Origin: Clostridia bacterium
GTDB lineage: Bacteria; Bacillota; Clostridia; Lachnospirales; JAOARL01
Assembly (NCBI GenBank): GCA_025210555.1
Contig: JAOARL010000012.1
Location: 1 to 64,000, forward strand
Reading direction: 5' to 3'
DNA: 64,000 bases
Shown here: positions 1 to 64,000 of the stretch, in pieces
Position numbering within the stretch: the stretch's first letter is position 1
Layout: every line of letters starts with the position of its first letter
Translations under genes and position numbers: made by a program
Notes under the pieces: model-generated
The model's database searches: none
Told to the model about the DNA's origin: nothing
The model's input: only the letters and a program-made list of their open reading frames with translations

Positions 1-2406
<2,406 letters not shown>

Positions 2407-2451
2407 TAAAAATAGATATTTACTTTTTTTGGTAGTTTTCATATATCATAA

Positions 2452-2524
2452 TCCTCAATAGCTCAGTTGGTAGAGCAAACGGCTGTTAACCGTTAGGTCG
2501 TAGGTTCAAGTCCTACTTGAGGAG
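2452..2524 (+). tRNA. tRNA-Asn (anticodon GTT)
   Basis: A full cloverleaf can be drawn. The acceptor arms TCCTCAA and TTGAGGA pair perfectly, the anticodon loop CTGTTAA gives GTT, and the T arm contains GGTTCAAGTCC. The discriminator is G and no CCA is encoded. The gene starts about 45 bases after the 23S end. Confidence 0.97.
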
Positions 2525-2531
2525 TTTACCT

Positions 2532-2603
2532 GGCCCGTTGGTCAAGCGGTTAAGACACCGCCCTTTCACGGCGGTAACACGGGTTCGATTCCCGTACGGG
2601 TCA
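2532..2603 (+). tRNA. tRNA-Glu (anticodon TTC)
   Basis: Acceptor GGCCCGT pairs with ACGGGTC, with one G-U pair. The anticodon stem CCGCC/GGCGG encloses loop CTTTCAC, giving TTC. The T arm is GGGTTCGATTCCC. No CCA is encoded. It lies 7 bases after tRNA-Asn and is probably on the same transcript. Confidence 0.97.
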
Positions 2604-2616
2604 TTTAACACCATAT

Positions 2617-2687
2617 GGCGCCATAGCCAAGTGGTAAGGCAGAGGTCTGCAACACCTTTATCACCGGTTCAAATCCGGTTGGCGCCT
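2617..2687 (+). tRNA. tRNA-Cys (anticodon GCA)
   Basis: Acceptor GGCGCCA pairs perfectly with TGGCGCC. The anticodon loop CTGCAAC gives GCA and the T arm is CCGGTTCAAATCCGG. The discriminator is T, usual for cysteine, and no CCA is encoded. Confidence 0.97.
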
Positions 2688-2705
2688 TTAAGCAAAACTT
2701 AATAT

Positions 2706-2793
2706 GGAGAAGTACTCAAGTGGCTGAAGAGGTGCCCCTGCTAAGGGTATAGGTCGTTAACGCGGCGCGAGGGTTCAAATCCCTCCTTCTCCG
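2706..2793 (+). tRNA. tRNA-Ser (anticodon GCT)
   Basis: Acceptor GGAGAAG pairs with CTTCTCC. The anticodon loop CTGCTAA gives GCT, and the long variable arm expected of serine tRNAs lies near 2748-2768. The length of 88 bases fits the class. No CCA is encoded. It is the last tRNA before a terminator. Confidence 0.97.
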
Positions 2794-2798
2794 TTCTT

Positions 2799-2826
2799 TA
2801 AGAAACACATATGTTTCTTTTTTTTT
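2799..2826 (+). terminator. Terminator of the rRNA-tRNA transcript
   Basis: The AAGAAACA arm is followed by a short loop, its complement TGTTTCTT and a run of T. It lies just after tRNA-Ser and would end the 23S-tRNA operon. Confidence 0.85.
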
Positions 2827-2837
2827 GCCTAATTTTA

Positions 2838-2866
2838 TTGAAATGGAATTCAAAATATAATATTAT
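2838..2866 (+). promoter_or_regulatory. Probable promoter of the TetR gene
   Basis: TTGAAA (2838-2843) and TATTAT (2861-2866) are separated by 17 bases, upstream of the TetR start. A competing TATAAT at 2856-2861 lacks a well placed -35. The region is very AT-rich, so the exact elements are uncertain. Confidence 0.5.
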
Positions 2867-2893
2867 TATATATAACCAAAGGGAGGGGATATA

Positions 2894-3478
2894 ATGCCTA
2901 AAATAATAAAGGATGTAGACATAAAAATCCTTAAAGTTGCAGAGCAATTATTTGAGAAAAATGAATATAGAAAAGTAGATATGAAATTAATTGCAAGAAA
3001 ATCAGGAGTGGCAGTAGGAACCTTATATAACTACTACCCAAATAAGAAAGAATTATTTGTAAGAGTTTTTGAAAATTCTTGGAGAGAAACTTTTGTAGAA
3101 GTTTCAAAAAGAGTAGAGAAAGCTGACAACAATGAACAAAAGATACTTGCATTTATGTATGGGTTATATGAAGCATTAGAAAAAAGAGAAATAATGTTGA
3201 GAGAGTTTTTAGGGAATAACTTATTTAACTTAAAACCAGATATAGTGCTAGAATCTGAAAACAGAAGTATTAATTTCAGAGCTATGATAATAGATGAGTT
3301 TGCTAAACTAATAAAAGATATTAATTCAAGACAAACTATTAACTTCGCAGAAGGTTTTGAAAAAAGACTTGCTGGAACATTTTCAATAACTATATGGGGA
3401 ATGATTATAACTTATCCAGAGCAAAGAGAAAGAAACTATGAGTATTTAAAAAGTATTGTTAAACATTTATATGGATAA
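2894..3478 (+). CDS. TetR/AcrR-family transcriptional regulator
   Basis: This 194-residue protein has the TetR layout: an N-terminal three-helix DNA-binding domain (about residues 8-55), whose recognition part reads VAVGTLYNYYPNKKELF, followed by an all-helical ligand and dimer domain with no recognisable ligand family. The ATG follows GGGAGGGG at normal spacing. The gene is transcribed alone toward the end of the minus-strand antiporter operon and shares a two-way terminator with it. Proximity makes the antiporter a possible target, but the gene is at the 3' end of that operon, not at its promoter, so the link is weak. The effector is unknown. Confidence 0.9.
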   Translation: MPKIIKDVDIKILKVAEQLFEKNEYRKVDMKLIARKSGVAVGTLYNYYPNKKELFVRVFENSWRETFVEVSKRVEKADNNEQKILAFMYGLYEALEKREIMLREFLGNNLFNLKPDIVLESENRSINFRAMIIDEFAKLIKDINSRQTINFAEGFEKRLAGTFSITIWGMIITYPEQRERNYEYLKSIVKHLYG

Positions 3479-3480
3479 AA

Positions 3481-3503
3481 AAACGACCTAATGGTCGTTT
3501 TTT
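3481..3503. terminator. Two-way terminator between tetR and mnhD
   Basis: AAACGACC, a TAAT loop and GGTCGTTT form a perfect stem flanked by an A run on the left and a T run on the right. It can stop both the plus-strand TetR transcript and the minus-strand antiporter operon. Confidence 0.9.
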
Positions 3504-5112
3504 AATTTACTAAATACAAGCTATAACTTAATATAATCATAAATAATGAGAATATCATTGATATAAGAACATTAAAGTTTAAATGTATTTCACCTATAAA
3601 ATTTACAAATCTATGATTATGTAAGATTTTTTTATACATATTTAATATAAATAGTAACATTGTAAAAAGTATTGCTGCCTTTTTTAATAAATATATGAAA
3701 CTTAGCTCTAAATGCTGATTTAAGACAGTTTCAGCAAGAAAAGGTGCAAAGACACCAGTTAGAATACATATAAGTGTTAGTGTATAAAATACAATAGATT
3801 TACTTTTTGGTATAGTGATTTTTTCTAAATGACTTTTACCAAATAGTATGAATAGTAATCTAGATGAATAAAGCAGTGTTAAAAAACTAATTCCATACAT
3901 TATTAAATCTATCTCTAAAGAGTGCATACTATGTGTTATTATTGATTTCCCTATTGAACCATTTAAAAGTGGAAAACCAGATATTGAAAGTATTGCTATT
4001 AATAATGAATAAGCAAGACCCTTGTTTCTATCAAAAAGACTATGCATCTTATTTAAATTTCTAGTTCCATATTCTTTTATAAGTACTCCAGCAATTAAAA
4101 ATAATAAAGACTTAAAAATACTGTGACTTGCTATGTGATATAAAACACCTTTATATGCTGAATATGAATTAAGTGTAATTCCATACATAATTAGACCTAT
4201 TTGAGAAACAGTAGAGAAAGCTAGAAGCTTCATAATATCTGTTTGAGTAAAAGCTATTATGCTACCAATTACTATAGTTGCTAAAGCAAGTATAGTAAAT
4301 AGTTGATTTGTATCTAGCATACTATGCCATATGTTTTGTATTTTTATAAAAAATGTAAAACTTAAATTTATATATATACCAGCAAGAACAGCTGAAACTA
4401 CTGGTGGAGCACCAACACTACTGTCAGCTTTTGGTAATAAAGTAAATACAGGAACCAGTCCTGTTTTGAAAATGATACCAGTTAATATTAAGGCATATGG
4501 GATTATAGTTGAACCATTCATCTCATACATAGTAATTTGCTCTGATAAAACAGTTAGGTTAAATGTTCCATACATCTTATATAAAAATCCAAGTCCTAAA
4601 AGATAAAATGACATACCTACAATATTCGAAAGTAGATATATTAAAGAATCATAGTAGGCTGATGGTTCTTTTTTGTATATTATTAATATTGAAACTAATA
4701 TTGTACATACTTCAAGTAAAACAAATATATTGAAAAAATCATTACTTAAAAGTAAGGCTAACATTAATCCTTGAAGAATTAATAATAGTAATACCAATAA
4801 GGCGTTATGATTTAAGTTTTCAAATTCGTAAATAAAGTACATTAAGAACATAAATGTTGTTATAACAAGCATGGTTCCTGTTAATAAGGATACTTCTAAA
4901 TTTATACCTTTGTGAAGTTCCCAGTTTCCAACTACAAAGTTTATAGGATGACCAGTATGTAGAACTTCGCTAAAGATATATATAGCAGCACCTATGAAAA
5001 GTGATTGTAATAACAAAAGAATAAATCTATTATTTATTTTATGTAAGTAATAAATAGTACCAAATAATATTGGTGCAAATATTAGCATTAATATTATATT
5101 TGAAATAATCAT
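3502..5112 (-). CDS. mnhD: Antiporter subunit MnhD/MbhH (NuoM/N-like proton-pumping subunit)
   Basis: This 536-residue integral membrane protein with about 14 hydrophobic helices belongs to the NuoL/M/N and MrpA/D family of ion-translocating subunits. Visible family features are a glutamate in the fifth helix region (NIFVLLEVC) and a lysine-containing segment (LLPKADSSVGAPPVVS). A later membrane stretch carries His and Lys (YHIASHSIFKS). It is the only large antiporter-like subunit in this operon, since no MrpA-type NuoL protein is present. Its start overlaps the mnhC stop by 4 bases, indicating translational coupling. It is the last gene before the terminator. It is expected to form the ion channel of the complex in the cytoplasmic membrane. 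Confidence 0.93.
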   Translation of the reverse strand: MIISNIILMLIFAPILFGTIYYLHKINNRFILLLLQSLFIGAAIYIFSEVLHTGHPINFVVGNWELHKGINLEVSLLTGTMLVITTFMFLMYFIYEFENLNHNALLVLLLLILQGLMLALLLSNDFFNIFVLLEVCTILVSILIIYKKEPSAYYDSLIYLLSNIVGMSFYLLGLGFLYKMYGTFNLTVLSEQITMYEMNGSTIIPYALILTGIIFKTGLVPVFTLLPKADSSVGAPPVVSAVLAGIYINLSFTFFIKIQNIWHSMLDTNQLFTILALATIVIGSIIAFTQTDIMKLLAFSTVSQIGLIMYGITLNSYSAYKGVLYHIASHSIFKSLLFLIAGVLIKEYGTRNLNKMHSLFDRNKGLAYSLLIAILSISGFPLLNGSIGKSIITHSMHSLEIDLIMYGISFLTLLYSSRLLFILFGKSHLEKITIPKSKSIVFYTLTLICILTGVFAPFLAETVLNQHLELSFIYLLKKAAILFTMLLFILNMYKKILHNHRFVNFIGEIHLNFNVLISMIFSLFMIILSYSLYLVN

Positions 5113-5429
5113 ATCTTATCACTTCTTTTCCTCATAAGTCTCCACCAACTAGTAGTACCATAAACATGATAAAGATGTATAAAGAGCATTAGAGCGACTG
5201 CAGAAACAGATACACCTATAACTACAGCAGTAATCATTAAACTCTCAACTAATGGATCACCAGGGTTAACATCGACAAAGAATAAAATAATTGCAGATTG
5301 AATAACCGAGATCGATATTATCGATTTTAATATATTTCTTCTAGCTATTAAGCCGTATATACCTATTGTAAATATGAATAGGGCAGCGGTAGTACCATTG
5401 AAATAATCTAAAATACCTATTGTGACCAT
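5109..5429 (-). CDS. mnhC: Antiporter subunit MnhC/MbhG (NuoK-like)
   Basis: This 106-residue protein with three membrane helices matches the MnhC/NuoK family. It shows the helix IKSIISISVIQSAIILFF and the conserved stretch ending DPLVESLMITAVVIGVSVSA. The start ATG overlaps the end of mnhB by 13 bases. Its Shine-Dalgarno-like AAAGGAG touches the start codon, and the only possible earlier start is blocked by an in-frame TGA. Expression therefore probably depends on coupling to mnhB. It is a small membrane subunit that packs next to MnhD in Mrp and Mbh complexes. Confidence 0.93.
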   Translation of the reverse strand: MVTIGILDYFNGTTAALFIFTIGIYGLIARRNILKSIISISVIQSAIILFFVDVNPGDPLVESLMITAVVIGVSVSAVALMLFIHLYHVYGTTSWWRLMRKRSDKI

Positions 5430-5827
5430 CTCCTTTCATGTAGTATGAATTCATAAAATATTATAGTAATTCCAAGACACACTTTTAAACCAATTAAAAG
5501 GTTCATGAAGATTAAAAAGAATCTTTCAAAACCATAAGGTTTTAAAAAGTTTGTTAGTGCAAATTGTCTTGTTAAAATAGAAAGAAAAGGTACAAGAATT
5601 ATAAGTATATAAAAGTACTTTTCCATATTTTGAATTGTTCCAAGTTGTATTTTATTAAATTTATAGGCAACATATCTAAGGATAAAAGCACTAGCTAAAA
5701 TAGCACCACCTTGAAAACCACCACCTGGAGAAATATCACCATATAATATTATATAGAAACCGAATAATAATATTAATGGATAGATAAGTTCTATTAAAGT
5801 TAAAATTAAATTATTTTTATTTTTCAT
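5417..5827 (-). CDS. mnhB: Antiporter subunit MnhB/MbhF
   Basis: This 136-residue membrane protein with four helices carries the hallmark GDISPGGGFQGGAI of the MnhB domain near residues 30-43. MnhB is an obligatory membrane subunit of Mrp sodium/proton antiporters and of the Mrp-like half of membrane-bound hydrogenases. The ATG overlaps the preceding reading frame by 4 bases and follows AGAGGGA. No unusual residues were noted. Confidence 0.94.
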   Translation of the reverse strand: MKNKNNLILTLIELIYPLILLFGFYIILYGDISPGGGFQGGAILASAFILRYVAYKFNKIQLGTIQNMEKYFYILIILVPFLSILTRQFALTNFLKPYGFERFFLIFMNLLIGLKVCLGITIIFYEFILHERRWSQ

Positions 5828-6114
5828 TGTATATCCCTCTTATTTATAAATCTTATTCCTATTACGCTAATTATAAGTAGTAATGATTCAAATAAACTAT
5901 CATATAATCTATAATCAAGATAAATTCCTGTAACAGGACTTATTGAACCGGTTTCTGTTTCAGTATTTTCAGTATATTCTTTTGATAATGAGAAATTATG
6001 ATAATTTTCAAGTTTTGGAACAGAATTTGAAAAATCATTAAACCCTTTAACTAAAAATATAAACTGTATAATAAGTAATAAAAGCATCATTTGTTTAAAT
6101 AATTTCCATATCAT
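5824..6114 (-). CDS. Antiporter subunit MbhE-like (hydrogenase-type Mrp module)
   Basis: The protein has 96 residues from the ATG at 6114 (a GTG nine bases earlier is also possible). One helix (about 5-24) is followed by an extracellular stretch and the motif TGIYLDYRLYDSLFESLLLIISVIG. That motif matches the conserved GxxLDYRxxDTLxE-type segment of MbhE, the small subunit between MbhD and MbhF in membrane-bound hydrogenases; in canonical Mrp systems the same segment is part of MrpA or MrpB. It overlaps the reading frames on both sides, with no clear ribosome site of its own, so it is probably translated by coupling. Confidence 0.8.
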   Translation of the reverse strand: MIWKLFKQMMLLLLIIQFIFLVKGFNDFSNSVPKLENYHNFSLSKEYTENTETETGSISPVTGIYLDYRLYDSLFESLLLIISVIGIRFINKRDIQ

Positions 6115-6628
6115 TATTATCACTCATTTCAAATAGTTGTATATTAGAATTTTCAATTTTGTAAGATAATGTATTAGCTAAAGCTTCAACTTTATCATTT
6201 ATTTCTTTTGAGAATAAAAATACATCATCATGCTTCTTGTGAATAACAAGGTTATAATCTTTTGTATTTATAATTTCTTCGTATTTATCTTCCTTAAATC
6301 TTATATAGTGGAATATTAAGTCTTCGTGCTCACAAAAACCTTCAATAAGTTCTAAAAGCTCATGTGAAATATCATAATAAACATATATAAGAAATTTCTT
6401 TTGTTTTTTTAGTGCAACCAAGTATATTGCTAAAGATAAAGTACAACCTATAGATGCTTCAGCAATTGCAACATTTGGACTTTTGTAAAATATATATAAT
6501 ATTGAACAAAAGAATGAAAACATACCCATGTATAAGATTGCATGTTTCATTTTTTTTGTTTGAATTGAACATATAGCAAAAACAGTTGCTAAGAGCAAAA
6601 CAATTTTTTCAATATATAGCATCATCAT
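6095..6628 (-). CDS. DUF4040/MbhD-type antiporter subunit with an added soluble C-terminal domain
   Basis: In this 177-residue protein, residues 1-75 are membrane helices ending in SPNVAIAEASIGCTLSLAIY. That stretch is the DUF4040 signature seen in MbhD and in the C-terminal part of MrpA, and its glutamate is thought to take part in ion transfer. Residues 78-177 form a hydrophilic, apparently cytoplasmic domain I do not recognise. Simple MbhD subunits are about 80-100 residues, so the extra 95-100 residues are unusual. The start follows AAGGAGA. It lies in the position mbhD occupies in the mbhABCDEFGH order. Confidence 0.8.
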   Translation of the reverse strand: MMMLYIEKIVLLLATVFAICSIQTKKMKHAILYMGMFSFFCSILYIFYKSPNVAIAEASIGCTLSLAIYLVALKKQKKFLIYVYYDISHELLELIEGFCEHEDLIFHYIRFKEDKYEEIINTKDYNLVIHKKHDDVFLFSKEINDKVEALANTLSYKIENSNIQLFEMSDNNDMEII

Positions 6629-6631
6629 AAG

Positions 6632-6925
6632 TTAAATCTCCTTCTTTGGTTCCTCACCTCTTAAATATGCTGATCTACCGATGGCATAGTTAGAGATGGG
6701 ATTAATTGTAAAAGCAATTATCATTATAAAAAGTATTTTTGTTCTATAAATATCATTAAAATATTTAGTAAGAATTCCGACTAGTAGTATAAGAAATCCT
6801 ACTGTATCTATCTGAGAGCATACAAGAAGTCTGATATAGAAATCAGGCAATAATAGGATTGATATTGCTCCAAAAAGGATAAATGCTATACCAATGATAA
6901 TTAAAATAGTTCCTAACATATCCAT
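6632..6925 (-). CDS. mnhG: Antiporter subunit MnhG/MbhC
   Basis: The protein has 97 residues with three membrane helices and matches MnhG/PhaG: an initial hydrophobic helix, LPDFYIRLLVCSQIDTVGFL, and a third helix ending in NPISNYAIGRSAY (compare the NPVxAHxIxRAAY block of the family). I place the start at the ATG at 6925, directly after the mnhF stop and after AAAGGAG. A TTG further upstream would put the ribosome site inside the gene. It is a small structural membrane subunit. Confidence 0.92.
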   Translation of the reverse strand: MDMLGTILIIIGIAFILFGAISILLLPDFYIRLLVCSQIDTVGFLILLVGILTKYFNDIYRTKILFIMIIAFTINPISNYAIGRSAYLRGEEPKKEI

Positions 6926-6926
6926 A

Positions 6927-7220
6927 CTATAAATGCTCCTTTCTCTCAATAAATCTAGCTATTAGAACTGTAGTAATAAATCCTAACAATGCATAAGTAA
7001 TACCTATATCTAGAAGGTCAAATGCATTTTTTTCACTCATTATATTTTGTTTCTTATAATAAAGACTTAAAAATATTGTTATAAGAATAACTTTTGAAGT
7101 TAAAACATTTAAAACAACAAGCCTATCCCAAATAGTAGGACCTTTCAGCATTCTAATAGATATAAGAAATATTGAAAATATAAGTAAAAATATTATTATT
7201 TCTATAAAACTAAAATTCAT
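6927..7220 (-). CDS. mnhF: Antiporter subunit MnhF/MbhB
   Basis: This 97-residue protein with three helices matches MnhF/PhaF, with the motif GPTIWDRLVVLNVLTSKVI (family: GPTxxDRVxALxxxxx) and the later ALLGFITTVLIARF. The ATG at 7220 has GCGGAGG at the right distance. An ATG 15 bases upstream would overlap that site. It overlaps the end of mnhE by 11 bases. Confidence 0.93.
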   Translation of the reverse strand: MNFSFIEIIIFLLIFSIFLISIRMLKGPTIWDRLVVLNVLTSKVILITIFLSLYYKKQNIMSEKNAFDLLDIGITYALLGFITTVLIARFIERKEHL

Positions 7221-7713
7221 TTGAAACCTCCGCATCTTGTAATTCTCTTTTTAAAAGTAACTCTTCAAAATTACCTTTTATTTCTTTTGAAGCTTCCTCT
7301 TCATCCTCTGGAAGAGGGAACATAGATAAAACTGTTAATGTTTGATTTCTATTTAAAATAGTTATAGTACCTGGTGTAAGTGTTATAGATATAGATAGCA
7401 TAAAAATACTAAGTGGATTAGTAAGTTTAGTCTCAATATTTATAATACTAACATCAGTTTTTCTAAATATAATATAGTACAAACTTTTAAAGCCTGAAAT
7501 GATAATAGAATATACAAGGCTAAAAACATACAATATAAAACTACTAAAAGTAAAAATTCTAGTGTTTTGCTCTTGATTAAAAAGAGCTCTAGTTATAAAC
7601 TGTGATGTATGAATAACAAAGAACCCAAGTATTAAATCTATTGGTTCTATACTATGTGTTAAAATAATCCACATAATATATAAATTTAGTGTCATAAAAA
7701 AACTTCTACGCAT
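7210..7713 (-). CDS. mnhE: Antiporter subunit MnhE/MbhA
   Basis: This 167-residue protein with two or three N-terminal helices and a soluble C-terminal half matches the MnhE/PhaE family. Visible are the stretch YSIIISGFKSLYYIIF and the diagnostic LSISITLTPGTITI near residue 115. It opens the operon and has an AAAGGAG ribosome site. The eight genes that follow are overlapping or nearly so, so one transcript and a single membrane complex are likely. Its function would be sodium/proton exchange or coupling to another membrane enzyme. No hydrogenase, formate lyase or ferredoxin-oxidising subunit is encoded downstream. Confidence 0.92.
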   Translation of the reverse strand: MRRSFFMTLNLYIMWIILTHSIEPIDLILGFFVIHTSQFITRALFNQEQNTRIFTFSSFILYVFSLVYSIIISGFKSLYYIIFRKTDVSIINIETKLTNPLSIFMLSISITLTPGTITILNRNQTLTVLSMFPLPEDEEEASKEIKGNFEELLLKRELQDAEVSNEF

Positions 7714-7743
7714 AATAATCTCCTTTAATAAACAGTTATGGTT

Positions 7744-7749
7744 ATTTTA
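7744..7749 (-). promoter_or_regulatory. Possible extended -10 box of the antiporter operon
   Basis: On the minus strand, TGtTAAAAT lies about 30 bases upstream of mnhE. The -35 position reads TTCCCC, a poor match, so an extended -10 promoter or an activated promoter is possible. Confidence 0.4.
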
Positions 7750-7781
7750 ACATATATTAAATAATAGGGGAACAGAAGTAT

Positions 7782-7810
7782 TTGATTTTTTGAGTGAAAG
7801 ACAATATAAT
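7782..7810 (+). promoter_or_regulatory. Promoter of tadA
   Basis: TTGATT (7782-7787), 17 bases, TATAAT (7805-7810). Transcription would start near 7817, about 30 bases before the tadA ATG. Confidence 0.8.
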
Positions 7811-7848
7811 ATATTATGAACGTGATTTCAAAAAGGGGGAAGCAATAA

Positions 7849-8298
7849 ATGCATGTACGGTTTATGCAGGAAGCGTTAAGAGAAGCAAGAAAATCATTTG
7901 ATATAAATGAAGTTCCAATAGGAGCAGTTATAGTTAGAGACGGGGAAATTATATCTAAAGCCTACAATACTAGAAATAGTGATTCAAATCCACTTCACCA
8001 TGCAGAAATTTTGGCTATTAACAAAGCTGCAAAAGTGATAGGAGATTGGAGACTTGAAGACTGCACTATGTATGTTACTTTAGAGCCTTGTCCAATGTGT
8101 GCAGGTGCAATAGTTCAGGCTAGAATACCTAAAGTTGTATTTGGATCAAAAAGTCATAAAGCAGGAGCTTGTGGAACTCTTATGAATATACTTCAAAATG
8201 ATAAGTTAAATCATAAGGCAGAAATAATAGAGGGGATTTTAGAAGAAGATTGTAGTAATTTAATAAAAGATTTTTTTAAAGCGCTTAGAGCTAAATAA
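7849..8298 (+). CDS. tadA: tRNA-specific adenosine deaminase TadA
   Basis: This 149-residue protein of normal length deaminates A34 of tRNA-Arg(ACG) to inosine so that one tRNA reads several arginine codons. The zinc site is complete: H51-A-E53, with E53 the proton shuttle, and P80-C81-P-M-C84. The N-terminal VPIGAVIV strand and the C-terminal FF motif of the TadA branch are also present, which separates it from guanine or cytosine deaminases. The ATG follows AAAAGGGGGAAG. It has its own promoter and stands alone, upstream of the SRP RNA gene as in many Firmicutes. Confidence 0.97.
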   Translation: MHVRFMQEALREARKSFDINEVPIGAVIVRDGEIISKAYNTRNSDSNPLHHAEILAINKAAKVIGDWRLEDCTMYVTLEPCPMCAGAIVQARIPKVVFGSKSHKAGACGTLMNILQNDKLNHKAEIIEGILEEDCSNLIKDFFKALRAK

Positions 8299-8310
8299 AT
8301 TCAAGGTTTA

Positions 8311-8339
8311 TTGACTTTATTAGTACTAGGTGCTATAAT
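8311..8339 (+). promoter_or_regulatory. Promoter of the SRP RNA gene
   Basis: TTGACT (8311-8316), 17 bases, TATAAT (8334-8339), a near-consensus promoter. Start expected near 8346, which leaves a short 5' leader before the conserved RNA. Confidence 0.88.
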
Positions 8340-8369
8340 TTTATTTGCAACTTTAAATTGTTATAAAGT

Positions 8370-8640
8370 TTCCGTGCTAGCTGGGGAGGTAGCGGTGCCC
8401 TGTAATCTGCAATCCGCTGTAGCAGAAGTGATGCTTGTTGGAGGTATAATTTTTTAAGAGTCTGACCTTTATAAGTGATGTTGATCATTGGGTCTTACGC
8501 AATAAAACGGTGTGAACTGTGTCAGGTCCGGAAGGAAGCAGCGCTAAGCATTTTGTTTTATGTGCCGTAAGGGTGCCTAATAGGAGTTAACTGTAAAGGT
8601 AACGTTTTGAAAGGTTATATCGAACTCAAGTGCACGGAGT
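8370..8640 (+). ncRNA. ffs: Signal recognition particle RNA, large Bacillus type with Alu domain
   Basis: The closing arms TCCGTGC and GCACGGA bracket about 270 bases. The Alu-domain block GTGCTAGCTGGGGAGGTAGC and the downstream TGCAATCCGCTGTAGCAG closely match B. subtilis scRNA. The Ffh-binding apical hairpin is present as TGTCAGGTCCGGAAGGAAGC around 8520-8540, including the GGAA tetraloop and the symmetric and asymmetric internal loops. A T run follows at 8642-8650 and would end transcription. The RNA works with Ffh and FtsY to target membrane proteins. Ends are estimated to within a few bases. Confidence 0.97.
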
Positions 8641-8674
8641 TATTTTTTTTTACTAATTTTTAGGAGGAATATAG

Positions 8675-9145
8675 ATGTTATTACGAAATGATAAAGGAAA
8701 TGTAAGAGAAGAAGTTATTGAAGCTATTAAGTATGGTACAGTGACAGAATCACAAAAGATTGTTAAATCACTTGGAGGTAGAATAATTGCTGAAGTTGGA
8801 AAATATTTTATTGATGTTACAGATTCAGTGGCAGAGAAGACATATTTAATTAAGCATAATAAAAGAGTAATAAATGAAATTGGTAAGATGGAAACAGAAA
8901 CTTTTGCTAGGGAACTTACTAATAATATAACTTTGTTTGGAGATGTACTTAACGTAGCAGAAGGTTTTGGATTAGATAGAGTTGAAAGTATAATTGCAAC
9001 TGATAAACCTTCAGAAAGTGAAATTGCAAAACCGTTAGTTAAACTTACAAGTAATGGATTTGAGATTCCAGTAGAGGCATTAAATGTAAAATCATCAGAA
9101 GAAAACAATTCTATAATATATGAAGTAATAGGAATTGAAAAATAA
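8675..9145 (+). CDS. Conserved-looking protein of unknown function between ffs and dnaX
   Basis: This 156-residue protein starts with ATG after TTAGGAGGAA. I do not recognise a family. It looks soluble with alternating helices and strands and no signal peptide or membrane segment. Notable short stretches are SLGGRIIAEVGKYFIDVTD near residues 32-50 and FGLDRVESIIATDKPSESE in the second half. The codon usage and strong ribosome site are like the neighbours, so it is very probably real. It ends inside a terminator. A housekeeping role linked to dnaX or to SRP is only a guess from position. Confidence 0.8.
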   Translation: MLLRNDKGNVREEVIEAIKYGTVTESQKIVKSLGGRIIAEVGKYFIDVTDSVAEKTYLIKHNKRVINEIGKMETETFARELTNNITLFGDVLNVAEGFGLDRVESIIATDKPSESEIAKPLVKLTSNGFEIPVEALNVKSSEENNSIIYEVIGIEK

Positions 9146-9176
9146 ATTCATAATATTTTATGAGTTTATTTTTTTT
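9141..9176 (+). terminator. Terminator before dnaX
   Basis: AATAAATTCATAA and TTATGAGTTTATT pair over 13 bases (one G-U) around a TATT loop, followed by seven or more T. The left arm overlaps the stop codon of the upstream gene. Confidence 0.85.
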
Positions 9177-9188
9177 GTTAACAAATAA

Positions 9189-9197
9189 TGATATACT
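9189..9197 (+). promoter_or_regulatory. Possible extended -10 promoter of dnaX
   Basis: TGaTATACT lies about 30 bases upstream of dnaX. The -35 position falls in the T run of the preceding terminator, so the extended -10 would have to carry the activity. Confidence 0.45.
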
Positions 9198-9227
9198 AAT
9201 TTTAAGAAAAATTGATAGGAGTTAGTT

Positions 9228-10808
9228 ATGGCATATATAAGTTTATATAGAAAATATAGACCTAAAGATTTTGAATCAATAGTAGGTCAAAAACATATAA
9301 TTAAAACGCTAACGAACCAAATAGAGCTTGATAGAGTTGGGCATGCATATTTGTTTTGTGGAACAAGAGGAACTGGTAAGACTTCTACGGCTAAAATTTT
9401 TGCAAATTTAGTAAACTGCGAAAATGCAGCAAATGGAAAAGCTTGTGGAACGTGTAAAGTTTGTATAGATATACAAAATGGAAGTAGTTTAAATGTTATT
9501 GAGATAGATGCAGCCTCAAACAATGGTGTAGATAACATAAGAGAAATAAGAAACGAAGTTAAGTATCCACCAACTGAAGGAATATATAAGGTTTATATAA
9601 TTGATGAGGTACATATGCTATCACAAGGGGCATTTAATGCACTTCTTAAAACACTTGAAGAACCGCCAAAGCATATAATATTTATATTAGCTACAACAGA
9701 CCCTCAAAAAATACCAGCGACAATTCTTTCTAGATGTCAAAGGTTTGACTTCAAAAGAATTGCAGCTACAGATATGGTTGAGGCAATTAAAAAATATATG
9801 GAAAATGAAAATGTTCAGATTGAAGATAATGCTATTAAATATATTGCTAAATTATCAGAAGGGGCAATGAGAGATGCACTTAGTATACTAGAACAATGTA
9901 TTTCATTTAATTATGGTGAGGTTATAACTTTAGAAAAGGTTATAGAAGTTTTGGGTGCTGTAGATAGTAAGGTCTTCTTTGATGTAATAGAGGGTATATA
10001 TGCAAAAGATGCTAAGAAGCTTTTAGACATAGTTGAAGAAATAGTAATGCAAGGTAGAGATATAAGACAATTTGTTGTTGATTTAGTAGATCATTTAAGA
10101 AATGTATTAGTAGTAATGACAACAAATGGATATGAAAATGTTTTAGATGTTGAAAGAGAAAATATTGAACTTTTAAAGAAACATGCTGATAACTTAGGTA
10201 TTGAAGCTATATTAAATTTAATAAATACATTTTCAGAACTTGAAGGAAAACTTAGAAATACTTCTCAAAAGAGAATATTCCTTGAAGTTGAGTTTATGAA
10301 GTTAATAAAAGAAACTACAGCTGTAAATGTAGATAGCAATCTTTTAAGTAAAGTTAAAGAACTTGAGTGTAAGCTTGAGCAAAAGGAGTCTAAAATAGTT
10401 TGTGAACCAAAAGAAGAGAAACCAGTTAAAGTGCCTAAAGCTATACCAGATGAAGTTAAAAGAGCTGTAAGTTCATGGGTTGATATAAGAAATGGTTTTG
10501 ATATACCACTTAAAGCGGCGACGGAAGAAACAAAGGCGGCATATCTAGAAGGTGATATTTTTTATATAGTATGTTCAAATGATGTGGTTAAAGATTTTGT
10601 GAATAAGAGAACTGAAAACATTGTTAAAATCATGAAAGAAAATTTAGGCAGAGAGTTTAATTTAATAACAATTTCTGCAAATGAGTATACAAAGAGATAT
10701 AGAGAGTTTTATGGGAAAACTGAGGAAGGTTCAAATAGTTATGATGATAAGATGGAAGCTGTAATAAGCTACTTTAAAGATTTAGGTGTTAACATCGAAG
10801 TTGATTGA
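9228..10808 (+). CDS. dnaX: DNA polymerase III gamma/tau subunit
   Basis: This 526-residue clamp-loader ATPase is the motor that opens the beta clamp for chromosomal replication. Walker A is GTRGTGKT (residues 45-52), the zinc module uses C64, C73, C76 and C79, Walker B is DEVH (126-129), and the sensor-1 and arginine-finger region reads TTDPQKIPATILSRCQRF. Domain III follows at about 230-370. The C-terminal 150 residues are hydrophilic and then form a tau-like domain. No A-rich slippery site for programmed frameshifting was noticed, so only the long form is predicted. The ATG follows TAGGAG. It is followed by ybaB and recR, the usual order, but these have a separate promoter at the dnaX stop. 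Confidence 0.97.
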   Translation: MAYISLYRKYRPKDFESIVGQKHIIKTLTNQIELDRVGHAYLFCGTRGTGKTSTAKIFANLVNCENAANGKACGTCKVCIDIQNGSSLNVIEIDAASNNGVDNIREIRNEVKYPPTEGIYKVYIIDEVHMLSQGAFNALLKTLEEPPKHIIFILATTDPQKIPATILSRCQRFDFKRIAATDMVEAIKKYMENENVQIEDNAIKYIAKLSEGAMRDALSILEQCISFNYGEVITLEKVIEVLGAVDSKVFFDVIEGIYAKDAKKLLDIVEEIVMQGRDIRQFVVDLVDHLRNVLVVMTTNGYENVLDVERENIELLKKHADNLGIEAILNLINTFSELEGKLRNTSQKRIFLEVEFMKLIKETTAVNVDSNLLSKVKELECKLEQKESKIVCEPKEEKPVKVPKAIPDEVKRAVSSWVDIRNGFDIPLKAATEETKAAYLEGDIFYIVCSNDVVKDFVNKRTENIVKIMKENLGREFNLITISANEYTKRYREFYGKTEEGSNSYDDKMEAVISYFKDLGVNIEVD

Positions 10809-10833
10809 CAAAAGTCATTATAATTGGTAGAAT
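10805..10833 (+). promoter_or_regulatory. Promoter of ybaB-recR
   Basis: TTGACA (10805-10810), 17 bases, TGgTAGAAT with TAGAAT at 10828-10833. The -35 box overlaps the dnaX stop codon, so the downstream pair can be expressed independently of dnaX. Confidence 0.8.
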
Positions 10834-10872
10834 TTATGAGGTACAACATATAGTAAAGGAAGGATGAAATAT

Positions 10873-11211
10873 ATGAGCAAAAAAGGATTTGGTGGATTTG
10901 GCGGAATGTCAAATTTAGTTAAACAAGCACAAAAAATGCAAAAAGATATGAAAAAATTACAAGAAGAATTAGAAAGTGCAGAATTCACTGCTACTTCAGG
11001 TGGAGGAGCTGTTGAAGCTACTGTAACTGGTAAAAAAGTATTAAAGAATCTTAAAATAGATAAAGATGTAGTAGACGCTGATGATGTTGAAACTTTAGAA
11101 GATTTAGTAATGGCTGCTGTAAATGAAGCTGTTAAGCAAGCTGATAATAAAGCAAATAGCCAAATGACTTCTATAACTGGAGGAATTAATCTTCCAGGAG
11201 GAATGTTCTAA
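10873..11211 (+). CDS. YbaB/EbfC-family nucleoid-associated protein
   Basis: This 112-residue protein is a small DNA-binding dimer that coats the nucleoid and is almost always encoded between dnaX and recR. The sequence has a Gly/Phe-rich N-terminus, the helix [20 protein letters not shown] and the beta-strand block with [13 protein letters not shown], as in the family. I choose the ATG at 10873 because AAAGGAAGG (10855-10863) sits 9 bases before it. The ATG at 10864 directly touches that site. It is followed by recR after 19 bases. Confidence 0.95.
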
Positions 11212-11230
11212 TTTAAGGAGAATTTTAAAA

Positions 11231-11833
11231 ATGAATTATTATGGTAATCACTTAACAAATTTAATAGAAGAATTTTCAAGATTACCAGGTATAGGAAGTA
11301 AGTCTGCTCAAAGACTTGCTTTTTATGTTATAGATATGCCTGAGAAGAATGTTGAAAAATTTGCAGAAGCAATTTTGGCAGCTAAGAAAAATATAAAGTA
11401 TTGCTCTAAATGTCAAAATATATCTGATAGCGATCCATGTTATATATGCACTAATAGTAGCAGAAATAATAAACAGATAATGGTTGTAGAGGATCCAAGA
11501 GATATGGCTGCATATGAAAAAACTAAAAATTTCAAAGGGAAATATCATGTTCTACATGGTGCAATATCTCCACTTGCTGGAGTAGGGCCACAGAACATAA
11601 AAATAAAGGAACTTCTTGAAAGACTTCAAACAGATGATGAAGTAGAAGAGATTATAATAGCTACCAATCCAAATGTTGAAGGTGAGGCAACAGCTATGTA
11701 TATAAGTAAGCTTTTAAAACCGATAGGTATAAAAGTTACTAGAATAGCTCATGGTATACCAGTAGGTGGAGACATTGAGTTTGTAGATGATGTTACATTA
11801 CTTAGAGCATTTGAAGGCAGAAGAGAACTTTAA
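11231..11833 (+). CDS. recR: Recombination mediator RecR
   Basis: This 200-residue ring-forming protein loads RecA with RecF and RecO at gaps. It has a helix-hairpin-helix ([13 protein letters not shown], 18-30), a C4 zinc finger (C58, C61, C70, C73), a Toprim domain starting VVEDPRDM (85-92) and containing [12 protein letters not shown], and the Walker-like C-terminal [15 protein letters not shown]. The length is normal. The ribosome site is AAGGAG. It is the last gene before a terminator. Confidence 0.98.
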
Positions 11834-11859
11834 ACACAATATTTATATTGTGTTTTTTT
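11832..11859 (+). terminator. Terminator after recR
   Basis: AAACACAATA and TATTGTGTTT form a 10-pair stem with a TTTA loop and trailing T, overlapping the recR stop codon. Confidence 0.88.
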
Positions 11860-11871
11860 GTTGTAATTAAA

Positions 11872-11899
11872 TAAAGTAAATAGCTGAAATTACCGATAT
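11872..11899 (+). promoter_or_regulatory. Sigma-28 (SigD/FliA) type promoter
   Basis: TAAA (11872-11875), 16 bases, ACCGATAT (11892-11899). This matches the flagellar sigma factor consensus TAAA-N14-16-GCCGATAT except for the first base of the -10. It sits about 30 bases upstream of the FliK-like gene and is the only such site I saw in the window. Confidence 0.72.
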
Positions 11900-11927
11900 A
11901 TTAAGTAGTAAATATTGGAGGAAATAT

Positions 11928-14606
11928 ATGATTTCAGGAGTAAATTCAAATAATACATACGGACTTGTAATGGATGCATTTAAGATGCAAACAGAAGAAA
12001 GTAATATAAATGAGACTAATAAAGCTCAGGATGTTAAAGTAGAAAGGTTAAACAGAAAAGTTAATAAATTAGAAGATGTTACATATATAACTAAGACTTT
12101 AGAAAAATATGGTTTTGAATCTAATAAAGAAAATGTAAAGGCATTTAATAACCTTAAAAAGAATATAAGTAAAATATCAAATACTTTAACAGAAGGTGCT
12201 GTTAAAGATATTTTAGCGCAAAAAACACTTGCTGAGAATATGAGTATAGATGAACTTAATAATTTTTTAAGCAATCAGGATAAAGTTAATTCTGAAAATG
12301 TTGAGGTAAATAATGATAATGAAGATAAGAGTGACATGGAAGAATATAATGAAGTAATAGAAGCGCTTTTTAAAGCAGGACTTCCTATGACTGGTGAAAA
12401 TATGAGTAAGCTAAAAAATGTAGAAAATGTTATGGATAAAGTTAAAAGTATTAGTGATGATGCAATCGTCATTTCTATGAAAAATGAAAAGATTACACCA
12501 GAATCATTATATAAAAATTCCAATGCTAAGATAGAAGATAAGAAGTCAGAAATAAAAGATATAAATTCTGAGATTGGCAAAGTGCTAGAAAAGAATGGTA
12601 TTGAAAACACAGTTGAAAATAATAAGATAGCAAAGAAACTTTTTAATACTGATAGCGAAATAACTCCTGAAAATATAGAAAATATAAAAGTTGTAAAAGA
12701 AAACATATCAAAAGATAATACTTTGAAATTGGCAGTAGAAGATATGAAAATTGGAAAAGAATTTATAAATAAGGATTTAACTAAAATAGATCTAAGAGAT
12801 TTGAAAGAAGTTTTAGATAATGTTTCTGAAGAAATAGTGGATAAACTTGAAAAATTATCACAAAAAGTTAATCTGAAAAATATTTATTTGCTTGAAAAAG
12901 GAGTTCTGGGTAGAGGAAACGAAAAAATATTTAATAGTGATTATAAAACGGTATTAGAGCTTAAAGCTAAGCTTACATTTGAAGCTATAACAAAACTTAT
13001 AAATTCAGACATAGAGATAGCAACAAAAGATATTAAAGAAGTAATAGATATATTAAATGATTTGGAAAAGATAGAAAATGAACAGACACTTAAAAAATAT
13101 GGAGTAGAGATTAAAGAGACTAATTTAGATAAATTAACAAATTATAATAAAGAGATAAAAACTTTAAAAAATGCTTCATCGGAAGTGTTTAGAGTTATTG
13201 AAAATAAAGAAATTGAAAATACTCTAGAAGCTATAAATAAATATGAAGAGAGTTCAACTGAGAAAAGAGTAGACTTAGGAGATAAAGTAAGTAAAGTATT
13301 TCCACAAATAGAGTCATTCTTAGAAAAAAATGGAATTAAGTCAAATGAGCTCAATAAGGAAGTAGCTAAAATACTTATAAAAAATGATATGGAAATAACT
13401 AAAGATAATGTAGAAAATATAAAAAACATTAAACTTAAAATGGATTATATATCAAATAATTTTACTGTGGATGTAGCAACCAACTTCATAAAAGAGGGTA
13501 TAGAGTTTAGTTCGATGAATTTAGATAAGCTTAAAACTTATATTAAAGATTATGTGGAAGCTAATGGGCCAACTTTAAGTGATAACATAGCTAAAGAAAT
13601 ATATGAACTTGGAAAAGATGGCAAAATAAATGAACTAGAGAAAAAAGAACTAACAGAAGTTTACAAAAGTATATATAGAGTTAATAAAACAAAAGGTAAA
13701 GTAATAGGATTTATGGTTAAAAATAATATGGATTTTACTATGGAGAATTTAGTTAAGGCGTCAAATTATATATTAGATAAGACTGAAATAGATGCTTATG
13801 TAGATGAAAACTTTGGATTCTTAGAAAGAGAAAACAAAGAAATGGTGCTAGAAGATATATTAACTAATATTGATAGATATAATATTAGAGAAGTTAAGGG
13901 TAATGTAGATTTTGAAGAATTATATATGAAGAAGATGGATAAAAAGGTTGATATAGAGGAAGTTAGAAAAATAATTTCAGATATTAATGAGTTGTCAAAA
14001 GAAACTTATGATTTTATGGATAAGAATGATATAAAGTTTAGTTCTAGTAATATAAAATTAGTAGGTGAAATATTGAAAAACGCCTATGTTATTGGAGAAA
14101 ATTTAGAAAAAGTTAAAAAGTTAAAAGATGAAAAAATTGAAAAAATAGTTTCAAAAACAATAGAAAGATTAGAAAAAGGAGAAGATATAGAAGAAATTGT
14201 AAATGATATAAAAGAAAATGCCGAAATAATATTTGAAGAAACTTTTGATAATCTAGAAAAATTAGAAGGTATGCAAAAGGTTCAAAAGATATTTGAACTT
14301 AGATCGAGTATGGATAATTCTAATATGTATGAAGTGCCAATTAAAATAAATGATAAAATTACAAATCTAAATATGGTTCTTTTGAGTGAAAACGTAGATG
14401 ATAATATGAGCATAGTTATGATGCTTAAGACAGATGAATTAGGTGAAATTGGATTTTATATTGAAAAGCAGGATAAAGAAGTAGAATTAACAATATCAGG
14501 AAAAAAAGAAGGCATAGAAAATTTAAATGAAGGAATAGAAGATGCTTTTGACGCTATTAGAAAAATTGGATTAAATGTGAATAATGTTAAGTATAAGGTG
14601 ATATAA
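11928..14606 (+). CDS. Large repeat protein with FliK-like (Flg_hook) C-terminal domain
   Basis: This 892-residue hydrophilic, helix-rich protein has no signal peptide and no cysteine-rich or membrane segment. Degenerate units of about 20-26 residues recur, for example at 58-83, 147-172, 220-240, 465-508, 520-539, 596-615 and 697-716. Their pattern is close to L-x-K-N-G-I-x-x-T-x-E-N-hydrophobic. Residues 795-892 resemble the C-terminal domain of hook-length control protein FliK: LKTDELGEIGFYI (compare LxPxxLGxVxVxI), a second strand, and a final helix plus KIGLNVNNVKY. A sigma-28-type promoter upstream and flagellin plus FliS downstream support a flagellar role, most likely hook-length control and export switching. 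It resembles clostridial DUF6240-type proteins from memory only. Confidence 0.78.
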   Translation: MISGVNSNNTYGLVMDAFKMQTEESNINETNKAQDVKVERLNRKVNKLEDVTYITKTLEKYGFESNKENVKAFNNLKKNISKISNTLTEGAVKDILAQKTLAENMSIDELNNFLSNQDKVNSENVEVNNDNEDKSDMEEYNEVIEALFKAGLPMTGENMSKLKNVENVMDKVKSISDDAIVISMKNEKITPESLYKNSNAKIEDKKSEIKDINSEIGKVLEKNGIENTVENNKIAKKLFNTDSEITPENIENIKVVKENISKDNTLKLAVEDMKIGKEFINKDLTKIDLRDLKEVLDNVSEEIVDKLEKLSQKVNLKNIYLLEKGVLGRGNEKIFNSDYKTVLELKAKLTFEAITKLINSDIEIATKDIKEVIDILNDLEKIENEQTLKKYGVEIKETNLDKLTNYNKEIKTLKNASSEVFRVIENKEIENTLEAINKYEESSTEKRVDLGDKVSKVFPQIESFLEKNGIKSNELNKEVAKILIKNDMEITKDNVENIKNIKLKMDYISNNFTVDVATNFIKEGIEFSSMNLDKLKTYIKDYVEANGPTLSDNIAKEIYELGKDGKINELEKKELTEVYKSIYRVNKTKGKVIGFMVKNNMDFTMENLVKASNYILDKTEIDAYVDENFGFLERENKEMVLEDILTNIDRYNIREVKGNVDFEELYMKKMDKKVDIEEVRKIISDINELSKETYDFMDKNDIKFSSSNIKLVGEILKNAYVIGENLEKVKKLKDEKIEKIVSKTIERLEKGEDIEEIVNDIKENAEIIFEETFDNLEKLEGMQKVQKIFELRSSMDNSNMYEVPIKINDKITNLNMVLLSENVDDNMSIVMMLKTDELGEIGFYIEKQDKEVELTISGKKEGIENLNEGIEDAFDAIRKIGLNVNNVKYKVI

Positions 14607-14762
14607 GTGGATAAGATACCAAAAGAAATAAAGCAAATGGCAGCAATACTCACAAAGCATGTGGAAAAAGTAGATAAAAAATTAGCAGGAGGGGATAACA
14701 TTGAAGATAAATCACAACATATCAGCAGTAAGAGCGATGTACCAGCTAACAAGGTCAAATGA
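14607..14762 (+). CDS. Possible 51-residue protein overlapping the flagellin start
   Basis: A GTG immediately follows the stop of the FliK-like gene, with AAGGTG 6 to 8 bases upstream, and opens a 51-codon frame ending at 14762. The first 29 codons look like an amphipathic helix (IPKEIKQMAAILTKHVEKVDKK). The last 62 bases lie inside flagellin in another frame, and the flagellin ribosome site is inside this frame. It could be a real small protein whose translation opens the flagellin start, or only the spacer. Direct evidence is thin. Confidence 0.4.
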   Translation: MDKIPKEIKQMAAILTKHVEKVDKKLAGGDNIEDKSQHISSKSDVPANKVK

Positions 14763-15510
14763 TATAATGGGAAAATCATTATCTAAGCTCTCGTCAGGAA
14801 AACAAATAGAGAGTGCTCAAGATGAGCCATCAAACTATGGGGTTTCGGCAAAACTTAGAGATCAGTTGAAAGGTTTAGAGATGGCAAAAAGAAATGCCAT
14901 GGATGGAATTTCTTATTTGCAAACAGTAGAGGGTACGGTAGAAGAAGTAACTTCTATGATACAGAGAATGAGAGAGTTATCAGTTAAGAGTGCAAATGGT
15001 TCATATGAATTAATTGATAGGGAAAATATGAACAATGAATTTGTAGCGTTAAGAGAAGAAATAGATAGAATAACAAAAGATGCAGAATTTAATGGAAGAA
15101 GTGTTTTGGACGGAGCTATAAGCATAAAAATTCATTCAGGAGCAAATATGAATGAAAGAATGGATGTAGATATACCTGAAATAAATTCAGTGACAATGGG
15201 ACTTGATACTATTGATATATTATCAAGTGCTAATGCAAATGATGCAATAGGTTTAGTTGATGATGCAATGAAAGTATTAATGAAAACAAGGTCACAAATT
15301 GGAGCTTATCAAAACAACTTAGAATCATCGATAACTAAATTGGATGGAAGTGTTGAAACTTTTACAAAATCACTTTCAAAAATAGAAGATGTAGATATGG
15401 CTTTAGAAATGGTTGAATATACTAAACATCAATTGCTATCTCAGGCGGGGACAGCAATATTATCACAAGCAAATTCAAGACCAGAGAGCTTACTTAAAAT
15501 ATTAAATTAG
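14701..15510 (+). CDS. Flagellin, short D0/D1-only form
   Basis: This 269-residue protein has the conserved flagellin ends. The N-terminus is INHNISAVRAMYQLTRS with LSSGKQIESAQDEPSNYGVSAKLRDQ, and the C-terminus has SQAGTAILSQANSRPESLLK. The central variable D2/D3 region is essentially absent, so the filament surface would be smooth. The start is TTG at 14701 with AGGAGGGG (14685-14692) upstream; no ATG fits the conserved N-terminus. Hydrophobic and Ser/Asn content is typical for flagellin, and there is no signal peptide because export is by the flagellar type III route. FliS follows 10 bases later. It could be a minor flagellin or the main one if the genome has no other copy. Confidence 0.95.
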   Translation: MKINHNISAVRAMYQLTRSNDIMGKSLSKLSSGKQIESAQDEPSNYGVSAKLRDQLKGLEMAKRNAMDGISYLQTVEGTVEEVTSMIQRMRELSVKSANGSYELIDRENMNNEFVALREEIDRITKDAEFNGRSVLDGAISIKIHSGANMNERMDVDIPEINSVTMGLDTIDILSSANANDAIGLVDDAMKVLMKTRSQIGAYQNNLESSITKLDGSVETFTKSLSKIEDVDMALEMVEYTKHQLLSQAGTAILSQANSRPESLLKILN

Positions 15511-15520
15511 GAGAATTAAA

Positions 15521-15904
15521 ATGGAGTTTAAGAATGATATAATCATGGCGGATAAAAATGAATTAGTATTAGTAGCACTTGAAATGTTTTTTTGTTTCTT
15601 AAAAGAGGGAGAAATATTAAAGGCGAGAGAGGTTTTAGAAGAGTTAAAAGTAGCACTTAATTTTAAATATGAGATATCATATGATCTATATAGTTTATAT
15701 AAATATGTTGATAAATTGTTAGTTAAATATCAATTAAGAAAAGATGATGAAGTATTAAATAAAGCTATAGAAGTAATGGTTGAAATAGAAGATGGTTTTA
15801 AAACTATAATAGATAGGAAAGAACATAGTATAGATACTATTACATATGGAAAAAATACTATAAATGAAAATTTACAAAAAACAACTAGAGAGTATAGTGT
15901 ATAG
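15521..15904 (+). CDS. fliS: Divergent FliS-like flagellin export chaperone
   Basis: This 127-residue helical protein shares with FliS the central block LNFKYEISYDLYSLYKYVDKLLVKYQLRKDDEVLNKAIE. That corresponds to the LDxxGEIAxNLxxLYxYMxxxLxxANxxxD region that wraps the flagellin C-terminus. The N-terminal PExLxxMLYEG box is changed to KNELVLVALEMFFCFLKEGE, and the last 20 residues are extra. The ATG follows AGGAGAA 10 bases after flagellin. It probably binds the C-terminus of the flagellin encoded just upstream and keeps it monomeric in the cytoplasm until export. Assignment by pattern and context. Confidence 0.8.
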   Translation: MEFKNDIIMADKNELVLVALEMFFCFLKEGEILKAREVLEELKVALNFKYEISYDLYSLYKYVDKLLVKYQLRKDDEVLNKAIEVMVEIEDGFKTIIDRKEHSIDTITYGKNTINENLQKTTREYSV

Positions 15905-15926
15905 ATAGTATTAATTAATTAGATTA

Positions 15927-15954
15927 CAAAAAACAACCGTTAGGTTGTTTTTTT
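15927..15954. terminator. Two-way terminator after fliS
   Basis: AAACAACC, loop GTTA and GGTTGTTT (15931-15950) are flanked by A on the left and T on the right. It serves both fliS and the minus-strand gene that follows. Confidence 0.9.
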
Positions 15955-16333
15955 AGTTTCGTATATATATGCCTATAGAGTCTGGATGCTCTTTAGTTAA
16001 AATAAATCCATAATTTAAAACAAAAGAATATTTATCTATTAATCTTTTTGAGACTGGCTTAACTGCTATTTTTGCATCAGGATGTGATTTTATGAATTCA
16101 GATATATACTTTTCGAATATATTAATATTTCCAGAGTTTTTGCTGCCAGTTTTTTGGCCGTAAAAAACTTTTGGACTGAGTTCAGATTTTCTAATGCAAT
16201 CATTGCAATCTCTTTTTGTGTTAGCACATACTATATAAGCATCCCACATATTTTTAAGTTTATTATATTCAAATACTGTTTTTAAGTATTTTCCATTATT
16301 ATTAATATCAAAATGTTGAACGTATTTTTTCAT
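15953..16333 (-). CDS. Protein of unknown function with a C-x6-C-x2-C cluster
   Basis: This 126-residue soluble protein is not from a family I know. The ATG at 16333 follows GAGGTGAT; a GTG nine bases earlier lies inside that site. Three cysteines at 36, 43 and 46 could bind a metal, perhaps with a histidine. Both halves have beta-strand character, and the C-terminal part (KHPDSIGIYIRN-like end) is basic. It stands alone between the flagellar islet and a divergent secreted protein and converges on fliS. A housekeeping or regulatory role cannot be assigned. Confidence 0.7.
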   Translation of the reverse strand: MKKYVQHFDINNNGKYLKTVFEYNKLKNMWDAYIVCANTKRDCNDCIRKSELSPKVFYGQKTGSKNSGNINIFEKYISEFIKSHPDAKIAVKPVSKRLIDKYSFVLNYGFILTKEHPDSIGIYIRN

Positions 16334-16376
16334 AATGATCACCTCGTATATAATTTTAACATAAATGGAACTTTTT

Positions 16377-16406
16377 TTTACTAATTACGTTTAATAATAG
16401 TAAAAT
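16377..16406 (+). promoter_or_regulatory. Probable promoter of the secreted copper-amine-oxidase-like protein
   Basis: TTTACT (16377-16382), 18 bases, TAAAAT (16401-16406), about 20 bases upstream of the start region. Confidence 0.5.
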
Positions 16407-16427
16407 AAAAAATAAAAGGAGAGTTAT

Positions 16428-17210
16428 ATGAAAAAGATATTAAGTATGATGTTGCTAATGCTAATGTTAGTAGGAAATGTAAATGCAGAAGTAGGAGGAA
16501 CTATAACAAGAAGCATTAAGCCTATGCCAATAGCAATATGTGAAATGCCAAGAGTTTCACTTAGAGAACTTGCTGAAGAAAAAGGATATACAGTTAAGTG
16601 GGATAATGAAACTAAAAGCGTAGTTTTAAATAGCGAAAATGATGAAATCATAGTAAATGTTGTAAAAGATGAAGATGCAATAATATTAAATGGTAGAGTT
16701 ACAGTGTCATCTAACTTTTTTTATAAAAAAGCAGAAGAAAAAATAGAACTGCCGGTTGTAATTGGAGAAATAAAAGAATATAAAGATGGGAGATTTTTAA
16801 TAGAGAATTACCCAGGTGGAATTATACTTGGAGTAAATAAAGATACAGAGTTTGTAGATATAACAAAAGATGAACTAAAAAACGGAGTTAGAGTAAAAGT
16901 TTCTTATGGACCAATGGTAACGAAGAGTATACCTGCACAATCAGGAATAAAGAGAATTGAGAGAGTTTTAGATAAGCCTATAAAAGAAGGGGAAGTTACA
17001 GAGGTTGAAGAAAATAAATTAGTTATTGGAACATACCCAGATGCAATAGTATTTAACATTTTAGAAGAAACTATTATAGTAAACCCAAATGGAGAAGTGG
17101 TTAAGTTTGAAGATATTAAAATAGGAGCTAGTATATATGTGGAACATTCAAATGTTATGACAATGAGCCTGCCACCTATTACAAATGCATATAAGATAAT
17201 TGTAAAGTAA
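16428..17210 (+). CDS. Secreted protein with copper-amine-oxidase-like N-domain and a duplicated C-terminal domain
   Basis: In this 260-residue protein, residues 1-20 are a signal peptide ending in VNA, after which it should be cleaved. Residues about 38-85 (PRVSLRELAEEKGYTVKWDNETKSVVL) match the small copper-amine-oxidase-like stalk domain common in secreted proteins of Clostridia, which does not imply oxidase activity. Then come two related domains of about 65 residues, at roughly 108-175 and 190-260. Both begin GE(I/V)xE-x-x(D/E)-(G/N), run through a FxI-x-x-YP segment and end with a strand before IERV or KIIVK. It is probably cell-surface or matrix associated. Ligand unknown. Confidence 0.75.
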   Translation: MKKILSMMLLMLMLVGNVNAEVGGTITRSIKPMPIAICEMPRVSLRELAEEKGYTVKWDNETKSVVLNSENDEIIVNVVKDEDAIILNGRVTVSSNFFYKKAEEKIELPVVIGEIKEYKDGRFLIENYPGGIILGVNKDTEFVDITKDELKNGVRVKVSYGPMVTKSIPAQSGIKRIERVLDKPIKEGEVTEVEENKLVIGTYPDAIVFNILEETIIVNPNGEVVKFEDIKIGASIYVEHSNVMTMSLPPITNAYKIIVK

Positions 17211-17233
17211 GAGCCCTTTGAGGTTCTTTTTTT
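17209..17233 (+). terminator. Terminator after the copper-amine-oxidase-like gene
   Basis: AAGAGCC and GGTTCTT pair (one G-U) around CTTTGA, followed by a T run. Confidence 0.75.
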
Positions 17234-17253
17234 GCAAAAAAATCACAAGAAAT

Positions 17254-17282
17254 TTGAGAATTGCGATTTAAAGGTGTAGAAT
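17254..17282 (+). promoter_or_regulatory. Promoter of the PemK/MazF-like gene
   Basis: TTGAGA (17254-17259), 17 bases, TAGAAT (17277-17282), about 40 bases before the ATG. Confidence 0.65.
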
Positions 17283-17321
17283 TGAATAGCCAAGGAGTAT
17301 TCATGAAAGGGGAAGGACTTA

Positions 17322-17960
17322 ATGATAAATGTTCAAAATATGACACCAGAGCAGTTTCATGCTATGAAAAAGCGAGTTCAGAAGGACTATGTATTAAAAT
17401 TAGAAAAAGAAGAGAAAGATGTATTGCTTTTTCAACAAATAGATGCACTGAAGAGAGAAGTTGAGTTGTATAATAATATTCTAAAAGAGCAAACAGAATT
17501 AATTGTTGACTTGGATATTAATGAGAGAAATATTGAAATTGATACTATTATTGCAAGGCATAAATGGAATAACAAAAAATTAAAATATAATATTGTAGAC
17601 AAAAAACAACAATCAATATTTCAGTTTTCGATATTTACATGTGAATTAGGAGAAAACATAGGGAATGAGAAGAGTAAGACAAGACCAGTAATAATTCTTT
17701 CTAAAAATCCATTTGTTTCAAGCATAGTAATTGTTGCACCAATTACTACAACTAAAGTAAAAAATTCAATTCAAATAAATAAACATGTGAAGTATGGAAA
17801 TGTTAGTGGTTATATAGATTTAAAGCATTTGAGATCGGTTGATAAAAATCGTTTGTCATTTCGAGCAATTGATAGATTACTTTTCGATAATGAATATTCG
17901 GAAGATATTGGGCCAATAAAGCCTCATATAATAAAGAAGTTTAAAGAGTTAATTGTATAG
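17322..17960 (+). CDS. PemK/MazF-like protein with N-terminal helical extension
   Basis: In this 212-residue protein, residues about 100-210 match the PemK/MazF endoribonuclease fold. Visible features are a first strand, loop GENIGNEKSKTRPVIILS with R121, the strand IVIVAPITTTKVKN and the following VSGYIDLKHLRSVDKNRLS. Ordinary MazF toxins are 110-120 residues. Here the first 95 residues form a charged, probably coiled-coil helical region with no resemblance to MazE that I can see. No antitoxin gene is next to it: the only overlapping frame upstream lacks its own features. It may be a solitary ribonuclease, a toxin whose N-terminus acts as its own inhibitor, or a regulatory relative. The ATG follows AAAGGGGAAGG. 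Confidence 0.8.
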   Translation: MINVQNMTPEQFHAMKKRVQKDYVLKLEKEEKDVLLFQQIDALKREVELYNNILKEQTELIVDLDINERNIEIDTIIARHKWNNKKLKYNIVDKKQQSIFQFSIFTCELGENIGNEKSKTRPVIILSKNPFVSSIVIVAPITTTKVKNSIQINKHVKYGNVSGYIDLKHLRSVDKNRLSFRAIDRLLFDNEYSEDIGPIKPHIIKKFKELIV

Positions 17961-17972
17961 TAATAAAAAAAG

Positions 17973-18001
17973 TTGTTTTTTTTGAATATATATAGTAAAA
18001 T
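17973..18001 (+). promoter_or_regulatory. Candidate promoter for an intergenic small RNA
   Basis: TTGTTT (17973-17978), 17 bases, TAAAAT (17996-18001). Together with the terminator at 18071-18104 it would define a transcript of about 97 bases with no reading frame. Confidence 0.45.
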
Positions 18002-18051
18002 ATCATTATCAGGCAATGAATGTTTTATTCAGAGGCCTATTATATGTTTTA

Positions 18052-18064
18052 GTGCAGAATGCAC
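18052..18064. promoter_or_regulatory. Inverted repeat GTGCA-GAA-TGCAC
   Basis: A perfect 5-base inverted repeat with a 3-base centre uses the same half-site, GTGCA, as the palindrome at 18139-18150. It may be a second, distal operator for the DUF134 regulator or a hairpin in the candidate RNA. Confidence 0.5.
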
Positions 18065-18070
18065 ATTAGT

Positions 18071-18104
18071 AAAAGAACAAGACTAAGGTCTTGTTCTTTT
18101 TTTC
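18071..18104 (+). terminator. Strong terminator upstream of the DUF134 gene
   Basis: AAAAGAACAAGAC and GTCTTGTTCTTTT pair perfectly over 13 bases around TAAG, followed by T. It closes the transcript that comes from the PemK/MazF side. Confidence 0.92.
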
Positions 18105-18109
18105 TGTAA

Positions 18110-18138
18110 TTGACAAAGATATTTCATTAGTCTATAAT
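18110..18138 (+). promoter_or_regulatory. Perfect-consensus promoter of the DUF134-trx pair
   Basis: TTGACA (18110-18115), 17 bases, TATAAT (18133-18138). Both boxes equal the sigma-A consensus, implying a very strong promoter that would need a repressor to be silenced. Confidence 0.9.
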
Positions 18139-18150
18139 GTGCATATGCAC
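18139..18150. promoter_or_regulatory. Palindrome GTGCATATGCAC at the transcription start
   Basis: A perfect 12-base palindrome directly abuts the -10 box and covers the expected start site. This placement is typical of a repressor operator, most simply for the DUF134 protein encoded 17 bases further on. That it is the target of this protein is inference. Confidence 0.65.
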
Positions 18151-18166
18151 AAAAAGGAGGTGTGTG

Positions 18167-18442
18167 ATGTCTAGAAGTAGGATAAAGAGAAACTGTAGAG
18201 ATTTGGAAAATGATATAAGATATAGCTCTTTAAGAAGAGGAAAGAGTGGAGAGGCTGTTATTATAGAAATTGAAGAGTTTGAAGCTATGAGATTGTGTGA
18301 CTATGAGGGTAAAAACCAAATTGAGACGGCAGAGATAATGGACACGTCTAGAGGGACAGTTCAAAGACTTTTGACTGCTGCAAGAAAAAAGATGTTACAT
18401 GCAATTCTAACAGATAGTTGCATGGTTATAAAAAAAGATTAG
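18167..18442 (+). CDS. DUF134 (UPF0251) family DNA-binding protein
   Basis: This 91-residue protein has a basic N-terminus (SRSRIKRNC) and the family's EEFEAMRLCDYEG block at about 36-48. A sigma-4-like helix-turn-helix follows at about 50-72 (QIETAEIMDTSRGTVQRLL). Members are small, largely uncharacterised predicted regulators, often next to redox or metal-cofactor genes. The start is ATG 18167 after AAAAAGGAGGTG. The upstream in-frame ATG at 18137 lies within the -10 region and is rejected. Thioredoxin follows after 12 bases, so this is probably a redox-linked regulator controlling its own operon. Confidence 0.9.
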   Translation: MSRSRIKRNCRDLENDIRYSSLRRGKSGEAVIIEIEEFEAMRLCDYEGKNQIETAEIMDTSRGTVQRLLTAARKKMLHAILTDSCMVIKKD

Positions 18443-18454
18443 GGGATGGTTTAA

Positions 18455-18766
18455 ATGGTAAAAGTTTTAACAGATGATAATTTTAAGGAAGAAATAAAAG
18501 AAGGAATAGTAGTTGTAGATTTTTATGCTGATTGGTGTATGCCTTGTAAGATGATGGCTCCAGTATTAGAAAAAATTTCAGAAAAAGTTGAAGATTTTAA
18601 AGTTATGAAATTAAATACTACAGATAATCCAAAAATGACAGCAGAATATAAAATAATGATGTTACCATCATTTGCAGTATATAAAGAGGGAGAACTAATA
18701 GAAATATTTACAGGTGCAAGACCAGAAGATGACTTTATTTCAGAAGTAAGAAATATAGTAGGTTAA
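18455..18766 (+). CDS. trxA: Thioredoxin with CMPC active site
   Basis: This 103-residue single-domain thioredoxin has active site W27-C28-M-P-C31 and cis-proline P71 in MLPSF. The usual WCGPC is changed to WCMPC, which in this fold is expected to shift the redox potential and partner choice. The ATG follows AGGGGATGG. It shares a promoter with the DUF134 gene. It would reduce protein disulfides in the cytoplasm. No thioredoxin reductase is nearby, so it may use a ferredoxin- or NADPH-dependent reductase encoded elsewhere. Confidence 0.95.
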   Translation: MVKVLTDDNFKEEIKEGIVVVDFYADWCMPCKMMAPVLEKISEKVEDFKVMKLNTTDNPKMTAEYKIMMLPSFAVYKEGELIEIFTGARPEDDFISEVRNIVG

Positions 18767-18795
18767 TTGATTTTTGATATTCCCAGTGTTAAAAT
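18767..18795 (+). promoter_or_regulatory. Promoter of porCDAB
   Basis: TTGATT (18767-18772), 17 bases, TGtTAAAAT with TAAAAT at 18790-18795. It lies just after the thioredoxin stop and about 30 bases before porC. Confidence 0.78.
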
Positions 18796-18828
18796 ATTCT
18801 AGAAGGAATTAATAAGGAGGAGCTTCAA

Positions 18829-19404
18829 ATGGGAAAAATGCTAGAAATAAGATGGCACGGTAGAGGTGGACAAGGTGCAAAGACTGCATCACTTTTACTT
18901 GCTGAAGTTGCTTTTGAAACTGGTAAATACATACAAGGGTTTCCTGAGTATGGACCAGAGAGAATGGGAGCGCCTATAACTGCATATAATCGTATAAGCG
19001 ATGAGAGAATTACAATTCACTCAAATATATACGAGCCAGATTTTGTAGTTGTAGTAGATGATACACTTTTAGATGTTGTTGATGTAACAGCAGGTCTTAA
19101 AAGAGATGGTGGTATTTTAATTAATACACAAAAAGATATGTCAGAAATAAAAGAAAAGTTAAATGGATATGAAGGAGAAGTTGTTTTAGTTGATGCTAGA
19201 AAGATATCTATGGCTACTTTAGGAAAATATTTCCCAAATACGCCTATGCTTGCAGCAGTAGTTAAAATGACAGAATTACTCGATATAGATGAATTTGTTA
19301 AGTCTATTGAGAAGTCATTCCATCATAAATTTGAAAATAAACCACAAGTTATAGCACCAAATATGGAAGCTATAAAGATGACACTTGCGGAGGTGACTTG
19401 TTAA
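18829..19404 (+). CDS. porC: Pyruvate:ferredoxin oxidoreductase gamma subunit
   Basis: This 191-residue protein matches the gamma domain of 2-oxoacid:ferredoxin oxidoreductases. It shows WHGRGGQGAKTAS (9-21), FPEYGPERMGAP (38-49) and the later DARKISMATLGKYFPNTPM. The complex converts pyruvate, CoA and oxidised ferredoxin to acetyl-CoA, CO2 and reduced ferredoxin. The ATG follows AAGGAGGAG. Its stop overlaps the porD start by one base (TAATG). The gene order gamma-delta-alpha-beta is that of four-subunit, archaeal-type enzymes. Confidence 0.95.
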   Translation: MGKMLEIRWHGRGGQGAKTASLLLAEVAFETGKYIQGFPEYGPERMGAPITAYNRISDERITIHSNIYEPDFVVVVDDTLLDVVDVTAGLKRDGGILINTQKDMSEIKEKLNGYEGEVVLVDARKISMATLGKYFPNTPMLAAVVKMTELLDIDEFVKSIEKSFHHKFENKPQVIAPNMEAIKMTLAEVTC

Positions 19405-19718
19405 TGGATAAGAAAGATAAATGTATAGTAGAAGGATATACAAGTTGGCAAAAAACTACTCCGGGAGGAACTATAACTTCTACTGGAAATGCTAAAGAAT
19501 ATAAAACAGGTGGATGGAGAGCTATGAAGCCAATATGGGATGAAGAAAAGTGTAAGAATTGTATGCTTTGTTTCCCTGCGTGCCCAGATAGTTCAATATT
19601 GACAAAAGATAAAGAAATGACAGGAATTGATTATGACCACTGTAAAGGTTGTGGGGTATGTGCAAACGTATGTCCATTTGGTGCAATTAGTTTTGTTCCA
19701 GAGGGAGAGGATAAGTAA
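19404..19718 (+). CDS. porD: Pyruvate:ferredoxin oxidoreductase delta subunit (2x[4Fe-4S])
   Basis: This 104-residue ferredoxin-like subunit has cluster I ligands C50, C53, C56 and C60 and cluster II ligands C80, C83, C86 and C90, both in the C-x2-C-x2-C-x3-C/P pattern. The first 45 residues are the delta-type extension with TPGGTI and KTGGWRAMKP. The start is ATG 19404, 7 bases from GGAGGTGA; a TTG two codons earlier is too close. It passes electrons from the thiamine site to external ferredoxin. Its last base overlaps porA. Confidence 0.96.
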   Translation: MDKKDKCIVEGYTSWQKTTPGGTITSTGNAKEYKTGGWRAMKPIWDEEKCKNCMLCFPACPDSSILTKDKEMTGIDYDHCKGCGVCANVCPFGAISFVPEGEDK

Positions 19719-20908
19719 TGGCTATTAGATCAAAACTTTCAGGAAATGAAGCAGTAGCAACTGCTATGAGACAAATAAATCCAGATGTAGTAGCGGCATT
19801 CCCGATAACTCCATCAACAGAAATACCACAATATTTCTCAAGATTTGTGGCTAATGGTGAAGTTGACACAGAATTCGTTGCAGTTGAATCTGAGCATTCA
19901 GCTATGTCAGCATGTATTGGATCTCAATCTGCTGGAGCAAGAACTATGACAGCTACAAGTGCTAATGGTTTAGCGCTTATGTGGGAAATGCTTTATATAG
20001 CAGCATCAAGTAAACTTCCAATAGTACTTAATGTTGTAAATAGAGCATTATCAGGACCAATTAACATTCATAATGATCACTCTGATTCTATGGGAGCAAG
20101 AGATTCAGGATGGATTCAAATTTATGCAGAAAATAATCAAGAAGCTTATGATAATGCATTAATGGCAGTAAGAATTGGAGAACACAAAGATGTTCAATTG
20201 CCAGTTATGTGTTGTCAAGATGGATTCATAACATCACATGGTGTTGAGAACATAGACTTAATAGAAGATGATAAGGTTAAGGAGTTCGTTGGAACTTACA
20301 ATCCAGAGCATTATTTGTTAAATGCATCTAACCCAATAGCGGTTGGTCCACTTGACCTTCCACCACATTATTTTGAACATAAAAGAGGGCAAGCTGAGAG
20401 TATGAAAAATGCTAAAGCTGTTATCTTAGATGTTGCAAAAGAGTTTGAGAAAATGACTGGAAGAAAGTATGATCTTTTTGAAAGTTATAAAATGGAAGAT
20501 GCAGAAACAGCAATAGTTATTTTATCTTCAACAGCAGGAACAGCTAAGTTTGTTGTAGATAAGTTAAGAGAAGAAGGAAAGAAAGTAGGTCTTATAAAAC
20601 TTAGAGTATTTAGACCATTCCCAGCTGAAGAATTAGCTGAAGCTCTTAAAGGTATTAAAGCAGTTGCAGTTATGGATAAGTGTGATGGATTTAATGCAAA
20701 AGGTGCACCAGTATTTAACGAAGTTAGAAGTGCCCTTTATGATTATGAAAAGAGACCTAATATAATAAATTATATTTATGGTTTAGGTGGTAGAGATGTT
20801 AAATCTACAGATATAGAAAAGGTATATAGTGATCTTGAAAACACAGATCTTAAAGATACTTATAGATATTTAGGAGTAGTAGATGATAATGATGGAGGTG
20901 CAAAATAA
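19718..20908 (+). CDS. porA: Pyruvate:ferredoxin oxidoreductase alpha subunit
   Basis: This 396-residue subunit has the conserved AFPITPSTEIPQ near 28, ESEHSAMSACIG and the segment NIHNDHSDSMGARDSGWIQ. That segment is typical of the pyruvate-specific branch, as opposed to 2-ketoisovalerate or 2-oxoglutarate enzymes. It supplies part of the thiamine diphosphate and CoA environment. The start overlaps porD by one base. There is no sign of fusion with the beta chain, unlike the single-chain enzyme of many clostridia. Confidence 0.96.
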   Translation: MAIRSKLSGNEAVATAMRQINPDVVAAFPITPSTEIPQYFSRFVANGEVDTEFVAVESEHSAMSACIGSQSAGARTMTATSANGLALMWEMLYIAASSKLPIVLNVVNRALSGPINIHNDHSDSMGARDSGWIQIYAENNQEAYDNALMAVRIGEHKDVQLPVMCCQDGFITSHGVENIDLIEDDKVKEFVGTYNPEHYLLNASNPIAVGPLDLPPHYFEHKRGQAESMKNAKAVILDVAKEFEKMTGRKYDLFESYKMEDAETAIVILSSTAGTAKFVVDKLREEGKKVGLIKLRVFRPFPAEELAEALKGIKAVAVMDKCDGFNAKGAPVFNEVRSALYDYEKRPNIINYIYGLGGRDVKSTDIEKVYSDLENTDLKDTYRYLGVVDDNDGGAK

Positions 20909-21840
20909 TGGCATATAACTTAAAAGAAGTAAGTCAAAAAGAAGAAAGACTTACTGGTGGACATAGAATGTGTGCTGGTTGTGGAGCGCCAGTTGTTGCA
21001 AGAGCTGTTCTTCGTGCACTTAAGCCAGAAGATAATGCAGTAATAGGAGCTGCAACAGGATGTATGGAAGTTTCAACTTTCCTTTATCCTTATACAGCTT
21101 GGACAGATTCATTTATACATTCAGCATTTGAAAATGTTGGAGCTACAATATCAGGAGCAGAAGCTGCTTTTGTATCTATGAAAAAGCAAGGTAAAATAGA
21201 TGATAGTTATAAATTTATAGCATTCGGTGGAGACGGAGGAACTTATGATATAGGTCTTCAATCTTTATCAGGAGCTATGGAAAGAGGTCATGACATGGTT
21301 TATGTATGTTATGACAATGGGGCTTACATGAATACTGGTATTCAAAGATCATCAGCAACGCCAAAGTATGCTGATACTACAACATCTCCAGCAGGAAGTG
21401 TTGTTCCAGGTAAGCAACAATTTAGAAAGAACTTAACAGCTATAATGGTAGCACATGGTATACCATATGTTGCACAATCAGCTGGTATAAAAACTTTCAA
21501 AGATTTACATGAAAAAGCTGAAAAAGCTATTTATACAGAAGGACCAGCATTTTTAAATGTTTTAGCTCCATGTCCAAGAGGTTGGAGATATCCAAGTGAA
21601 AACCTAATGGATTTAAATGAGTTAGCAGTTGAAACTTGTTTCTGGCCACTTTATGAAGTTGAAAATGGAGTTTATAAGTTAAACTACAGACCTAAGCACA
21701 AAAAACCAATTATTGAATGGCTTAAAGCTCAAGGGAGATTTAAGCATATAGTAGATAATGAAGCTGCTGTTGCAGAAATACAAGCAGAGATTGATAAGAA
21801 TTGGGAAGATTTATTAAGACTTTGTGGAGAAGAAATATAA
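20908..21840 (+). CDS. porB: Pyruvate:ferredoxin oxidoreductase beta subunit (TPP-binding)
   Basis: The 310-residue protein carries the thiamine diphosphate motif FGGDGGTYDIG followed by NGAYMNTGIQRS. The cysteines near the N-terminus (MCAGCGAP) and later (CMEVS, CPRGW) are the expected ligands of the proximal [4Fe-4S] cluster. It is the last gene of the operon, ahead of a strong terminator. With PorC, PorD and PorA it would make a complete soluble enzyme in the cytoplasm of an anaerobe. Confidence 0.96.
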   Translation: MAYNLKEVSQKEERLTGGHRMCAGCGAPVVARAVLRALKPEDNAVIGAATGCMEVSTFLYPYTAWTDSFIHSAFENVGATISGAEAAFVSMKKQGKIDDSYKFIAFGGDGGTYDIGLQSLSGAMERGHDMVYVCYDNGAYMNTGIQRSSATPKYADTTTSPAGSVVPGKQQFRKNLTAIMVAHGIPYVAQSAGIKTFKDLHEKAEKAIYTEGPAFLNVLAPCPRGWRYPSENLMDLNELAVETCFWPLYEVENGVYKLNYRPKHKKPIIEWLKAQGRFKHIVDNEAAVAEIQAEIDKNWEDLLRLCGEEI

Positions 21841-21846
21841 AAGATT

Positions 21847-21880
21847 AAAACACTTAAGTAAAAAACTTAAGTGTTTTTTT
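21847..21880 (+). terminator. Terminator after porB
   Basis: AAAACACTTAAGT and ACTTAAGTGTTTT pair perfectly over 13 bases around an A5 loop, then T run. Confidence 0.93.
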
Positions 21881-21888
21881 AATTTAAC

Positions 21889-21917
21889 TTGAAAAGACTA
21901 GGGTAATAAAATAGAAT
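21889..21917 (+). promoter_or_regulatory. Promoter of the CapA-like gene
   Basis: TTGAAA (21889-21894), 17 bases, TAGAAT (21912-21917), 30 bases before the TTG start. Confidence 0.7.
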
Positions 21918-21947
21918 TAATATATAAATAGAGGAAGAGGTAATAAA

Positions 21948-23114
21948 TTGAAAAAGTTATATATAGTAGGAAGTGCATTAATAATATTTTGTTGGTTATT
22001 TGTTATATGGATATACTCAGGGGACAGTGAGACTTATCATATAGATTATGTAGATCATTCAAAAAATGCTGCGCAATATGAAAAGACAAAGATATCATTT
22101 GTAGGAGATATTATGGTTCATAAAGGACAGTTGGAAGCGGCAAAGAAAGGTGAAATTTATAGTTTTTCAAAAACGTACAAGTACATAGAAGATATTATGA
22201 AAAGTCCAGATTATTTCATAGGTAATTTAGAGACAACACTTAATTCATATGGAAATTATACTGGGTATCCAAGATTTAGAACTCCGGAAGTGCTTGCTAA
22301 AGATTTAAAGGAAAAAGGACTGGACATACTAGTGACAGCAAATAACCATTCTATGGATAATAATATTGAAGGAGTATATGAGACAATAGATATACTTGAT
22401 AAATATGATATTAGGCATACAGGAACATTTAAAAAAGAAACGAGCTATTTAAAGTTTGAAAAAAATGGAATAAGATTTGGGATGAGTAACTATACTTATG
22501 GGACTAATGGTATTCCAATTCCAAAAGGAAAAGAAAATGCAGTTAATTTAATAGAAGAAAAAAGAATTTTAAAAGAATTAAAGAGTATGAAAGCTGTAGA
22601 TGTGAAGATAGTTTATTTGCATTTTGGAGATGAATATCAAATAAAGCCAAATGATTATCAAAGAGAATTGGTTGATAAATTATTTGAAGGAGGAGCAGAT
22701 GTAATTATAGGTTCTCATCCTCATGTAAATCAACCTATGGAAATTAAAGAAGTAAATGGGAAGCAAAAGTTTGTTATATATTCACTAGGAAACTTTGTTT
22801 CTTCACAAAGAGGTGAATATAAGGACCGAAGTATTATACTGAACCTAGAATTTATAAAAAAGGAAAATAGAGTTAGTATAGATAGGGTATCATATATACC
22901 AATTTGGAATAGATATAGAAAAGTGGGAGAAAAAAATATAATTACTATAATACCGATAGATTTAGCTTTTGCAATATCAGAAATATCATTTTCAGATAAA
23001 GATAATGCTTTAATGGAAAAAGCTAAAAAAGATTTGCTTGAAATGTATCCGTATGTAGAAACTTATATAAATGGAGAAATACTTGAATATATTGTATATG
23101 AGGAAATACACTAG
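21948..23114 (+). CDS. CapA-family (PGA_cap) membrane-anchored metallophosphatase-like protein
   Basis: The 388-residue protein has an N-terminal membrane anchor (4-21) and then a calcineurin-like metal-binding fold. Motifs are FVGDIMVHKG, NLETTL, TANNHSMDN, LHFGDEY and GSHPHVNQP with the closing YSLGNFV. Family members act in poly-gamma-glutamate capsule synthesis, or as uncharacterised surface hydrolases. No capB, capC or capD is nearby, so a capsule role is unproven. The start is TTG 21948 with GGAAGAGG 8 bases upstream. It stands alone between terminators. The C-terminal 40 residues (SFSDKDNALMEKAKKDL onward) are helical. Confidence 0.88.
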   Translation: MKKLYIVGSALIIFCWLFVIWIYSGDSETYHIDYVDHSKNAAQYEKTKISFVGDIMVHKGQLEAAKKGEIYSFSKTYKYIEDIMKSPDYFIGNLETTLNSYGNYTGYPRFRTPEVLAKDLKEKGLDILVTANNHSMDNNIEGVYETIDILDKYDIRHTGTFKKETSYLKFEKNGIRFGMSNYTYGTNGIPIPKGKENAVNLIEEKRILKELKSMKAVDVKIVYLHFGDEYQIKPNDYQRELVDKLFEGGADVIIGSHPHVNQPMEIKEVNGKQKFVIYSLGNFVSSQRGEYKDRSIILNLEFIKKENRVSIDRVSYIPIWNRYRKVGEKNIITIIPIDLAFAISEISFSDKDNALMEKAKKDLLEMYPYVETYINGEILEYIVYEEIH

Positions 23115-23138
23115 ATGTTGTGGTCTAGTGTGTTTTTT
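23106..23138 (+). terminator. Terminator after the CapA-like gene
   Basis: ACACTAGA and TCTAGTGT pair around a TGTTGTGG loop, followed by T7. The left arm overlaps the stop codon. Confidence 0.85.
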
Positions 23139-23201
23139 TATTGTATTTAGTATTTTATGTAACACAAATGTAATTTAATTGAAAAAAATGTAAGAAAACC
23201 C

Positions 23202-23230
23202 TTGAAAGTTTTAAAATAAAGGTTTAAAAT
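23202..23230 (+). promoter_or_regulatory. Promoter of the mraZ/dcw cluster
   Basis: TTGAAA (23202-23207), 17 bases, TAAAAT (23225-23230). The -10 box directly abuts three MraZ-type repeats. Confidence 0.8.
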
Positions 23231-23260
23231 AAGTGGAAAGAAGTGGTGGAAAGTGGTGAA
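23231..23260. promoter_or_regulatory. MraZ operator: three AAGTGG direct repeats at 10-base spacing
   Basis: AAGTGG occurs at 23231, 23241 and 23251, exactly one helical turn apart, immediately downstream of the -10 and just before mraZ. Known MraZ boxes are three direct repeats with a G-rich core at 10-base spacing in this position, so autorepression of the cluster is expected. Confidence 0.85.
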
Positions 23261-23286
23261 TATTTCCAACTAGGGGGTGAAAGGTA

Positions 23287-23718
23287 ATGTTTATAGGTGA
23301 ATATCAACATTCTATAGATGCGAAGGGAAGAATAATTGTACCTTCAAAACTAAGATGTGATTTAGGTGAACGTTTTGTTTTGACTAAAGGACTTGATAAT
23401 TGCTTGTTTATATATACCCTGGAAGAATGGAAAAATTTCGAAGAAAAGCTTAAAGCATTACCACTAACTAATATAAATGCAAGAAAGTTTGTAAGATTCT
23501 TTTTTGCAGGAGCTGTTGAATGTGAGGCAGACAAGCAAGGAAGAATATTAATACCTAACAACCTTAGAGAATATGCAGAACTTTTAAAAGAAACGGTATT
23601 TATTGGAGTTTCAAATAGAGTTGAAGTTTGGAACAAAGAAAACTGGGAGAGTTACAATGATTCAGAAGAGTTTGATGCAAATGAAATTGCAGAGCATATG
23701 GTTGAATTAGGAATATAG
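23287..23718 (+). CDS. mraZ: Transcriptional regulator MraZ
   Basis: This 143-residue protein has two SpoVT/AbrB-like halves: about 1-60 with [21 protein letters not shown], and about 70-130 with [20 protein letters not shown]. Each carries the D-x-x-GR-(I/V)-x-(I/V)-P loop. It forms a ring that binds the repeated box in its own promoter and controls division and wall genes. The ribosome site is GGGGGTGAAAGG. First gene of the cluster, with rsmH 9 bases after the stop. Confidence 0.97.
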
Positions 23719-23727
23719 GAGAAAAAT

Positions 23728-24657
23728 ATGGAATTTAAACATATCTCAGTTTTGTTAAATGAATGTATAGATAATTTGAACATAAGAGAAAATAAAATAT
23801 ATGTAGATGGAACAACTGGTGGAGCAGGTCATTCAAAAGAAATATGTAAGTCAATGAATGATAGTGGGATGTTCATAGGGATAGACCAAGATGAAAATGC
23901 TCTAGCCGTTGCTAAAGAAAGATTAAGCGAATTTGAAAATGTAAAGTTGGTTAGAGATAACTTTTCAAATATAAATAGAGTATTAGATGGATTAGATGTT
24001 GAAAAAATTGATGGTATGCTTTTAGATTTAGGTGTTTCATCACATCAGCTTGATGAAGCAAGTAGAGGTTTTTCATATAGGTTTGATGCAGAACTTGATA
24101 TGAGAATGGATAATAGACAAAATTTAACAGCTAAGTATATAGTAAATAATTATTCAGAAGATGAACTAGAAAGAATTCTTAGAGATTATGGAGAAGAAAA
24201 GTGGTCTAGAAGAATTGCTAAGTTTATAGTTGAATTTAGAGCAAAGGAAGAAATAAATACAACATTTGAACTTGTAGATATACTTAAAAGAGCTATACCT
24301 AAAGCTGCAAGGATGGATAAACATCCTGGAAAGAGAACTTTCCAAGCTTTGAGAATAGAAGTAAATAATGAAATAGGAATTTTAGAGAATACTATTAAAA
24401 GTATTGTAGAAAGATTAAACCCAAAAGGAAGGCTATGTATAATAACTTTCCATTCGCTTGAAGATAGAGTGGTTAAAAATGTTTTCAAGGAATTAGCAAC
24501 AGGGTGTAAGTGTCCAAAGGAAATACCAATGTGTATTTGTGGGGAAACACCAAAAGTTAAAATTATAACAAGAAAAGCTATACTTCCAACCGATGAGGAA
24601 GTTGAGCATAACTTAAGATCAAGAAGTGCCAAGCTTAGAGTAATAGAAAAAATATAA
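23728..24657 (+). CDS. rsmH: 16S rRNA (cytosine-1402-N4) methyltransferase RsmH
   Basis: The 309-residue enzyme has the Rossmann SAM site YVDGTTGGAGHS (near 25-36) and GIDQDENAL. Further family blocks are LLDLGVSSHQLDEASRGFSYRFDAELDMRMD, then KRTFQALRIEVNNE and the C-terminal CRSRSAKLR-like HNLRSRSAKLRV. It modifies C1402 in the decoding centre together with RsmI. The ATG follows AGGAGA. The position between mraZ and ftsL is the standard one. Confidence 0.98.
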   Translation: MEFKHISVLLNECIDNLNIRENKIYVDGTTGGAGHSKEICKSMNDSGMFIGIDQDENALAVAKERLSEFENVKLVRDNFSNINRVLDGLDVEKIDGMLLDLGVSSHQLDEASRGFSYRFDAELDMRMDNRQNLTAKYIVNNYSEDELERILRDYGEEKWSRRIAKFIVEFRAKEEINTTFELVDILKRAIPKAARMDKHPGKRTFQALRIEVNNEIGILENTIKSIVERLNPKGRLCIITFHSLEDRVVKNVFKELATGCKCPKEIPMCICGETPKVKIITRKAILPTDEEVEHNLRSRSAKLRVIEKI

Positions 24658-24677
24658 GTTATAGGAGGGTTGAAATA

Positions 24678-25106
24678 GTGAGAGAATATTATAAAGATTA
24701 TAGTAGATATTATGTAGGAGGAAGTGCCGCTCCTAAAATTGATTTTGAAAAATCTTATGAAGAAAAAGTTAAAGTAGCACCTAAAGTTAATTTAAGAAGA
24801 AAACAACTTGTAGCGTTACAACTTAAAATGATGTCTTTCATGGTAATATCTTTTATGTGTGCCGGGATATTAGTATTTCAACACTCTGCTATGGCTTATA
24901 ACAGAGCTCAAATTAATACAAAAGAAAAAGCAATTGCTGAACTTGAAGATAGAATAGATAGTATAAAAACTGATATAGCAGAAAGTGTAGATGCTAAATA
25001 TGTAGAAAAAAGAGCTGTAGAAAAATTGGGTATGGTAAGACCTAAGAAACACCAAATAGTATATATTGAAGTGCCAAAAGAATCGTATGTAGTTCAGTAT
25101 AATTAA
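24678..25106 (+). CDS. ftsL: Cell division protein FtsL-like
   Basis: This 142-residue protein has a basic cytoplasmic N-terminus, one membrane helix at about 50-70 and an extracytoplasmic coiled coil at about 75-105 (AQINTKEKAIAELEDRIDSIK). The C-terminal VEKRAVEKLGMVRPKKHQIVYI contains the AxxLGM block seen in FtsL and DivIC. It is placed between rsmH and the penicillin-binding protein, which is the ftsL position. The start is GTG after AGGAGGG. It forms the FtsQLB bridge that activates FtsW and FtsI. Confidence 0.9.
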   Translation: MREYYKDYSRYYVGGSAAPKIDFEKSYEEKVKVAPKVNLRRKQLVALQLKMMSFMVISFMCAGILVFQHSAMAYNRAQINTKEKAIAELEDRIDSIKTDIAESVDAKYVEKRAVEKLGMVRPKKHQIVYIEVPKESYVVQYN

Positions 25107-25126
25107 TTAACGGTAGGTATTAGTGT

Positions 25127-27088
25127 ATGTACGAATATAAGAAAAATTTAAATTCAAAAATAACAATTATATTTATAATATTAGTTTTAGTCATCATATT
25201 TTTGATGGCTAAAATTTCGTATATAAAGTTTGTAAAGGGTGAAGATTATGAGCAAAGAGCTAGAGAAGCTCAGTTTAGATCTTTCGATAGAGAAATAATA
25301 GCTAAAAGAGGAATAATAAAAGATAGGAATGGTAATGACATTGTAATTAGTAAAAAAAGTTACGATGTTATTTTGGACTCTAATATTTTTAGAGATAAAT
25401 ATAATGAAGAAGAAACTAATAGTAGATTATTAGATCTTTCAGGAGTTATAGGTGTTGATGTAAACATTCTTAAGGATAAAGCAAATAAGAATAGTAATTA
25501 TGAAAGAGTGTCTTTAGATATTTCAATAGAAGATAGAGATAAAATAAAAGAACTTGGAATAAAAGGTGTATGGTTCGAAAATAGATACACTAGAGAGTAC
25601 TTATATGATAGATTTGCCTCACATATACTTGGTTATGTTAATGAAAATAGCGGGGATAAGTGGGGAATAGAGAGAAGCTATGATAAATATCTTTCAGGTA
25701 CAAATGGTAGAACTCTTAGTATGTTTGGAGAAGAAGATTATTTGCTTCAAAAAACAATAGATGAAGAGGATGGGAAAAATGTATATTTAACAATTGATAA
25801 AAACATACAGCATTTTGCGGAGAAAGCAATAGAAAATGCAATAGAGAGACTTAATGCTAAAAGAATATCAGTAGTGGCTATGGAGCCTAATACTGGTGAA
25901 ATACTAGCATTAGCATCGTATCCAAATTTTAATCCAAATGAGCCAACAAATTTAACAAAAAAAGTTGTGCTAGAAGATGGAACCGAAATAGAAGAGAAAA
26001 TGAATGTAAATGAAATGTTTGCAACTTGGAAAAACCCAGTAATAACAGACACCTATGAACCAGGATCAACTTTTAAAATTGTTTTGGCAGCAGCAGCGCT
26101 TGAAGAAAAGATTGTTGACCCAGATGATACATTTTACTGTTCAGGTAGCAAGACTGTATATGATAGAGAAATAAGTTGTTGGAAAGAGAGTGGACATGGA
26201 GAGCAAACGCTAAAAGAAGCTCTTATGAACTCTTGCAATGTAGCAATGATGGATATAGTTGAAAAAATGGGGAAAAGTACATTTTATAAATATCAAAGAG
26301 GATTTGGTTTTGGATATAAAACTAATGTAGATTTGCCAGGAGAAGAAAGTTCAATTAACTTACTTCATAAAGAAAAAAATTTAAAACCAGTAGAACTTGC
26401 AACAGCTTCATTTGGTCAGAGATTTAATGTAACAATGATTCAAATGGTTAATTCAATAGCAGCAGTTATAAATGGTGGAGAATTGTTAGAACCTCATATA
26501 GTATCAAAAGTTGTAGATTCAAAAGGTAATATAGTTTTTGAAAATAATAAAAGCGTTGTAAGAAAACTTATAAGTGAAGAAACTTCTGAGACTATAAAAA
26601 GTTATATGGAAAGTGTTGTTACAGAAGGAACTGGAAAACAAGCATATATTGATGGATATAGGGTTGGTGGAAAAACAGCAACTTCTGAAAAAGGGACTAC
26701 AGAAGAAGAGATATATACATTATCATTTGTAGGATTTGCACCAGTGGATAATCCAAAAATAATAGTATTAGCTTTTGTTGATGAAGCTGAAGGAAAAGAA
26801 AACCAAGGTGGTGGAACAGCGGCAGGACCAATTGTTAAAGACATAATTGAAAAAACACTTGAGTATTATGGGGTTCCTAAAAGTAAAACTAGAAAATCTT
26901 ATAATGATAATGAAATGATGAAGTTTACTAATTATAAAGATCAATCAGTAGAAAAAGTTATAGAAATACTTAAAAAAATGGAAATAGAATACAAAGTTAT
27001 AGGTTCAGGGGATACTATTGTTAATCAATATCCTAAAGAAGGACAAGAAGTACCTAAAGGGACAGAAATATTTTTATACACTAAGTAG
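25127..27088 (+). CDS. ftsI: Class B penicillin-binding protein (FtsI/SpoVD/PbpB type) with PASTA domain
   Basis: In this 653-residue protein, residues 11-30 are the membrane anchor, about 50-220 the dimerisation domain, and about 240-570 the transpeptidase with S314-T-F-K317 (catalytic serine) and S369-C-N371. About 590-653 is one PASTA domain ending in GTEIFLYTK. The third motif reads K516-T-A instead of the usual KTG. A single PASTA domain is typical of SpoVD and PBP2B-like enzymes of Firmicutes. In this cluster it is most simply the septal enzyme, but SpoVD cannot be excluded. The ribosome site GGTAGG is weak. Confidence 0.92.
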   Translation: MYEYKKNLNSKITIIFIILVLVIIFLMAKISYIKFVKGEDYEQRAREAQFRSFDREIIAKRGIIKDRNGNDIVISKKSYDVILDSNIFRDKYNEEETNSRLLDLSGVIGVDVNILKDKANKNSNYERVSLDISIEDRDKIKELGIKGVWFENRYTREYLYDRFASHILGYVNENSGDKWGIERSYDKYLSGTNGRTLSMFGEEDYLLQKTIDEEDGKNVYLTIDKNIQHFAEKAIENAIERLNAKRISVVAMEPNTGEILALASYPNFNPNEPTNLTKKVVLEDGTEIEEKMNVNEMFATWKNPVITDTYEPGSTFKIVLAAAALEEKIVDPDDTFYCSGSKTVYDREISCWKESGHGEQTLKEALMNSCNVAMMDIVEKMGKSTFYKYQRGFGFGYKTNVDLPGEESSINLLHKEKNLKPVELATASFGQRFNVTMIQMVNSIAAVINGGELLEPHIVSKVVDSKGNIVFENNKSVVRKLISEETSETIKSYMESVVTEGTGKQAYIDGYRVGGKTATSEKGTTEEEIYTLSFVGFAPVDNPKIIVLAFVDEAEGKENQGGGTAAGPIVKDIIEKTLEYYGVPKSKTRKSYNDNEMMKFTNYKDQSVEKVIEILKKMEIEYKVIGSGDTIVNQYPKEGQEVPKGTEIFLYTK

Positions 27089-27096
27089 GTGAAAAA

Positions 27097-28524
27097 GTGA
27101 AATTAAGTGAGATTTTAAAAGGAATAGAATATGAAATTTTAAATGGAAATTTAGATGTAGAAGTTTCTAACATACATTATGATTCAAGATATGTTAAAGA
27201 AGGTGGAATGTTTATTGCAGTTTCTGGATATGCATTAGATGGTCACGATTTTATTTATGACGTTACTCATAGGGGAATTGATGTTGTTTTAGTCGAAAAA
27301 GAAGTAGAAGTAAAAAATGGAGTAACTGTTATAAAGGTTAAAGATACAAGAAAAGAAATGATAAATATTTCAAGAAACTTTTTTGATGTGAATATGAATA
27401 AAGTTAAAATTATTGGAGTTACAGGAACAAATGGAAAAACTTCTGTTACAACTATAGCATATGATTTACTTAAAGAATCTGGAGTTAGAGTCGGATTGAT
27501 AGGAAGTAATGGAATTCGATATATGAATGGTGAGGAAAATTTAGGTAGAACAACGCCCAATGGTTATGAAATGATGAGAATTCTTAGAAAGATGATTGAT
27601 GAAAAAATAGAAGTTATCTTTATGGAAGTTTCTTCACATGCATTAGAGCTTCATAGAGTTGATGGTCTTGATTTTGAAATGGCAGTATTTACAAATTTAA
27701 CACAAGATCATTTGGATTTTCATAAAACAATAGAAAATTATAGAGATGCTAAGTTGAAATTATTTAAAATGGCAAAAATAGGGATATTTAATTTAGATGA
27801 TCCAAGTGCAATGTACTTTATGAACAATTCTACTTGTGATAACAAATATACTGTATCAATAGAAGCAGAATCAGATTATAGAGCTAAAGACATAAAACTT
27901 AATATACATGGACTTAAATATAATCTTTTAGGGTTTGATGTAGAATTTAATACACCAGGAAGGTTTAGTGTGTATAATACTTTGGAAGCAATAGCAATAG
28001 CTAATAAGCTAGGGATAGATATGGAAGTAATAGTAGAAAGTATGAAAAAAGTAGAGCATGTATCTGGAAGGTTTGAAACTTATAAAATTGGTGATAAAAA
28101 TATAATAATAGATTATGCACATGCACCAGATGGACTAGAGCAAATTTTAAAAACTTCTAAAGAGTTAACAAAAGGAAAAATTATAACAGTATTTGGTTGT
28201 GGTGGAAATAGAGATAAAACAAAGAGACCTATAATGGGAAAGGTTGCAGCTAAATATTCAGATTATGTAGTAATAGTTCCAGATAATCCAAGAGATGAAG
28301 AAATTGATGAAATAAACAAAGGTGTTGAAGTTGGAGTTAAAGAAATACATGATAATTATATAACTTTCAACGACAGAAAAGATGGAATTGTTTATGCAAT
28401 GGACAAGTGTGAAAAAGATGATATAATTGTTATTGCAGGAAAAGGAAATGAAGATTATATAGAGATAAAAGGCGTAAAGCATTATTATAAAGATTACGAC
28501 GTTATCTCAAATTACTTAAACTAG
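27097..28524 (+). CDS. murE: UDP-MurNAc-tripeptide synthetase MurE (meso-diaminopimelate type)
   Basis: The 475-residue Mur ligase has the ATP site G-V-T-G-T-N-G-K-T (107-115). The central block is EVSSHALELHRV with NLTQDHLDFH. The amino-acid pocket D396-N-P-R399, with the arginine that recognises meso-diaminopimelate, indicates DAP-type peptidoglycan; lysine enzymes differ here. It adds the third residue to UDP-MurNAc-L-Ala-D-Glu. The start is GTG after AGGTGA, 8 bases after ftsI. murF, which usually follows, is missing. Confidence 0.96.
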   Translation: MKLSEILKGIEYEILNGNLDVEVSNIHYDSRYVKEGGMFIAVSGYALDGHDFIYDVTHRGIDVVLVEKEVEVKNGVTVIKVKDTRKEMINISRNFFDVNMNKVKIIGVTGTNGKTSVTTIAYDLLKESGVRVGLIGSNGIRYMNGEENLGRTTPNGYEMMRILRKMIDEKIEVIFMEVSSHALELHRVDGLDFEMAVFTNLTQDHLDFHKTIENYRDAKLKLFKMAKIGIFNLDDPSAMYFMNNSTCDNKYTVSIEAESDYRAKDIKLNIHGLKYNLLGFDVEFNTPGRFSVYNTLEAIAIANKLGIDMEVIVESMKKVEHVSGRFETYKIGDKNIIIDYAHAPDGLEQILKTSKELTKGKIITVFGCGGNRDKTKRPIMGKVAAKYSDYVVIVPDNPRDEEIDEINKGVEVGVKEIHDNYITFNDRKDGIVYAMDKCEKDDIIVIAGKGNEDYIEIKGVKHYYKDYDVISNYLN

Positions 28525-28536
28525 AGAGGTGTTTTG

Positions 28537-29505
28537 ATGATTGAGAAAATAATAATAGTTGTTATAACTGCATTTTTATTAAATGTTGCATTTATACCAA
28601 TGTTAATACCAATGCTTAATAGACTAAAATTTGGACAATTTGTTAGAAATGATGGGCCAAAAAATCATTTTAAAAAGCAAGGTACTCCAACAATAGGAGG
28701 TATTAGTTTTATAGTTGTAACTATTTTAGTGAGTTTGATTTTTGTAGATATAACGCCAGATGTTATTAGTGTATTAGCTTTAATGGTTCTTTATGCTGGT
28801 TTGGGATTCATTGATGATGCACTTAAGGTGATTTTTAAGAGATCATTAGGACTTAGAGCGTATCAAAAAATAGTGTTACAATTTTTAATAGCAGGACTGT
28901 TCGGATATTATTTAGTGACATATTCTCAAGCAGGAACAGATATAATAATTCCGTTTATGGGTGGAAAAGCAATTAATATTGGAGAGTTTTTCATACCACT
29001 TGTTATAATTGCAGTTGTAGCTACGGTTAACAGTGTTAATTTAACAGATGGTTTAGATGGGCTTGCTACAACAGTTACGTTGCCAGTATTATTATTTTTT
29101 ATAGTAATAGGAATTCAAAACGCTTCAGGAACGTCAATAGTTAGTGCAGCTATGTTCGGAGCGTTGTTAGGGTATTTAATATATAATGCTTATCCAGCTA
29201 AGCTCTTTATGGGAGATACGGGATCGCATGCGTTAGGTGGTTTGATAATAGGTATTGCATTTATAAACAATATGCCTCTTTTCGTAGTAATAATAGGAAT
29301 TATATATGTTATGGAAGCTATTTCAGATATATTGCAAGTTATGTATTATAGAACGTTCAAAAAAAGATTGTTTAAGATGGCGCCAATACATCACCATTTT
29401 GAACTTTTAGGTTGGCATGAAACAAAAGTTGTTTCAGTGTTCTTTATAATATCAATTTTAGCATGTTTTATTGGATATTTAGGAGTAGTGATTAGCATAC
29501 TATGA
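28537..29505 (+). CDS. mraY: Phospho-MurNAc-pentapeptide transferase MraY
   Basis: This 322-residue protein with ten membrane helices makes lipid I from UDP-MurNAc-pentapeptide and undecaprenyl phosphate. Conserved blocks are FGQFVRNDGPKNHFKKQGTPTIGG and FIDDALK (Asp pair). Then come NSVNLTDGLDGLA, FMGDTGSHALGG and the triple histidine MAPIHHHFELLGW. I use ATG 28537; a TTG one codon earlier is equally in frame but GAGAGGTG fits the ATG. It overlaps murD by 4 bases. Confidence 0.97.
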   Translation: MIEKIIIVVITAFLLNVAFIPMLIPMLNRLKFGQFVRNDGPKNHFKKQGTPTIGGISFIVVTILVSLIFVDITPDVISVLALMVLYAGLGFIDDALKVIFKRSLGLRAYQKIVLQFLIAGLFGYYLVTYSQAGTDIIIPFMGGKAINIGEFFIPLVIIAVVATVNSVNLTDGLDGLATTVTLPVLLFFIVIGIQNASGTSIVSAAMFGALLGYLIYNAYPAKLFMGDTGSHALGGLIIGIAFINNMPLFVVIIGIIYVMEAISDILQVMYYRTFKKRLFKMAPIHHHFELLGWHETKVVSVFFIISILACFIGYLGVVISIL

Positions 29506-30830
29506 TAATTGATAATAAAAATATATTAATAGTAGGATTAGGTAAAAGTGGAAAAGGGATATATGATTTTGCTGTAACAAAAACGGATAATATAAACTTT
29601 TATGATGATAAAGTTGAAGAATTTTTAGGACAAAAAGTTTATTCTAAAAATACAATTGATGAGATTATAGAAGATGTTGATGTAGTTGTAATGAGTCCAG
29701 GAGTTCCATTAACAGTACCTTTTATAAAAAAATACATAGAAGCTGGCGGAAATATAATTGGAGAAATAGAGCTTGCATATAAATATTGTGCTGCAAGAGT
29801 TTCTGCAATAACTGGGACAAATGGAAAAACAACCACTACATCTCTAGTTGGTGATATATTTAAGCTTCAAAATGACAAAACTTTTGTGCTAGGGAATATT
29901 GGGAAAAGTTTTAGTAGTGAAGTAAAAAACATTGAAGCAAACGATAACGTTATACTAGAGTTAAGTAGTTTTCAACTTGAAACTATAAGGGAGTTTAGAC
30001 CATTTTGTAGCGCGGTTTTAAATATAACACCTGACCATTTAAATAGACATATAACAATGGATAAATATGTTGAGGCAAAGGAAAATATATTTAAAAATCA
30101 AACAGCTAGTGATTATATTGTTTTAAATTATAATGATGAATATTGTAAAAAGATGGCTAACAAGACAAATGCTAAAGTTGTTTGGTTTAGTATAGACAAA
30201 GAATTAGAAAATGGAATTTATTATAAAAATAATGAAATTATAATTAAATATAAGAATATAGATGCTGTATTATGTTCTAAAAAAGAACTTAATATTGTAG
30301 GAGAACATAATATTGAAAATGTTATGGCAGCAGCAGCTATAGCATTAACTAACGATATTAAAATAGAAACTATAAGAAAAGCTGTAATTAATTTTAAAGC
30401 GGTTGAGCATAGAATAGAATTTGTAAGGGAATTAGAAGGAGTAAAGTATTTTAATGATTCTAAAGGTACAAATCCAGATGCGTCAATTAAAGCAATAAAT
30501 GCTATGGACGGTGGAACTATTCTTATTGCTGGAGGAATGGATAAGAAAAACGAGTTTGATGAATTTGTAAAAAGTTTTAAAGATAAGATAAAGCAGTTGA
30601 ATTTGATAGGTGAAACAAAAAATATAATTAAAGAAGAAGCAGAAAAACAAGGGTTTAATAATATAAAGATCTTTAATACATTTGAAGAAGCCATTAGAGG
30701 GGCTTATGAAGATTCTAAGAAAAATAATGTGAAAAATATATTATTGTCTCCAGGTTGCGCTAGTTGGGACATGTTTGAGAGTTATGAAAAAAGAGGTAAT
30801 ATATTCAAAGATATAGTTGCAGGATTATAG
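29502..30830 (+). CDS. murD: UDP-MurNAc-L-alanine:D-glutamate ligase MurD
   Basis: The 442-residue ligase has a Rossmann start (ILIVGLGKSGKG), ATP site ITGTNGKTTTT, ELSSFQLE, NITPDHLNRH and the C-terminal KGTNPDASIKAI with GGMDKKNEF. The end ALLSPGCASWDMFESYEKRG is present as LLSPGCASWDMF. It adds D-glutamate in the cytoplasm. The ATG overlaps the mraY stop (ATGA). Confidence 0.97.
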   Translation: MIIDNKNILIVGLGKSGKGIYDFAVTKTDNINFYDDKVEEFLGQKVYSKNTIDEIIEDVDVVVMSPGVPLTVPFIKKYIEAGGNIIGEIELAYKYCAARVSAITGTNGKTTTTSLVGDIFKLQNDKTFVLGNIGKSFSSEVKNIEANDNVILELSSFQLETIREFRPFCSAVLNITPDHLNRHITMDKYVEAKENIFKNQTASDYIVLNYNDEYCKKMANKTNAKVVWFSIDKELENGIYYKNNEIIIKYKNIDAVLCSKKELNIVGEHNIENVMAAAAIALTNDIKIETIRKAVINFKAVEHRIEFVRELEGVKYFNDSKGTNPDASIKAINAMDGGTILIAGGMDKKNEFDEFVKSFKDKIKQLNLIGETKNIIKEEAEKQGFNNIKIFNTFEEAIRGAYEDSKKNNVKNILLSPGCASWDMFESYEKRGNIFKDIVAGL

Positions 30831-30840
30831 AGGAGGGCAT

Positions 30841-31989
30841 ATGAGTAAAGTAGTTAATATTAATAAGAATAAAGAAAAAAGAGTTGCAGGAAAATGTGAT
30901 TTTGTGCTGCTTTTTACTACTTTGATGCTTGTGTTTTTTGGAATAATAATGGTATTTAGTTCTAGTTATCATGCTGCTCTTATAAAAACAGGGAATATAT
31001 TATTTTTTGTTAAGAAACAAATGATGTGGGCTATAATCGGGTTTGTAGTTATGATAGCAACTATGAATTTTGATTATAGAAGATACAAAAAATTGGCACT
31101 TCCAATGTACGCAGGATCTATAATCTTGCTAATAGCAGTTTTAATAGTTGGTAAGAATATAAATAATGCAACAAGGTGGATAAGAATAGGTGGAGTAGGA
31201 ATACAGCCTTCAGAAGTTGCAAAAATAGCATTGATATTAATGTTAGCGCTTATTATTAGCAGTATGAAAGATCATATGAAAACATTTAAATCATATCTAT
31301 TTGCATTAACATTTATAGGTGTGCCTATATTATTAATATTTTTTGAAAATGTTAGTACCGCAATATTAGTAGCGGTGATTGGAATAACTATAATTTTTGC
31401 AGGAATTAATAGCTTTTCAGATTTTATTAGATTTACAGTTCCAGTAGGACTTATAGGGATTTTGATTTTGGGAGGAGCTTTTTTAACTAATCCTAAATTT
31501 AAAGGAAGACTTGGAAGATTAGATATATGGCTTAATCCTTGGTCTGATCCAACAGGTGGAGGACTTCAAACTATAAATTCTCTATACGCAATAGGTTCAG
31601 GTGGAACTTTTGGATATGGACTAGGTCAAAGTAAGCAGAAACTAGGTTTTTTACCTGAAGCATATAATGATATAATATTTTCAGTAATATGTGAAGAGCT
31701 GGGATTAATTGGAGGGATTGCTGTTTTAATATTATTTTTGATTCTTATATGGAGAGGAATATTTATAGCGATAAATCTAGAAGATACCTTTGGTAGTTTG
31801 GTAGCAGTTGGTATAATAACGATGATAGCAACCCAGGTTATTATAAATATATCGGTAGTAACAAATACAATACCGGTAACTGGAATGCCTTTACCATTTA
31901 TAAGTTATGGAGGAACATCATTAGTAATAACGATGTTTTCAATAGGAGTGCTGCTTAATATATCAAGGTATGTTAAGAAAAGAAATTAA
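30841..31989 (+). CDS. ftsW: Septal peptidoglycan polymerase FtsW
   Basis: This 382-residue SEDS-family protein with about ten membrane helices has NNATRWIRIGGVGIQPSEVAK, the loop GLGQSKQKLGFLPEAYNDIIFSVICEELG, and PLPFISYGGTSL. It polymerises lipid II glycan strands together with the class B PBP. The ATG at 30841 follows GAGGAGGGC; a frame extension upstream into murD is not needed. RodA-type paralogues are possible, but the dcw position favours FtsW. Confidence 0.95.
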   Translation: MSKVVNINKNKEKRVAGKCDFVLLFTTLMLVFFGIIMVFSSSYHAALIKTGNILFFVKKQMMWAIIGFVVMIATMNFDYRRYKKLALPMYAGSIILLIAVLIVGKNINNATRWIRIGGVGIQPSEVAKIALILMLALIISSMKDHMKTFKSYLFALTFIGVPILLIFFENVSTAILVAVIGITIIFAGINSFSDFIRFTVPVGLIGILILGGAFLTNPKFKGRLGRLDIWLNPWSDPTGGGLQTINSLYAIGSGGTFGYGLGQSKQKLGFLPEAYNDIIFSVICEELGLIGGIAVLILFLILIWRGIFIAINLEDTFGSLVAVGIITMIATQVIINISVVTNTIPVTGMPLPFISYGGTSLVITMFSIGVLLNISRYVKKRN

Positions 31990-32004
31990 GATGAGGGGGA
32001 GTTT

Positions 32005-32757
32005 ATGAAAGTATTAAAAGGATTTATGATATTGATTATTATAATATTTGCATTAGCTCCTTGTTTTTATATAAGCGATGTAGAGTTTATAGGTATTGAT
32101 TATTTATCAAAGGATGAACTACTGAGGGAAGCAAAATATAATAAGGGCAAATTTTTTAGGTTTGATTTAAAAGGAGAACTTAATCAATTGATTGATAATC
32201 CTTATGTTGAAAAAATTAATGTTATGAGTAAGTTCCCTAATAGGTACAAGGTAACTATTGAGGAAAGAGTTCCAGTAGCCTACTTATCACAAGATAGTAA
32301 AATAAGTTTAAATATGCTTGATTTTAAAGAAGATAAGTATAGTGGTAAGTTTTATTATATGGACACCAATAATAATATTCTTTCATTGACAGATAAAAAA
32401 GAGAGGAAACTTCCAATTATTTCAGGTCTTGAATATAAGGAAGTGAAAATAGGTAATAAAATTGAAATTGAAAATGATAAAAAGTATCAAATTATTAACA
32501 CTTTAACGAGTTTAGTTGCAAAAAATATAGAAGATGATATAATAAGTAAAGGACTTATAATAGACGTAGAAAAAGAGCATGATATAAAGATTTATTTGCT
32601 AGATCCAGTCATAGAATTTAGATATGGAAAATGTGAAAAGAATTTAGAAAAAATGAAAAAGATAGTAGAGATATTAAAACACATACCTAGTAATTATAGA
32701 GGAACAATTGATATTAGAGATGTAAATCGCAACTCTAGTTTTAAACCAATTACTTAA
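32005..32757 (+). CDS. ftsQ: Cell division protein FtsQ/DivIB
   Basis: This 250-residue protein has a short cytoplasmic start, one membrane helix (6-22), then a POTRA domain (about 24-92: ISDVEFIGIDYLSKDELL through FPNRYKVTIEERVPVAY) and a beta domain. It is the third member of the FtsQLB complex. The ribosome site is GAGGGGGAG. A separate promoter for ftsZ follows, so ftsQ probably ends the main transcript, although no terminator is seen. Confidence 0.92.
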   Translation: MKVLKGFMILIIIIFALAPCFYISDVEFIGIDYLSKDELLREAKYNKGKFFRFDLKGELNQLIDNPYVEKINVMSKFPNRYKVTIEERVPVAYLSQDSKISLNMLDFKEDKYSGKFYYMDTNNNILSLTDKKERKLPIISGLEYKEVKIGNKIEIENDKKYQIINTLTSLVAKNIEDDIISKGLIIDVEKEHDIKIYLLDPVIEFRYGKCEKNLEKMKKIVEILKHIPSNYRGTIDIRDVNRNSSFKPIT

Positions 32758-32772
32758 ATTTGGTAAAAACTA

Positions 32773-32801
32773 TTGAATATTGTAGGGAAAAATTGTATTA
32801 T
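32773..32801 (+). promoter_or_regulatory. Promoter of ftsZ
   Basis: TTGAAT (32773-32778), 17 bases, TATTAT (32796-32801), 60 bases upstream of the ftsZ start. Confidence 0.7.
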
Positions 32802-32861
32802 AGAAGATAAATAAGTGTTTTAATTTATAGTTGCTACGTAAAAGCTAAAGGAGGAATAAAT

Positions 32862-33965
32862 GTGAGTTTGCTTGAGTTTGAAAATACAAATCACAATGTT
32901 GCCAATATTGTAGTTATTGGTGTTGGTGGCGGTGGAAACAACGCTGTTGATAGAATGGTAGAAAGTGGAGTTTTAGATAGTTTAAAATTTATTACAGTTA
33001 ATACTGATTCACAAGTTTTAGCGCATTCTAAGGCTAAATTTAAAATCCAAATAGGTGAGAAATTAACTAGAGGATTAGGAGCAGGTGCAAACCCAGAAAT
33101 CGGTGAAAAAGCTGCTGCAGAAAACATGGATGAAATAAGACAAGCTCTTGAGGGAGCAGATATGGTATTTGTTACTGCTGGTATGGGTGGTGGTACTGGA
33201 ACAGGTGCTGCACCAGTAATTGCTAAAGTAGCAAAAGATATGGGAATTTTAACAGTAGGAGTTGTTACAAAGCCATTTGGTTTTGAGGGACGTAAGAGAA
33301 TGAAAAATGCAGACTTAGGTATTGATGCATTAAAGAGAACTGTTGATACATTAGTTATTATTCCAAATGATAAAATATTACAAATCGTTGATAAAAGAAC
33401 AACTATGATAGAAGCTTTTGATATGGCTGATGAAGTTTTAAGACAAAGTGTTCAAGGTATTTCAGATTTAATTTCTAAGCCTGGAATTATAAATCTTGAC
33501 TTTGCTGATGTTAAAACTGTATTAGTTGACCAAGGAATTTCTCATATGGGAATTGGTAAAGCTACTGGAGAAAACAAAACAGAAAAAGCTGCTAAGATGG
33601 CTATCTCAAGTCCATTATTAGATACTACTGTAGATGGAGCTAAAGGAATTTTAGTTAATGTTACAGGATCATCTGAATTAGGAATTTTAGAGGTTAACGA
33701 AGCTATTAACTTAATAAAAGAAGCAGTAGATCCTGAAGCTGAAATTATATTCGGTACAGCTGTGAATGATGATTTAGGTGAAGAAGTTGTAGTAACTGTT
33801 GTTGCAACAGGTTTTGAAAAGAGATTAAAGAACAATGATATGGAATTCAAAACTCCAAGAACTGATTTTAAATCAAACTTCAATATTGAAGAAAAAAGAA
33901 CTACTACTGATGACGCAAATTACATCGATGTACCAGTATTCTTACAAAGAAGAAGAGAACAATAA
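32862..33965 (+). CDS. ftsZ: Cell division GTPase FtsZ
   Basis: In this 367-residue tubulin homologue, the nucleotide loop [11 protein letters not shown] lies at 20-30 and the tubulin signature GGGTGTG at 109-115. The T7 region reads [12 protein letters not shown] short variable linker and the C-terminal conserved peptide [12 protein letters not shown], which binds FtsA, SepF and ZapA-type partners, are visible. The start is GTG 32862; an ATG two bases earlier is immediately followed by TGA and cannot be used. GGAGG is well placed. ftsA is not adjacent. Codon use is smoother than neighbours, as expected for high expression. Confidence 0.98.
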
Positions 33966-33970
33966 AATAT

Positions 33971-33996
33971 AAAACTACCTTAGGGTAGTTTTTTTA
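33971..33996 (+). terminator. Terminator after ftsZ
   Basis: AAACTACC and GGTAGTTT pair around TTAG with a T run. It separates ftsZ from the next gene. Confidence 0.88.
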
Positions 33997-34005
33997 TTAC
34001 AACTA

Positions 34006-34034
34006 TTGAGTTTTCTGACAATTCATGATACTAT
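34006..34034 (+). promoter_or_regulatory. Promoter of the multi-HTH gene
   Basis: TTGAGT (34006-34011), 17 bases, TGaTACTAT with TACTAT at 34029-34034, an extended -10 promoter. Confidence 0.6.
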
Positions 34035-34070
34035 TTTATTACGTTTGAAAAATTGCGGAGGGATAATATT

Positions 34071-35600
34071 ATGTTTGAAGACTTAATAGAGGGCTACACA
34101 GAATATAAAGAAGATAGTAAAAAGTTTTTTTTGAATAAAATAAGGAAACTTATGGATAATTCAATTAGAAGTAAAGAGTGTCAGTATAAGAATATCGGAA
34201 TGAATAACGGTACTATTAGAAAGATACTAGAAGGTGACAGTGTTGAGTTTACTACCTTTACTAAATTTTTAGCTTACTATGGATATGAAGTTGAGTTTTT
34301 AAGTGGTGACAATAAAATTTCTTTATATGATGTTAACGATAAAGTTAAAACAATAGGAGATAAGTATTTAGAAAAAAGAGGGACATCTAGAAGACTACAT
34401 GTGAAAAAGGGCATAAACATAGATGAAATAAGAGAAGCGTTTACAAATGATATTGAAAAATATTTGTTTGCAATAACTTATAAAAATGCAGCAAAAAGAG
34501 TCTTTGGTGAATTGAATTTAGGAAGTAATACTGATTCTATGATTGAATTTATGGATAACAATGGAATAATTATTAATGCCAGTAATTATAATAGAAATGA
34601 AAGATATGATCTTAAATCTTATGATTATACTAGAATAGAAAATAATAATAGAAATAGATGTAATGCATATAAAGCTAAGATTAAGCATAGATATATCAAT
34701 GAATTAGGATATACACAAGAGGATATGGCAAATATATTAGGTGTTAATGTAGACACAGTTAATAAAATGATTAATGCTAGAGGTGGAAGTTTAGCAAATA
34801 ATGTTAAGTTGTTAAAGTTATTAGGATATACTACTAAGATTGTTAACGATAAATTTGAAACAGTATTTAATTGTAGTGATGAACTAAGTGAGATAGAAAA
34901 AAATGCAGTATTGGATGGAAAAAGTGATATATATAAGGTAGCTCAAAAGTTGGATAAAATTGAAAATCATTTAGTTATTTCAGGAGAAGAATTTTATAAA
35001 AAAAGACATACTGTTTTTGGTACTTTTGAAACAATAGTTGAGGAAGAAAAAGAAACAGCATATTCTAAAATACTAAAGTCTATAAATGGAAGAGTTGGAA
35101 GAGCAAATGGATATGTGAGTAAAAATAAGATAAAAGAGGAAGCTCATATTTCGCCAAAGGATGTCAACTATTTTTTATATGGTAGAGGTACATCAATCAG
35201 AAGAGTAAATGAAATTTTAAATGTTTTTGGAGATCAAGTTATAATGCAGAAGGATGGGTATGCAATATCTCTAGATGAAGCAGTTAGAAGTTTAGGTGAT
35301 ATTGACAATTTTGTTGATAGATCGAGCAGTAGAAAACTTTCAATCTCGTCTGAAAATATGGAAAAAGTATTAAAAGAAAATTCGGTATTTGTTTGTAATA
35401 TGCTTGCAAACCAATACCCATCAATAAATTTTCCAGTTCTATATAGAGAAGGTTTTAATCCTAGAAATTCAGAAGAATTTTTTAAAGAAGTAGAAAATGC
35501 TGGATATAAAATTACACATTATGAAGGCTTAAATAAAGATGAACATGTTAATGATAAAGTTGAGGAAATTATAACAGAAAAAGAAGAACTCTCAGTGTGA
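34071..35600 (+). CDS. Unknown protein built from repeated helix-turn-helix-like modules
   Basis: This 509-residue soluble, basic protein is not from a family I can name. At least three stretches share one plan: helices, a recognition-helix-like segment, a short turn with Gly/Arg, then L-x-x-x-G-Y plus a strand. Module A is about 18-77 (GMNNGTIRKILEG, then FLAYYGYEVEFL). Module B is about 200-258 (GYTQEDMANILGVNVDTVNK, LLGYTTKIV), close to a classic Xre/Cro HTH. Module C is about 331-392 (ISPKDVNYFLYGRGTS, NVFGDQVIM). Weaker copies lie at about 104-170 and 428-484. The start is ATG 34071, with GCGGAGGG 8 bases upstream. It sits alone between ftsZ and an aminopeptidase. A DNA- or chromosome-binding role is inferred only from the modules. 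Confidence 0.75.
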   Translation: MFEDLIEGYTEYKEDSKKFFLNKIRKLMDNSIRSKECQYKNIGMNNGTIRKILEGDSVEFTTFTKFLAYYGYEVEFLSGDNKISLYDVNDKVKTIGDKYLEKRGTSRRLHVKKGINIDEIREAFTNDIEKYLFAITYKNAAKRVFGELNLGSNTDSMIEFMDNNGIIINASNYNRNERYDLKSYDYTRIENNNRNRCNAYKAKIKHRYINELGYTQEDMANILGVNVDTVNKMINARGGSLANNVKLLKLLGYTTKIVNDKFETVFNCSDELSEIEKNAVLDGKSDIYKVAQKLDKIENHLVISGEEFYKKRHTVFGTFETIVEEEKETAYSKILKSINGRVGRANGYVSKNKIKEEAHISPKDVNYFLYGRGTSIRRVNEILNVFGDQVIMQKDGYAISLDEAVRSLGDIDNFVDRSSSRKLSISSENMEKVLKENSVFVCNMLANQYPSINFPVLYREGFNPRNSEEFFKEVENAGYKITHYEGLNKDEHVNDKVEEIITEKEELSV

Positions 35601-35612
35601 GAGTTCTTTTTT
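35584..35612. terminator. Terminator between converging genes
   Basis: AAGAACTCTC and GAGAGTTCTT pair perfectly around AGTGT with T6 to the right and A-rich sequence to the left. It ends the multi-HTH gene and probably the aminopeptidase on the other strand. Confidence 0.85.
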
Positions 35613-36999
35613 AGTTTAAAAAACATTTATAGGCAAGGTATGTATTATAAAGGTCCACTTTACTTATTAATTCAATTGGAGCATGCATTGAAAGTACTGG
35701 AGTACCACAATCTATGACGTCAGCATTATAATTAGCTAATATATATGAAATTGTTCCACCGCCACCTTGATCAACTTTTCCCATTTCAGATGCTTGCCAA
35801 GATATATTATTATCATTAAATATTTTTCTGATTTCGCCAACATATTCAGCACTTGCATCACTAGCTCCAGATTTACCTCTTGATCCAGTGTATTTTTTTA
35901 ATATAACTCCATGACCAATGTAAGCTGAATTATATTTTGAGTATGCAGCTGCATATGTAGAATCAAAAGCTGCACCTACATCAGCTGAGATAACTTTTGA
36001 ATTTGAAAAACATTGTTTAAGTAATAGCTCATTATAGTTTTTATTCGTTAAGTTAATTAGCTCGGCAATAGCGTATTCAAAAAATCTTGATTGTCCACCA
36101 CTATTTCCATATGAACCAATTTCTTCTTTATCAGTGAAAAGAATAGATATAGTTTTTTCGGGAATAGTGATATCTTTTATTGCTTCAAGGGATGCATAAG
36201 CACAAGATTTATCATCATGCCCATATCCAGCAATTAAGCTTCTATCTAATCCTACATCTTTTGCCTTGAAACTAGGAACGAGTTCAAATTCGCTACTAAT
36301 AAAATCCTCTTCTGTAATTCCATATTTTTCATTAAGAATATTTAAAATACCTTCTTTAACACTATAACTATCTTTTTTTATTTTGTGTGGAATACTACCA
36401 ATTATAACATTAAGGTCTTCACCAGATATCCCTTCATGCATTTTCTTTGATATTTGATCTTTTGAAAGATGTGGTAATAAATCACTTATGTAAAATACTG
36501 GATCATTATCATCATCACCAATTGAAACATCTATCTTATTACCATTTTTATCAATAACAACACCGTGTAATGATAAAGCAATAGTAGCCCATTGATATTT
36601 TTTTATTCCACCATAATAATGTGTTTTTAAAAGTGCTAGTGATTTATCTTCATACATAGGATTAGGCTTAAGATCTAATCTTGGAGAATCTATATGTGAT
36701 CCTATAATTTTAATTCCTTTATTCATAGGTTCTTTTCCAAGAATAAATAAAGCTAAAGATTTATCTCTATTAGAACTATAAATCTTAGTGCCGGGTTTAT
36801 TTAATTTTTTCTGTGTAGCTTCTTCTAAAGATATAAAACCTTCTTTCTTAGCAAGTTTAATGATTTCTTTAACTGCTTCTCGTTCAGTCTTAGCATTATT
36901 TAAAAAAGTCATATATCTTTTTGAAAAAGACATAACTTTTTTTATTTCTGATTTATTTAGGTCATTCCAACCATTTTTATTTTCATATTTAAAACTCAT
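35611..36999 (-). CDS. M18-family aminopeptidase
   Basis: The 462-residue dinuclear-metal aminopeptidase has GSHIDSPRLDLKP (first metal histidine and Asp), GYGHDDKSCAYAS, FTDKEEIGSYGNSG (catalytic Glu pair), SADVGAAFD and the closing SMHAPIELIS with the last histidine ligand. These are the blocks of family M18 (aspartyl aminopeptidase and yeast Ape1). The length is typical. It should trim N-terminal residues from cytoplasmic peptides. The ATG at 36999 follows AAAGGGGG. It is divergent from the M16C protease gene, so the two may form a peptide-degradation pair. Confidence 0.93.
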   Translation of the reverse strand: MSFKYENKNGWNDLNKSEIKKVMSFSKRYMTFLNNAKTEREAVKEIIKLAKKEGFISLEEATQKKLNKPGTKIYSSNRDKSLALFILGKEPMNKGIKIIGSHIDSPRLDLKPNPMYEDKSLALLKTHYYGGIKKYQWATIALSLHGVVIDKNGNKIDVSIGDDDNDPVFYISDLLPHLSKDQISKKMHEGISGEDLNVIIGSIPHKIKKDSYSVKEGILNILNEKYGITEEDFISSEFELVPSFKAKDVGLDRSLIAGYGHDDKSCAYASLEAIKDITIPEKTISILFTDKEEIGSYGNSGGQSRFFEYAIAELINLTNKNYNELLLKQCFSNSKVISADVGAAFDSTYAAAYSKYNSAYIGHGVILKKYTGSRGKSGASDASAEYVGEIRKIFNDNNISWQASEMGKVDQGGGGTISYILANYNADVIDCGTPVLSMHAPIELISKVDLYNTYLAYKCFLN

Positions 37000-37027
37000 A
37001 TTATACCCCCTTTAAAAGTATAAAATA

Positions 37028-37056
37028 ATTATATAGTAAATGTAAATTAAAGTAAA
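37028..37056 (-). promoter_or_regulatory. Promoter of the M18 aminopeptidase
   Basis: On the minus strand, TTTACT (37056-37051) and TATAAT (37033-37028) are 17 bases apart. Confidence 0.65.
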
Positions 37057-37059
37057 TTA

Positions 37060-37068
37060 TGTTAAAAT
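37060..37068 (+). promoter_or_regulatory. Extended -10 promoter of the M16C protease
   Basis: TGtTAAAAT, with TAAAAT at 37063-37068, lies 27 bases before the start. No good -35 is seen, so this rests on the extended -10. Confidence 0.45.
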
Positions 37069-37094
37069 AAGACGAGGATTTATAGGAGGTAATT

Positions 37095-39983
37095 ATGTTA
37101 GAAATAGGGAAAGAGTACAGTGGATTTAAATTAAAAGAAAGAAATTATTATAAGTATGCAAAAGGGTATGTGAATGAGTTTGAGCATATCTTAAGTGGAG
37201 CAAGACTTATGTATATAGAGAATGATGAAATAAATAGATGCTATATGATAGGTGTTCCAACACCAGTAGAAAATGATAAAGGAATACCACATATAATTGA
37301 GCATAGTACATTTTTAGGAAGCAATAAATATGATATAAAAGATATTATTTTTAAACTTTCAAGAAAACTAAATGCGACTTATTTAAATGCATTTACTGCT
37401 CAGGATCATACAGTTTATCCAGTTGCTAGTTCAGATAAAGATGATTTTAAAAAGTTGTTTGAAGTTTATACAGATATTGTACTTGCTAATAATATAACAA
37501 TTGATGAGAATATATTTAGACAAGAAGGAATTAGAACAGAACTTAAAGATGGGAAAATGGTTAAGTCTGGAGTAGTATACAATGAAATGAAGGGGTATTA
37601 CGGAGATCCAATGGAACATATAGAAAGTGATATTGATAGGAATCTTTATGATAATACTTATGCATGTGTAAGTGGTGGAGAGCCTAATGCTATAGAGACA
37701 CTTACATATGAAGAGATGACAGCATTTTATAAAAAACATTATCATCCTTCAAATTTAATATTTGGTTTCTTTGGAGATGTTGATATTGAAGAAAAACTTA
37801 AGTATTTAAATGATGAATATTTATCTAAATATAAAAGATTAGAAGAAAAGATAAAAGTTAAGAAAAATACAGTGTTTAAAGACGTTAAGAAGGTTGAAGG
37901 TTTTTATCCAACTAATGAAAGCTTAGATAAAGAAGGAGAAACTATATTTACTATTTCTCAAATTTTTAAAGGACTTGAATACAATTATGTTGATTTCTTC
38001 GCTATGAAAGTAATTAACAACGCATTATTTATATCTAATGCATCTAAGTTAAGAGATGAATTGCTTGATAGTGGGTATGTAAGATCAATTGAAGCAGCTA
38101 TGTTTGGAGTAGAAGAGGCAGGGCACTCACTAACACTTCATGGAGTTAAGCATTCTAAAATAGAAGAAATAAAAAGTATCATAGAAAAAAATATAAATGC
38201 AATACTAGAAAATGGATTTGATAAAGACGAAATTAGGGGAACTCTTAATTTATATAAAATACATGAGTTTGATGAAAGCGCTACTTATCCATACGGTATG
38301 AAAGTATTTTCAAGCATAGTGAGGCCTTATATTTATGATTCAAATTATAAAGAAAAATTAGATTTAGAAAAACTTTTTGAAAAATTATATGAAAGAGTAA
38401 ATACGGATTATTATAAAAATTTACTTGAAAAATATTTTGCATCAGAAAATAAAAATAAAGTAGAGCATGCAGCATTGCCAAAAGAAGGTATGTTTAAAGA
38501 GTTAGAAGATGAGGTTGCTATAAGATGGGAAAAAGAATATGAAAGTTTATCAAATGAAGATAAAGAAAAGATGTTATTAGTTCAAGAGGAATTTAAAGAT
38601 TGGCAAGAGAGGGAAAGGAAAGGAAGTATTAAAGGGAAAGATATTTCAGAATTAAATTGTGACTTGCCACTTGGATATGAAAATTATGAAGTTGTAAAAA
38701 ATTATAATTATGAAATCGCATATAGAAAAGAAAAAGATACTAACTTAAAAAGATTAGTTTTTGTCTTTGATATATCTCATATAGCTTCAGAAGATTATGA
38801 TAAGCTTGCTATACTTAAGAGATTAATGGGATTTATTGGAACAAAAAATTACACATATCAAGAGATAAATAAAAAGATTAAAAATTGTGTTGGTGGATAT
38901 AATGTATACATCAGGGGCGATAAAAGAAGAGATGATAAAAGCAGTATATATACTTTGAATATAGAAGTGAAATATGATGAATCTTTTGAAAGTGAAGTAT
39001 TTAATATGCTAGAAGAAATAATATTAAATCAGAATTTTAAAGATATAGATAAAACAAAACAGATATTAGAAAATACTTTAAAAGATATGGAAAGTCATCT
39101 TAGAAAAGCTAGCATAGTAGAAATTGTTGGTGAAATTAAAATCGAAGCTATAAAAGAATCTAATAAGATAAAAGGATTAGCTCCTAGAATAGTATATAAA
39201 ACTATAAAAGAATCACTTGAGAATGATTTAGAAGGGGTAATGGAAAATATTAAGGAATTATATGAAAGAGTTATTGCTTCAAATAAATTATTAGTAGCTT
39301 ATTCAGGAAGTGAAAAAGGCAAAACTCAAAAGTATATAGAGGAACTTACTTCGAAATTTAGCAATGAGGAATACAAAGAGGGGGAATATAATTATAAGCC
39401 TGAGTTGAAAAATAAAGCCTATATAACAGAAGATAAGGTTTGTTACAATGGAATTATATTAAGACCTAAAAAAGCTCACAGCCACAAGTTTCAAGTGTTT
39501 AATAATATAGTGAACTCTGATTACATTATGAAAGAAGTAAGAATAAAAAATGGTGCATACGGAGCTGAACTAAGAATGGATCAGGATTCAAATTTTATAT
39601 GTATGTATTCATGGGATGATCCATGTTTAAAAGAAACAATAGAAGCATATAAGAATATTGTTGAAGGTGTTAAGGCGCTTAAGATAACACAAAAAGATGT
39701 GGAAGAATCTATAGTGGGTATAATGCAAAATGAGGATGCATATAAAACACCTACTCTTGAATTTGAAATTATGGTAAATAGGATTAGTCATAATATAACG
39801 GAAGATATTGAAAGAAAAATGAGAAAAGAGATACTTGCTACAAAGATAAAAGATTTAAATGAATATATTGAGTACTTAGAGAGCGGACTTGAAAATGCTC
39901 AAATAATTTCAATAGGTAATGAAAAGATGATAAATGAAAATAAAGAGATGTTTGATGTAGTTGAAAGGTATAAAAATGATTAA
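37095..39983 (+). CDS. M16C metalloprotease, PreP/Cym1 type
   Basis: In this 962-residue protease, the inverted zinc motif H66-I-I-E69-H70 lies in GIPHIIEHSTFLGS, and the distal glutamate region (EGIRTELKDGKMVKSGVVYNEMKGYYGDP) fits. Two M16 half-barrels (about 1-450 and 530-960) are joined by a helical hinge, as in the presequence protease and falcilysin. No signal peptide is present, so it acts in the cytoplasm on short peptides enclosed in its chamber. The ribosome site is TAGGAGG. The next gene starts inside its last 8 bases. Confidence 0.94.
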   Translation: MLEIGKEYSGFKLKERNYYKYAKGYVNEFEHILSGARLMYIENDEINRCYMIGVPTPVENDKGIPHIIEHSTFLGSNKYDIKDIIFKLSRKLNATYLNAFTAQDHTVYPVASSDKDDFKKLFEVYTDIVLANNITIDENIFRQEGIRTELKDGKMVKSGVVYNEMKGYYGDPMEHIESDIDRNLYDNTYACVSGGEPNAIETLTYEEMTAFYKKHYHPSNLIFGFFGDVDIEEKLKYLNDEYLSKYKRLEEKIKVKKNTVFKDVKKVEGFYPTNESLDKEGETIFTISQIFKGLEYNYVDFFAMKVINNALFISNASKLRDELLDSGYVRSIEAAMFGVEEAGHSLTLHGVKHSKIEEIKSIIEKNINAILENGFDKDEIRGTLNLYKIHEFDESATYPYGMKVFSSIVRPYIYDSNYKEKLDLEKLFEKLYERVNTDYYKNLLEKYFASENKNKVEHAALPKEGMFKELEDEVAIRWEKEYESLSNEDKEKMLLVQEEFKDWQERERKGSIKGKDISELNCDLPLGYENYEVVKNYNYEIAYRKEKDTNLKRLVFVFDISHIASEDYDKLAILKRLMGFIGTKNYTYQEINKKIKNCVGGYNVYIRGDKRRDDKSSIYTLNIEVKYDESFESEVFNMLEEIILNQNFKDIDKTKQILENTLKDMESHLRKASIVEIVGEIKIEAIKESNKIKGLAPRIVYKTIKESLENDLEGVMENIKELYERVIASNKLLVAYSGSEKGKTQKYIEELTSKFSNEEYKEGEYNYKPELKNKAYITEDKVCYNGIILRPKKAHSHKFQVFNNIVNSDYIMKEVRIKNGAYGAELRMDQDSNFICMYSWDDPCLKETIEAYKNIVEGVKALKITQKDVEESIVGIMQNEDAYKTPTLEFEIMVNRISHNITEDIERKMRKEILATKIKDLNEYIEYLESGLENAQIISIGNEKMINENKEMFDVVERYKND

Positions 39984-40833
39984 ATATATTGAAAAAAATA
40001 ATAATATAGAAGTAGAAAATATAAAATGTTTTAATATTGCTAATACTCTTGAATGTGGGCAATGTTTTAGATTTAGAAAAAAAGAAGAGTTAGATTATTA
40101 TGTTATAGCACATGAAAGAATATTGAGAGTAAAGCAAGAGAAAAACAAACTTACATTTTTTGATTTAAACAAAGAAGAGTTTGAAGATATATGGGTAGAG
40201 TATTTTGATTTAAATAGGAATTATAGAGAGTTATTAGATATTTATGATGATAACCATATGAAAGAGGCTAAAAGCTTAGGAGAAGGCATTAGAATATTAA
40301 AACAAGAACCTTTTGAGTGCCTCTTATCATTTATAATCTCTCAAAATCAGAGAATACCTAGAATAAAAATTATTATTAATAACGTTTGTAGAATGTTTGG
40401 GGAAAAAATTGGAGAAATTGATGGAGAAGAAATTTATTCTTTTCCATCACCTAATAGGTTAAAAGAAGCAGAAGAAATTGACTTTATTGACTGCAAAGCA
40501 GGATTTAGAGCAAAATATTTAAAAGATGCAATTGATAAGATTAATAATAAAGAATTAAATTTGCTAGAATTAACTGAGTTAAACACTGAAGAGTTAAAGT
40601 TAAGTTTGGAAAGTATAAAAGGTGTAGGAAATAAGGTTTCAGATTGTGTCATGCTTTTTTCATATGCAAGATATGAAGTTTTTCCTGTGGATGTATGGGT
40701 TAAAAGAGTAATGAAAAGTCTATATGATATTGATGAAAAAGAAATAAAACAATTTAAAGAAAGATACTTTGGTGACTATGCAGGCATAGCTCAACAATAT
40801 TTATTTCATTATATGAGAACTTTTAAAGGTTAA
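39976..40833 (+). CDS. OGG1-like 8-oxoguanine DNA glycosylase
   Basis: The 285-residue protein has an N-terminal domain with NTLECGQCFRFRK, then the HhH-GPD fold. The helix-hairpin-helix SIKGVGNKVSDCVMLFS carries the catalytic lysine K220, and PVDVWVKRVM provides the catalytic aspartate D239. It resembles Clostridium acetobutylicum-type bacterial OGG1 more than AlkA because K220 is present. It removes 8-oxoguanine and nicks the strand. I place the start at ATG 39976 after GAAAGG, overlapping the protease gene by 8 bases. Confidence 0.93.
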   Translation: MIKYIEKNNNIEVENIKCFNIANTLECGQCFRFRKKEELDYYVIAHERILRVKQEKNKLTFFDLNKEEFEDIWVEYFDLNRNYRELLDIYDDNHMKEAKSLGEGIRILKQEPFECLLSFIISQNQRIPRIKIIINNVCRMFGEKIGEIDGEEIYSFPSPNRLKEAEEIDFIDCKAGFRAKYLKDAIDKINNKELNLLELTELNTEELKLSLESIKGVGNKVSDCVMLFSYARYEVFPVDVWVKRVMKSLYDIDEKEIKQFKERYFGDYAGIAQQYLFHYMRTFKG

Positions 40834-40850
40834 GCCTTTAAGAGTTTTTT
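40818..40850 (+). terminator. Terminator after the OGG1-like gene
   Basis: AACTTTTAAAGG and CCTTTAAGAGTT pair over 12 bases (one G-U) and are followed by T8. The left arm is inside the coding end. Confidence 0.82.
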
Positions 40851-40890
40851 TTATTATGATAAAATTAGAGAAGAAGTTTAGGAGGTTATT

Positions 40891-43800
40891 ATGAGTTTAA
40901 GATTTATTATAGGAAAAACAGGGTATGGTAAGAGTTATACTTGTATTAATGAAATAGTAAATTCAAGTTCAAAAGAGCCTCTTATTTATTTGGTTCCAGA
41001 ACAATATACATTAGAAAATCAAATAAAGTTAAGTGAAAAAATGTCTTCAGGTGGAATTTTAACTAGAGAAGTGTTAAGTTTCAAGAGACTTGCATATAAA
41101 ATTTTAGATGAACTTGGAGAAGAAAATATAAATGTGCTTGGAGAAATAGGAGAAGTAGTATATTTAAGCAAAGTTATAAATAAAAATAAGGATAATTTTA
41201 GCTATTATGGCAAATCAGTAAATAAATTTGGGTTTGTTGAAAGTATTAAGGATATGATAAATGAATTTTACAAATATGACATACATGAAGAAGAACTAAA
41301 TAAAATTATAGAAAATACTGGCAATGATAGTCTTAGGGTTAAAGCAAAAGATTTTAAAATGATTCATGACGCATTTAAACTAGAAATAGATGGGAAATAT
41401 AGATTGGGTGAAGAATTATTATTAGCAGCAGTAGATAAAATTATGGATTCAAAAAAAATGGAGGATGCTGAAATTTGGATTGATGGATTTTATGGTTATA
41501 CTCCAATAGAGAAAAAAATAATATCAAAATTACTGAGGAAAGTTAAAAGAGTAAATGTTACTATAAATGCCGATAAAAAAATTATAGAAACAGATATATT
41601 AAATAAATACAATCCTTTTTATGAAAGCAAAAAAACATATATGAAACTTTTGAAAATAGCTGAAAGTAATGGTGTTGCAGTAGAAAAAGATGTGTTTTTA
41701 AATAATGCAAACATGAAAAACAAAGAAATGAAACACCTTCAGGAAAACTATTTGAAATATGAAAATATTAAGTATACAGGTGAAATTAAAAACATAAAAA
41801 TTTATGAAGCTCCAAATAGATATAATGAAGCTGAATATGTAGCCTCAAATATATTTAAATTAATAAAAGGAGATAAGTACAGATTTTCTGATATAGCTAT
41901 ATTAACGGCAGATTTGGAAGGATATAAGAGTATTATTAAAAGTAAGTTTGATGGAATGAACTTTAAATATTTTATTGATGAAAATGTAAAACTTGAAAAA
42001 TCTAAGATAACAGAGTATTTGTTAGGCATTTTGAAATTTCTAGATGAAGGATATAAATATAACACAGTTTTTAACGTCGTGAAAAACACATATTTTAATT
42101 GCAAAAAAGACGAATTAGATTTACTAGAAAATTATATAATAAGGTATGGAATTAATAGTAAAAAAAGATGGAATGAAGAAGTTATAAGAAATATTAAAAG
42201 CAATGATGATTATGAAAATGAATTCAATATGAATAACCTTGATAAGATTCAAATTATAAAAGATGATGTTGTTATGAAATTAGATTTAATAAGCAATACT
42301 ATTAACAAAAACAATAAGGTTAAACAAAATACAGAAAATCTATATGGTTTGATTAAAGATATAGACATAGAAAATAAAAATGAAGTAAAAGTATATAATA
42401 AAATCATAGATATATTTGAAAAAATTGTAGAGATAATTGGTGATGAAAAATTAAATAAGAAAGAATATATAGAGATAATAAAGAATACAATAATGTTATC
42501 TGAGATTGGAGTTATACCAAATACTAAGGACTATATTACAGTTGGAGATGTAGAAAGAACGAGGATAGACAATAAAAAAATTGTATTTATCATAGGTGTT
42601 AATGAAGGGATTCTTCCAAGGAGAATAAGTGAAAACGGTCTTTTTTCAGACAAAGAAAGAGATGAAATAGAAGGTCTTGATATTGAAATTTCTAAAGGTG
42701 GAATATCTAAGTCATTTGAAGAAAACTTTTTGATATATACGGCTGTAGCAAAGCCGGAAGAAAAGATGTTTTTGAGTTATTCAATTGCAAATATTAATGG
42801 AGAATCGTTGCGAAAATCCAATGTAATTAATAAGGTAATTAAAATGTTTGATAATATTGGTATAGAAAGTGATTTGTTTGACGAAAGAAATTATAAATTA
42901 CCATTTGATGATGAGAGAACAAAAACTTTGTATAGAATTAGAAACTACATTGGAGATGTTAAAAGGGAAAAAATAAAAATAGATGAAATAAGTTTATACG
43001 AAAATGACGAGAAGTTTAATAAGGCACTAAAAGCAATAGGATACACCAATAAAGAAAAAAATATACAAAGAGAGACAAATGTTTTAAATAGTAGCGTTAC
43101 TAGGTTAGAACAATATAATCAATGTCCTTTTAAATATTTTATTGAATATGATTTAAGAGTAAAAGATAGAAAAGAATTTGAGCTAGAAAATTTGGATATA
43201 GGACTTATAATTCATAGGGTTATAGAAGAGTTTTCAAAAAAAGTTGTGAATAGGGATATGAAATGGTCAGATGTATCAAATGAATTTATAGCTGAAAAAG
43301 TTAAGGATATATTTAAAAATATAAAAGAAGAATACAATAATAAAATATTTGATAGTAGCAATAAAAATTTATATTATTTAAGTGGGATAAAAAAGATTGC
43401 AAATAGCACTGTGGAAAGTGCTGTTGATCACATAAAAAAAGGGAGTTTTTCTCCACTAGATTTTGAAATTGAGTTTGGACAGGGAAAAACTTTTGGAGAA
43501 ATAACATTTGATATAAACAATGGAATTAAGATGAAATTAAATGGTAAAATAGACAGAGTTGATATTCTAAATAAAAATGAGAAGGCATATATAAAGATAA
43601 TTGACTATAAAACTGGAGCTTCTAAGTTTTCGGTGAATGATTTGTATAATGGTGAAAAATTACAACTTTTTGTATATATGGACGCTATAATGAAACTTGG
43701 AAATAAGATTATTGGAAAAGAAATCGTTCCAGCAGGAGTTTATTATTTTAAAGCTCAAGATCCAAAGGTTAAAACTGATACGTTAGAAAATAAAACATTT

Positions 43801-44193
43801 GGTGACATTATAAAAAAAGAGTTTAAAATGTCAGGAATAACAGTTGATGATAAGGAAATAATAAAAGAAATTGATCCAGAATTTGCATCAGGTTCAGAAA
43901 TTATAGAGGTGAAGTTAAAAAAAGATGGAGATTATGATACAAGAAGTAGTAGTATAATAGGTATAGAGGATTTGGGTACTTTAAATGAATTTGTTAATGA
44001 AAAAGTTAAATCCATAGGTAACAATATTGTAGAAGGTAATATAGATATAAGTCCAATCAAGAAGGAAAATAGTAAGGCTTGTGATTATTGTAAATTTAAA
44101 GGTATTTGTAAATTTGATGAGAGACTTGATAAATATAGAGATTATACTGAAAAGAAAACACTGACAGATATTTTGGAGGAAATGAAGGGGTAA
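40891..44193 (+). CDS. addB: AddB, helicase-like/nuclease subunit of AddAB
   Basis: In this 1100-residue protein, Walker A GKTGYGKS lies at 8-15. A UvrD-like but degenerate middle follows, with VGDVERTRIDNKKIVFIIGVNEG. The C-terminal RecB-type nuclease has DYKTGASKFSVNDLYNGEKLQL. The iron-sulfur cluster is formed by the cysteine in NQCPFKYF and the three in CDYCKFKGIC. With AddA it processes double-strand breaks. The ribosome site is AGGAGG. AddA, normally the next gene, is not here: the next gene is an unrelated SanA-like protein that starts 3 bases after the stop. Confidence 0.95.
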   Translation: MSLRFIIGKTGYGKSYTCINEIVNSSSKEPLIYLVPEQYTLENQIKLSEKMSSGGILTREVLSFKRLAYKILDELGEENINVLGEIGEVVYLSKVINKNKDNFSYYGKSVNKFGFVESIKDMINEFYKYDIHEEELNKIIENTGNDSLRVKAKDFKMIHDAFKLEIDGKYRLGEELLLAAVDKIMDSKKMEDAEIWIDGFYGYTPIEKKIISKLLRKVKRVNVTINADKKIIETDILNKYNPFYESKKTYMKLLKIAESNGVAVEKDVFLNNANMKNKEMKHLQENYLKYENIKYTGEIKNIKIYEAPNRYNEAEYVASNIFKLIKGDKYRFSDIAILTADLEGYKSIIKSKFDGMNFKYFIDENVKLEKSKITEYLLGILKFLDEGYKYNTVFNVVKNTYFNCKKDELDLLENYIIRYGINSKKRWNEEVIRNIKSNDDYENEFNMNNLDKIQIIKDDVVMKLDLISNTINKNNKVKQNTENLYGLIKDIDIENKNEVKVYNKIIDIFEKIVEIIGDEKLNKKEYIEIIKNTIMLSEIGVIPNTKDYITVGDVERTRIDNKKIVFIIGVNEGILPRRISENGLFSDKERDEIEGLDIEISKGGISKSFEENFLIYTAVAKPEEKMFLSYSIANINGESLRKSNVINKVIKMFDNIGIESDLFDERNYKLPFDDERTKTLYRIRNYIGDVKREKIKIDEISLYENDEKFNKALKAIGYTNKEKNIQRETNVLNSSVTRLEQYNQCPFKYFIEYDLRVKDRKEFELENLDIGLIIHRVIEEFSKKVVNRDMKWSDVSNEFIAEKVKDIFKNIKEEYNNKIFDSSNKNLYYLSGIKKIANSTVESAVDHIKKGSFSPLDFEIEFGQGKTFGEITFDINNGIKMKLNGKIDRVDILNKNEKAYIKIIDYKTGASKFSVNDLYNGEKLQLFVYMDAIMKLGNKIIGKEIVPAGVYYFKAQDPKVKTDTLENKTFGDIIKKEFKMSGITVDDKEIIKEIDPEFASGSEIIEVKLKKDGDYDTRSSSIIGIEDLGTLNEFVNEKVKSIGNNIVEGNIDISPIKKENSKACDYCKFKGICKFDERLDKYRDYTEKKTLTDILEEMKG

Positions 44194-44195
44194 GA

Positions 44196-44849
44196 ATGAA
44201 TAAGTATTTAAAGTTAGGCGCAATAGGGATAGTTATTACGGTTATAATTATTTCAATTATAAATGTGTATACTGGAGTTAGTACGGATAAATATCTCTAT
44301 AGTGATATAGAAAAAATACCAAGTAATGATGTTGGTATGGTACTTGGAACTAGCAAATATACAATAGGCGGTTTGAATTTATATTTTAAAAAGAGAATGG
44401 ATGCTGCTGAAATGCTTTATAAAAGAGGCAAAATAAGGTATATAATTGTTAGTGGGGATAATGCTCATATGAGTTATAATGAGCCTATAACGATGCAAAA
44501 AGAATTGATGGAAAGAGGAATACCAGAGGATAAAATTTATCTTGATTATGCGGGATTTAGAACTTTGGACTCTGTTGTGAGAGCAAAAGAAATTTTTGGA
44601 CAGTCAAAAATAACAATAATTTCACAAAAGTTTCATAATGAAAGGGCAGTATATATAGCTAGGAGAAGAGGGATAGAAGCAATTGGATATAATGCTGGTA
44701 AAATAATCGGAATTAATTCTGTTAAGACTAATGTAAGAGAATATTTTGCTAAAGTAGCAATGTTTTTGGATATATACTTGTTAAATAAGCAACCTAAATT
44801 CTTAGGTGAAAAAATTGTAATTGGAAATGAAACAAAAATAAAGAACTAA
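44196..44849 (+). CDS. SanA/YdcF-like DUF218 membrane protein
   Basis: This 217-residue protein has one N-terminal membrane helix (6-25) followed by a DUF218 Rossmann-like domain. Motifs are MVLGTSKY (39-46), IIVSGDN, and the ERGIPEDKIYLDYAGFRTLDSVVRAKEIF block that matches E. coli SanA. The later QKFHNERAVYIARRRGIEAIGY is also present. SanA affects vancomycin permeability, and the chemistry is unknown. Its start is 3 bases after addB, so it is cotranscribed with it. The domain should face outward. Confidence 0.9.
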   Translation: MNKYLKLGAIGIVITVIIISIINVYTGVSTDKYLYSDIEKIPSNDVGMVLGTSKYTIGGLNLYFKKRMDAAEMLYKRGKIRYIIVSGDNAHMSYNEPITMQKELMERGIPEDKIYLDYAGFRTLDSVVRAKEIFGQSKITIISQKFHNERAVYIARRRGIEAIGYNAGKIIGINSVKTNVREYFAKVAMFLDIYLLNKQPKFLGEKIVIGNETKIKN

Positions 44850-44868
44850 TCATTTGATTAGTTCTTTT
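44841..44868. terminator. Two-way terminator between the SanA-like gene and DUF4364
   Basis: AAGAACTAATCA and TGATTAGTTCTT pair perfectly over 12 bases around TT, with T or A runs on the outer sides. Confidence 0.88.
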
Positions 44869-45403
44869 CATTTGGTTTAGTTAAGTTAGCTAAAATTATG
44901 CTATAAAGCTCATCATGTTCATCTTCCCAATTAGAGCATATTAGTTTAGCTTGTTCTTTGCTAGCTACATTTATTTGTAAATCTAATAATGTCATATTAC
45001 TTTCGTTAATTTTACAATTAACAATAAATTCAGTGTCATTTTTGGGTATATAATCTGCAACAACCTCAATGTCTTTTTTTATTTCGGTCTTATTTTCATT
45101 TATATAAATATCAATTTCACTTCTTATATTCTCGGGTATTTTATTAACAAAATAGTTAAGTGTCTTTAATCCCTTTTTTGTGTGAGAATAAAAAGTAGCG
45201 GTACTTTCTTCATGTTTATCAATTAATTTTGCATTTAATAGCTCAGCTAAGTATTGTTGTAGAGAAAAATAGTCAGTGTAATTTTTTTCTAAAATAAACT
45301 GTGTAATTGTCGCATTAGAAATAGGTACATTTATATTGTTTAATAAATATAAAACTATTAATTTATTTATAGTAAGCTCTTGAGTGTAGTTAATATTAAA
45401 CAT
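44858..45403 (-). CDS. DUF4364-family winged-helix protein
   Basis: In this 181-residue protein, residues about 8-75 form a winged helix (ELTINKLIVLYLLNNINVPISNATITQFILEKNYTDYFSLQQYLAELL). The rest is the alpha/beta tail of DUF4364 with VNCKINESNMTLLDLQINVASKEQAKLIC. The family is widespread in Clostridia and uncharacterised, and looks like a transcription regulator. It overlaps the upstream radical SAM gene by 8 bases, so both are on one transcript. Confidence 0.9.
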   Translation of the reverse strand: MFNINYTQELTINKLIVLYLLNNINVPISNATITQFILEKNYTDYFSLQQYLAELLNAKLIDKHEESTATFYSHTKKGLKTLNYFVNKIPENIRSEIDIYINENKTEIKKDIEVVADYIPKNDTEFIVNCKINESNMTLLDLQINVASKEQAKLICSNWEDEHDELYSIILANLTKPNEKN

Positions 45404-46313
45404 TATAATCTTCTCCTTGTAATATATTTTGATCTTTTAATTTTTTGTTAATTTTATTTAATATGTGTTTTTTGTCAGTAGACCAGAGGGGTGCTATTAG
45501 TAAGTTTCTAGGAGCATCACCAGTAAGCCTGTGAATAACAATATCTTTTCTTAAAATTTTAATTATATCAATAACTAAATTTATATAATTATCCTTTTCC
45601 ATTATATCAAATTTTTCTTTAAAATAAAATCGTTCTAAAGGAGTTTCTTTTAAAATATGTAGCATATGTATTTTTATTCCTTGAATGCTTAAATTATTTA
45701 AGTATTTGATTGTTTTAATTACATCAAATGAAGTTTCGTTTGGTAGACCAGTTATTACATGAATAACTTTATCTATATTTGCATCTTCAAGTTTTTGAAT
45801 AGCTGATTCAAATACGTCAAGATTATAGCCTCTATTTATTAATTTTGCAGTATTCTCATTTATTGTCTGGAGTCCAAGTTCAACCCAAAGGTAAGTTTTT
45901 TTACTTAGTTCAGATAGTAGATTTATTATTTCATCATTTAAGCAATCTGGTCTTGTTGCAATTGCAATACCTACAATATCAGGTTCTGACAAAGCAGAAT
46001 TATATATTTTTTTAAGGTTTTCAATAGTATCATAAGTGTTGGTATATGCTTGAAAATATGCTATATACTTACCATTAGAAATTTTGTTGTTCAATAATTC
46101 CTTTTGCATTTTGATTTGTTCTTTAACACTTTTATCTTTATATGTAAAATCACCTGAACCTCTTTTGCTGCAAAAAAGACAACCATCTTTTGAAATTCTC
46201 CCATCTCTATTAGGACAAGTAAAACCTGCATCTAAAGAAAGTTTGTATATCTTTTCACCAAATTTATTCTTTAAAAAGTAATTTAAATTATTATATCTTT
46301 TATCTCCCCACAT
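45396..46313 (-). CDS. Radical SAM protein, YtqA/YhcC (TIGR01212) type
   Basis: The 305-residue protein has the radical SAM cluster C33-x11-C45-x2-C48 within LDAGFTCPNRDGRISKDGCLFCS. It also has the family blocks YFQAYTNTYDT and GIAIATRPDCL. The later VELGLQTINENTAKLINRGYN and VIHVITGLPNE are also present. The wide spacing of the first cysteine is normal for this group. The reaction is not settled; a role in tRNA or sulfur chemistry is sometimes suggested. ATG 46313 follows AAAGGTGAT; a GTG nine bases earlier is inside that site. Confidence 0.92.
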   Translation of the reverse strand: MWGDKRYNNLNYFLKNKFGEKIYKLSLDAGFTCPNRDGRISKDGCLFCSKRGSGDFTYKDKSVKEQIKMQKELLNNKISNGKYIAYFQAYTNTYDTIENLKKIYNSALSEPDIVGIAIATRPDCLNDEIINLLSELSKKTYLWVELGLQTINENTAKLINRGYNLDVFESAIQKLEDANIDKVIHVITGLPNETSFDVIKTIKYLNNLSIQGIKIHMLHILKETPLERFYFKEKFDIMEKDNYINLVIDIIKILRKDIVIHRLTGDAPRNLLIAPLWSTDKKHILNKINKKLKDQNILQGEDYNV

Positions 46314-46340
46314 AATTATCACCTTTAAGTATTATAAATA

Positions 46341-46361
46341 ATTTTACAAATAATGTAAAAT
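46341..46361. promoter_or_regulatory. Inverted repeat in the divergent promoter region
   Basis: ATTTTAC and GTAAAAT are separated by 7 bases, between the radical SAM gene and the large secreted protein. It could be an operator for either gene. A similar GTAAAATTATAT block recurs at 46388-46399. Confidence 0.4.
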
Positions 46362-46372
46362 TATATAGAAAC

Positions 46373-46400
46373 TTTACATAATTCATAGTAAAATTATATT
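46373..46400 (+). promoter_or_regulatory. Possible promoter of the large secreted protein
   Basis: TTTACA (46373-46378), 16 bases, TATATT (46395-46400). The surrounding AT-richness makes the choice uncertain. Confidence 0.4.
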
Positions 46401-46427
46401 AATACTATTATCTTAAGGGGGATAAAA

Positions 46428-49400
46428 ATGAAAAAGTTAAGTATATTTTTAGCAGTGTTTATTATTTTTATAGTATTAGGAGGAAAGAGTTTTGCAGTTG
46501 ATTATATATATAAAAAGTCAACATCTGGTTATAGTAGTTGGAGAAACTATGACGACGGGTATAATTCAAATGGATCAGAACCTAGCAACGCGTATTATGT
46601 AGTATTAGGCTCTAGTGGATTATATGAATATAAAAGAGATGCAGATGGTGATAGAGAGTATGGTGATGATACACATCTTAATTCACAAGAACTTTATGCT
46701 TCTTGGAGAGATTGGGCAAGTGATGGGGAACGATATGCTAAAAGGGTTAGAAGAAGAGATCATATTCCTGTAACCTTTGTAGCAAATATAACAGCGCCTA
46801 ATGGTACATATCCAGATAATGGGAAACATTCAGATGGTTATTATTATGAAAAGTTAGGACTTTCAGGACTTTATGAGTGGGGAAAATATGAAGTTAAGTA
46901 TACTAACTGGACAAGAGTCTATTCGAAGACATCAAGCTATAATGATACAGATTTTTATAGAAATTTTGGAGTTAATCCTTACACTAATAGTTATGACAAT
47001 ACATCAACTGGGCATAGGATAAGCCAAACAGCGACTAGAGAAGAATATATAAGAGCCTGGTATTATGATGGAGACCGTGTAAAGAGTTTCCACTTTGTTA
47101 ACTATAGAGATCCAATAAAATATAAATTGATAGAATATTCATCAGGTGCGGATACGGATCATGTAAATGGAGAAGTCGCAGCAGATGGTTTCTTATGGGT
47201 TAGAGAAAGGCAAATATATGATGTTTCAGAAGTAAGAACAGATACAAATAAAGTTGTTACTCAAGAATATTATTATGATAAATATAATGCTGACTATTAT
47301 ACTTCAAGAGGTGGACATTCATATAGATATGATAGAGACCATGATAGCGGTATGTACGATGGAACAGAAGCAAATCTATATGAAAGTTTTGAAACTGTAA
47401 AGAGCCAGGGGAATTGGTATTTAAGAGGAACTGGATCATATGGAAAAAGAAGTGATGGATATGAAAGTAATGGAGAAAGATCAAGATATAGAAGAACTAA
47501 TTCTGAAAGACACTGGAGCGATAGAAAAGATGAGTATGTATATAGATATAGTTATGAATGGTATCACTACGATATAGATTTTACTCATGGCATGACACCA
47601 TATTATTATAAAACAAGTTTAGCACAATCAAATTTAGTTGCTATGGATGGAGATTATCCTAATAATGGAAGACATACAGATGGTTTCTGGTATGTAAAAA
47701 AAGGTATAGCAAATCAACCACCAGTTGTAACAGTTACAAATACAACTAAATATGGTAAGACAACAGATAATTTTGTAATAAGCGGAAACGTAACAGATGC
47801 TAATGGTGGCAATGTTAGTATAACAGCTACAATAAATGGAAAAGCAAAAGTAGCAAATGTTGCAAGTGGGAATGGAGCATATACGCTTACATGGACTGGA
47901 GCTGAAATAGGACTTGGAACACATACTAATGTTGTGATAACAGCTACAGATAATAAAGGTGCGACAGATACAGTGAATTTTGCCTCTAAGTTAAATGTTG
48001 ATAATACAGCACCAAATTTAGTTAGTGCAGTTCCAACAAAATACACATATAAAAATGGAAATGATTATTGGATAAAGCAAAATGAAACCTTTAAGATTAA
48101 AATAAGAGGATATGATGCACTTCCAGGAATAAGATACACATATATAAGATATCCAGGCGCTGAAGATACTAGAGCTTATCATGACTGGCAGAGCAGTAAT
48201 AATCATCTAAATGAATTTGATACAAGTACATATTTAGATATAATAGAGGCTGTTGAAACATTAGAAACAGGCGGAAATAGGGAAGTTGAATTTACTACAA
48301 AAGGACTTAAGAATATGGGGCAAAATGAAGTTCAGTATTATTTTACTGATTATGCAGGGAATGTTTTGGGATATATAAATACAGGATATAGATTAGGAGT
48401 AGATACTGTATTGCCAGCAGCAAGTGTAACAGTAACTGTAAATTCTAGTACAAGCCTAACGGTAGCGGTAACAGCAAGTGATTCAGAGTCAGGAATTAAA
48501 GATTATAGTTTTGATGGCGGAAGTACATGGCAAGTATCTAACAGTAAGACATTTAGTGGACTTACGCCTAATACTCAGTATACATATAATATAAGAGTAA
48601 GAGATAATACACTTAATGTAAGAAGTCTAAGCATAAGTCAATATACAAATGCAAATACACCTTCAGGGTTTACTGCAACAAAAGGTAATACAGCAAGAAG
48701 TAGAAAAATAGACACAGTTTGGAATGCTAATAGTAATGCTGGTGGAACAACTTATGAGCTTGAAGTAAGTGATAATGGAACTTCAGGATGGACTAATATT
48801 TACACTGGAACATCAGTTAATTACGGTCATAATGGAATTTTAAATGATACAGGTTCAGAGCCTAACCCGTCAGTTACAAAATATTACAGAGTAAGAGCTA
48901 AATCGCATAATGGAAATTATACAGGCTATACAAGTGTCATAAGTGGTGATACATTAGCAACGCCTGTAACAACAATTGAAGAGTATTCTAGTAAAGGTTT
49001 GAATACTGGTAAAACAAGACTTAGAATTAACTGGAATAGTGTTCCAGGAGCTAAAGCATATGGGCTCTACATATTTGATGGATATGCTTATAGGTTTATA
49101 AATTTAGGCAATGTATTATCATTTGATAGTGATGTATTAAGATTTTTCCCTACTAAAGCTCAAATAGCTTCTTGGGGTGGAACGGCAGACATTTTCAAAA
49201 GAGATGGAAGTGGAGATTTTGTAGATTCTTCATGGAATGACCTCTATGTAAAGGCTAATGGTGGAGAAGTTTACAATACATACTCATATCATGCATGGAT
49301 TCATTTAATTTCAATAGATGATGAGGGAACTGTTTCAAGTCATACATGGCATGGTGCTAATTATATAGATCCAGCAGGAATCTTAGATAATGATCCGGCA

Positions 49401-50927
49401 AATGAAGGTACAGTTAACTTGATATCTAAAGATACTAAAAGCATAATAGTATCAGCAAGTGCTACAGATAAATATATGACAGAAAATAATACGGGATCAG
49501 GAGTAAAGGACTATAAATTCTTAAATGTAGAAAAATCAATAGAGAGTTCTTATACTCAAGAGCATGAGTTTGGAGATTTATTGTCTAATAAAAGATATAA
49601 CATAAAAGTTAAGGCAAGAGATAATAACTTAAATGAAAATGAATATAGTAGTGCTTATGCATTTGTAACAATGCCAGAAAAGCCTGAAAATATAAGTATA
49701 TATTCTATAATAGAAGATGATATGTATATAAGGGTAACACCAAGTTCTAAAAATGAGACAGTACCAGAACTTAAGGTTATAGCACAAAATGTGGATGTTT
49801 TATCTAATAAGATAGAAAGTACTTATACAGATGAAGAAATAATAAAACTTGAAGGATTTACACCAGGAGCTAATTACAAGGTTACTTATAAGATGAGAAA
49901 CTTAGATCTTGAAGAGACAGAGGAAGTTCTTATAGATGAAGTATTATTTATTAAGAAAGATGCACCAACTAGTATAGATGAATTTGAAGTGAATTATGGG
50001 AACTTAAAAACAACACAAGATGAAGTTGATGCAAAGCTTGTAGTAACAGACAATATTATTTCAAAAAATGACTTAAGAGTTAAGTTTATAATAAATGGAA
50101 ATGGATATGGATATGACTTCGATGAAGGAAAGTGGAAGTCAGATTACATAGGGAAATATTCTAAATATTATGGTGGAATACCGCTAGAAAAAGATGGAGA
50201 AAATAAGATAGAGGTAAATGTCTATGATGGAGTAGGAAATGTTTCAAAAGAGATAAGATATATAAGTAAAGAAAAAAATGGTGGAGATACAGTAATAATA
50301 GATAATGGTAATAATTCAGGAGATGAATCTTCAGGAGATAATACAGATAAAAACATAGGTGGAACTATAAACGAAGGAATAGTAACAGCTGAAGGATATA
50401 TTCTAGTAAAAGAAAGAAATGTAAAACTAGAATTAGATGTTGAAAATGTTACTGAAATATCATATTCATCAAATGGAGTAAGATGGTCACCATGGGAAAA
50501 GGTAACAGGAAATAAAGTTGTTAAGTATGTAACACTTGATAATGAACCATCAGAACTTAAGACAGTATATGTTAAGTCTAAAAATGAGTTTGGAGAAGGA
50601 AAGAAGTTTAAGGAAATATTATATAAGTTAGATAGAGAAGGACCAAAAGTAAAGGTAAGTGCAGCTAACAATATAAATATAGCCCAAAATGGAGAGATAA
50701 ACTTAAGACTTGAGATGTTAGATAATGTAACAAAGAACATAAGATATGTAGTTGAGATAAGTAAAGATGGAGAGAATACAAGAGTAATAAAAGGAGATAG
50801 CGCAGGAAATGAAAGTGTAATTCAGAAGGTAGTAGGACTAAATGATGGGTTCTATAACATAACATTAACAGCGTATGATCAACTAGGTAATGTAGGTAAG
50901 AATAAGTTAATAATACTTAGTAAATAA
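46428..50927 (+). CDS. Large secreted Tyr-rich and Ig/fibronectin-III repeat protein
   Basis: In this 1499-residue protein, residues 1-23 are a signal peptide ending SFA. Residues 24-430 are very rich in Tyr, Ser, Asp and Arg. They contain repeated short modules of the form YP(D/N)NG(K/R)HxDG(Y/F)(Y/W)Y, clearest near 125 and 410, with weaker relatives near 45 and 260. About 430-530 is an Ig-like domain (VTVTNTTKYGKTTDNFVISGNVTD). From 530 on come several Fn3/Big-type domains, for example TPNTQYTYNIRVRDNTLNV and KYYRVRAKSHNGNYTGYTS. The last domains read YNITLTAYDQLGNVGKN. No LPxTG, S-layer or choline-binding anchor is seen, so retention on the wall is unexplained. I infer adhesion, matrix or carbohydrate binding from domain types only. 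The ribosome site is AAGGGGGAT. Confidence 0.85.
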   Translation: MKKLSIFLAVFIIFIVLGGKSFAVDYIYKKSTSGYSSWRNYDDGYNSNGSEPSNAYYVVLGSSGLYEYKRDADGDREYGDDTHLNSQELYASWRDWASDGERYAKRVRRRDHIPVTFVANITAPNGTYPDNGKHSDGYYYEKLGLSGLYEWGKYEVKYTNWTRVYSKTSSYNDTDFYRNFGVNPYTNSYDNTSTGHRISQTATREEYIRAWYYDGDRVKSFHFVNYRDPIKYKLIEYSSGADTDHVNGEVAADGFLWVRERQIYDVSEVRTDTNKVVTQEYYYDKYNADYYTSRGGHSYRYDRDHDSGMYDGTEANLYESFETVKSQGNWYLRGTGSYGKRSDGYESNGERSRYRRTNSERHWSDRKDEYVYRYSYEWYHYDIDFTHGMTPYYYKTSLAQSNLVAMDGDYPNNGRHTDGFWYVKKGIANQPPVVTVTNTTKYGKTTDNFVISGNVTDANGGNVSITATINGKAKVANVASGNGAYTLTWTGAEIGLGTHTNVVITATDNKGATDTVNFASKLNVDNTAPNLVSAVPTKYTYKNGNDYWIKQNETFKIKIRGYDALPGIRYTYIRYPGAEDTRAYHDWQSSNNHLNEFDTSTYLDIIEAVETLETGGNREVEFTTKGLKNMGQNEVQYYFTDYAGNVLGYINTGYRLGVDTVLPAASVTVTVNSSTSLTVAVTASDSESGIKDYSFDGGSTWQVSNSKTFSGLTPNTQYTYNIRVRDNTLNVRSLSISQYTNANTPSGFTATKGNTARSRKIDTVWNANSNAGGTTYELEVSDNGTSGWTNIYTGTSVNYGHNGILNDTGSEPNPSVTKYYRVRAKSHNGNYTGYTSVISGDTLATPVTTIEEYSSKGLNTGKTRLRINWNSVPGAKAYGLYIFDGYAYRFINLGNVLSFDSDVLRFFPTKAQIASWGGTADIFKRDGSGDFVDSSWNDLYVKANGGEVYNTYSYHAWIHLISIDDEGTVSSHTWHGANYIDPAGILDNDPANEGTVNLISKDTKSIIVSASATDKYMTENNTGSGVKDYKFLNVEKSIESSYTQEHEFGDLLSNKRYNIKVKARDNNLNENEYSSAYAFVTMPEKPENISIYSIIEDDMYIRVTPSSKNETVPELKVIAQNVDVLSNKIESTYTDEEIIKLEGFTPGANYKVTYKMRNLDLEETEEVLIDEVLFIKKDAPTSIDEFEVNYGNLKTTQDEVDAKLVVTDNIISKNDLRVKFIINGNGYGYDFDEGKWKSDYIGKYSKYYGGIPLEKDGENKIEVNVYDGVGNVSKEIRYISKEKNGGDTVIIDNGNNSGDESSGDNTDKNIGGTINEGIVTAEGYILVKERNVKLELDVENVTEISYSSNGVRWSPWEKVTGNKVVKYVTLDNEPSELKTVYVKSKNEFGEGKKFKEILYKLDREGPKVKVSAANNINIAQNGEINLRLEMLDNVTKNIRYVVEISKDGENTRVIKGDSAGNESVIQKVVGLNDGFYNITLTAYDQLGNVGKNKLIILSK

Positions 50928-50962
50928 AAAAATAATCACTTCAGATGAAGTGATTATTTTTA
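50926..50962. terminator. Two-way terminator after the secreted protein
   Basis: AAAAATAATCACTTCA and TGAAGTGATTATTTTT form a perfect 16-pair stem around GA. The stem has A at the left and T at the right, so it serves both strands. Confidence 0.93.
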
Positions 50963-51319
50963 TACAACTCTTTTTACTTTTGAAGTTGTTTTATCATTAA
51001 ATTTTTTCATACGTACATATTTATCATAAGTAGCATGAGCAAATCTGAAAATTATGTTTTCAAGGTCTGAAAAATTAAGTAAATCTTGGTGCGTTGATGA
51101 AAAGCTATCTTTAAAATCAAAATAATTGTTAGATTCAGGATTAAATCTTACTATATCGTCATCAACTTCTTCGTTTTCTAAAGCGTCACTAACTAAGTAA
51201 TAAATTGTTTTAGAAAAGTTGTTGTGAAGATCTGCTAAATTTTTTGCGGTATTAATGTTTTGCCTAAATTGCTTAAGATGCTTTCTCTCATAAAGAGAGA
51301 ATGATTTTTTGTATGACAT
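50960..51319 (-). CDS. Small soluble protein of unknown function
   Basis: The protein has 119 residues from the ATG at 51319, which follows AAGGTGGTGG; a longer frame to 51382 would start before that site. It is charged and helical, with a basic N-terminus (SYKKSFSLYERKHLKQFRQN) and basic C-terminus (TTSKVKRVV) around an acidic middle (NEEVDDD). I do not recognise it. It is alone, divergent from dinB and convergent with the secreted protein. Confidence 0.7.
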   Translation of the reverse strand: MSYKKSFSLYERKHLKQFRQNINTAKNLADLHNNFSKTIYYLVSDALENEEVDDDIVRFNPESNNYFDFKDSFSSTHQDLLNFSDLENIIFRFAHATYDKYVRMKKFNDKTTSKVKRVV

Positions 51320-51383
51320 ATAACCACCACCTTTTTTAGATACTATAATTATAACATGTAATAAAAATAATTTAAAATTCATC

Positions 51384-51413
51384 TTGCAAACATTAGTTCG
51401 TATCTGGTAAAAT
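51384..51413 (+). promoter_or_regulatory. Promoter of dinB
   Basis: TTGCAA (51384-51389), 18 bases, TGgTAAAAT with TAAAAT at 51408-51413. No clear LexA/DinR box (GAAC-N4-GTTC) overlaps it. Confidence 0.5.
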
Positions 51414-51430
51414 TACAATAGGTGATTAAA

Positions 51431-52564
51431 TTGAAGTATATATTACATATAGATATGAACTCTTTCTTTGCATCGTGTGAGCAAGCAAATAATGAAGAGT
51501 ATATTAGAAAACCAATAATTGTTGCGGGTGATCCAAGAAGCAGGCATGGAATTGTCCTGGCAGCAAGTTATGAAGCTAAAAAGTATGGCATAAAAACTAC
51601 TATGCCTATTTGGCAAGCTCTTAATTTGTGTAAAGATGCAATTGTAGTTAAACCTAAGATGGGACTTTATAGTGAAGTTTCAGACAAAATAATGAAAATA
51701 TTAGATAGATATACGCCAATAAAAGAAAAATTTTCCATAGATGAAGCGTTTTTAGATATGGGAAATGAAAAAGATGTATTAGGTGTTGCTAGAAATATTC
51801 AAAAGACTATTTTAGATGAGGTTGGAATAATGAGTTCGATAGGAATATCAACAAATAAGTTTTTAGCAAAAATGGCATCAGAAATGAAAAAGCCTATGGG
51901 TATAACGACACTTTATATAGATGAAATTGAGAAGAAAATATATAATATGAAAGTTAAAGAAATGTTTGGGGTAGGTAAAAAAACTGCTAAGACTTTAAAT
52001 AATATGGGGATTATAACAATAGGCGACTTGTCTAAAGTTAATGAAGATGTATTATCAAAAAGGATAGGACTAAAACATGCTAGAAAAATACTTAACAATT
52101 CAAGAGGAATAGGAGAAGATGTTTTAGATCCAAATTCGTATAGTGAATTTAAAAGTGTGGGAAATGAAATCACACTAAAAGAAGATTTGGATATAGCCGA
52201 AGATATATTGGTGTTTTACAAGAGGCTTTCTGAAAAAGTTGCCTATAGGCTAAGGGATAAAAGTTATAAGGGTAAAACTATTAATTTGAAAATCAAGTAT
52301 TATGATTTTGAAGTTATAACAAGGAGTAAAAGTATTCAAACGAAGTTTGATGATGCAGATACTATATATAAAGAAATAAAAGAGCTATTTATGAAAAATT
52401 GGGATAAGAGGAAAGTAAGACTTATAGGCGTTTCAGTTAGCAACGTTGAATCAATAAAAGAGGATTATCAAATGTCACTTTTTGACAATAAAAAAGGTAT
52501 TGAAGAGGATCTTGATAAGATTAGGAATAAATATGGTAATGGAATAATAAGAAAAGGCATATGA
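51431..52564 (+). CDS. dinB: DNA polymerase IV (DinB, Y family)
   Basis: The 377-residue translesion polymerase has the DMNSFFASCEQ metal-binding start, YSEVSDKIM and the catalytic SIDEAFLDMG. The thumb helix-hairpin-helix is KEMFGVGKKTAKTLNNMGI. The little finger follows, and the end QMSLFDNKK contains a beta-clamp binding motif (Q-x-x-L-F). I prefer TTG 51431, preceded by AGGTGAT, over the GTG at 51422 that lies within that site. It stands alone. tgt has its own promoter just after. Confidence 0.96.
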   Translation: MKYILHIDMNSFFASCEQANNEEYIRKPIIVAGDPRSRHGIVLAASYEAKKYGIKTTMPIWQALNLCKDAIVVKPKMGLYSEVSDKIMKILDRYTPIKEKFSIDEAFLDMGNEKDVLGVARNIQKTILDEVGIMSSIGISTNKFLAKMASEMKKPMGITTLYIDEIEKKIYNMKVKEMFGVGKKTAKTLNNMGIITIGDLSKVNEDVLSKRIGLKHARKILNNSRGIGEDVLDPNSYSEFKSVGNEITLKEDLDIAEDILVFYKRLSEKVAYRLRDKSYKGKTINLKIKYYDFEVITRSKSIQTKFDDADTIYKEIKELFMKNWDKRKVRLIGVSVSNVESIKEDYQMSLFDNKKGIEEDLDKIRNKYGNGIIRKGI

Positions 52565-52567
52565 AAG

Positions 52568-53753
<1,186 letters not shown>

Positions 53754-53758
53754 CTGTA

Positions 53759-53787
53759 TTGACTTAGAAGCTACGTAATTATATAAT
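53759..53787 (+). promoter_or_regulatory. Promoter of secDF
   Basis: TTGACT (53759-53764), 17 bases, TATAAT (53782-53787), nearly consensus. Confidence 0.85.
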
Positions 53788-53825
53788 TAAAGTTGTTAAT
53801 TAAAAAGAGGAGGAAACACAAAATT

Positions 53826-55829
53826 ATGAACAGTAAATTAAAAGGATTCCTTATATTTGCAGTAATTGCAGTATTTGTAGGAATATCAGCTTTTCTTGCT
53901 AAAAACGGTATCACATTTAGTGGTAATAAAATAGTAATAGAAGTTGTAGAAAACAGTGAGATGTTTTACGAAGCAGCTCTAAAAAGTCTTGATAAAGAAA
54001 AAAGAGAGTTAGTTTTAGATGTTGATGGGGAAGAAAAGGTACTACTTGTAAAAGAAGGTACAGAAATAGAATGGATGGAATCATTAATATCAGATGCAAA
54101 TATGAAGTTTGAGTTTAGATACTCTGAGGAAGATGAACTTTTATATTTTGAGTCAATTAACGATATTTTAGAAGGAGAAAATTTTTCTAAAGATATATAC
54201 GAATTAACTAAAATTTCTGGTGAAGAAGAAAAAGCATATGTATTTAAAAATGAAGAAGAAGAATTAATTTTAGATAATAGAAATGTTGTAAATAATGTTT
54301 TAGCTCAATTAACAGATTTAAATGATGAAGATCTTAATAAAAAATATAGAATAACTAGAAACGAAGTAGGAAGAACAACGATTTTATCATATGAAACAAT
54401 TAGACAAGGACTAGATCTTAAAGGTGGAGTAAGAGTTGTTTATGAAGCAAATGATAAAGCATATAAAGATGAAGATTTAGTTAAATTAGCATCATCAGTT
54501 GTTTCTGAAACAGTAGATGTTTCAAAACTAAGACTTGCAATGAGTTCTATGAGAAAATCAGATGATGATTATGATAAGTTTTTTAAAGCGTTTAATGGAA
54601 TAAAAAGCGAAGATGATAAGTTGGAAATTGCAAAATTACTTATAAAAGTATCAACAGAGAATGTTAATTTACAATTTATAAATAGAGAAACAGAAGATTT
54701 AACTAAAAAGTTGAATTTAGCAAATGAAGATGAAATATATATTGTAGAAGAAATTAAAAATTTCTCGGGGCTTAATATTTCAACATCGGATATGTCAGCT
54801 GCAATAGGAGTTATGAGAAGAAGGTTAGACCTTAAAGGATATACAGAAGCAGATATAGCAAGACAAGGTGAGAGAAGAATCATAGTAGAGATACCAGGTA
54901 TGAGTGATCCCAAAGCAGCAATTGAACTTTTAGGAAAAACTGCAAAGTTATCATTCGTTGATCCAGAAGGAACAATTGTTGTTACAGGAGAACAAGTAAA
55001 AGTAGCATCAGTTCAATTAGGTCCAGAAGGACCATATGTAAATTTAGTGTTTACTGATGAAGGAACAATAGCTTTTGCAAAAGCAACAAGAGAAAATTTA
55101 AATAAGAGAATAAGCATCATGCTTGATGATGAATTAATTTCATCACCAAAAGTTGAAAATAGGATTGATGGAGGAGTTGCTCAAATTACTTCATCAGATT
55201 TCGGATATAACAATGGAGAAGAAGCTAAGAAATTGGCAGAGTTAATTAATTCAGGATCTATACCATTTAAATTAGAAGTTTTAGAGTATAGTGGTGTAGG
55301 AGCAACATTGGGTGCAGAAGCTCTTGCATCAAGTGTTGAAGCAGGAAAGATAGGATTAATGTTAGTATTAGTATTTATGTTATTAGTATATAGACTGCCA
55401 GGAATGTTAGCTGACTTAGCGCTAGTTGGATATTTAGCAGTTATGTTGTTAGTATTATCTATATTTAACGTAACACTAACATTGCCAGGAATTGCTGGTA
55501 TTATATTATCAGTAGGTATGGCAGTAGATGCTAATGTAATTATATTTACAAGAATAAAAGAAGAATTAAATGCGGGTAAAACAACTGAATCAGCTGTTAA
55601 AGCTGGATTTAGAAAGGCATTATCTGCAATTATTGATGGTAACATGACTACTTTAATTTCAGCAGGTATATTATATGCATATGGAACTGGACCTATTAAA
55701 GGATTTGCACAAACGCTTGGATTAGGTATATTTGTATCAATGTTTACAGCACTTGTTGTAACAAGATTTTTACTTATAGCAGCAGTTTCGTTAGGAATTA
55801 AAAATATTAAATTATACGGTGGAAAATAA
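53826..55829 (+). CDS. secD: Protein translocase subunit SecD, enlarged form
   Basis: This 667-residue protein uses the proton gradient with SecF to complete Sec export. Helix 1 is at 7-24. The D1 motif GLDLKGG appears only at 195-201, much further in than the position of about 40 that I expect for compact clostridial SecD. The C-terminal five helices contain LPGIAGIILSVGMAVDANVIIFTRIKEEL, the conserved D4/D5 region. An acidic domain of about 150 residues thus precedes the first periplasmic motif, with another about 100-residue expansion near 225-320. The start is ATG 53826 with GAGGAGG 12 bases upstream, a long spacing; a TTG at 53793 lies before that site. Confidence 0.95.
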   Translation: MNSKLKGFLIFAVIAVFVGISAFLAKNGITFSGNKIVIEVVENSEMFYEAALKSLDKEKRELVLDVDGEEKVLLVKEGTEIEWMESLISDANMKFEFRYSEEDELLYFESINDILEGENFSKDIYELTKISGEEEKAYVFKNEEEELILDNRNVVNNVLAQLTDLNDEDLNKKYRITRNEVGRTTILSYETIRQGLDLKGGVRVVYEANDKAYKDEDLVKLASSVVSETVDVSKLRLAMSSMRKSDDDYDKFFKAFNGIKSEDDKLEIAKLLIKVSTENVNLQFINRETEDLTKKLNLANEDEIYIVEEIKNFSGLNISTSDMSAAIGVMRRRLDLKGYTEADIARQGERRIIVEIPGMSDPKAAIELLGKTAKLSFVDPEGTIVVTGEQVKVASVQLGPEGPYVNLVFTDEGTIAFAKATRENLNKRISIMLDDELISSPKVENRIDGGVAQITSSDFGYNNGEEAKKLAELINSGSIPFKLEVLEYSGVGATLGAEALASSVEAGKIGLMLVLVFMLLVYRLPGMLADLALVGYLAVMLLVLSIFNVTLTLPGIAGIILSVGMAVDANVIIFTRIKEELNAGKTTESAVKAGFRKALSAIIDGNMTTLISAGILYAYGTGPIKGFAQTLGLGIFVSMFTALVVTRFLLIAAVSLGIKNIKLYGGK

Positions 55830-55838
55830 GGAGGAAGT

Positions 55839-56735
55839 ATGAAGATTATAGAAAGAAAAGCAGTCTTTTTCCTTTTATCAGCGATAATTATATTATCAGG
55901 ATTCGGATCAATGATCATGAATATGGGAAAAGAAGGAGCTCTTAATTATAGAGTTGAGTTCACAGGTGGAACTTTAATAGAAGCGAAAATAGGACAAGAA
56001 TTTGAAAATGAGACTTTTACAAACATAGTAACTGAAGTTACTGGGGAAGAAAGTCCACAAGTACAAAAGATACTAAGTAATTCAGGAGAAAAAGATGATC
56101 ATAGAGTTTCTGTAACTATGAAAGAAACAGATCCTGATAAAGTTGAAGAAGTTATAAATAGAATTAAAACAGAATTTGGAATAACTAATGATGAAATATC
56201 TCCAGATACAAAATCAGCGACAATAAGTAGTGAGCTTAAAGTAAATGCAATAACATCTATTGTATTTGCATCACTAGTAATACTTTTATATATAACAATA
56301 AGATTTAAAGATTATAGATTTGGAGTTTCAGCAGTGCTTGCGTTAATACATGACGTTTTAGTTGTACTTGCTGTATATGCAATATTTAGAGTTCCAGTTG
56401 GAAATGCGTTTGTAGCAGCAATGCTTACAATTGTAGGGTATTCTATAAACGATACTATTGTTGTGTTTGATAGAATTAGAGAGAACCAAAGAATTGTTGG
56501 AGATAATTTAGTTGAACTTGTAAATAGAAGTATCAAGCAAACATTTACAAGATCAATAAATACATCAATAACTACTCTTTTATCAATAGTTATGCTTTAC
56601 TTCTTAGGAGTAAGTGCTATAAAAGAATTTGCGCTACCACTTATTGCAGGTATATTAAGTGGAACATATTCATCAATATTTATAGCTTCACCAATATGGT
56701 ATATGCTTAAAAAAAGAGAAAAAATAACTGATTAA
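55839..56735 (+). CDS. secF: Protein translocase subunit SecF
   Basis: This 298-residue protein has six membrane helices. Motifs are ALNYRVEFTGGTLIEAK near residue 30 and the helix-4/5 block IVGYSINDTIVVFDRIREN (conserved Asp and Arg), then NRSIKQTFTRSINTSITTL. The length is normal, in contrast to its enlarged partner SecD. The ATG follows AAGGAGGAAG, 9 bases after secD. A strong terminator closes the pair. Confidence 0.97.
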   Translation: MKIIERKAVFFLLSAIIILSGFGSMIMNMGKEGALNYRVEFTGGTLIEAKIGQEFENETFTNIVTEVTGEESPQVQKILSNSGEKDDHRVSVTMKETDPDKVEEVINRIKTEFGITNDEISPDTKSATISSELKVNAITSIVFASLVILLYITIRFKDYRFGVSAVLALIHDVLVVLAVYAIFRVPVGNAFVAAMLTIVGYSINDTIVVFDRIRENQRIVGDNLVELVNRSIKQTFTRSINTSITTLLSIVMLYFLGVSAIKEFALPLIAGILSGTYSSIFIASPIWYMLKKREKITD

Positions 56736-56736
56736 T

Positions 56737-56762
56737 AAAAAGCCTCAGAAGAGGCTTTTTTT
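56737..56762 (+). terminator. Terminator after secF
   Basis: AAAAGCCTC, AGAA loop, GAGGCTTTT and T run. Confidence 0.93.
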
Positions 56763-56817
56763 GATTTTAAAAAAGATATATTTATGTTACAATTATACTT
56801 TAGATGGGGGAATTATT

Positions 56818-59088
56818 ATGATTAGACCAAAGTATAGATGGGAATTATTAAATAATGGAAAGCAAGATGTTATAAAGATGCTTGCTGAAAATAGAAAAAT
56901 AGAAGACATAGATGAATTTTTATATATGGATAATTTTAAAATGTATGATCCATTGCTTTTTAAAGATATGGATAAATGTATAGATAGATTAATTGAAGCT
57001 AAAGATAATAAGCATAGAATTGTTATATATGGAGATTATGATGTTGATGGAATAACAAGTACATCAATAATGTATAAATATCTGTCTGATAATGGATTTG
57101 ATGTGACTTATTATATACCTGATAGAATTGAAGAAGGCTATGGATTAAATAAGGGAGCAATAGCTGACATTAAAGAAATGGGGATAGATTTAATTGTAAC
57201 TGTGGATAATGGAATAACAGCAATTTCAGAAGCTGAATATGCTAAAGAAATAGGTATAGATTTAATTATAACTGATCATCATGAATGTTTAGATGAAATT
57301 CCAGAAGCTGTTGCAGTGATTGATCCTAAAAGAGATGATTGTAAGTATCCTTTTGATATGTTATCAGGTTGTGGAGTAGCATTAAAAGTTTTAATGGCTC
57401 TAGATAAAAGGTTACAGTCTAATTATGATATGGAGGAACTAATTGATATAACTGCTATATCAACAATTGCAGATGTTGTTCCTTTAGTAGATGAAAATAG
57501 ATACATAGTAAAAAAAGGACTTGCCAATATAGCTAAAAGTAAAAATGAGGGTATACAGGCATTATTAAAAGTATCGGGATATAATGGTGGAGATATAAAT
57601 AGCATGTTAATAGGATTTAGTATAGGTCCAAGATTAAATGCAGCAGGAAGATTAGGAGACGCAAAAAAAGGTGTAGAATTGCTTATATCTAAAGATAAAG
57701 AAGAAGCTATAACAATAGCGGAGTTTTTAGATACAGAAAATACAAATAGGAAAAAAGTTGAAAAAAAGATAACAGATGAAGCTATTAAAAATATAGAGAA
57801 TATGAAAGAAGAAAAAAATATAATAGTTGTTTACGGTGAAAATTGGCATCATGGAGTTATTGGAATTGTAGCATCAAGAATAACTCAAAAATATTATAAA
57901 CCGTCAATAGTTTTATCACTTGAAGATGGAATGCTTAAAGGATCAGCTAGAAGTATAGATGGTTTTTCTATATTTGAAGCGCTATTAGATTCAGCTGAAT
58001 TACTTGAAAAATTTGGTGGTCATGAGATGGCAGCAGGAATGTCATTTAAAGAAGAAAACTTGGATAAATTTGTTGAAAAAATTAATAAATATAGTGAAGG
58101 TAAAATAACATCAGAAATGTTAAAGCCTAAAATGGATATTGATTGTGAAATTAGAGATACAGATGTGAATTTAGATTTTATTAATAAAGTAGCATTGTTT
58201 GAGCCTTTTGGGGCAGGTAATCCAGAACCCGTCTTTTTATATAAAGGTGTTTTAAATGGATTTAAAGCTGTAGGTAATAATAATGGACATTTGAAATTTA
58301 AGGTTGATGGAGTTGATGGAATAGGATTTGGCTTTGGAGAATATGATAAATATTTAGCGCCAAATACATTTGTTGAAATAACAACAACGCTTAGTAAAAA
58401 CGAGTGGAACAATAATATAAATCCACAGTTTTTGCTTAAGGATATGAGAAGTAAAGAAGAAGATATTGAAAAAGAAGATTATTATAACTCACTATATGTT
58501 AAAATGAGAGATAAAGAGTTTTTAATAAATAAAGAGGAACTTCAAGATAGAGACTTAAATAATGTAGATATTATAGGGGTTAATACATTAAAAGGATTAA
58601 AAGAACTTAAAGAAATATTTAAAAAGAAAAAAGTAAATTATAAGTTATATTATAATTTTTTAGAGGAAACGGATCAGCTAGCGATAGTTGTTAACCCACT
58701 ATTTATTACTGAAAATATGGTGATGTACGACAATATATGGAATAAAAATAAGGTGGCTATTTACGAGAGAAGTTATGAGAGCCATATTTATCAAAAAGAT
58801 GAAATGACTCCAAGTAGGGAAGATTTTATAATACTATACAAATATTTATTGAAATTACATAAGAGTGGTATAGATAACATATATATAACTAAATTGAAGC
58901 AAGAAATTAAGATTAATACATTTAAATTATACTTTATGTTAGATGTATTTAAAGAAGTTGAGTTAATAAAGTACGAAGAAAAAATTGGGAAATTGTACTT
59001 TGAAATAAATAAAGATAAAAAGGTGGAACTTGATAGTTCTGAAAAATATAATAATATCAAAACGTATTTTGAAATGCTTGAAAAGTAG
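56818..59088 (+). CDS. recJ: Single-stranded-DNA exonuclease RecJ
   Basis: The 756-residue 5'-3' exonuclease has motif I IYGDYDVDGITS (70-81), TVDNGIT, the DHH motif TDHHEC and DPKRDDCKYPF. The DHHA1 block GENWHHGVIGIVASRI and GGHEMAAGMSF come next, then an OB fold with LFEPFGAGNPEPVF. The last 190 residues are an extra helical domain seen in longer Firmicute RecJ proteins. I take ATG 56818 after GGGGGAATT; the longer frame lacks a ribosome site. It works with RecQ-type helicases in repair. Confidence 0.96.
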   Translation: MIRPKYRWELLNNGKQDVIKMLAENRKIEDIDEFLYMDNFKMYDPLLFKDMDKCIDRLIEAKDNKHRIVIYGDYDVDGITSTSIMYKYLSDNGFDVTYYIPDRIEEGYGLNKGAIADIKEMGIDLIVTVDNGITAISEAEYAKEIGIDLIITDHHECLDEIPEAVAVIDPKRDDCKYPFDMLSGCGVALKVLMALDKRLQSNYDMEELIDITAISTIADVVPLVDENRYIVKKGLANIAKSKNEGIQALLKVSGYNGGDINSMLIGFSIGPRLNAAGRLGDAKKGVELLISKDKEEAITIAEFLDTENTNRKKVEKKITDEAIKNIENMKEEKNIIVVYGENWHHGVIGIVASRITQKYYKPSIVLSLEDGMLKGSARSIDGFSIFEALLDSAELLEKFGGHEMAAGMSFKEENLDKFVEKINKYSEGKITSEMLKPKMDIDCEIRDTDVNLDFINKVALFEPFGAGNPEPVFLYKGVLNGFKAVGNNNGHLKFKVDGVDGIGFGFGEYDKYLAPNTFVEITTTLSKNEWNNNINPQFLLKDMRSKEEDIEKEDYYNSLYVKMRDKEFLINKEELQDRDLNNVDIIGVNTLKGLKELKEIFKKKKVNYKLYYNFLEETDQLAIVVNPLFITENMVMYDNIWNKNKVAIYERSYESHIYQKDEMTPSREDFIILYKYLLKLHKSGIDNIYITKLKQEIKINTFKLYFMLDVFKEVELIKYEEKIGKLYFEINKDKKVELDSSEKYNNIKTYFEMLEK

Positions 59089-59097
59089 GTGAAAGAA

Positions 59098-61356
59098 ATG
59101 GAAAAATTAAAAAACAAAACAGAAGAAATGTTATATAAAGAGCTAATAGAAAAAGTAAAAAAATATCATGACACAGCAGACTTTAAAATGATAGAGAAGG
59201 CATATGAACTTGCTAAAGAGGCACATAAAGATCAAAATAGAAGGTCAGGAGAACCATTTATAATACATCCACTAGGTGTTGCAATATTGTTGGCTGATAT
59301 AGAATTAGATACGGAGTCGATAGTTGGTGGAATACTTCATGATGTTATCGAAGACACTCATTATACTAGAGAAGATATTATAGAGGCTTTTAATGAAGAA
59401 GTTGCAAATATAGTAGATGGTGTTTCAAAACTTGGTAAAATTGCATATGAAAAGAAGTATGATAAAGAAGATGCTCAAACTGAAACATATAGAAAAATGT
59501 TTTTGGCTATGGCAAAAGACATAAGAGTAATTCTTATAAAGCTTGCCGATAGACTTCATAATATGAGAACTCTTGAGTATATGTCTGAAGAAAAACAAAA
59601 GAAAAAAGCTCAAGAGACTATTGATATATATGCACCACTTGCACATAGACTTGGAATTTCAAAAATAAAAGATGAACTTGAAGATTTATCTTTCAGATAT
59701 TTAAAGCCTGATGTATATCAAGATTTAAAGCAAAAAATATCTAAGAAGAAGTCAGATAGAACAGAGCATGTTGAAAAGATAATTAAAGATTTAGAAGAAA
59801 AGTTAGATTCTATAGGTGTTAGTGGATATAATATAAAAGGTAGATCTAAACATTTCTTTAGTATATATAGAAAAATGGTGAGCAAAGGTAAAAATTTAGA
59901 TAGTATATATGATCTTTTTGCAGTTAGAGCAGTAGTTGAATCTGTAAAAGATTGCTATGCTGTTCTAGGTGCTATACATGAGATGTATAAACCAATGCCA
60001 GGTAGATTTAAAGATTATATAGCTATGCCTAAACCAAATATGTATCAGTCACTTCATACGACTGTAATAGGTCCAGAAGGAGAACCTTTTGAGATGCAAA
60101 TACGTACTTATGATATGCATAAGGTTTCAGAGTACGGTATCGCAGCTCACTGGAAGTATAAAGAAACGGGTGGAAGCCAAGAAACTCAAACAGAAACTCT
60201 TGAAGAAAAATTAACATGGTTAAGACAGATTCTTGAGTGGCAAAAAGATTTAGATGATAATAAAGATTTTATGAACGCTATTAAAACAGATCTAGATGTA
60301 TTTACAGATGAAGTTTATATATTCTCTCCACAAGGTGATGTAATTAGCTTAAAAAAAGGATCAACACCGATAGATTTTGCTTATGAAATACATAGTGCAG
60401 TAGGTAATAAAATGGTTGGAGCTAAAGTAAGTGGAAAGATAGTAAAGCTTGATTACGAATTGCAAAATGGAGATAGAGTTGAGATTATAACTTCTCAAAA
60501 CTCTAAAGGACCAAGTAGAGATTGGTTAGATATTGTAAAAACATCACAAGCAAAAAATAAAATTAATCAGTGGTTTAAGAAACAATTCAAGGAAGAAAAT
60601 ATATTAAAAGGTAAAGAATTAATAGAAAAGAATATAAAGCAAAAAGGATATACTAACGAAGACTTACTTGTAAATGAATGGATAAGTCTTGTAACTAAGA
60701 AATTCGGATTTACAGACTGGGATGTTCTTTGTGCAGCTGTTGGGCATGGTGGATTAAAAGAAGGTCAAATTGTTAATAGATTTATAGAAGAATACAAAAA
60801 AATGGAAGATAAAAACAAAAGCGTCTCACTTGAAGAAATGCTAGAAAAAAATAAAGTTTCAGCAAGTGCTGAAAAAATAAAGAGAAAAGCAAATAAATCT
60901 GGAATAATGGTAAAAGGAATAGAGGATGTTGCGGTAAGATTTTCAAAGTGTTGTGGACCATTACCAGGTGATGAAATAGTTGGATTTATAACAAGAGGTA
61001 GAGGGGTTTCGGTTCATAGAACAGACTGTTTAAATGTTATTCATATGCATGAAGATGAACAAGATAGATTAATAGATGTTGAATGGGAATTATCAGTACT
61101 TGAAAATAACGCTACATCTTATAAAGCAAGTGTTGAAGTTCTTGCATCTGACAGAGTTGATCTCGTATATGATTTAACAAAGACTATAAATGAACTTAGA
61201 GTTTTAATAAGAGAATTTTCGGCAAAGTCATATGGAAATTCAAAAGCAATTGTATATATTGTACTTGAAATAAAAAGTAAAGATGAACTTGAAAAGGTTA
61301 TATATAAACTTAAAGGTATGGACGGAATAGATGATGTAATTAGATCTAATCAATAG
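59098..61356 (+). CDS. rel: Bifunctional (p)ppGpp synthetase/hydrolase Rel
   Basis: In this 752-residue stringent-response enzyme, the HD hydrolase has H81-D82 in GGILHDVIEDT and HRLGISKIKDELED. The synthetase has GRFKDYIAMPKPNMYQSLHTTV, where the R-x-K-D form is that of bifunctional Rel enzymes. The TGS domain is VISLKKGSTPIDFAYEIHS. The zinc/helical region (VRFSKCCGPLPGDEIVGFITRGRGVSVHR) and a C-terminal ACT domain follow. ATG 59098 after TAGGTGAAA is preferred to GTG 59089. Cotranscribed with dtd, a common pair. Confidence 0.97.
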   Translation: MEKLKNKTEEMLYKELIEKVKKYHDTADFKMIEKAYELAKEAHKDQNRRSGEPFIIHPLGVAILLADIELDTESIVGGILHDVIEDTHYTREDIIEAFNEEVANIVDGVSKLGKIAYEKKYDKEDAQTETYRKMFLAMAKDIRVILIKLADRLHNMRTLEYMSEEKQKKKAQETIDIYAPLAHRLGISKIKDELEDLSFRYLKPDVYQDLKQKISKKKSDRTEHVEKIIKDLEEKLDSIGVSGYNIKGRSKHFFSIYRKMVSKGKNLDSIYDLFAVRAVVESVKDCYAVLGAIHEMYKPMPGRFKDYIAMPKPNMYQSLHTTVIGPEGEPFEMQIRTYDMHKVSEYGIAAHWKYKETGGSQETQTETLEEKLTWLRQILEWQKDLDDNKDFMNAIKTDLDVFTDEVYIFSPQGDVISLKKGSTPIDFAYEIHSAVGNKMVGAKVSGKIVKLDYELQNGDRVEIITSQNSKGPSRDWLDIVKTSQAKNKINQWFKKQFKEENILKGKELIEKNIKQKGYTNEDLLVNEWISLVTKKFGFTDWDVLCAAVGHGGLKEGQIVNRFIEEYKKMEDKNKSVSLEEMLEKNKVSASAEKIKRKANKSGIMVKGIEDVAVRFSKCCGPLPGDEIVGFITRGRGVSVHRTDCLNVIHMHEDEQDRLIDVEWELSVLENNATSYKASVEVLASDRVDLVYDLTKTINELRVLIREFSAKSYGNSKAIVYIVLEIKSKDELEKVIYKLKGMDGIDDVIRSNQ

Positions 61357-61365
61357 GAGGATTAT

Positions 61366-61815
61366 ATGAGAGCGGTAGTTCAAAGAGTTAAAGAAGCTAA
61401 TGTTAAAGTTGATGGAATAACTATTGGAGAAATAAAAAAAGGACTTGTTATTTTACTTGGAATAAAAGATAATGAAAGTATAGAAGAAAAAAAGTATATT
61501 GTTGATAAAATTTCAAACCTTAGAATTTTTGAAGATGAAGATGAAAAAATGAATCTTTCTATAAAAGACATAGGTGGAGAGGTTTTGTTAGTTCCAAATT
61601 TTACAATATATGGAGATTGTAGAAAAGGAAGAAGACCAAGTTTTGCAGGTGCTGCAAGACCAGAGGAAGCAGAAGTTATATATGAAGAACTAATAAATTT
61701 AATAAAACTTGAAGGTATAAATGTTGAAACAGGAAAATTTAGAGCAGAAATGGAAGTAAATATTGTTAATGATGGACCTGTAACAGTTGTATTAGATAGT
61801 GAAAAAAATATATAA
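61366..61815 (+). CDS. dtd: D-aminoacyl-tRNA deacylase
   Basis: This 149-residue protein of typical length removes D-amino acids (and glycine) mischarged on tRNA. Family features are RAVVQRVKEANVKVDG at the start, LVPNFTIYGDCRKGRRPSFAGAA in the middle, and the cis-Gly-Pro motif in NDGPVTVVLDS near the end. The ATG follows AGGAGG 9 bases after rel. Confidence 0.97.
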   Translation: MRAVVQRVKEANVKVDGITIGEIKKGLVILLGIKDNESIEEKKYIVDKISNLRIFEDEDEKMNLSIKDIGGEVLLVPNFTIYGDCRKGRRPSFAGAARPEEAEVIYEELINLIKLEGINVETGKFRAEMEVNIVNDGPVTVVLDSEKNI

Positions 61816-61833
61816 AATTTTTGGGGGTATGTA

Positions 61834-62016
61834 ATGAGTGTTTATGATGAACAAGATAAGAAAAAGTTTTACAAAAATCCAGTAGTACTTACAGGAATAT
61901 ATTTAGCAATAATGATACTTTTTTATTTTAAAGGTGTAGATTTTAGTGCATCTGAAAATATCGAAAAATCTGTAGTAGTGTACATTCTTATGATGATGTT
62001 AGTTATTGTTAAATAA
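61834..62016 (+). CDS. Small membrane protein, unknown
   Basis: This 60-residue protein has a charged N-terminus (SVYDEQDKKKFYKN) followed by two hydrophobic helices, about 17-33 and 46-60. The ATG follows TTGGGGGTATG. It fits neatly between dtd and the next gene (11 bases), so it is probably translated. No family recognised. Confidence 0.75.
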   Translation: MSVYDEQDKKKFYKNPVVLTGIYLAIMILFYFKGVDFSASENIEKSVVVYILMMMLVIVK

Positions 62017-62027
62017 TAGGAGGGAAA

Positions 62028-62645
62028 ATGCAAATAGAAATACTTAAGCTAGGCGAAATTAAAACTAATTGTTATATAGTAAAAGATGAAGAGACGAAAG
62101 AAGCTATTGTTATAGATCCAGGCGAATATGATGATTCTATAATTGAAGCGATAGGTGATTATAGACTTAAGCAAATTGTTATAACTCATGGACACTGGGA
62201 TCATATAGGTGGAGTAGAGGAGTTAAGGTTAAAAACAGGTGCAAGGGTTGTTGCTCATATTAATGCCAAAGAATATTTAAACAAGGAATCGCTTAATCTA
62301 TGCAACTTTTTTAAAGAAAAATGTTCGATTGAAGCTGATGAATATATAGAAGAAAATACGACGATTAAAGTAGGGCGTGCAGAATTTAAAGTGTATTATA
62401 CACCAGGACATACTTTAGGAGATATGTCACTTGTAAGTGAAACTGAAAAAGTTATGTTTACTGGGGATGTTCTTTTTGAAGGTACTATAGGGAGAACAGA
62501 TCTTCCAGGTGGTAATATGGATCAGATAATAGATTCTATAAAAGAAAAATTGCTTATATATGCAGATGATTTTACTGTTTATCCGGGGCATGGACACTTT
62601 ACTACAATAGGCCATGAAAAGGCACATAATAGGTTCATAAAATGA
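62028..62645 (+). CDS. Metallo-beta-lactamase-fold hydrolase, glyoxalase II-like
   Basis: In this 205-residue protein, the zinc motif H54-x-H56-x-D58-H59 is in THGHWDHIGG. It is followed by the third-histidine block TPGHTLGDMS, the bridging aspartate in FTGDVLF and the last histidine in VYPGHGHFTTIGHEKAHN. This is the short YcbL-type form without the C-terminal glutathione-binding domain of true glyoxalase II, so a thioester or other small substrate is likely. The ATG follows TAGGAGGG. Placement after rel-dtd is common in Firmicutes. Confidence 0.93.
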   Translation: MQIEILKLGEIKTNCYIVKDEETKEAIVIDPGEYDDSIIEAIGDYRLKQIVITHGHWDHIGGVEELRLKTGARVVAHINAKEYLNKESLNLCNFFKEKCSIEADEYIEENTTIKVGRAEFKVYYTPGHTLGDMSLVSETEKVMFTGDVLFEGTIGRTDLPGGNMDQIIDSIKEKLLIYADDFTVYPGHGHFTTIGHEKAHNRFIK

Positions 62646-62661
62646 GAATAGTTTGATATAA

Positions 62662-62690
62662 TAAATACGAGAGAAATCTCGTATTTTTAT
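62662..62690 (+). terminator. Terminator after the hydrolase gene
   Basis: AAATACGAGA and TCTCGTATTT form a perfect 10-pair stem around GAAA with a short T run. Confidence 0.8.
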
Positions 62691-62703
62691 ATTGGAGGAA
62701 ATT

Positions 62704-63750
62704 ATGTTAGATAGAGTTAATGAGATTAGAGAGCGTGTTATAAAAAGAACAAAAGGGATGTTAGGATATAATATATTTGTTGGACTATTAATACTATTAA
62801 CAATTATATTTGCAAAATCATCAGAAAATAATATGTTTGTCCCATTAATATTATTTTCACCTCTTTATTTAGGAACGTATATTATGTTAAAAAATGCTAT
62901 TAATACAAGAAATAGAGAGGTAGACACAGGAATTAAAAAACTTTTGTTAGAGAATGAATATGATTGTAACAGCATAGAGGTGCAAAAATCAGAAACTGAT
63001 ATAAATGATATTTTAAGCTTTTTTGTAAACAATAAGTTTGAAAATTTTATTAAAGACACAATTGAAAATTTTATAAATGATAAATTTAATAGAACTATTA
63101 AAAATGAAACAAAAAGTTATAAATATAATGATCAAAATGGAAAAGAAGTTGAGGTTCATAACGTTAAGGTATTAACTAGTATATTTGGAATGTCAGATTT
63201 TGGGGTAGTATCATTAATATTTGTTCTTTGGTTAATAGGAGGATCTATTTTAAATTTGGATTTAGAGAGTATGATACTGATAGCTATTGTAATAGGTGCA
63301 TTTTCAATTAGCATGTTCATGATTAGAAGTATGCCATTTAATGGATTAATTATAAAAATGAAAATGAATAAGAGCATAAATGGTGAACTGTATTTATATC
63401 CAGATAATTTAAAACAGAACTTAAAATTAGTATTACGAGACAAAGAAGCTAAAATAACAAAATTAGAAGACATAAGGTTTGAGAAAGATTTTATTGTTGC
63501 CACTAGTGATGATTTAGATGCAAGATATATTTTAACAACAAAATTAATGGAAGAACTTACAGAGTATAAACATAAATTAAAAAAAGATATATATATTATT
63601 GTAAAAAATGACAATATTAAAATTGCTATAGATTTAAAAGGATATCTTATTAAAAAGAAATTAAAAGAAGAAATAACTAAAGAAGATGTTGATGAAGCTT
63701 TATATACAATCGGAATTATAAAAAGTATAGATAGAGAAATAAATATATAA
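62704..63750 (+). CDS. DUF3137-like membrane protein
   Basis: This 348-residue protein has two helices at about 22-38 and 46-63, a soluble domain, two more helices at about 165-208, and a C-terminal domain. The C-terminal domain reads KITKLEDIRFEKDFIVATSDDLDARYILTTKLMEELTEYKHK. It matches the LEDxxFExxFxVxSxDxxEARYLLTPxxMExL pattern of DUF3137 proteins. Function unknown. ATG 62704 follows GGAGG. It is followed after 28 bases by a protein of the same architecture, so the two may act together in the membrane. Confidence 0.8.
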   Translation: MLDRVNEIRERVIKRTKGMLGYNIFVGLLILLTIIFAKSSENNMFVPLILFSPLYLGTYIMLKNAINTRNREVDTGIKKLLLENEYDCNSIEVQKSETDINDILSFFVNNKFENFIKDTIENFINDKFNRTIKNETKSYKYNDQNGKEVEVHNVKVLTSIFGMSDFGVVSLIFVLWLIGGSILNLDLESMILIAIVIGAFSISMFMIRSMPFNGLIIKMKMNKSINGELYLYPDNLKQNLKLVLRDKEAKITKLEDIRFEKDFIVATSDDLDARYILTTKLMEELTEYKHKLKKDIYIIVKNDNIKIAIDLKGYLIKKKLKEEITKEDVDEALYTIGIIKSIDREINI

Positions 63751-63778
63751 AATCTAAATTTAAAAGGAAGGGTTTAAG

Positions 63779-64000
63779 ATGTTTGAAAATGTATATAGTA
63801 GCATTGAAGAAACAAGAAAAACTATTATAAAAAAAGAGTGTAGTGTGCTGCAAATAATATTAAGCTTTATGATATTAATAACTTCATCACTATATATTGC
63901 TTTTTTCGCTTATACAATGAAAGATTATAGAGTCTTTCTAATATTTGCAGTTCCGACATATATACCTATGTTTGGTTTTATATGGCATAACTTTAATAAA
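63779..64000 (+). CDS. Membrane protein, paralogue of the preceding gene, cut by the window end
   Basis: The ATG at 63779 follows AAAAGGAAGGG. The 74 visible codons have a charged start with IEETRKTIIKKE, like the IRERVIKRTKG of the gene before. Two hydrophobic helices follow, at about 24-42 and 50-66. It is probably the second DUF3137-like member, but the diagnostic C-terminal domain is outside the window. Confidence 0.65.
   Translation, partial: MFENVYSSIEETRKTIIKKECSVLQIILSFMILITSSLYIAFFAYTMKDYRVFLIFAVPTYIPMFGFIWHNFNK

Follow-up and report, generated by a model that had tools for sequence, protein, structure and literature searches.

The 509-amino-acid (aa) open reading frame (ORF) that begins with an ATG at position 34071 and runs to 35600 on the plus strand of the window (the 64,000 nucleotides of contig JAOARL010000012.1 analysed here) appears, on balance, to encode a DNA-binding protein confined to its lineage, which most likely acts as a transcription regulator. 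As judged from its sequence, a single chain would combine one certain Xre-like HTH module with probably two others that have diverged. The features of the locus are as follows.

33971–33992, plus strand: intrinsic terminator separating ftsZ from the ORF (9-bp stem and T run).
34057–34062, plus strand: Shine-Dalgarno-like GGAGGG, 8 nt 5' of the ATG (read from the sequence).
34071–35600, plus strand: 509-aa coding sequence of an ORFan (open frame beginning at the ATG, codon usage, single copy).
34122–34328, plus strand: module A, probable Xre-like HTH, residues 18–86 (A–B similarity, profile alignment in the Xre register, basic charge).
34380–34580, plus strand: weak module W1, unsupported, residues 104–170 (dissimilar to A, B and C; one-column profile alignment).
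34656–34856, plus strand: module B, Cro/C1-type HTH, residues 196–262 (Pfam HTH_3, hhalign).
34857–35048, plus strand: acidic B–C linker, residues 263–326 (net charge -7; domain search found none).
35052–35276, plus strand: module C, possible Xre-like HTH with a beta hairpin after it, residues 328–402 (AF2 of C with A).
35352–35522, plus strand: weak module W2, unsupported, residues 428–484 (inconsistent pairwise scores; one-column profile alignment).
35584–35608, no strand assigned: terminator-like hairpin across the ORF stop codon (11-bp stem, placed on the minus strand by the tool).

The ORF looks real, with native codon usage, a good ribosome-binding site and terminators on both sides. It lies directly downstream of ftsZ (32862–33965), as had been proposed, and is present as a single copy in its own 1.56-Mb genome. 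Codon usage is within the range of 33 neighbouring genes and falls mid-range, so that the ORF is neither spurious nor, by that measure, recently foreign. Terminator-like sites are frequent in the region (3 versus 0.2 expected), and the hairpin at 35584–35608, which also has a T run 3' on the plus strand, separates the ORF from its other neighbour, a convergent M18-type aminopeptidase gene named from the sequence by eye. Due to the terminator that follows ftsZ, co-transcription of the ORF with ftsZ is improbable. An imperfect 18-nt direct repeat (15/18 matching) occurs at 34037 and 34067, 30 nt apart, with the second copy (to 34084) overlapping the ORF start codon. An operator is a possible function of this repeat, which was rejected as an operator signal because 3% of shuffles reach the same level and it does not recur as a motif in the window; no DNA target of the 509-aa protein was found.

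Module B almost certainly adopts the HTH fold. Residues 208–254 score 27.4 bits against Pfam HTH_3 (PF01381), above the curated cut-off of 23, which bears out the original prediction that the second module is a standard Xre/Cro HTH. With 19 Xre domains taken from this genome and from relatives, hhalign returned P 4.8e-5, and none of 500 shuffles reached the score of module B with an HMM built from 25 Xre domains. Within the 509-aa protein, HMM libraries recognise module B alone; for modules A and C, no HTH model in Pfam, PHROGs or NCBIfam rises above noise, and their scores with the 25-domain HMM are matched by 8% and 14% of shuffles, respectively.

Module A probably has the same fold. The best non-self match within the whole protein pairs residues 42–78 of module A with residues 223–259 of module B in the same register, and compared with 633 tiles of real neighbouring proteins this match has p 0.000–0.016 in local alignments over three matrices and p 0.009–0.021 in semiglobal alignments. 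As several module pairs were tested, the A–B similarity on its own is suggestive, and a blind self-comparison of the entire 509-aa protein against shuffles fell below significance (p 0.14–0.30). Module A by itself aligns over 42 columns with the Xre profile, a span equalled by one of 321 single tiles, with a score that is ordinary. PHROG 25386 was considered as a lead for module A and set aside; the match is weak (E 0.03), and since the family was found neither in 148 genomes nor in the controls, it has no consequence.

For module C an HTH fold is somewhat less likely than for module A, and still the better guess. Its direct similarity to A and B has p mostly about 0.05–0.4 against the 633 real-protein tiles; the alignment of A with C has 22% identity, with ISL and a GD after the strand common to both. 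A two-row profile of A and C aligned with the Xre profile over 41–42 columns, covering helices 2–4 in the expected register, with a score equalled by 2.3% of 300 random tile pairs and a score and span together equalled by 0.3%, the span criterion having been picked after the result was seen. When A was the sole other row and B was excluded, the best of five AF2 models of module C has four helices and a hairpin (H-H-H-H-E-E-H; pLDDT 75, pTM 0.66), and the remaining four have pLDDT 43–48. A Foldseek search with this model returned no significant match (none below E 0.7), with Cro/C1-type proteins frequent among the non-significant viral matches and 434 Cro, prophage Cro and HigA2 among those from the PDB. 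In all three modules, helix 4 starts 14 residues after the start of helix 3 in a single-sequence, full-length AF2 model of very low confidence, the mean pLDDT of which (36) makes it unusable for superposition. Collectively, the profile and the predicted fold favour, without proof, an Xre-like plan for module C.

The protein had been described as a chain of three to five tandem HTH-like modules. Three are plausible, with B certain and A and C moderately supported, and five are not: the weaker copies proposed at residues 104–170 and 428–484 have no consistent similarity and no profile match, and it is very unlikely that either W1 or W2 is an HTH fold. W2 yields a few isolated low p-values against the real-protein tiles, which shift with the matrix, and its predicted helix spacing does not fit. 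The distribution of charge agrees with this division, as A (+3), B (+6) and C (+5) are basic while W1, W2, the B–C linker and the tail range from 0 to -7. The presence of more than one Xre-like module in the chain is thus moderately supported.

With the full protein and the single modules as queries, and generic HTH similarity aside, homologs were not found in 96 genomes of relatives, 392 of the order and 391 of the class (overlapping sets; about 780 for order and class), all of the relatives searched lying outside the ORF's own family, or in the 12 genomes behind named contigs. There were likewise none in GTDB contigs, IMG/VR or phages; the contig scans used exact 8-residue words and so detect close relatives only. 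Among the named contigs, the sources of the nearest FtsW sequences (46–49% identity) include Candidatus Fimicola, Anaerotignum, Lachnospiraceae and Candidatus Epulonipiscium. Plasmid records contained one non-significant HTH match and no homolog, and PADLOC detected no defence family. Two further matches were rejected. A match in one genome (G108) to residues 96–190 has E 2e-4 per genome, with 392 genomes searched and one internal stop, and was ascribed to chance. The PDB 'CAP repeat' entry 8vd6 has a whole-chain E of 2.7e-8 with no single stretch that passes the threshold (the best being 31 residues of module B), and the match is thus attributed to repeated generic HTH similarity.

The nearest ftsZ loci of relatives offer an explanation for the position of the ORF. 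In 16 of the 29 loci read by eye (L039–L067), ftsZ is followed by a SpoIIGA-like gene, which NCBIfam models confirmed, along with sigE and sigG, at one of these 16; at the rest, other genes occupy the slot or the contig stretch ends. Between 33966 and 37000 of the window, the spoIIGA-sigE-sigG block common after ftsZ in relatives is absent. The ORF's own genome (99.6% completeness) has no SigE above the cut-off (best, 65 versus 348.6 bits), and the lineage has probably lost sporulation. With sigE absent and sporulation genes in the same slot in relatives, the ORF probably sits where a sporulation operon was lost. By tblastn, the window genes that lie beyond the ORF have no match in the stretches 3' of ftsZ in relatives, and this, with the missing SigE, leads us to read the locus as a rearranged scar. 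The closeness of the ORF to ftsZ is therefore probably an accident of gene loss and not a functional link; its place would be what remained once the spoIIGA-sigE-sigG block had gone. In Clostridia, a gene beside ftsZ can simply occupy the site of a former sporulation operon.

Three other accounts of the protein were weighed, of which two take their cue from this location. A factor for division or chromosome position, similar to Noc, SlmA or ParB and partnering the neighbouring ftsZ, would fit the adjacency, and several DNA-binding modules would suit extended binding; there is also a weak match of residues 179–235 to the ParB/Spo0J/Noc model (TIGR00180). That match, however, reaches 15.5 bits against a cut-off of 58.45 and covers the generic HTH only, a terminator stands between the two genes, and the ORF accompanies ftsZ in none of the relatives searched, so that such a factor is highly improbable. 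A connection with chromosome position and division, as suggested at first, consequently did not hold up, in that the slot, where read in relatives, is most often taken by spoIIGA and the conservation of context chosen beforehand as the check revealed no synteny, with a homolog in none of the genomes searched; nothing in the analysis points to a role in division. Descent from sigE or sigG, as a heavily diverged remnant of the sigma factors that hold the slot in relatives, would account for the location, and sigma factors too carry several HTH-like regions per chain, with Sigma70_r4_2 weakly matching module B (E 0.28 and 0.026). Module B nevertheless scores 27.4 bits with HTH_3 versus 11.3 with Sigma70_r4_2, the ORF matches no NCBIfam sigma model and the search for SigE in the same genome matched loci other than the ORF; this account, already disfavoured, is hardly credible.

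Rather unlikely, and the most serious of the three, is a protein that binds DNA through module B alone, the remainder being helical sequence unrelated to it; one example would be a regulator once carried by a phage or plasmid, whose additional domains have drifted too far to be recognised. Such a protein would be expected from the recognition of B alone by the libraries, the lack of clear direct similarity of C to A or B and the non-significant blind self-repeat, but it leaves aside the A–B similarity and the register that A and C jointly share with the Xre profile. An origin from a phage or plasmid is additionally at odds with the native codon usage and with the window genes read by inspection, among which there is no integrase, transposase or phage gene.

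The preferred reading, a regulator with two or three Xre-like modules, places the protein near several known systems. Like the Xre/Cro-C1 regulators (HTH_3, PF01381), it has a module B above the gathering score and, in low-confidence models, helix order and spacing that agree in A and C, whereas those regulators combine one HTH with a sensor or dimerisation domain and the 509-aa ORF product has its two or three modules set apart from one another, with a beta hairpin predicted to follow helix 4 of module C. It resembles HipB/HigA antitoxins in having an HTH with L-x-x-x-G-Y and a predicted strand after it, and differs from them in its several modules and in the lack of a toxin gene beside the ORF; among NCBIfam models the ORF scores highest with HigA (TIGR02607), at 16.9 bits, short of the cut-off of 47.7. 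The resemblance to ParB/Spo0J/Noc is confined to weak similarity in the HTH region. These comparisons draw on no literature on this gene order or on tandem Xre proteins.

Under the preferred reading, an Xre-like domain that was duplicated or recruited may have given rise to A and C. Palindromes are read by canonical Cro/C1 proteins as dimers; a single chain with two or three modules could instead recognise a composite operator that is not palindromic, chiefly through B. A strand follows the HTH in HipB-like antitoxins, and by analogy the strands after helix 4 would aid the packing of the modules. If the three modules are real, an Xre-type protein joins in one chain what its relatives accomplish by dimerising, and a gene without known relatives becomes a small test case for the origin of multi-module DNA readers. 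A far-reaching extension, in which a three-module Xre chain confined to one lineage would read long composite sites chromosome-wide and replace a regulatory layer (division or nucleoid control) lost with the sporulation genes, is a very long shot.

Elsewhere in the window, an 892-aa protein (11928–14606) encoded between recR and a flagellin gene has recurring 'EKNGI...EITxENIxxIK' stretches and is possibly a repeat-containing, flagellum-associated protein. A 1499-aa protein (46428–50927) starts like a signal peptide; its N-terminal part is unusual in being rich in tyrosine and aspartate, and fibronectin-like stretches come after it.
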